This document shows, one piece after another, positions 1 through 22,880 of a stretch of 22,880 nucleotides of DNA; positions within the stretch are counted from its first letter, which is position 1, and every line of letters starts with the position of its first letter. A program made the translations under genes and the position numbers. The notes beneath the pieces were generated by a model. That model saw only the letters and a list, made by a program, of their open reading frames with translations. It searched no databases and had not been told where the DNA came from. Source of the stretch: Rhodospirillales bacterium. GTDB taxonomy: Bacteria > Pseudomonadota > Alphaproteobacteria > Rhodospirillales_A > JACZKS01. The stretch lies in NCBI GenBank assembly GCA_018648445.1, contig JABGRG010000059.1, positions 1 to 22,880 of the forward strand, written 5' to 3'.

Positions 1-1
1 T

Positions 2-1000
2 CCCGAAATGGCCGACACCTTCGAGGCCCTGGCCCGCGAAGGCGAAGACCTGTTCTACCGGGGTGACATCGCAGCCACCCTTGTCGCCGACAGCCAGACC
101 CGTGGCGGCTTGCTGGAAGCGGCAGACCTGGACGCCTATCAGGTCGAACTGCGCCACCCGCTGAAAAGCGCCTTCGCCGGGGCAACGATCTATACCAACC
201 CGCCACCTTCGGTGGGCGGGATGCTCATCGCGTTCGGGTCGGAGCTATTGAAAAACGGCGTTCTCGAAGGATTGGAATTCGGATCGGCGGCGTACCTTGA
301 ACGCCTTGCGCGGGTGATGACCAACACACAGAAGGCCCGCATCGAAAGCAAGCTCCACGAAATGGCTCCGGAAAACGCGGCCCGCGACTTTTTGCGCCCC
401 GAACTGGTCGACGCCTATCGCGGGGGTGTTTTGGGGCACCCTGCGGCCACCCGGGGAACCACCCATATCAGCGTCATCGACGCGGCGGGGAACGCCGCCG
501 GGGTCACCGTGACCAACGGCGAAGGAGCCGCTTACATCATTCCGGGAACCGGCATAATGATGAACAACATGCTGGGCGAGGAAGACATTAATCCCCAAGG
601 CTTTCATCGCTGGCCGCGCGATGTGCGGCTCTCCTCCATGATGGCGCCAAGCATCGTTCAACACGATAACGGCTGGACACAAGTGATGGGGTCGGGCGGA
701 TCGAACCGGATACGCACGGCAATGCTTCAGGTGCTGGTCAATCAGTTGGCGTTTGGTATGAACCCAGCCCAAGCCGTAAACGCGCCGCGCATCCATGTCG
801 AAGGCGATCTGGTCAGCGTTGAAGCGGGTTTCGAATCCGCCGCCGTCGACACCCTTGAGCGTGTGTGTCCGCGTGTTGAACGCTGGGACGAGATCAATTT
901 CTTCTTTGGTGGCGCCCATTGCGTGCGGTTTGATCCGCGCGATCGCACATTTGACGGGGTGGGCGACCCACGCCGTGGCGGGGTGTTTGTCAAAGAATAG
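2..1000 (+). CDS. ggt: Gamma-glutamyltranspeptidase, 3' part (5' end outside window)
   Basis: The reading frame is already open at base 2, so this is the C-terminal part of a longer gene. Enzymes of this Ntn-hydrolase family cleave the gamma-glutamyl bond of glutathione and related compounds, usually in the periplasm; the precursor cuts itself in front of a Thr that becomes the nucleophile of the small subunit. That motif is visible as GTTHISVID, with the first Thr about residue 151 of the visible part, leaving a small subunit of about 180 residues, which is normal. The downstream GSGGSNRIRTA matches the family's GSPGG-type oxyanion-hole segment. The stop codon lies inside the 3' end of the convergent glycosyltransferase gene (11-bp overlap). 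Whether the N-terminus has a signal peptide cannot be seen. Acylase relatives (cephalosporin acylase type) share the fold, so substrate is not certain. Confidence 0.93.
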   Translation, partial: PEMADTFEALAREGEDLFYRGDIAATLVADSQTRGGLLEAADLDAYQVELRHPLKSAFAGATIYTNPPPSVGGMLIAFGSELLKNGVLEGLEFGSAAYLERLARVMTNTQKARIESKLHEMAPENAARDFLRPELVDAYRGGVLGHPAATRGTTHISVIDAAGNAAGVTVTNGEGAAYIIPGTGIMMNNMLGEEDINPQGFHRWPRDVRLSSMMAPSIVQHDNGWTQVMGSGGSNRIRTAMLQVLVNQLAFGMNPAQAVNAPRIHVEGDLVSVEAGFESAAVDTLERVCPRVERWDEINFFFGGAHCVRFDPRDRTFDGVGDPRRGGVFVKE

Positions 1001-2030
1001 GGTGTATGGGTTTTTTGGGGACGTTGCGGATATCGTAGTTCAGAAAGGATATGCCCATCTGAACGCCAACAAGAACCGGCAGCGCGGCCAAAATGACCGT
1101 TCCGGCGGTGGCCGGAATACCGCTTGTGACACTTTCGCGCCATTTGATTGCGCCGAATACGATCCCGAACAAAAACAGCACCTTGCCCGCAACCAGCTGC
1201 AGGGAAACCACCGAGAAATCTCGCACGAAGTATGAGACGAAAATACGCTTGATGGCGTTTACAAAATTCTTGCCCGCAAATTCAAAGATGGCACGGCCGA
1301 TGCGAATGCCGCTTTGTTCGTCGGCGTAGCGCGCCGCCATGGGCAGATCGGCAACAACCGCCCGCATGATGTTTAGCCTGAACAGCATGTCCGTTTCGAA
1401 GAAATAGCCCTTGCTGATTTTCTCGGTCGGAAGACGCGCGGCCACCTTGGCGTGAATGGCTGTAAAACCGTTGGTGGGATCGAAAATGTCCCAATAACCC
1501 GTGGACACCTTGGACAGGAACGACAGACCCAGATTGCCGATAACGCGCACCGCAGGCATTTGTTTGGGGCCGTCCGGGTGCAGGAATCTGTTGCCCTTGA
1601 CGTAATCGGCCTTTCCTTCGGTGATCGGTGCGATCAGGCGGGGAATCAGTGCCGGGTCCATTTGGCCGTCGCCGTCCACCTTGACGATGATGTCGGCGCC
1701 GAGATTCAGGGCGCGGGCGTATCCGCTTAGGGTCGCGCCGCCGACGCCAGTGTTGGTCTTGTGCGTAAGAACTTCAACGCGGGAATCGTCGCAGTTCGCC
1801 CGAACCGTTTTTCCCGTGCGCTCGGGACAGGCATCATCAACGACGATTATGTGACGGACTTCGTCGCCGACGCCAGCGATCACGCCAAGCACGCGTGTCG
1901 ATTCCCGGTAGCAGGGGATGACCACGGCGACACAGGGGGCCGTACTGGGGGCCGTACTGGGGGCCGCACTGTCCTTTTTGCGTTTCGGCACGCCTCGCCC
2001 CCATTTCCGTTTGAATGCCCGCGAAACCAT
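990..2030 (-). CDS. Family 2 glycosyltransferase with C-terminal membrane helices
   Basis: The protein (346 aa from the ATG at 2030) opens with a basic tail, then a GT-A fold: AVVIPCYRES near residue 30, the VVDDACPERT strand, and the DxD-like VKVDGDGQMDP that binds metal and nucleotide sugar. The C-terminal 90 residues hold two hydrophobic segments (around VAGKVLFLFGIVFGAI and TVILAALPVLVGVQMGI), as in dolichol-phosphate-mannose-synthase-like or undecaprenyl-phosphate glycosyltransferases that work at the inner face of the membrane. A TTG 24 bp upstream (2054) is an alternative start; neither start has a good ribosome-binding site. The N-terminal tail contains an S-T-A-P repeat encoded by three 12-bp DNA units. 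It overlaps the convergent GGT stop by 11 bp. The sugar and acceptor cannot be read from sequence. Confidence 0.9.
   Translation of the reverse strand: MVSRAFKRKWGRGVPKRKKDSAAPSTAPSTAPCVAVVIPCYRESTRVLGVIAGVGDEVRHIIVVDDACPERTGKTVRANCDDSRVEVLTHKTNTGVGGATLSGYARALNLGADIIVKVDGDGQMDPALIPRLIAPITEGKADYVKGNRFLHPDGPKQMPAVRVIGNLGLSFLSKVSTGYWDIFDPTNGFTAIHAKVAARLPTEKISKGYFFETDMLFRLNIMRAVVADLPMAARYADEQSGIRIGRAIFEFAGKNFVNAIKRIFVSYFVRDFSVVSLQLVAGKVLFLFGIVFGAIKWRESVTSGIPATAGTVILAALPVLVGVQMGISFLNYDIRNVPKKPIHPIL
1935..1970. repeat. Three tandem 12-bp units inside the glycosyltransferase gene
   Basis: The unit GGGGGCCGTACT occurs at 1935-1946 and 1947-1958 and, with one change (T to C), at 1959-1970. On the minus strand it encodes S-A-A-P, S-T-A-P, S-T-A-P between the basic N-terminal tail and the first beta strand of the catalytic domain. 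The unit is a multiple of three, so copy-number change would keep frame. Confidence 0.9.
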
Positions 2031-2104
2031 AATCGCGCCATCCGACCCGTGCAAGCCGCTGGATTAAAACGGGCATTCTTTACTATCCCTTTTTTCGCAA
2101 AGGG

Positions 2105-2134
2105 GTGACATACTCTCGAAAGGGTGCATATCTA
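2105..2134 (+). promoter_or_regulatory. Weak candidate promoter of the Crp/Fnr gene
   Basis: GTGACA at 2105-2110 matches TTGACA in five of six positions. About 17-18 bp further is a loose -10 (CATATC/TATCTA, 2127-2134). This would place the start of transcription near 2140 and give a leader of about 60 nt. The -10 match is poor, so the call is tentative. Confidence 0.25.
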
Positions 2135-2199
2135 TCGGGTAGGGTCCCGCGCGTATGGGGTTGCGTGTCTAGCACGTATGAAGGGCCCGCCTTGTTGCG

Positions 2200-2931
2200 A
2201 TGGGGGAAATTGTGGCGGAGACGCGGACGGAGGGGACGGAATCAGGCCCCAGGCTGCTGCGCAGTACGGTGCTTCTCAAGGATCTCTCGCGGGAGAACCT
2301 GCGGGAAATCGAAGACGTGTGCCGCTACAAGACCTTCCGGGCGGGCACCCAGATTTTTGATCGTCAGGCCGAAACGCGCGATATCTTCTTCGTGGTTCGC
2401 GGACGCGTGCGAATCGTCAATTATTCGCTGTCGGGACGGGAAATCACGCTGGACGACATTCGCGAGGGGGGGCATTTCGGCGAACTTGCAGCCATTGACG
2501 GCCAGCCCCGCTCGGCCGCGGTGATGGCGGTTGAGGACAGTTTGATTGTGGCGCTGCCGCATCGTTATTTCCTGGATGTCATGAAGAAGCATCCGCCGGT
2601 CGCGGAAAAGGTGATGGGACGACTGGCCCGAATGGTGCGCGCCTCGACCGAACGTATCATGGATCTCAGCACGCTGGCCGCCAACAACCGGGTTCAGGCT
2701 GAAATTCTGCGTCAGGCCCGCGAAACCGAAAGCGCCGACAACACCGCCGTGATTAAACCTATTCCCGTTCATTCCGATATTGCCAGCCGGGTCAGCACGA
2801 CTCGCGAAACGGTCGCCCGGGTGCTGAGCGATCTCTCCAAAAGAAACCTTTTGCAGCGAACCAAGGACGCGCTGGTGGTGACCGACGTCGAAAAACTGGA
2901 AGAAATGGTGGACGAGGTGCGCGGAATCTAA
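2200..2931 (+). CDS. Crp/Fnr-family transcriptional regulator, CRP-like
   Basis: This 243-aa protein has an N-terminal cyclic-nucleotide-binding domain (about residues 25-135), a dimerisation helix (140-165) and a C-terminal winged helix (about 185-235). The phosphate-binding cassette reads GELAAIDGQPRSAAV (G94, E95, R104, S105), keeping the Glu and Arg-Ser that hold cAMP in E. coli CRP. An S-T-E at 149-151 sits where CRP has its C-helix T-S. The recognition helix TTRETVARVL (R202, E203, R207) has the same residues as CRP R180/E181/R185, predicting binding to TGTGA half sites. No N-terminal Cys cluster is present, so it is not an oxygen-sensing FNR. The start is uncertain: the ATG at 2200 lacks a good Shine-Dalgarno, while a GTG at 2212 is preceded by GGGGGA. 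A matching operator lies downstream at 3044-3059. Confidence 0.92.
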   Translation: MGEIVAETRTEGTESGPRLLRSTVLLKDLSRENLREIEDVCRYKTFRAGTQIFDRQAETRDIFFVVRGRVRIVNYSLSGREITLDDIREGGHFGELAAIDGQPRSAAVMAVEDSLIVALPHRYFLDVMKKHPPVAEKVMGRLARMVRASTERIMDLSTLAANNRVQAEILRQARETESADNTAVIKPIPVHSDIASRVSTTRETVARVLSDLSKRNLLQRTKDALVVTDVEKLEEMVDEVRGI

Positions 2932-2969
2932 TTTTTTCTGATTTTTTTTCAATTTTTTTGATTTTTTTT
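2932..2969. other. Helically phased T-tracts (predicted curved DNA)
   Basis: Runs of 6, 8, 7 and 8 T lie at 2932-2937, 2942-2949, 2953-2959 and 2962-2969. Their centres are about 11, 10.5 and 9.5 bp apart, close to one helical turn, so the bends should add up. The stretch begins immediately after the Crp-family stop codon and lies about 75-110 bp before the CRP-like site, in a genome that is otherwise GC-rich. Confidence 0.6.
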
Positions 2970-2999
2970 ATTCGTTTGTTTTCAATCTGCTAGAGGTAT

Positions 3000-3035
3000 G
3001 CGGGCGCTTTTTTTTGAAGGCGGCCCGTTTTTTTT
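3000..3035 (+). terminator. Rho-independent terminator after the Crp-family gene
   Basis: CGGGC at 3001-3005 pairs with GCCCG at 3023-3027. Inner GC and U-A/G-U pairs extend the stem with one bulged G, and a run of eight T follows at 3028-3035. It lies 70 bp past the regulator's stop codon and would end its transcript before the CRP-like site. Confidence 0.6.
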
Positions 3036-3043
3036 AGGGGGGG

Positions 3044-3059
3044 TGTGATTTGTATCACA
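3044..3059. promoter_or_regulatory. CRP-type operator, perfect TGTGA-N6-TCACA
   Basis: The bases TGTGATTTGTATCACA form an inverted repeat with 6-bp arms (TGTGAT/ATCACA), identical to the E. coli CRP consensus core. It is centred at 3051.5, 112 bp past the stop of a regulator whose recognition helix has the matching R-E-x-x-x-R residues. For a class II promoter the start point would fall near 3093, with a -10 near 3081-3086 (CATCCT, a weak match). The only stretch with promoter-like context it could serve on the plus strand is the non-coding region ending at the terminator at 3248-3273. Confidence 0.75.
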
Positions 3060-3084
3060 TGCAAACGATTCTCGTTAAGGCATC

Positions 3085-3273
3085 CTAACCCTACTGACGA
3101 TCCGACTTAAGGGTTGGATTTGGAAGGCGAAGGAAACCTTCCAGAAGTCAACGGAATTTACGGCGGTGTCGTCTGAGACATTTGAAAGGTTTTCATTCTC
3201 GATATCCCTGTTACCCCCCTATCCGATCTTCCCTCAAGAGCAGACTCTGGCCGCTTCGGCGGCCAATTTTTTT
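3085..3273 (+). ncRNA. Candidate small RNA gene behind the CRP-type site
   Basis: Between the CRP-type operator and a strong plus-strand terminator lie about 190 bp with no convincing reading frame. Three local stem-loops can be drawn: CTAACCCT (3085-3092) with AGGGTTGG (3110-3117); TGGAAGG (3121-3127) with CCTTCCA (3137-3143), whose 9-nt loop shows a GGA motif; and the terminator. The next gene downstream runs on the opposite strand, so a plus-strand terminator here has no protein gene to serve other than by readthrough from the regulator, which already has its own terminator. The 5' end is not fixed: a class II CRP start near 3093 would cut the first stem. It does not resemble tmRNA, SRP RNA or 6S RNA as far as I can judge. 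A leader or 3' UTR fragment is the alternative. Confidence 0.45.
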
Positions 3274-3317
3274 GCCTTTTTTTTGGCAACCGTCTTCGCG
3301 ATGGGCGGTGGAAGCAC
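3234..3317 (-). CDS. Possible 27-aa basic peptide, doubtful
   Basis: A GTG at 3317 has GGAGG five bases upstream on the minus strand and opens 27 codons ending in TGA at 3234. The product starts M-L-P-P-P and continues with IAKTVAKKKAKKLAAEAARV, a strongly basic, alanine-rich helix. It follows the isomerase gene by 28 bp on the same strand and is in the same frame as that gene, so a readthrough of the TAG would append it. The lysines come from the A-rich complement of the T-runs at the terminator, so it may be accidental. No family is recognised. Confidence 0.2.
   Translation of the reverse strand: MLPPPIAKTVAKKKAKKLAAEAARVCS
3248..3273 (+). terminator. Strong rho-independent terminator (plus strand)
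   Basis: TGGCCGC (3248-3254) and GCGGCCA (3259-3265) form a perfect 7-bp stem closed by a stable TTCG tetraloop, followed by A and seven T (3267-3273). There is no U-run on the minus strand side, so it acts on plus-strand transcripts only. It marks the 3' end of the candidate small RNA. Confidence 0.8.
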
Positions 3318-3344
3318 CAACGCCTCCAAAATCTTCCTTAATGT

Positions 3345-3944
3345 CTAGCCCGCCAGCGCCCGGTCAAGAAAGTCCAGCCGGTCCTGGCCCCAGAAGAGTT
3401 CGTCCTTGTAGATGTAGGTCGGGGCGCCAAAGACCTGACGGTCGATGGCCTCCTGGGTGTCGGCGTCGAAGACGGAAACGACGGCTTCCGAGTAGGCGGC
3501 GGCTAAAAGGGCTGCCCCGTCCATTCCGCATTCGCCCGCAATGGTCACCAGCGTGTCGGTATCATCGATATTGCGTTCCTCGGCCCACACGGCGCGAAGG
3601 TACGCGTTGGTCAGCTTGGCGCAATCAAGTCCCTGTTCGCGCGCCGCCGTGACCATGCCGGCGGCGGGCCAGCCCTTGGCCGGGAAGAACTTCGGCTTGA
3701 TGTTTAGCGCAATGCCGAGAAGGTCGCGCCAGCGTTTCAGTTCCGCCAGCCGATAGGCCTGACGCTGCAGCGGGCGCTTGGGCAGGGGCAGGCCGCCCGA
3801 AATGGGAAAAATCTTTCCGCCCAGATCAACGGGTTTGTAGGTGATGGTTGCACCGTGGCGCTCGGCGATTTCGATCAGGCGCCCGCCGCCCATATAGGTC
3901 CAGGGCGAGGTGATGGAGAAATAGTAATCGATCACTTTGCTCAT
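3345..3944 (-). CDS. 2-hydroxychromene-2-carboxylate isomerase family (DsbA fold, kappa-GST like)
   Basis: The 199-aa product has the N-terminal thioredoxin-fold strand DYYFSITSPWTYMG, in which the Ser-Pro-W/Y pattern replaces the Cys-x-x-Cys of DsbA and supplies the catalytic Ser of HCCA isomerases. A helical insert follows, then the VFGAPTYIYKDELFWGQDRL segment with the cis-Pro typical of the fold. Known members use glutathione in naphthalene-type aromatic breakdown, but many genomic members have unknown substrates. No other aromatic-degradation gene is nearby. It lies 9 bp behind the aminotransferase gene; its Shine-Dalgarno GGAG overlaps that gene's TAG stop, so the two are surely cotranscribed. 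Length is normal for the family. Confidence 0.88.
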   Translation of the reverse strand: MSKVIDYYFSITSPWTYMGGGRLIEIAERHGATITYKPVDLGGKIFPISGGLPLPKRPLQRQAYRLAELKRWRDLLGIALNIKPKFFPAKGWPAAGMVTAAREQGLDCAKLTNAYLRAVWAEERNIDDTDTLVTIAGECGMDGAALLAAAYSEAVVSVFDADTQEAIDRQVFGAPTYIYKDELFWGQDRLDFLDRALAG

Positions 3945-3953
3945 GGTTTACTC

Positions 3954-5348
3954 CTAATGATTTTGTTTCACCCAGACCTCGGTTTCGCCCAAGGCTTCGG
4001 CAAACTTCTCAAACATCTCGTCGATCTCGGCCTCGCTGATAATCAGCGGCGGCGCGAATGCAATAACGTCGCCCAGGTTGCGCGTAATCAGGCCGTGGGC
4101 CTGGGCGCGCTCGATCACATGAACGCCAACGCGCGCCGTGGCGTCAAACAGCTCGCGGGTTTGTTTGTTGACGACCAGTTGCAAGCCGCCGACCAGTCCC
4201 ACGCCGTGCGCGTCGCCGACAATGGGGCTTTCCCCAAAGCTGCGCAAGGCCGCCTGAAAGCGAGGTGCCAATTCACGCACCCGCGCCACGATATCCATTT
4301 CCTCGTAAATTCTGAGGGTTTCCAGCGCCACCGCCGCGCCCAGCGGGTGTCCCGAATAGGTGAAACCATGCCCGAAAATACCGTATTTCGCGCTGGTGCC
4401 GATGAGTGCATCAGCGATCGGAGCGGAAATCATCACCGCCGAAATGGGCGCATAGCCGCTTGATAACGCCTTGGCGCTGGTAATGATGTCGGGCTTGACG
4501 CCGAAGGTCTGACTGCCCCACAGGTTGCCCGTCCGTCCGAACCCGCAGATCACCTCGTCGGCCACCAGAAGAACGTCGTATTTGTTCAACACGTTCTGAA
4601 TTTTGGCAAAATAGGTCGCCGGTGGCGGGACCGCGCCACCCGCTCCCAACAAAGGCTCGGCGAAAAAAGCGGCGACGGTGGCCGGGCCTTCATCGAGGAT
4701 CAGATTTTCCAGATCTTCGGCGCAGCGGGTGGCGAAGTCTTCCTCGGTCTCGCCCGAAACGCCTTCCAGATAAAAATCGGGCCGCGTGGTGTGCACGATA
4801 CCGGGGATCGGTAGATCGAAACCGGAATGGGTGTGAGCCAAGCCGGTCAGGCTGCCCGCGCCCATGGTGACGCCGTGATACCCCCCCTTGCGCGCGATCA
4901 TCTTTTTCTTTTCCGGACGGCCACCCAGGTTGTTGAACTGGCGCACCAGTTTCAGCGCCGTATCGTTGGCTTCCGAACCCGAATTGCAAAACAGAACCTT
5001 GCTCATGGGTACGGGCGCCATGCCGATCAGCTTTTCGGCCAGATCGACGATTACGTCGGGAACCCGGCCGGTAAAGCTGTGATAGAAGGGCAGCGTTTCC
5101 ATCTGTCGCGCCGCAGCCGCGGCAAATCGTTTTTCGCTGAATCCCAGCGCGGCGCACCACAGGCCCGACATGCCCTCGATATAGGACTTGCCGTCTTCGT
5201 CGATCACGCGCACGCCGTCGCCACGCACGATGACATGAGGCCCGCTTTCGCGGTGGCGCAAAAGATCGGTGTAAGGATGCAGATGATAGGCGACGTCACG
5301 CGCGCCGGTCGAATTGGGCGACAATGCGGATTTGACGGACTTCGGCAT
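3954..5348 (-). CDS. Class III (omega) aminotransferase
   Basis: This 464-aa PLP enzyme shows the whole class III pattern: CNSGSEANDTALK (residues 121-133) for the cofactor phosphate, YHGVTMGA near 157, FFAEPLLGAGGA near 228, the PLP-pyridine Asp in LVADEVICGFGRTG (D264) and the Schiff-base Lys in TSAKALSSGY (K293). The N-terminal HPYTDLLRHRESGPHVI and GMSGLWCAALGF segments are those of the large group that transaminates beta-alanine, putrescine, taurine or aromatic amines with pyruvate. The exact amine donor cannot be told. It heads an operon with the DsbA-fold isomerase. The start at 5348 is the only ATG that fits the conserved N-terminus, with a GGAAA element upstream. Short inverted and direct repeats lie just upstream (5364-5411). 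Confidence 0.93.
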   Translation of the reverse strand: MPKSVKSALSPNSTGARDVAYHLHPYTDLLRHRESGPHVIVRGDGVRVIDEDGKSYIEGMSGLWCAALGFSEKRFAAAAARQMETLPFYHSFTGRVPDVIVDLAEKLIGMAPVPMSKVLFCNSGSEANDTALKLVRQFNNLGGRPEKKKMIARKGGYHGVTMGAGSLTGLAHTHSGFDLPIPGIVHTTRPDFYLEGVSGETEEDFATRCAEDLENLILDEGPATVAAFFAEPLLGAGGAVPPPATYFAKIQNVLNKYDVLLVADEVICGFGRTGNLWGSQTFGVKPDIITSAKALSSGYAPISAVMISAPIADALIGTSAKYGIFGHGFTYSGHPLGAAVALETLRIYEEMDIVARVRELAPRFQAALRSFGESPIVGDAHGVGLVGGLQLVVNKQTRELFDATARVGVHVIERAQAHGLITRNLGDVIAFAPPLIISEAEIDEMFEKFAEALGETEVWVKQNH

Positions 5349-5363
5349 TACTTTGGTTTCCCC

Positions 5364-5411
5364 GCTCGTAGGCTGATACTCGAAAGTAGGCGAGCATCCA
5401 CCCTCGTATCA
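5364..5411. promoter_or_regulatory. Nested repeats upstream of the aminotransferase operon
   Basis: GCTCG (5364-5368) and CGAGC (5391-5395) are inverted. GTAGGC is repeated directly at 5368-5373 and 5386-5391, 18 bp apart. TGATAC (5374-5379) and GTATCA (5406-5411) form a wider inverted pair. The cluster starts 16 bp before the start codon and could be an operator of the minus-strand operon. No known consensus is matched. Confidence 0.35.
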
Positions 5412-5499
5412 ACAGCATTCTGTTTGCGTCGGCCCCACGCCAATTTCGTGCAACTGCCCAATTTCTTTTGGTTTTGTTTCAAATCGGCCCTGTTTGTTA

Positions 5500-5547
5500 C
5501 ATCGGCGAAACCCACGTAATTCCTTTGTTACGAATGTTTCGCCGGTG
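5500..5547. repeat. 12-bp inverted repeat with embedded TTTGTTAC direct repeats
   Basis: CATCGGCGAAAC (5500-5511) and GTTTCGCCGGTG (5536-5547) pair over 12 positions with one G-U, around a 24-base loop. TTTGTTAC occurs twice, at 5493-5500 and 5524-5531, 31 bp (three turns) apart. No U-run follows on either strand, so it is not a standard terminator. It lies between two divergent genes. The rest of the 5349-5680 spacer shows nothing I recognise. Confidence 0.55.
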
Positions 5548-5680
5548 AAACCAAATAACCCGCGATTGCCATACGGGCGTTACACGCAGGCCTTACCGTC
5601 TAAATCGCTACTGGCAAACGAAGACCCCCGGCGCGTTGCAAAGGCATTCACACTAGGGGGCAACACAAGGAAGATCTGAA

Positions 5681-5971
5681 ATGACGATAATTGCAAAAAA
5701 AGGCGTCTCGACATCGGCATGGCAAAGCATCCACTTCGCAACGACCGGGTCTGTCAGGCGAATTCATGACTGGCTGGAAACCCATTGCGAGGGGCGTTGG
5801 CATATCGGTGTGACCGGTGTGGACAAACACCTCGCCACCAAGTTCGGTGATGTGCATTTCGAAAACGGCTTTGACAAGCAGCGTTTCAAGTCGGTGTTTT
5901 CGCCCAAGGCAACGACGCGAAAAGCAGCTTTCAATACGCCATCATTCGCAACGTCTCGCATGGCCGCCTGA
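5681..5971 (+). CDS. Hypothetical 96-aa protein
   Basis: I do not recognise this protein. It starts at an ATG with GGAAGA 7-8 bases upstream and ends in TGA 21 bp before a good terminator, which supports it as a separate transcription unit. The product is basic and soluble, with no signal peptide or membrane helix; the middle part (GRWHIGVTGVDKHLATKFGD) has two Trp-His/Val-Asp patches and the C-terminus is a Thr/Ala/Lys-rich tail. Competing frames on the minus strand (5648-5857 and 5764-5961) lack ribosome-binding sites and would run against the terminator. It stands alone, with the divergent aminotransferase operon on one side and the convergent purC transcript on the other. Confidence 0.55.
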   Translation: MTIIAKKGVSTSAWQSIHFATTGSVRRIHDWLETHCEGRWHIGVTGVDKHLATKFGDVHFENGFDKQRFKSVFSPKATTRKAAFNTPSFATSRMAA

Positions 5972-5992
5972 TCGGCATACGTTTTACTTGGT

Positions 5993-6023
5993 CCGCCGAA
6001 ATTCCGGCGGTATGTCTTTTTTT
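5993..6023 (+). terminator. Rho-independent terminator after the 96-aa ORF
   Basis: CCGCCG (5993-5998) pairs with CGGCGG (6005-6010) around a 6-nt AAATTC loop. Six bases later comes a run of seven T (6017-6023). It serves the plus-strand ORF ending at 5971. Confidence 0.7.
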
Positions 6024-6057
6024 GCAGAAGCAGAAATTAAGTCCCCCAGCATCCTTC

Positions 6058-6092
6058 AGGTTCCCGGAAAGCCAGAAGCACACCGGGAACCT
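6058..6092. repeat. Perfect 10-bp stem-loop behind the purC operon
   Basis: AGGTTCCCGG (6058-6067) and CCGGGAACCT (6083-6092) form a perfect 10-bp stem with a 15-base loop. It lies 37 bp beyond the stop of the last minus-strand gene of the purC transcript. No U-run follows on the minus strand, so it is either an mRNA 3'-end stabiliser, a non-canonical terminator or a protein-binding site. Confidence 0.6.
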
Positions 6093-6128
6093 CGCCTCTC
6101 CCGCCCCTACATACCCATGGACCTAGAG

Positions 6129-6569
6129 TTAAATCTCGGGATCGACCGAGAGGAACAGGTCAACGATTTTATTGAGAACGCCAGGCACGGCCGCGGCCAC
6201 CTCGGGCGTAAGGCCCTGGCCAAAGGCGCAATTGGCCGCGCCCACAGCAATGACGTAAATTTCCGCCCCATTGCCAGCCCAAGCCGCCAACGTGGCGGGG
6301 TCATACACATAGGTCATGGGTTCGGCAGTTTCGGCGGCGGGCTCGACACGGCGTACCGAAAATTCACCCGGAATTTCGCCATACGAGGCGTTGACCAGAA
6401 CAACCCGTTCACTTTGCGCCACCAGTTCGCTCAGTTCCGGCCCCAGCTGCGCAACACTCACCACATGCACGTCAGCGGCGGCGTCTTCAACGAAGCTCGC
6501 CGCCACATGGCAACCCACGCCATCGTCGCTGCGCATGGGGTTCCCGTAACCGATCAACAGGTACTTCAT
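6129..6569 (-). CDS. Hydrogenase-maturation-protease (HyaD/HupD) family protein, probably without protease activity
   Basis: The 146-aa product begins with the family signature IGYGNPMRSDDGVG (residues 6-19) and ends with the GLTPEV..AVP segment typical of nickel-iron hydrogenase large-subunit endopeptidases, which clip the C-terminus of the large subunit after nickel is inserted. Of the three nickel-binding residues known from HybD (Glu16, Asp62, His93), the first is matched by D16. The Asp is replaced by N60 in VVLVNAS (codon AAC), and the His region reads MTYVYDPATL with Tyr where family members have His. No hydrogenase gene is in the window. The gene begins 4 bp after the purC stop, so both share a transcript. 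The function may therefore be other than hydrogenase processing; the residue alignment is from memory. Confidence 0.8.
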   Translation of the reverse strand: MKYLLIGYGNPMRSDDGVGCHVAASFVEDAAADVHVVSVAQLGPELSELVAQSERVVLVNASYGEIPGEFSVRRVEPAAETAEPMTYVYDPATLAAWAGNGAEIYVIAVGAANCAFGQGLTPEVAAAVPGVLNKIVDLFLSVDPEI

Positions 6570-6573
6570 AAGT

Positions 6574-7560
6574 TTAGAAGTACTCGGGGAAGGCCTTTTT
6601 GAGGTTGGCTTCCACCCGTTCGCGAACCGGTTTATCCAGCGCGGGCGCGACGAAGGTCTCGCCGGTCACCGTTTCGAAAAGCTTGATGTACTTGCGGCCA
6701 AACTCGACGATGGTTTCGCCGGGAATTTCGGGGATCGGATCCTTGTAGGGATCGCAACGCGCGGTCACCCACAAACGCAGGAACTCCTTGTCCAGCGATT
6801 CGGGTTCTTCGCCAGCGGCCAAACGCCCCTCATAGGAAGCGGCCTGCCAGAAACGGCTGGAATCGGGCGTGTGCACTTCGTCGGCCAGCGTGATGACGCC
6901 ATCCTCGTCGACGCCGAATTCATACTTGGTATCAACTAGGATCAGGCCGTTGGTAGCCGAAATCTCGCGCCCCCGGGCAAACAGTTCCAGACTGATACGC
7001 GCCAGTTCGTCCCATTGTTCCTGCGTCAGCAGCCCTTGCTTGACGATCTCTTCGGCGGTAATCGGTTCGTCATGGCCGCCGGGGCCGGAGGCCTTGGTCG
7101 TCGGCGTCAAAATCGTTTTCGGCAGCTTCACGTTTTTAACCATGCCGTCGGGCAATTCCTGGCCGTAAACCACCCTTTCGCCGCGCGCGTACATGGTCCA
7201 GATCGCGGTGTCGGTGGCGCCCGTCAGATAATCGCGCACCACCATCTCGACCGGCAGCATGTTCAGTTTTTTGCCGACGACGACGTTGGGATCGGGATAA
7301 TCAACCACGTGATTGGCGCAGATATCGGCGGTTTTTTCGAACCAGAAACGGGCCGTCTGATTGAGAACCTGTCCCTTATAAGGGACGGACGCCAGAACCT
7401 GATCAAAGGCCGACTGACGGTCGGTGGCGACCATAATGCGCCGTCCGTCCGGCAAATCGTACGAATCGCGCACTTTTCCCCGTTCGAATTTTGGGAATTG
7501 CTTGAATTCGGCGTCGATTAAGCGGGCGTCTAGAAGTTCCTGGATTTCCGGTGCGGTCAT
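6574..7560 (-). CDS. purC: Phosphoribosylaminoimidazole-succinocarboxamide (SAICAR) synthase
   Basis: PurC joins aspartate to CAIR with ATP in purine synthesis, in the cytosol. The 328-aa product has [27 protein letters not shown] in its N-terminal part (nucleotide-binding region), [15 protein letters not shown], the [12 protein letters not shown] segment, and the C-terminal [14 protein letters not shown] that is diagnostic for the family. It belongs to the longer, about 300-330-residue form found in yeast and many alphaproteobacteria rather than the 240-residue E. coli form. The frame stays open upstream to 7962, but homology starts at [10 protein letters not shown], and a good promoter (7599-7627) lies inside the open extension, so 7560 is the start. 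The HupD-like gene follows after 4 bp. Confidence 0.96.
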
Positions 7561-7598
7561 GGCTGATTTCCATAAATGGATGGGCAAATAAGGCGCGG

Positions 7599-7627
7599 AG
7601 TATAGAAAGTCCGCGCTCAATTGCCAG
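7599..7627 (-). promoter_or_regulatory. Promoter of purC
   Basis: Read on the minus strand, CTGGCA (7627-7622; four of six to TTGACA) is followed after 17 bp by TATACT (7604-7599; five of six to TATAAT). Transcription would start near 7592, giving a leader of about 32 nt. I do not see a purine-riboswitch fold in that leader. Confidence 0.55.
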
Positions 7628-7806
7628 CCCAAATTCAACGCCCCGGTATTTGCAAAATTCGGGGCTTGATTTCCAACCGGGGATGGAGTTAATTGCGCGC
7701 CGCAATGCGGTCGGCGAGGGGGATTTTCGCTTAAAAGGCAACCGGCCACGGACAACGGGCAACGGGCGACACGCTCGCCAAAAAAATAAAAGTAGGAAAG
7801 ACGCGA

Positions 7807-7911
7807 ATGGAATCCAAGAAATCCACTGCGTGGTCGGTGTTCGGCCTGCGCGCGGCGGCGATTATGATGATCTGGATCGTCCTCTACGGGTGGGCCTCCC
7901 TGGCCACTTAG
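7807..7911 (+). CDS. 34-aa single-helix membrane protein
   Basis: This ORF is below usual annotation size. ATG at 7807 is preceded by AGGAAAG eight bases upstream, one of the best Shine-Dalgarno sequences in the window. The product has a short basic N-terminus (MESKKSTAW), then about 22 hydrophobic residues ([19 protein letters not shown]) and ends in A-T. The charge bias suggests N-terminus in the cytoplasm with one membrane helix. Codon choice is GC-rich like the neighbours. It sits alone between purC (divergent) and the esterase gene 92 bp downstream on the same strand, so it may share that transcript. I do not recognise a family. Small single-helix proteins often regulate a larger membrane complex, but no partner is evident here. 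Confidence 0.55.
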
Positions 7912-7973
7912 AATATTTCCGTTAAAACAAAATCCGACGCTTGAAGCGCCTGGTGCGCGCAATGCATAGTGCC

Positions 7974-7992
7974 CCCTTCAACATATGAAGGG
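7974..7992. promoter_or_regulatory. 19-bp palindrome covering the esterase ribosome-binding site
   Basis: CCCTTCA (7974-7980) and TGAAGGG (7986-7992) are perfect inverted 7-bp arms around ACATA. The right arm contains the likely Shine-Dalgarno GAAGGG, 11 bases before the ATG at 8004. It could be a repressor operator of TetR or similar size, or an mRNA hairpin that hides the ribosome-binding site. Confidence 0.5.
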
Positions 7993-8003
7993 ACCTTCGG
8001 ACT

Positions 8004-8987
8004 ATGGTGGGATCGGTTGACCAACCCGCTTTGTCGCCACGGGACCTGATGGACCCGCAAATGGCGGCTGCCATGGACAAGATGGCCGAAATTGCGGCCT
8101 CGCTGGGCGAAATGCCGGCAACCCCCGACTTCGAACAGCAGCGCGCGCGCATGCTGGCGGAAAAGGCCTACTGGAACGAAGATCCGGTACCGGTCGCCGC
8201 ATGTGCGGACATCTCCGTGCGCGGGCCGTTTCGCGATATTCCGGTGCGCATCTATCGACCCAGCCACCTCGTTCCGCTTAACGCCATCGTTCATTTTCAC
8301 GGCGGCGGCTGGGTTAAGGGCAGCCTCGATAGCCATGACCGGGTAGGTCGGGTGCTGGCCAACGAAAGCGGCGCGGTGGTTCTTTCGGTCGATTACGCGC
8401 TGTCGCCGGAACGCAAATTCCCGGAACCATTGGACGAATGCGTGGCCGCTGTCTGCGCCGTCGCCGAAGCGGCAAAACCACTTGGGATCAACGGATCGCG
8501 GCTGATTCTCTCGGGCGATTCGGCGGGCGGCAATCTGGCCTTGGCCTCGGCCCTCGATTTGCGCGAAAGCCGCCCCGGCCTGATCGCGGGCTTGCTTCTT
8601 TTGTACGGCGTGTTCGACTGCGATTTCGATACCGCGTCCTACCACGCCTTCGGCGGTGGTGAGTTCGGCTTAACCCGCGACGACATGATGGCCTACTGGC
8701 GGACCTATATTCCCGACGGCGTCGATCCGACAACCCCGCGCGCGTCCGTCCTGCGCGCCGATCTGCGCGGCCTGCCGCCGACCCATCTTTGCGCAGCGGG
8801 CGTCGACGTTCTCAGGGACGAAACGCTGGATATGAACGAACGCATGCAGGCCGCCGGCGTTGCAACCGAACTGAAGCGCTATAAAGGCGTCTGCCACGGA
8901 TTCGCGGGCCTCGGACGCATGGTCGACGCGAGCGACGACGCCATTAAAAACGCCGCCGCCTTCGCGCGAACACGATTCGAGGGTTAG
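8004..8987 (+). CDS. Alpha/beta hydrolase, hormone-sensitive-lipase family esterase
   Basis: The 327-aa protein has the HSL-family oxyanion motif HFHGGGWVKGS near residue 98, the VVLSVDYALSPERKFP strand-loop, and the nucleophile elbow SGDSAGGNLALA with the catalytic Ser near residue 174. The acid is likely the Asp in GVDVLRDET and the His that in GVCHGFAGL near the C-terminus, in the usual order. It is expected to hydrolyse short-chain carboxyl esters in the cytosol; there is no signal peptide. Length is typical. It ends convergently with the RraA-family gene, the two stop codons sharing the bases TTAG (4-bp overlap). The physiological substrate cannot be inferred. A palindrome covers its ribosome-binding site. 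Confidence 0.92.
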   Translation: MVGSVDQPALSPRDLMDPQMAAAMDKMAEIAASLGEMPATPDFEQQRARMLAEKAYWNEDPVPVAACADISVRGPFRDIPVRIYRPSHLVPLNAIVHFHGGGWVKGSLDSHDRVGRVLANESGAVVLSVDYALSPERKFPEPLDECVAAVCAVAEAAKPLGINGSRLILSGDSAGGNLALASALDLRESRPGLIAGLLLLYGVFDCDFDTASYHAFGGGEFGLTRDDMMAYWRTYIPDGVDPTTPRASVLRADLRGLPPTHLCAAGVDVLRDETLDMNERMQAAGVATELKRYKGVCHGFAGLGRMVDASDDAIKNAAAFARTRFEG

Positions 8988-9691
8988 TGGATATCGGCCT
9001 GCTTCTTGAAGGCCTCTCGTAGCACGTCAACGGAGAACCCCGGCTTTTGCGAGGCGCCGATGACGACGGCTTCCTTGCGGGCGATCATGGCCGCCGTTTC
9101 CGGCACTTGGCGGGCGACGTCGTGCGGAATGACGACCGCGCCATGCATATCGGCATGGATCAGATCATCGGTGCTGACATCCATGCCGGCGACCGTCACG
9201 TCCACATCGTAATCCACGGCGTGGACATAGGCGTGCGACGGCTTGATGGAGCCCGATATGAACTGGAACCCTTCGGCGCAATCGGGAATATCGCGCACGC
9301 ATCCGTCGGTAATCACGCCCAGCGATCCAAGTCCCTTATGCACGTTGGACTGAACCTCGCCCCAGAACGATCCGAAGCCCTTGATCGGGTCCAGATCCTG
9401 AATGACGATGATTGTGGGCCGCGGCCCCTGCTCGACATACTCGTAATATTCGATGCGCGTCGCTGCGACTTCCTCAGCCGGTGCGCTGGGCGGGTGCATG
9501 GCGCGAATGGTCGCCGTGCGGGCGTAACCAACCATCGGCGGCAAGTCGGGATAAGAACAGATCAACTGTTCAACCGTGAAACCGTGGCCCCGGCGTTCGG
9601 GCACGAGAATTTCAAGGGCGTTGCAAACCGTCGGTGTGTCCAGGGCGCGCAGAGCGGCCAGTTCATCTTCGTTCAAGGGCGTGAATGTCAT
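8984..9691 (-). CDS. RraA-family protein (aldolase/demethylmenaquinone-methyltransferase-like fold)
   Basis: The 235-aa product starts with LRALDTPTVCNAL, a family hallmark, and holds GSLGVITDGCVRDIPD, in which the G..TDG.VRD loop supplies the Arg and the metal-binding Asp of 4-hydroxy-4-methyl-2-oxoglutarate/oxaloacetate aldolases. True RraA of E. coli inhibits RNase E; the group with a 230-residue length and a conserved Asp is more likely an aldolase or decarboxylase on a 2-oxo acid. Cytosolic, no signal peptide. The upstream region carries a 25-bp tandem duplication that repeats the Shine-Dalgarno GGAGGAGA (9694-9742). It lies downstream of the 193-aa hypothetical on the same strand, 124 bp away, probably with its own promoter (a GATAAT -10 on the minus strand at 9756-9751). 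Confidence 0.88.
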   Translation of the reverse strand: MTFTPLNEDELAALRALDTPTVCNALEILVPERRGHGFTVEQLICSYPDLPPMVGYARTATIRAMHPPSAPAEEVAATRIEYYEYVEQGPRPTIIVIQDLDPIKGFGSFWGEVQSNVHKGLGSLGVITDGCVRDIPDCAEGFQFISGSIKPSHAYVHAVDYDVDVTVAGMDVSTDDLIHADMHGAVVIPHDVARQVPETAAMIARKEAVVIGASQKPGFSVDVLREAFKKQADIH

Positions 9692-9693
9692 GG

Positions 9694-9742
9694 GTCGGGG
9701 TCTCCTCCATACGGGCCAGTCGGAGTCTCCTCCATACGGGCC
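9694..9742. repeat. Tandem 25-bp duplication of the rraA-like gene's ribosome-binding region
   Basis: The 24-bp stretches at 9694-9717 and 9719-9742 differ at one base only (G9699 versus A9724); the period is 25 bp. On the minus strand each copy contains CCGTATGGAGGAGA, so the translation signal and an extra ATG are both duplicated in front of the start codon at 9691. Confidence 0.9.
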
Positions 9743-9815
9743 GGGTCGTTATTATCGATTTTTTTTGAACGTCTTTTCTAGAACCGCATCCGGACAAATG
9801 CAATCGCCAGCGGAC

Positions 9816-10397
9816 TCAATTATCGCGGCCCTGCAAAGCCCCACGATAACAATAGGCAAACAGGATTTCCCATTCGGCGCGCTGGACTTGGCACCAGAGC
9901 AAATCGTCGGGCTTTCCCGCGCCCACGGCGATTTCACACATATCGATGAAATAGTAAGGATCCCACGCATCCTGCGCGGCCACCGCGCGGGCCGCCGGGC
10001 CATCGCCCTGCGCCGCGATATCTCGTGCCACCGGGCCAAGGCGCGCGAAAACCGGATGATCGCCGACCCGCCGAAACCAGTATTTGGCGTTTGCGTAATC
10101 ACCCTCGCGGCGATGCATGACGCCATGCCAATAGCTGCCCGTAGGCGTGTGGATACCCTGGCTCAGGGTATGGGATCGGTCCAGAAAACCGTGGCGCAGC
10201 CACAGGGCTGACAGGCAAGCCATGGCCATGCCGGGATCGCCGATGGTTCCATCGGGGAAAAGATCACCCGCTTCGAACCTGCCAAGACGTTCGGCGATAT
10301 GGGAATTCGGCGCGCCTGCGCCCAACGACATGGGCTGCGCATCAGCCAGAACACCGGCGATGGTCGGACCGAAGGCGTTCGTATCAAATTTCGTCAT
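9816..10397 (-). CDS. Conserved-looking hypothetical protein, 193 aa
   Basis: I do not recognise a named family. The product is soluble and rich in Trp, His, Tyr and Arg. Its centre reads GSYWHGVMHRREGDYANAK and continues into YWFRRVGDHPVF, a pattern of paired aromatic and basic residues that looks like a conserved core, with TPR-like helical spacing. LWLRHGFLDRSHTLSQGI precedes it and WDPYYFIDMCEIAVG follows. There is no signal peptide or membrane helix. The start at 10397 has GGGAAGAA directly upstream at a good distance. It lies 18 bp behind the ferredoxin-NADP reductase stop on the same strand, so the two are very likely cotranscribed; a role near that redox enzyme is only a guess. Confidence 0.82.
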   Translation of the reverse strand: MTKFDTNAFGPTIAGVLADAQPMSLGAGAPNSHIAERLGRFEAGDLFPDGTIGDPGMAMACLSALWLRHGFLDRSHTLSQGIHTPTGSYWHGVMHRREGDYANAKYWFRRVGDHPVFARLGPVARDIAAQGDGPAARAVAAQDAWDPYYFIDMCEIAVGAGKPDDLLWCQVQRAEWEILFAYCYRGALQGRDN

Positions 10398-10415
10398 ATT
10401 TCTTCCCGGAACGGT

Positions 10416-11759
10416 TTAACTCACCCCTTCAACTGCCTGAGGGTCCTCGTCTTCGCCAGGGGAAGCCGCCGACAGCATTTCGTCAACGGAAATAAACTTT
10501 CGGCGCGGTGCGTCTGCCGGCGCACCGGCAATTTCGGCGGCGTCGATGGTCTTCCAGTCTTCGTTGGACACCCAGCGCACGCCCCGCGCGCTTAAATGAT
10601 ACTTGAAGCGATCACGGCCCGGTTTTTCGCCGCAGGTGAATAATTCAGCGATCTGCTTGGCCGCGTGTTCGCCGTCCGCCCTGTTGCTGCCAATAAGCCC
10701 CGTCGGCCCACGCTTCGCCCAGCCGACGGCCACAAGATTGTCGGCGACGATGCCATCCTCATTGAGAACCATCCCGCGGTCCACGCAAATGGGAACCCCC
10801 TCCAGCGGAATGACGCGATAGCCAACAGCGGCGATAACCATGCCGCAGCGAATGTCGCGGTAAGTGCCGAGCCCTTTGGCACGGCCCCGCTCCACGACGC
10901 CTTGCTGAATACGAATGCCTTCAACCTTGTCCTTACCCAGAATTTCCATGGGAATGGCGTTGAAGCAGAAATGGATTTGCCGTTTTTTCGGATCATTCGT
11001 CGGGTTCGTAAATGACGAGAAAATCTTCAGGTTTCGTTTGGCCGTGCGCAGGGCCTGCGGCGACAGATCGTCGGGCAATTCATCGGGAAGAACTTCCGGA
11101 TCGACCACGGGCTCGCATCTCGTCAGCCCCGAAAGTTCGCGCAGTGCCGGCCCCGAGAATTTCGCGTCGAGCGGCCCGCGCCGTCCCAGCATGTAGATGT
11201 TCTTGAGCCGCGACGATGCGATCATATCGATCGCATATCCGGGCATGTCGGTTTTGGAAAGTTCGGCCCGTGTGCGGCCCAGAATACGGGCAATATCAAG
11301 CGCCACGTTTCCGTTTCCGATCACGGCGACGCCCTTGGTGCCGATAGCGGAAAAAAGGTCCCGAAACTCGGGATGGCCCGTGTACCAGCCGACGAATTCG
11401 GCGGCTCCGTAGATACCCTCGACCCTGTCGTTGATCAGCGAGGGTTTTGAATCGGCAGGCGCGCCAATGGCCAGAACCACCACGTCGTAGAGCGAGCGCA
11501 GCTCCAGCAGGCTGATATCCTGCCCGACATTCACATTGCCGAAAAACTCGAAGCGTTCGTTGGCGGCTACCTTCTCAAATGATTTGATGACGCCGTCGGT
11601 ATAGGGGTGATCGGGTGCGATGCCATAGCGGATAAGGCCATAGGGGGAAGGGAATTTTTCGATCATATCGACCGTGCAATCCACGCCCCGGTCAAACAAT
11701 GCCTTGGCCGTATAAAATCCGCTGGCGCCCGCGCCTATGATAGCAACGCTTATAGACAT
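10416..11759 (-). CDS. Ferredoxin/adrenodoxin-type NADP reductase (FprA-like flavoprotein)
   Basis: The 447-aa product has an N-terminal FAD-binding motif VAIIGAGASGFYTA (residues 5-18), then EKFPSPYGLIRYGIAPDHP, an NADP motif AVIGNGNVALDIARIL with the G-x-G-N pattern and the C-terminal GWAKRGPTGLIGSNRADG, which is the signature of adrenodoxin reductase and mycobacterial FprA. Such enzymes move electrons between NADPH and a ferredoxin, in the cytosol here. No ferredoxin gene is in the window. The frame stays open upstream (to 11852) with another ATG at 11792, but MSISVAIIGAG fits the family best and has a GAGCGAG element before it. It is the first gene of a likely operon with the 193-aa hypothetical and is divergent from the histidine kinase. 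Confidence 0.93.
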   Translation of the reverse strand: MSISVAIIGAGASGFYTAKALFDRGVDCTVDMIEKFPSPYGLIRYGIAPDHPYTDGVIKSFEKVAANERFEFFGNVNVGQDISLLELRSLYDVVVLAIGAPADSKPSLINDRVEGIYGAAEFVGWYTGHPEFRDLFSAIGTKGVAVIGNGNVALDIARILGRTRAELSKTDMPGYAIDMIASSRLKNIYMLGRRGPLDAKFSGPALRELSGLTRCEPVVDPEVLPDELPDDLSPQALRTAKRNLKIFSSFTNPTNDPKKRQIHFCFNAIPMEILGKDKVEGIRIQQGVVERGRAKGLGTYRDIRCGMVIAAVGYRVIPLEGVPICVDRGMVLNEDGIVADNLVAVGWAKRGPTGLIGSNRADGEHAAKQIAELFTCGEKPGRDRFKYHLSARGVRWVSNEDWKTIDAAEIAGAPADAPRRKFISVDEMLSAASPGEDEDPQAVEGVS

Positions 11760-11869
11760 CTCGCTCGTTCCCAATTTCTTTCTGGTATTCATTTGCAGTG
11801 CGTGTGGCACTGAGGGTGTGGAAGGCCTACAGAATCGCGGGCGGTGAATCAAGATACTTTACGCACATT

Positions 11870-11895
11870 GGAATTTTTCCGTTTTCCAAAATTCC
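11870..11895. promoter_or_regulatory. Inverted repeat in the reductase/kinase divergent spacer
   Basis: GGAATTTT (11870-11877) and AAAATTCC (11888-11895) are perfect 8-bp arms 10 bp apart, one helical turn centre to centre spacing of about 18 bp. It lies between the divergent ferredoxin-NADP reductase and histidine kinase genes, roughly 110 bp from the former's start codon and 100 bp before the latter's -35. It is a candidate operator; no known consensus is matched. Confidence 0.5.
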
Positions 11896-11970
11896 CATAA
11901 CACGTTGGCCTTCCCCACTATTGGCAGGTCACGGAAATATCAATTTCAATGCTACCGATCATAGATCAGA

Positions 11971-11999
11971 TTGACGCGGTTTCAAATTAAGAGAACAAT
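11971..11999 (+). promoter_or_regulatory. Promoter of the CHASE histidine kinase gene
   Basis: TTGACG (11971-11976; five of six to TTGACA) and AACAAT (11994-11999; four of six to TATAAT) are 17 bp apart. Transcription would begin near 12006, leaving a leader of about 36 nt before the GTG start at 12042. Confidence 0.55.
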
Positions 12000-12041
12000 C
12001 CCCATTTCCTCTGACGGTACTGTTTCGATTAGGAGAACCGG

Positions 12042-14705
12042 GTGGCCCTGGGTCACAAATACTTCGCGGTTGGAGCCGTTGCGGCGGTCGGCACTCTGAT
12101 TTCCATACTTGGGTATCAGGAGGTCGAGCTTCGTGAACTCGAAAAACGCGAGGCCGCGTTCGAGCGGACTGCAACCAGCGGAACGACGGCTATCGAACGG
12201 CGCATTGACGCCAATCTTTCCTCGGTTCGCGCCATAAAGGGTCTGTTTGAAAGCGCACCTGCCGTGGAGCGGGATACTTTTCGCACTTTCGTTACCCCGA
12301 TGCTGCAACGAAATTCCGCCGTCCGCGCATTGGAGTGGATTCCTCGGGTCCCGGCGGCGGCGCGTTCAACCGTTGAGGCGAAAGCCGTGCATGACGGCTT
12401 TGCCGACTTCAAGATCACCGAACGGTCAAGCGAAGGCAAGTTAAGGCCAGCCGGCGATCGGAACGAGTACTTCCCCGTATATTTCGTTGAACCCTACGAA
12501 GGAAACGAGGCCGCGCTGGGTTTTGATTTGGGGTCCAATCCCGACCGCCTCGCCGCTCTTGTAAAAGCACGCGATTCCGGCCAATTGACCGCCAGCGCAC
12601 AAATCAAACTGGTGCAAAGCGGCAAAACCGGCATTCTCTTATTCAATCCCGTCTATCGTAGGGGGCTTCCCCGAAACAATTCGGACCTCCGTCAACAGAA
12701 CCTGATCGGTTTCGTGCTTGGCGTGCTTCAAATCGACGAGGTGGTGAACGAGGCCATTGAATCGGAAAAAAATTCGGCTCCCGGATCTGGCGGGATTGAT
12801 TTCGTCGTCTACGACGACGTCCTCGCCTCCGGTGGGAACTTGCGTTTTATTCATTCTTCACAGGCGCCCACAACCATTCAAGCGATGCTCTCAGCCCGAA
12901 CAGGGATACATCTGGAAACGTCGTTCGATGTGGGCGGGAGGCAGTGGACGATCATCGCAAAGCCCGTGGACCCGACCTTCGGCGGAACGATCTGGCCGGC
13001 GTGGAACATCCTTCTTCTCGGCATTGTGCTGACCGGATCCCTTAGCGCCCTTTTGGCGACTTATATCAACCGTCACACGGTCGTTCAGGGTTTGGTTACG
13101 GCGCGAACGGATGATCTGCGAAGCAGCGAAGCGCAGGTTCGGGCGATTTTGGACAACACCGCCGAAGGCATCATCACCATTGACGAACGAGGCATTATCG
13201 ACACCGCCAATCCGGCGGCCGAGGAAATGTTCGGTTACGCCGTTTCCGAATTGCTGGGCAAGAACGTCGCCATGCTGCTTCCTCCGGGTTCGCGGAGCGA
13301 GCATTTTGGATATGTTGAGAATTCCCAGCTTCATACGTCGCGGATCATAAGCCAGTCCCGCGATCTGGAGGGATGCCGCAAGGATGGAACGCTGTTTCCC
13401 CTGGATTTGAACGTCTCGCATATGAACATTGGCGGCAAGCGCATGTTTGTTGGCATTTTGCGCGACATTTCGGAACGCAAGCAGGCCGAAAAGAACCTGA
13501 AAAAGGGACGGGCACAAGCCGACATTCTTCACGCCATCGCGGTTGGCGCCAACGAAGCGGAATCGACTGATCAGCTGATTCAATTGTGTCTGGATATGGT
13601 TTGCAAATTCGCCGGGTGGCCCATCGGACACGGGTATGTGCGTTCCCGGGGCGCAACCGACACGCTGGTTTCAAGTAGAATATGGCACCTGGAAGATCCT
13701 GAACGCTTTGCACTGTTCAAGGAAGTTACCGAAGACACGGTATTTGAAAAAGGTGTCGGATTGCCGGGCCGCATTCTGGCCGCGGGCGAACCCGCTTGGA
13801 TCAGAAACGTCGCCGACGATGTGAATTTTCCGCGGGCGATGACGGCCAATGAAATCGGCGTTCGCAGCGCATTCGCAATGCCTGTAATGGTCCGATCGGA
13901 CGTCGTCGCGGTGTTGGAATTTTTCTCGGCCGAAATCCGCGAACCGGACGACGACCTTCTTCAGGCCGTCGGCCAAATCGGCGCCCAGGTGGGGCGCGCC
14001 TTCGAACGTCAGCAGATCACCAAGATAAAGAACGAGTTCGTTTCCATCGTCAGCCACGAACTGCGCACGCCGTTGACCTCCATCAAGGGTTCGCTCGGCC
14101 TCGTCCGGGGCGGTGCCACGGGCGCGCTTCCGGAAAAACTGGGCCTGATGCTGGACATTGCCTACAACAACGCCGACCGGTTGGTTCGCCTGATCAACGA
14201 CATTCTCGATATTGAAAAGATCGAGGCCGGAAAGATGGACTTCCGCATGGCGCCCCTTGATTTGGGCACGCTTCTGGAACAGGCGGTGGAGGCCAACCGG
14301 GGCTTTGCCGAAGAGTGCGAAGTTACCCTCGTTCTAGCCAAACCGCTGCCCGAGGCCGAAGTGGACGGCGACGAGGACCGATTGCTGCAAGTCCTTGCCA
14401 ACCTTTTGTCCAACGCCGCCAAGTTCTCGGCCAGAGGTTCGGACGTAACGATTTCCCTCTCCGCAACAGAGGATAGCTTTCGGGTGACGATCGCCGACAA
14501 GGGCCCCGGCATTCCCAATGAATTCAGGGACAAGATTTTCGGCAAGTTTTCGCAGGCGGATTCATCGGACACCCGCCAAAAAGGAGGCTCCGGCCTTGGC
14601 CTGAATATCAGCAAGGCCATCATCGAACAGCACGGCGGAATGATCGGGTTTGAAACCGAGGCCGGCAAGGGGGCGACCTTCTTCTTCGAACTGCCGGCGT
14701 CGTGA
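12042..14705 (+). CDS. Hybrid-free sensor histidine kinase: CHASE-PAS-GAF-HisKA-HATPase
   Basis: The 887-aa protein starts at a GTG with AGGAGA six bases upstream. Order of parts: membrane helix (about 7-25); extracytoplasmic CHASE domain (about 45-290, with the FVEPYEGNEAALGFDL motif); second helix (about 318-344); PAS (about 363-480, ending ILRDISERKQAE); GAF (about 505-655); HisKA with FVSIVSHELRTPLTS and phospho-acceptor H672; HATPase with N box NLLSNAAKFSARG (N791), DKGPGIP and GSGLGL. There is no receiver domain and no adjacent response regulator, so it is an orphan kinase that phosphorylates a partner elsewhere. CHASE domains bind small ligands outside the membrane (cytokinin-like or peptides in known cases); the ligand here is unknown. 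The PAS keeps His and Arg positions seen in FixL, discussed in the findings. It has its own promoter at 11971-11999. Confidence 0.95.
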   Translation: MALGHKYFAVGAVAAVGTLISILGYQEVELRELEKREAAFERTATSGTTAIERRIDANLSSVRAIKGLFESAPAVERDTFRTFVTPMLQRNSAVRALEWIPRVPAAARSTVEAKAVHDGFADFKITERSSEGKLRPAGDRNEYFPVYFVEPYEGNEAALGFDLGSNPDRLAALVKARDSGQLTASAQIKLVQSGKTGILLFNPVYRRGLPRNNSDLRQQNLIGFVLGVLQIDEVVNEAIESEKNSAPGSGGIDFVVYDDVLASGGNLRFIHSSQAPTTIQAMLSARTGIHLETSFDVGGRQWTIIAKPVDPTFGGTIWPAWNILLLGIVLTGSLSALLATYINRHTVVQGLVTARTDDLRSSEAQVRAILDNTAEGIITIDERGIIDTANPAAEEMFGYAVSELLGKNVAMLLPPGSRSEHFGYVENSQLHTSRIISQSRDLEGCRKDGTLFPLDLNVSHMNIGGKRMFVGILRDISERKQAEKNLKKGRAQADILHAIAVGANEAESTDQLIQLCLDMVCKFAGWPIGHGYVRSRGATDTLVSSRIWHLEDPERFALFKEVTEDTVFEKGVGLPGRILAAGEPAWIRNVADDVNFPRAMTANEIGVRSAFAMPVMVRSDVVAVLEFFSAEIREPDDDLLQAVGQIGAQVGRAFERQQITKIKNEFVSIVSHELRTPLTSIKGSLGLVRGGATGALPEKLGLMLDIAYNNADRLVRLINDILDIEKIEAGKMDFRMAPLDLGTLLEQAVEANRGFAEECEVTLVLAKPLPEAEVDGDEDRLLQVLANLLSNAAKFSARGSDVTISLSATEDSFRVTIADKGPGIPNEFRDKIFGKFSQADSSDTRQKGGSGLGLNISKAIIEQHGGMIGFETEAGKGATFFFELPAS

Positions 14706-14720
14706 TTTGAAAACTCCGTC

Positions 14721-17700
14721 TTAAGCGTTCAGAATTTCTGCGAGCAAGGGACGCGCGGTCATCAACTGGGCCGATTTGGCCTCCTCGTCAAGACGTGCGA
14801 TTTCGGCAACGCTCGCTTCGCCACGCTCGCCGCGACCGTAGGCGGCAAGAGCGCGACCCCGGGTGATAAAGTAGTCGGTCCAGGGCAGAGGTTCGGTCCG
14901 CGTGAATTCCTCCAACGCCGTGGCATATTGTTCCATGCGCTGCCAATCCCCGATGCGATAACAAATATCCATGACGACCCGGTGGTACCAGAACTGGCAG
15001 TGGCTGACGGCTCCCTGGCTAAGAATTTCCCCACCTTCCGTCAGATACTTTTCGCGCGTCGCGGGGTCTTCGGCCTCGGCGGCCATTTCCGCAAGAACCC
15101 ACGGCCCCATGAAACTGACCTTTGTTTCCCGGCAAGCCCGCATGGCTTCGGCAAAATGTTCGCGGGCCTCATCAAGGTTTCCTTCAACGCGGCATATCTT
15201 TCCAAGATACAGAAGGTTCTCGCCCTCGAACCGCTGCGCGCCAATTCTCTGGGCCAGTTCCCGAGCCCGGTTCACATGCTCGCGCGCCTGTCCCGGATCG
15301 CCCATTTCGAAGAAGGTGTTGTATAGGATTCCCTCGCCCAGCAACTCGGCGCGGAAATGATCGACCTTGCGAGCCGCGGCAACCGCCTGCAATCCGAATT
15401 CAAGCGCCTTCGGAAGATCGTTTGCGTATTGGCTGGTGTAACCCACCATGGAAAGATTGGCGGCCTCGATCCTTCCGAACCCGTGCTTCTGACAAAGCGT
15501 TACGCATTGGCGGAAGTATTCGTTGGCGGTTTTCATGTGGCCGCGCGCATAGGCGGCATCCGCCATTCCACCCAACGCACGGGCTTCGGCCTCGGCCGAA
15601 GCGGCCTTGCGGGCATACTTCAGGGCCAACCCGTGAGCTTCGCTGCATTGTTCGATTTTGCCCAACGGGAAACTGAGGTTGCCGCGCAAATGATAAATGC
15701 GCGACAGGTCCTCGGGCAGGTCCAGTTCCTTGGCCACGGCCTCGGCCCGGTCCAGCGCCACGAAGGCCTCGTCAAGGCGTTCCACCACCCGCATCGCGGT
15801 GGCCATGGCGAAATTGAAGGAAAGATCCCATCTCGCTCGCTCTTCCCCGGCGGGCATGGCGCGAAGCGCTTCCGCGCCCTTCGACAAGTGCGCAATCGCC
15901 TCTTGATTGGCAAAACGTTCAATGGCAAGCGTGCCGGCATTGTTCCAGTATTCAAGGGCGCGCAGCGTGTACCCGCCCTTGGAGAAATGATGGGCCAGCA
16001 ATTCCGGCTGATTCTCGACCATCCGGGGAAAGCGGATTTCCATGGCCGACGCGATCTGCGCGTGGAACTCCGCGCTCCGGCTTTTCAAAAGCGATTGATA
16101 GGCGGCGTCGCGCACCAGCGCATGTTTGAATTCGTAAATCGCGTCCGGTCCCGCGCCCCGGCGGTAAATAAGGCCCGCCTCCAGCAACTGGCCGAGACCG
16201 TCTTCCAGACGGCTTTCGGAAAACGGCGATACCGCGAAAACAAACTCGTGGGAGAAGGTCCGGCCCAGGGTCGCCGCAAATTGTGCGATTTCCTTGACCG
16301 GAGCCAGATGGTCGAGGCGCGCCATCAGCGAATCCTGCAACGACGCCGGAATCGCCACCGATGCCAGCGGACCCTTCAGGACGTAGCGGTCCGGCGTTTC
16401 TTCCAGCAGGTTCGATTCGAGCACCGTCTTGGTCAGTTCCTCGACGAAAAGCGGGACCCCGTCGGTTTTGACCACGATGTCTTCCAGCACGGCATCGGGC
16501 AGGGGCTTGTCGCCGGTCAGTTCACCGATGATGCGCAGGCTTTCCTTGCGCCCCAGACGGTTGAGGCTCAGTTCGGTCAGGTGACTGTGACGCCCCCAGG
16601 GAGATACGAACTCGGGCCGGAATGTCAGCACCAGCATCACCCTGGACGATCCGATGCGTTCAATCACATGGCCGACGAATTCCAGCGTCGAGGGGTCCAT
16701 CCAGTGCAGATCCTCGACGATCAGCAACATCGGCTGATCGGCGGCGCGGGCCTCGGTGCGGGCGACCAAGGTGTCGAGCACAGCCCTTTTCAATTGCTCG
16801 GCATTCAGACCCAGGGGTTTGTAGCGATTGCCCATGGGGATGGTCAGCAAGGCCGCCAGAACCGGAGCGTGTTCTTCGACCGGCAGGCCAAGCAGGCGCA
16901 AATCAGCGTCAATCTTTTCCAGTTTGGTTTCGTCGGTGTCATCGCGCTCGAAACCGAAACGGCTGCGAAGCTGTTGAATTATCGGATGGAAAGCGCTGTT
17001 CTTGTAAAAGGGCGAGCAAAAACACAAAACGCGATGGTGGGGTTCGGTTTCCAGGCGGTCGCGCAAATCCTTGGTAATCCGCGACTTGCCCAGCCCCGGT
17101 TCCGCCGAAAGCAAAACGACCTGCCCTTCCCCTTCCTTGGCCTGCTCCCAGCGACCGAGCATAAGCCCGATTTCCTCGCCCCGGCCGACCAGCGGCGTAA
17201 GGCGACTTTGGGCGGCAGCCTCGAACCGGTTTTGCGCCTCGGTCGCTTCGCGCAACCGATAAGCCGTGACCGGTGCCGCCACGCCCTTGAGCCTTTGCGG
17301 CCCCAAATCGTCAAACACGAACAGACCCTCGGCGAGACGGCGGGTTGCCTCGCCGACGACGACCGTTCCGGGCTCCGCCAACGCCTGGAAGCGGGCCGCC
17401 AGATTGGGCGTTTCGCCGAGGACGGCGTGTTCCTCGGACGCTCCTTCGCCGATGATATCACCGGCCACCACCAGGCCGGTCGCGATACCGATGCGAACCC
17501 GAAGAATCTCATCGCCCCCGACGTTTAGCGCGGTAATTTCTTCCAAAATGTGAAGTCCGGTGCGTATGGCGCGTTCGGCGTCATTCTCGCTGGCGCTGGG
17601 ATACCCGAAATAGACCAAAAGGCCGTCACCCATAAAGCGCGCGACATATCCCGAAAAACGCTCGACGACTTCGGTGCAGACATTTTGAAACGCCGTGATG

Positions 17701-18002
17701 TGGTCGCGCAGCTCCTCGGGGTCCACGCGTTCGGCCAGCGCCGTCGAACCTGCCAGATCGCAGAACATGACCGTCAGTTGGCGCCGTTCGGCACCCGATT
17801 TTTCGGATTTGGATGTTTTCGAAGGGGTGGGCGCCGGTGCGGGGGATGCCCCATTCAGTCGCTCGCCGCATCCTCCGCAGAACTTGTCGTCCGGATCGTT
17901 GGCGAAATCACATTGCGGGCAAATCACGTCGAGCGGTGCGCCGCACTCCGAACAAAATTTCCGTCCATCACGGTTTTCGCAAAGACATCCGGTGCAACGC
18001 AT
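14721..18002 (-). CDS. Zinc-ribbon / class III nucleotidyl cyclase / AAA ATPase / TPR protein
   Basis: The 1093-aa product begins with a double zinc ribbon (Cys 3, 6, 17, 20 and 28, 31, 42, 45), then a Pro-rich linker and a class III cyclase domain (about 73-250). Its two metal Asp are visible (VMFCDLAGS, D82; RFMGDGLLV, D126) as are the transition-state Asn and Arg (N200 and R204 in TPNLAARFQAL), so catalysis is plausible; ATP versus GTP preference is not clear. A large AAA/LuxR-type ATPase follows, with Walker A AEPGLGKS (K306) and Walker B LLIVEDLHWMD, then about 500 residues of TPR-like helices. No membrane helix: a cytosolic sensor. The start at 18002 is fixed by GGGGAGG upstream and by the first Cys; an upstream ATG-like extension to 18050 is not needed. 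It ends 15 bp from the kinase stop, tail to tail. Confidence 0.94.
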   Translation of the reverse strand: MRCTGCLCENRDGRKFCSECGAPLDVICPQCDFANDPDDKFCGGCGERLNGASPAPAPTPSKTSKSEKSGAERRQLTVMFCDLAGSTALAERVDPEELRDHITAFQNVCTEVVERFSGYVARFMGDGLLVYFGYPSASENDAERAIRTGLHILEEITALNVGGDEILRVRIGIATGLVVAGDIIGEGASEEHAVLGETPNLAARFQALAEPGTVVVGEATRRLAEGLFVFDDLGPQRLKGVAAPVTAYRLREATEAQNRFEAAAQSRLTPLVGRGEEIGLMLGRWEQAKEGEGQVVLLSAEPGLGKSRITKDLRDRLETEPHHRVLCFCSPFYKNSAFHPIIQQLRSRFGFERDDTDETKLEKIDADLRLLGLPVEEHAPVLAALLTIPMGNRYKPLGLNAEQLKRAVLDTLVARTEARAADQPMLLIVEDLHWMDPSTLEFVGHVIERIGSSRVMLVLTFRPEFVSPWGRHSHLTELSLNRLGRKESLRIIGELTGDKPLPDAVLEDIVVKTDGVPLFVEELTKTVLESNLLEETPDRYVLKGPLASVAIPASLQDSLMARLDHLAPVKEIAQFAATLGRTFSHEFVFAVSPFSESRLEDGLGQLLEAGLIYRRGAGPDAIYEFKHALVRDAAYQSLLKSRSAEFHAQIASAMEIRFPRMVENQPELLAHHFSKGGYTLRALEYWNNAGTLAIERFANQEAIAHLSKGAEALRAMPAGEERARWDLSFNFAMATAMRVVERLDEAFVALDRAEAVAKELDLPEDLSRIYHLRGNLSFPLGKIEQCSEAHGLALKYARKAASAEAEARALGGMADAAYARGHMKTANEYFRQCVTLCQKHGFGRIEAANLSMVGYTSQYANDLPKALEFGLQAVAAARKVDHFRAELLGEGILYNTFFEMGDPGQAREHVNRARELAQRIGAQRFEGENLLYLGKICRVEGNLDEAREHFAEAMRACRETKVSFMGPWVLAEMAAEAEDPATREKYLTEGGEILSQGAVSHCQFWYHRVVMDICYRIGDWQRMEQYATALEEFTRTEPLPWTDYFITRGRALAAYGRGERGEASVAEIARLDEEAKSAQLMTARPLLAEILNA

Positions 18003-18071
18003 GCGGCCTCCCCTGCCTGTGCCAGTTAAGCAGCCTGCGCGAAAAATCAACCATCGGCGCGCCTTGTCGGT

Positions 18072-18077
18072 TATGAT
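18072..18077 (+). promoter_or_regulatory. Candidate -10 element of the LOG-family gene
   Basis: TATGAT matches TATAAT in five of six positions, 30 bp before the ATG at 18107. The -35 region is poor, and the cyclase gene starts divergently at 18002, so this short spacer must hold both promoters. Confidence 0.3.
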
Positions 18078-18106
18078 TCAGGGGCGCACCAACCGGGGAT
18101 CAAACG

Positions 18107-18922
18107 ATGACCGAAAAACCGTCCAGCCTAGTCAAGGCGTACCGCAACGAGGAATTCCTGAGCGGCCGCGATGGAAGACCCATTCGCATATTGGCCGAAT
18201 ATCTCGAGCCCGCCGCGCGGTTCGAGGAGCAAAGCGTCAGCGATACCATCGTCTTCTTCGGCTCGGCCCGGCTGCTTCCGCGAGACGAGGCGCAAGACGC
18301 GCTGAACGAGGCGCGCAAAGCAGGCGGCGATGTCGAGGCCGCCGAACAATTGCTGGATATGTCGCGGTATTACGAGAGCTCGCGCGAACTGGCCGCGCGC
18401 CTGACCCATTGGTCTAAAGAACTTGAAGACCACCGGCGGCGGTTTCTAATTTGCACCGGCGGCGGCCCCGGCATCATGGAAGCGGCCAACCGCGGTGCGT
18501 CGGAGGCCAAGGGGCTGAACATGGGGCTCAATATTTCATTGCCCTTCGAACAACACGAAAACCCCTACATCACCCGGCAGCTACTGTTCGAATTCCACTA
18601 TTTCTTCATGCGCAAATTCTGGTTCGTCTATCTGGCCAAGGCGGTGGTCGCTTTTCCCGGAGGCTTCGGCACCTTCGACGAGCTGTTCGAAATCCTGACC
18701 CTGGCGCAGACCAACAAACTGAACAAACGCATCCCCATCGTTTTGTTTGGGCGCGAATTCTGGGACGAGGTTGTGGATTTCGAAGCCCTGGTGCGCCACA
18801 AGGTCATTAACCGCACCGACCTCGATCTTTTTTACAAAACCGATTCGGTGGACGAGGCGTTCGACTACATCACCCGCGAACTTCACGAACACGCCGTTGA
18901 ACAACCGGGCTGGAGTCTGTAG
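18107..18922 (+). CDS. LOG-family (TIGR00730-type) Rossmann-fold protein
   Basis: The 271-aa product contains TIVFFGSARLLP, the nucleotide-binding ICTGGGPGIMEAANRGA and the family signature FPGGFGTFDELFE. LOG enzymes are phosphoribohydrolases that release free bases (cytokinins, from nucleotide 5'-monophosphates) and some are nucleotide nucleosidases; older annotation calls them lysine decarboxylases, which is wrong for this fold. It is of the larger bacterial type with an N-terminal 50-60-residue extension and a charged alpha-helical insert (residues about 60-105). Start at 18107 has GGGGA eight bases upstream. It lies divergent from the cyclase and ends 60 bp before the ilvE stop, tail to tail. 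There is a CHASE-domain kinase two genes away, but a functional link with cytokinin-like ligands is only a thought. Confidence 0.93.
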   Translation: MTEKPSSLVKAYRNEEFLSGRDGRPIRILAEYLEPAARFEEQSVSDTIVFFGSARLLPRDEAQDALNEARKAGGDVEAAEQLLDMSRYYESSRELAARLTHWSKELEDHRRRFLICTGGGPGIMEAANRGASEAKGLNMGLNISLPFEQHENPYITRQLLFEFHYFFMRKFWFVYLAKAVVAFPGGFGTFDELFEILTLAQTNKLNKRIPIVLFGREFWDEVVDFEALVRHKVINRTDLDLFYKTDSVDEAFDYITRELHEHAVEQPGWSL

Positions 18923-18929
18923 GGGGCAC

Positions 18930-18959
18930 AAAAAAAGGGCCGGGTGCAATGCCCGGCCC
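18930..18959 (-). terminator. Rho-independent terminator of ilvE
   Basis: On the minus strand GGGCCGGG (18959-18952) pairs with CCCGGCCC (18944-18937) over 8 bp around a short loop, followed by seven U (18936-18930). It lies 23 bp past the ilvE stop. There is no T-run on the plus side, so it does not end the LOG transcript in the usual way. Confidence 0.85.
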
Positions 18960-18981
18960 CATTTCGTTTCGGCGCGAAACC

Positions 18982-19878
18982 TTAAACGGCGGCTTCCACG
19001 GGCGCCTTGCCGACGAGGCGTTCGTAATCCTCACGCAAGGATTTGGTGATGTCGCCGACCGCGTAGCTGTAATCGTCGATGGAGCCCACCGGCGTCACTT
19101 CGGCGGCGGTGCCGGTCAGGAACATCTCGGTCGCCTTGCCAAGTTCTTCCGGCATGATCGTGCGTTCGATCACCTCAATGCCGCGTTTGCGGGCGAGATC
19201 GATCACCGTGCGCCGGGTGATGCCGTTCAGGAAGCAATCGGGCGTCGGCGTGTGCAACTTGCCATCCCCCAACACCATGAAAACGTTGGCCCCGGTGGCT
19301 TCGGCCACATGTCCGCGCCAATCGAGCATGATGGCGTCGTCAAAGCCCGCCGCCTCGGCGGTATGCTTGGACAACGTGCAAATCATGTAAAGCCCGGCCG
19401 CCTTGGTGCTGACGGGCGCCGTCTTGGGCGACGGGCGCTGCCAATCCGACATGGTCAGGCGAATGCCCTTGTTGCGGGCCTCGGGCGAGAAATAGGACGG
19501 CCACGGCCACGCCGCGACGGCCAGATGAATGGTGTTGGCCTGGGCCGAAACGCCCATCATTTCACTGCCCCGCCACGCCACCGGACGAACGTAACCGTCA
19601 ATGATGTCGTTGGCCTTGCACGCCTCATTGCAGGCAGCATCAATCTCGGCGGCCGAGTAAGGAATTTCAAAACCCATGGTCCGCGCGCCGGCTACGAGAC
19701 GTTCGGTATGTTCCGTCAGCTTGAAAATTTCGCCGCCATATGCGCGCTCGCCCTCGAACACCGCCGATGCGTAATGAAGCGCATGGGTCAGAACGTGGGC
19801 CGTGGCGTCGCGCCAGGCAACCAGTTCGCCGTCATACCAGATAAAGCCGTCTCTTTGATCAAACGCGGTCGCTGCCAT
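18982..19878 (-). CDS. ilvE: Branched-chain-amino-acid aminotransferase
   Basis: The 298-aa fold type IV PLP enzyme has THALHYASAVFEGERAY at the N-terminal side, VRPVAWRG, the catalytic Lys in VSTKAAGLYM (K159), the PLP-holding Glu in GHVAEATGANVF (E193) and the FLTGTAAEVTPVGSID segment that binds phosphate and decides branched-chain specificity. It transfers the amino group between glutamate and the keto acids of leucine, isoleucine and valine, in the cytosol. The frame is open to 19995, but MAATAFDQRDGFIWYDG is the family N-terminus and has AAGAAAG upstream, so the start is 19878. A strong terminator follows. It is divergent from the MarR-family gene, which is a natural candidate regulator. 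Confidence 0.95.
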   Translation of the reverse strand: MAATAFDQRDGFIWYDGELVAWRDATAHVLTHALHYASAVFEGERAYGGEIFKLTEHTERLVAGARTMGFEIPYSAAEIDAACNEACKANDIIDGYVRPVAWRGSEMMGVSAQANTIHLAVAAWPWPSYFSPEARNKGIRLTMSDWQRPSPKTAPVSTKAAGLYMICTLSKHTAEAAGFDDAIMLDWRGHVAEATGANVFMVLGDGKLHTPTPDCFLNGITRRTVIDLARKRGIEVIERTIMPEELGKATEMFLTGTAAEVTPVGSIDDYSYAVGDITKSLREDYERLVGKAPVEAAV

Positions 19879-19914
19879 GGAACTTTCTTTCGTCAGATTC
19901 GTGTTGTTCAAAAG

Positions 19915-19957
19915 GTTGTTGCGTTTGGTACCATTATTTGCGATATACGTCAACAAC
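19915..19957. promoter_or_regulatory. Shared ilvE/marR promoter region
   Basis: GTTGTTG (19915-19921) and CAACAAC (19951-19957) are inverted, 29 bp apart. On the plus strand TTGCGT (19919-19924) and GATATA (19942-19947) are 17 bp apart with TG before the -10. On the minus strand TTGACG (19950-19945) is a good -35 for ilvE, with a poor -10. A regulator bound at the arms would cover both promoters. Confidence 0.4.
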
Positions 19958-19986
19958 ACTGACATATTTTTTTGATGGGTTGACCG

Positions 19987-20502
19987 ATGAACCAAACAAG
20001 CGCGCCAGAAGTCGCACCGGAAGCGGCATCAGAAGCTGCATCTGGCTTTAGCGAAGCCGAATTGCGACAGGCCATCGAGCTGTTATTTTTCGCCTATCGC
20101 GATTTCACGGCGGAACCCGACGAAATTCTGGCCGAGTACGGGTTTGGCCGCGCCCACCACCGCGTCATCTATTTCGTCGGACGCAATCCCGGCGTCACCG
20201 TCAGCAATCTGCTGGAAATATTGCGCATCACCAAACAAAGCCTGTCGCGGGTTCTGGGCCAGCTTCTGCGCGAAGGTTTCGTCACCCAGGAATCCGACCT
20301 GCAAGACCGCCGCAAACGCCACCTGAACTTGACCAAAAAAGGCCAGGACCTCGAAACAACCCTGACCACCCTCCAAAGCCGCCGCATCGCCCAAGCCTAC
20401 GCCGAAGCCGGAGCCGACACCGCGAAAGAATTCCGCAAAGTCCTGCGCGGCATCATCAACAAGGATGACCGTAATCGGGTTGCTACGCTGGATCTGGAAT
20501 AA
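19987..20502 (+). CDS. MarR-family transcriptional regulator
   Basis: The 171-aa product has an Ala/Glu/Ser-rich N-terminal tail (20 residues), then a winged helix: LAEYGFGRAHHRVIYFVGRNPGVTVSNLLEILRIT (helices 2-3), recognition helix TKQSLSRVLGQLLREGFV and the wing with the family's DxRxx motif, DLQDRRKRHLNLT. Dimerising C-terminal helices follow. Such regulators usually bind short palindromes near their own promoter and respond to small ligands. It is divergent from ilvE across a 108-bp spacer with an inverted repeat, so it may control ilvE and itself. The Shine-Dalgarno is weak (GGTTGA). Its last 20 bp overlap the 3' end of the convergent alcohol dehydrogenase. Confidence 0.93.
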   Translation: MNQTSAPEVAPEAASEAASGFSEAELRQAIELLFFAYRDFTAEPDEILAEYGFGRAHHRVIYFVGRNPGVTVSNLLEILRITKQSLSRVLGQLLREGFVTQESDLQDRRKRHLNLTKKGQDLETTLTTLQSRRIAQAYAEAGADTAKEFRKVLRGIINKDDRNRVATLDLE

Positions 20503-21493
20503 GCACCGCAGCGCCGTGGATGTGGCCGGCGCGCAGGTTGTCGAGCGCTGTGTTGGCGTCTTCCAATTTGTAGGTTTCGATGGTGGTTTTGACGGGGACG
20601 CGGGGGGCGAGGGTCAGGAACTCTTTGCCGTCGGCCCGCGTTAGGTTGGCGACGGAGACGATTTCGCGTTCTTCCCACAGGAGTTCGTAAGCAAAGCTGG
20701 GAATGTCGGTCATGTAGATGCCGGCGCAAACGACGCGTCCCCCCGGGCGTATGGCGCGCAGGGCCAGCGGCACCAGCGGGCCGACGGGGGCGAAGATGAT
20801 GGCGGCGTCGAGAGGTTCGGGCGGCGGCGCGTCGGACGGTCCGGCCCATGTGGCGCCGAGGTCGCGGGCAAAAACTTGCGCCGCTTCGTCGCCGGGTCGG
20901 GTGAAGGCGAAGACCTGTCGGCCTTCGTAGCGAGCCACCTGGGCGACGATGTGGGCGGCTGCACCGAAGCCGTAGATGCCAAGTCGTTCGGGGTCTCCAG
21001 CCATGCGCAATGACCGATGGCCGATCAGGCCCGCGCACATCAACGGCGCGGCCTCCGCATCCGAGTAGTCGCCGAGAATGGGAAAGCAATAGCGCGCATC
21101 GGCGAGGGTGTAATCGGCGTAGCCGCCGTCCAAATGATAGCCGGTGTAGCGCGCGTGGCGGCACAGGTTTTCTCGCCCGCTGCGGCAATAATCGCATTCA
21201 TCGCAACTGAAGCCCAGCCACGGGATGCCGACCCTCTCACCGATGGCGAAGCGGTCCACGCCTGCCCCTAACTGGGCTACCGTTCCGATGATCTCGTGGC
21301 CGGGAATAATCGGCAGGCTGGGGTCGGTCAGTTCGCCGTCGACCACGTGCAGATCGGTCCGGCACACGCCACAGGCGGCAATGCGAACAAGCACCTGACC
21401 GGGACCGGGTTCGGGCCGCGTGAGGTTACGCAGCCGCAAGGGCGATCCGGGGCCATCCAGCACCATCGCCCGCATGGTCGATTTGGCGCACAT
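20483..21493 (-). CDS. Zinc-dependent alcohol dehydrogenase family protein (adh_fam_2-like)
   Basis: The 336-aa medium-chain dehydrogenase has all zinc ligands: catalytic C44 and H66 (ACGVCRTDLH, IPGHEIIG) and C153 (PLMCAGL), and structural C97, C100, C103 and C111 (SCDECDYCRSGRENLC). The nucleotide motif is GIYGFGAAAHIVAQVA. The wording of these motifs fits the bacterial group once called zinc-binding alcohol dehydrogenase family 2, of uncertain natural substrate. The start at 21493 has GGGAAGG upstream; a second Met six codons later is possible. It is cytosolic. It is convergent with the MarR gene and divergent from the response regulator, with a 65-bp spacer. Confidence 0.95.
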   Translation of the reverse strand: MCAKSTMRAMVLDGPGSPLRLRNLTRPEPGPGQVLVRIAACGVCRTDLHVVDGELTDPSLPIIPGHEIIGTVAQLGAGVDRFAIGERVGIPWLGFSCDECDYCRSGRENLCRHARYTGYHLDGGYADYTLADARYCFPILGDYSDAEAAPLMCAGLIGHRSLRMAGDPERLGIYGFGAAAHIVAQVARYEGRQVFAFTRPGDEAAQVFARDLGATWAGPSDAPPPEPLDAAIIFAPVGPLVPLALRAIRPGGRVVCAGIYMTDIPSFAYELLWEEREIVSVANLTRADGKEFLTLAPRVPVKTTIETYKLEDANTALDNLRAGHIHGAAVLIPDPA

Positions 21494-21517
21494 AAGACCA
21501 ACCTTCCCTTTAACCGT

Positions 21518-21535
21518 CCGTACGATACAATACGG
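21518..21535. promoter_or_regulatory. Response-regulator promoter with overlapping inverted repeat
   Basis: TACAAT (21526-21531) is a five-of-six -10 element 28 bp before the ATG at 21559. It lies within CCGTA (21518-21522) and TACGG (21531-21535), inverted arms 8 bp apart. No good -35 is visible, so activation by a regulator is plausible. Confidence 0.4.
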
Positions 21536-21558
21536 CAGTTAAGGGTGGAGACGAAACA

Positions 21559-22242
21559 ATGGAACGGGACGCCGCGCATATACTTGTGGTCGATGACGAC
21601 GACCGGCTGCGCGAACTTCTGCGCAAGTTCCTGAGCGAGAACGGCTTTCTCGTTTCGGTCGCCAGCGACGCGGCGGACGCCCGGGCGCGGCTTGCCGGGC
21701 TGACTTTCGATCTGTTGGTGCTGGATCTGATGATGCCCGGCGAAAGCGGCCTCGAATTCGCCGAAAGCCTGCGCAAAACCAGCGCTGTTCCCATCCTGAT
21801 GCTGACCGCCATGGGCGAGCCCGAGGACCGCATTACCGGGCTTGAAAAAGGCGCCGACGATTATCTGTCCAAGCCGTTCGAGCCGCGCGAGCTGTTGCTG
21901 CGTATCCGCAGCATTCTGCGCCGGGTGCCCGAAACAGCCGCCGCGCCCAGCGAAATCACCATGGGCGACGTCGTGTATGATCCGAAAAGCGAGCGTCTTG
22001 TGCGCGACGGCCAACCTATTCGCTTGACCTCCATCGAAGCCGCGTTGCTGAACCTTTTATCGGCCCATTCCGGCACCATCATGAGCCGCGAAGACCTGAT
22101 TGAGCAAACGGATGCATCCGGCGGGGGACGCGCCATCGACGTTCAGGTCACGCGCCTGAGACGCAAGATCGAACCCGACCCGAAACTGCCCCGCTATTTG
22201 CAAACGGTTCGTGGCAAAGGCTACGTTCTAAGGCCCGATTAG
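21559..22242 (+). CDS. OmpR/PhoB-family response regulator
   Basis: The 227-aa product has a receiver domain with acidic pocket D12-D14, phospho-acceptor D56 (LLVLDLMMPGESG), T83 (MLTAMGE) and K105 (YLSKPFEP), then a winged-helix domain (about 130-225) with LTSIEAALLNLLSAHSGTIMSREDLI and a recognition helix GGRAIDVQVTRLRRKIEPDP. It fits the OmpR group of alphaproteobacteria whose partner is EnvZ-like. The kinase gene starts 8 bp after its stop, so the two form one operon. GGAGA lies before the ATG. The regulon cannot be read here; candidate GTTAC-type sites occur near 5493-5531 but this is not a firm link. Confidence 0.95.
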   Translation: MERDAAHILVVDDDDRLRELLRKFLSENGFLVSVASDAADARARLAGLTFDLLVLDLMMPGESGLEFAESLRKTSAVPILMLTAMGEPEDRITGLEKGADDYLSKPFEPRELLLRIRSILRRVPETAAAPSEITMGDVVYDPKSERLVRDGQPIRLTSIEAALLNLLSAHSGTIMSREDLIEQTDASGGGRAIDVQVTRLRRKIEPDPKLPRYLQTVRGKGYVLRPD

Positions 22243-22250
22243 GAAATTTG

Positions 22251-22880
22251 ATGAAACGGCTTCAAAGCATCATCAAGGGTATATTGCCGAGCAGCCTTCT
22301 CGGGCGCTCGTTGATGATTGTGGTGACGCCGTTGATCATCCTGCAGTTGGTTTCCGGGTTCATTTTTTACGAAAGCCACTGGGACAAAGTCACCTTGCGG
22401 CTAGCCCGGAGTGTCGCCGGCGACGTCGCCTCGGTCATTACCATGATGAGCCAGTTTCCGGGGGCCGAAAACAGAAACCGGATCGTCGGCATCTCGGCTG
22501 GACATATGGGCCTATCCATTCGCATGGTGCCTGGGGAAATTCTGCCGAACGAACCACCCATCGGCGAAGACCTGATGGAACGAATGCTAATCCGCTCGTT
22601 GGGCGAACAGGTGCGCAGACCTTTCCAGATCGATACCCGGTCTTTGGAAAAATTCGTGATTATCCGGGTCCAGCTACCGGATGGAATCGTCGAATTCATC
22701 ACTTCGCGCAAGCGGCTGTTCAGTTCGACGACCTACATCTTCGTGATGTGGATGGTCGGCTCTTCGCTCATCCTCTTCGCCGTCGCCACCCTGTTCATGC
22801 GCAACCAGGTGCGCCCGATCCGGCGGCTGGCGATCGCCGCCGACGATTTCGGCAAGGGGCGCGACCATCCGGAGTTCAAA
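22251..22880 (+). CDS. EnvZ-like sensor histidine kinase, N-terminal part (cut by window edge)
   Basis: ATG at 22251 has AGGAAA six bases upstream and the frame stays open to the last base, giving 210 residues. A basic N-terminal tail leads into membrane helix 1 (SLMIVVTPLIILQLVSGFIF, about residues 21-40). A periplasmic domain of about 125 residues follows, then helix 2 (TYIFVMWMVGSSLILFAVAT, about 166-185) and the start of a HAMP linker (RNQVRPIRRLAIAADDFGKG). This is the layout of alphaproteobacterial EnvZ-type kinases. The HisKA and ATPase domains must lie beyond the window. It is the partner of the response regulator 8 bp upstream. Confidence 0.92.
   Translation, partial: MKRLQSIIKGILPSSLLGRSLMIVVTPLIILQLVSGFIFYESHWDKVTLRLARSVAGDVASVITMMSQFPGAENRNRIVGISAGHMGLSIRMVPGEILPNEPPIGEDLMERMLIRSLGEQVRRPFQIDTRSLEKFVIIRVQLPDGIVEFITSRKRLFSSTTYIFVMWMVGSSLILFAVATLFMRNQVRPIRRLAIAADDFGKGRDHPEFK

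What the first reader, a model, noticed from the sequence alone, without database searches (positions are those of the whole stretch)
3036..3275. Candidate CRP-controlled small RNA gene
Between a terminator that closes the regulator gene (3000-3035) and a second, stronger plus-strand terminator (3248-3273) lie a CRP-type site and about 190 bp with local stem-loops and no credible protein frame. The next gene is on the other strand, so a second terminator here needs a transcript to end. The hairpin at 3121-3143 exposes a GGA motif in its loop (CsrA-like or ribosome-mimic possibility). A Crp gene with a CRP-driven sRNA next door would be a compact regulatory module that I do not know as described.
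Basis: partly seen in the sequence, partly recalled or inferred. Interest (0 to 1): 0.75.

Follow-up and report, generated by a model that had tools for sequence, protein, structure and literature searches.

The report
CRP-switched small RNA beside crp
A short stretch after a global-regulator gene carries a well-conserved promoter for that type of regulator and makes, in all likelihood, an undescribed small regulatory RNA shared by many relatives of this bacterium.

Summary
Window 3044-3059 is a perfect CRP palindrome, the only perfect one in the window. A -10-like hexamer (3081-3086) lies exactly 32 nt from its centre, the class II spacing. A 14-nt block, TTCCCTCAAGAGCA (3229-3242), and a terminator (to 3273) follow; the predicted RNA is about 3093-3273. 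A profile of block plus terminator matches 123 of 317 genomes of the nearest relative's order, some only in the terminator. Of 73 distinct copies inspected, 72 have a CRP site with at most 2 mismatches upstream (54 perfect), against 5.9% of control stretches, and 63 of 72 have the -10 A and T at the class II distance. Neither feature was used to find the copies. Nineteen copies directly follow a crp homologue. No Rfam family matches at threshold. The nearest lead, alpha-r8/mmgR, scores far below cut-off and occurs separately, above cut-off, in 15 of 28 genomes searched. I conclude: a new CRP-activated sRNA family, probably pairing with ribosome-binding sites through its C/U-rich core. Expression and targets are unproven; target tests were negative. 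The CsrA idea fails: no CsrA in 5 of 5 carriers searched.

The parts
2200..2931 (+). crp-type regulator gene (cNMP-binding domain plus Crp-like helix-turn-helix). Start may be GTG 2212 as in relatives. RETVxR recognition-helix motif present
   Evidence: Pfam PF00027 and PF13545 over cut-off; alignment of 27 sequences; linking the RETVxR motif to TGTGA reading is recalled knowledge of E. coli CRP
3000..3035 (+). intrinsic terminator of the regulator gene; its T-run (3028-3035) also lies where an A/T-rich tract is enriched upstream of the CRP site in relatives
   Evidence: fold -17.1 kcal/mol, z -3.2, also present in L001; A/T 0.81 vs 0.42 background at that position
3044..3059 (+). CRP site TGTGATTTGTATCACA, centre 3051.5
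   Evidence: 0 mismatches, the only perfect one in the window; a site with at most 2 mismatches upstream of 72 of 73 copies of the element
3081..3086 (+). -10-like hexamer CATCCT, 32 nt from CRP centre (class II spacing)
   Evidence: A2/T6 at this offset in 63 of 72 copies; at the other offsets where it occurs at all the mean is 3.6 and the maximum 16 of 72
3093..3273 (+). predicted small RNA, about 181 nt (start inferred from class II spacing, end from terminator)
   Evidence: inferred; no transcript data available
3121..3143 (+). local hairpin with loop CGAAGGAAA in the lineage-specific 5' part
   Evidence: shared with L001
3229..3242 (+). conserved core TTCCCTCAAGAGCA with C/U-rich stretch (proposed seed)
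   Evidence: mean unpaired probability of UCCCUC 0.76-0.90 over 72 copies, but in the window copy the first four letters are mostly paired (unpaired 0.22-0.43) and the next four open (0.73-0.89)
3248..3273 (+). intrinsic terminator of the small RNA (stem 3248-3265, T 3267-3273)
   Evidence: stem pairs covary across 52 copies

Best explanation
The stretch is the gene of a trans-acting small RNA that CRP switches on. The product of the crp-type gene next door (or another CRP of the cell), bound to a cyclic nucleotide, sits at 3044-3059 centred at -41.5 of a class II promoter, and RNA polymerase starts near 3093. The RNA ends at the terminator at about 3273. Its conserved block near the 3' end is C/U-rich and, in the average copy, mostly unpaired at UCCCUC. 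This resembles an anti-Shine-Dalgarno sequence and would pair with G/A-rich ribosome-binding sites and lower their translation, probably with Hfq. The element is one member of an undescribed sRNA family of this alphaproteobacterial order, typically an RNA of about 80-90 nt; the window's copy has a longer 5' part. Shown here: conserved sequence, CRP site, promoter spacing, terminator, linkage to crp in part of the family. Inferred: transcription, activation by this CRP, base pairing, Hfq, targets.
For: L001 (crp protein 90% identical) keeps the spacer at 85% over 243 nt, best in promoter (44/49) and 3' block (70/77) against 87/111 between. A profile of the 3' block (R1) matches 123 of 317 genomes of the order. 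In 289 genomes drawn from the class 13 match, and only 3 of these with the core: G001, one more genome of the order, and one site (L171) without CRP site directly behind the end of a reading frame. Of 73 distinct copies, 54 have a perfect CRP site within 300 nt upstream and 72 at most 2 mismatches; control stretches 0.4% and 5.9% (n 1129). -10 A2/T6 at exactly 32 nt in 63 of 72. A model built from 52 short copies, without the window, L001-L003 or L084, finds the window copy at 38.1 bits, E 2.7e-11. Tandem copies each have their own CRP-like site. Short copies fold better than shuffles (mean z -4.3, n 53); terminator pairs covary. The window holds a gene with a cyclase domain (PF00211). Hfq in 3 of 5 carriers searched.
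Against: No expression data. Hfq was not found in G001, the nearest relative, nor in G014. No target emerged: the core complement before ATG gave 21 sites in 28 genomes, 3 of them the sRNA gene itself; two control patterns gave 6 and 26, the pattern read backwards 4. In the window the crp start paired best of 18 tried gene starts with the longer seed stretch (-31.6 kcal/mol; 1% of random stretches reach -29.5), but with the core alone it lies at 7% of background, and over the 17 of 19 loci that gave a value crp is not consistent. The window's own RNA is not unusually stable, and part of its core is paired in the predicted ensemble. L171 shows that the core can occur without the promoter.
Confidence: 0.77

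Rival explanations
1. The CRP-driven transcript is first of all a small mRNA, or a dual-function RNA: a short peptide is encoded between promoter and core and the conserved 3' block acts as its 3' UTR.
For: L002 and L084 have an ATG frame of 32 aa with an upstream AAGG(G/A)GAG between CRP site and core, L004 a 32-aa frame sharing KAFAVAVSL with L002, L003 a 45-aa frame behind GGAGGG. The window has a 20-codon TTG frame, and by eye L001 keeps a frame open there.
Against: 52 of 72 copies have only 23-39 nt between predicted start and core, no room for a gene. The frame of L003 is unrelated to that of L002/L084/L004. The window frame has only a TTG start and differs from L001 in sequence and end.
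Confidence: 0.13
2. It is a divergent member of the alpha-r8 (mmgR/suhB, RF00519) sRNA family.
For: Sub-threshold RF00519 matches at the right place and strand: window 15.6 bits, L056 27.2, L003 23.9; same plan of C/U-rich seed followed by a terminator. Genuine alpha-r8 loci score weakly on R2 (up to 24.3 bits).
Against: Gathering score is 41, and another family (Ysr49, 28.0 bits) scores as well at L056. The alpha-r8 core UUUCCUCCCU (section 7 of PMC12559287) is absent. 15 of 28 genomes searched have an above-threshold alpha-r8 at another place; the 14 loci displayed have GTTTCCTCCC and no CRP-like site with fewer than 2 mismatches. R2 separates the two: 34.7-57.4 bits against 15.3-24.3.
Confidence: 0.08
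3. There is no separate RNA: the second terminator only catches read-through of the regulator gene.
For: The element follows a crp homologue on the same strand in 19 of 73 copies.
Against: The other 54 copies have no crp homologue in the fetched stretch, yet CRP site, -10 and core are kept across the set; in window and L001 crp has its own terminator before the CRP site.
Confidence: 0.02

Closest known systems
CyaR (RyeE), CRP-activated sRNA of enterobacteria (titles seen in reference lists of PMC8294330 and PMC3927594; details recalled)
   Same: CRP-activated (titles), short, intrinsic terminator, seed resembling an anti-Shine-Dalgarno sequence (recalled)
   Different: No match to such a family in the Rfam searches; different bacterial class; part of the present family sits directly behind crp; targets unknown
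alpha-r8 family: mmgR of Sinorhizobium, SisA-D of Caulobacter (RF00519; of PMC12559287 I read abstract, passages and section 7)
   Same: Alphaproteobacterial, C/U-rich single-stranded 3' seed before an intrinsic terminator; several copies in one genome occur
   Different: Core UUUCCUCCCU versus UUCCCUCAAGAGCA; usually next to an N-formylglutamate amidohydrolase gene; no common upstream motif among the Caulobacter copies, here a class II CRP promoter in nearly all copies inspected; below RF00519 cut-off
Spot 42 (recalled)
   Same: sRNA of the cAMP-CRP network
   Different: Spot 42 is repressed, not activated, by CRP (recalled); no match to it in the Rfam searches

Membership tests
alpha-r8 / mmgR / suhB (RF00519) | score at or above the Rfam gathering score (41 bits) | tested here: not met
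   window 15.6 bits; best other copy of the element seen 33.6 bits (G151)
alpha-r8 / mmgR / suhB (RF00519) | 10-nt core UUUCCUCCCU | tested here: not met
   core is UUCCCUCAAGAGCA, nearly invariant in 73 copies (copies were found through this core)
alpha-r8 / mmgR / suhB (RF00519) | intrinsic terminator directly after the core | tested here: met
alpha-r8 / mmgR / suhB (RF00519) | next to an N-formylglutamate amidohydrolase gene (usual, per PMC12559287) | tested here: not met
   window neighbours are crp-type and DsbA-like genes
CRP-activated sRNA (functional class, as CyaR) | CRP site and promoter at activating spacing | tested here: met
CRP-activated sRNA (functional class, as CyaR) | expression depends on CRP and cAMP | not testable with these tools
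   no expression data
CRP-activated sRNA (functional class, as CyaR) | base pairing with target mRNAs | tested here: inconclusive
   seed accessible in the average copy, less so in the window; pattern test shows no excess of sites over controls
CyaR sequence family | match to an Rfam CyaR/RyeE model | tested here: not met
   0 gathering matches in the window and none to such a family among the matches listed in permissive scans
CsrB-type sponge RNA | CsrA protein in the host and repeated GGA hairpins | tested here: not met
   PF02599 in 0 of 5 carrier genomes, found in 3 of 14 control genomes; window's own genome not held; one GGA loop noted, repeats not searched systematically

The most novel reading that the evidence does not exclude
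An undescribed, order-wide sRNA family is the RNA arm of cyclic-nucleotide/CRP control in these alphaproteobacteria. In part of the order it is locked behind crp as a ready-made feed-forward module, and it arose independently of CyaR and Spot 42.
Probability: 0.55. Interest if true: 0.68.

Novelty: new member of a known kind. Interest (0 to 1): 0.58.

Why it matters
CRP-activated small RNAs are known from enterobacteria. In the ten paper searches made here I found none described for this alphaproteobacterial group. A conserved RNA with a textbook class II CRP promoter, often beside crp, gives a concrete entry to how these bacteria (among the carriers are MAGs and the magnetotactic isolate Magnetovibrio blakemorei MV-1) turn a cyclic-nucleotide signal into post-transcriptional control. 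It can be tested at once in that cultured carrier.

Tried and rejected
Rejected: CsrA sponge (no CsrA in 5 of 5 carriers). Unsupported: crp mRNA as a conserved target. In the window the crp start ranked first of 18 gene starts with a 47-nt seed stretch (several of the 18 starts were my guesses and do not begin with a start codon), but with the core alone 17 of 19 loci gave a value and the share of background stretches pairing as well ranged from 0.02 to 0.71 (start codons uncertain). Target search with the core complement before ATG: 21 sites in 28 genomes (3 are the sRNA gene read backwards), no family recurring among the frames read by eye; controls 6 and 26, reversed pattern 4: no enrichment. 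Known Rfam RNA: no gathering match in the window. Plasmid collection: no match. Secondary structure of the whole RNA as a conserved fold: RNAalifold gave only 5 terminator pairs, and none on the first alignment. Neighbours of copies not beside crp: 20 ORFs from 10 loci scanned, 8 with a Pfam match, no shared family. Paper searches (10 of 10 used) gave no description of this RNA; open-licence papers only, results seen as listings apart from four papers (PMC12559287: abstract, passages, section 7; PMC9549626, PMC8294330, PMC3927594: passages). The 73 copies come from the loci held (69 loci), not from all matches: of the matches I had the 30 loci returned and 40 regions fetched, besides loci. Copies with more than one substitution or an insertion in the core (for example L136, L137, L150, L169) are outside the 73; L137 is a doubtful member. 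Of the 28 genomes, one (G495, L171) is probably not a carrier.

Full report
WHAT IS THERE. The window belongs to a Rhodospirillales-type alphaproteobacterium. The nearest genome found by its crp protein is a Rhodospirillales MAG (isolate BS150m-G3), L001, 90% identity; where sources name the best protein matches, most read Rhodospirillales. The regulator gene 2200-2931 is a cNMP-binding/Crp-HTH protein. It is followed by its own terminator, a perfect CRP palindrome at 3044-3059, and about 190 bp closed by a second terminator. The next gene, a DsbA-like protein (3345-3944), is on the other strand. No Rfam family reaches its gathering score.

CONSERVATION. L001 keeps the spacer at 85%. More distant relatives keep only the end: CGATCTTCCCTCAAGAGCAGACT plus terminator in L002 and L003, and TTCCCTCAAGAGCA plus terminator in others. 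A DNA search with 3195-3275 matched 18 of 297 genomes of the order, a few in the terminator only. A profile of 15 sequences (A2, R1; sequence only) matched 123 of 317 genomes of the order at E up to 0.001. Some of the weaker matches cover only the terminator, so the number of true carriers is lower. In 289 genomes drawn from the class 13 match: ten only in the terminator part, two are G001 and another genome also found in the order search, and one, L171, has the core without a CRP site directly behind the end of a reading frame. The family thus appears confined to this order at the sensitivity used; the rest of the class was only sampled. Of 40 genomes behind named loci, 32 match. For G097, G106 and G113 among them I saw no clear core. 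Carriers with a core and CRP site include Magnetovibrio blakemorei MV-1 (L242) and Defluviicoccus sp. SSA4 (L145).

INDEPENDENT PROMOTER EVIDENCE. I collected 73 distinct copies with at most one substitution in the core and a T-run after it. The search used the core, so its invariance is partly selection; the upstream region was not used. Within 300 nt upstream, 54 of 73 have a perfect CRP palindrome, 10 have one mismatch, 8 two and 1 three. In 1129 control stretches of the same loci the shares are 0.4%, 0.6% and 4.9% for 0, 1 and 2 mismatches. In 52 of 72 the site starts 72-88 nt before the core; the window's lies 185 nt before it because of a longer 5' part. Anchored on the CRP centre, A at the second and T at the sixth place of a hexamer 32 nt away occur in 63 of 72 copies; at the other offsets where the pair occurs at all the mean is 3.6 and the maximum 16 (profile). 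This is the geometry of a class II CRP promoter (recalled: CRP at -41.5, -10 at -12 to -7). The window's hexamer is CATCCT, 3081-3086. A/T-rich letters are enriched at 18-23 nt before the CRP centre (0.81 vs 0.42). In the window this place is the T-run of the crp terminator.

THE RNA. With the class II start the window RNA runs from about 3093 to 3273. Over 72 copies the predicted lengths range from 50 to 257 nt, median 84 (a few ends were cut short by the T-run rule). Short copies fold better than dinucleotide shuffles (mean z -4.3, n 53, 20 shuffles each), also in the part before the core (mean z -2.5; 34 of 52 at p 0.05 or below; long copies 12 of 19), though 5' sequences differ between lineages. 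The window's own 5' part shows no such excess (z -0.1). UCCCUC of the core is unpaired with mean probability 0.76-0.90 over the copies; in the window the first four core letters are mostly paired. Terminator pairs covary (19, 6 and 3 sequences with both sides changed at three of five pairs). A model of 52 short copies, made without the window, L001-L003 or L084, recovers the window at 38.1 bits.

GENOMIC SETTING. In 19 of 73 copies a crp homologue (53-100% identity) lies directly upstream on the same strand, its end about 100-336 nt before the core. The neighbours looked at for ten other copies vary. Seven genomes inspected have two matches in tandem, each with its own CRP-like site (L131-L137; L137's cores are degenerate). 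L002, L084 and L003 have a short frame between promoter and core; L004 has a CRP site, a similar 32-aa frame and only the first part of the core.

FUNCTION. UUCCCUC resembles an anti-Shine-Dalgarno sequence, so repression of translation by pairing at ribosome-binding sites is the simplest reading. This is inference. My tests for targets were negative or inconclusive. Hfq was found in 3 of 5 carriers, not in G001 and G014. CsrA was found in none of 5. A gene with an adenylate/guanylate cyclase domain lies at 14721-18050. Among solved proteins the crp protein matches CRP/FNR regulators and other cyclic-nucleotide-binding proteins.

COMPARISON. The one recurring Rfam lead is alpha-r8 (RF00519): window 15.6 bits, best element 33.6, cut-off 41. 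Above-threshold alpha-r8 genes sit elsewhere in 15 of 28 genomes searched. The 14 loci displayed have GTTTCCTCCC and no clean CRP site, and the two groups separate on R2 (34.7-57.4 vs 15.3-24.3 bits). Of PMC12559287 I read the abstract, found passages and section 7. It states that alpha-r8 has the core UUUCCUCCCU, lies mostly next to an FGase gene and shows no common upstream motif among the Caulobacter copies. So this is not alpha-r8 by the tests made, although a distant sibling relation is possible. In mode of control it is closest to CyaR (titles seen, details recalled).

VERDICT. A real, conserved, CRP-controlled small RNA gene of an undescribed family; known in kind, new in identity. Ten paper searches found no description of it. 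From the transcriptome paper on Magnetospirillum gryphiswaldense (PMC9549626) I saw only passages; they name one Rfam sRNA, BjrC80.

Noticed in passing
L002:2191-2289; L084 (minus strand); L004:3323-3421; L003:3367-3504: Short frames between the CRP site and the conserved 3' block: 32 aa hydrophobic in L002 and L084, related 32 aa in L004 (KAFAVAVSL shared with L002), unrelated 45 aa in L003. Possible CRP-controlled small proteins or dual-function RNAs.
   Followed up: partly
L131, L132, L133, L134, L135, L136, L137: Two matches to the element in tandem, about 140-205 nt apart, each with its own CRP-like site.
   Followed up: partly
window 14721-18050: Large protein with zinc ribbon, adenylate/guanylate cyclase domain, AAA ATPase and TPR repeats; a possible source of the cyclic nucleotide for the crp-type regulator in the same window.
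   Followed up: partly
window 2932-2969: Four long T-runs in a row directly after the regulator's stop codon, before its terminator hairpin; L001 is also A/T-rich there. Unexplained.
   Followed up: no
window 18926-18967: GGCCGGG...CCCGGCC hairpin matched on both strands by R2 in its terminator part only, a probable two-way terminator between convergent genes.
   Followed up: partly
window 1935-1970: Three 12-nt direct repeats (GGGGGCCGTACT twice, GGGGGCCGCACT once) near the start of the glycosyltransferase gene, giving repeated residues of the type STAP.
   Followed up: no
L195, L197, L198: Genuine alpha-r8 genes in some carriers have a TGTGC-N6-GCACA palindrome about 50-65 nt upstream of the core, which may be a different regulator's site.
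   Followed up: no
L150, L169, L170: Weaker matches with an altered core start (TCCCTCAAGA(C/G)CA) and a CRP-like site only 49-54 nt upstream; G024 and G045 carry several weak matches of this kind in the listing. A possible sub-family with another geometry.
   Followed up: no
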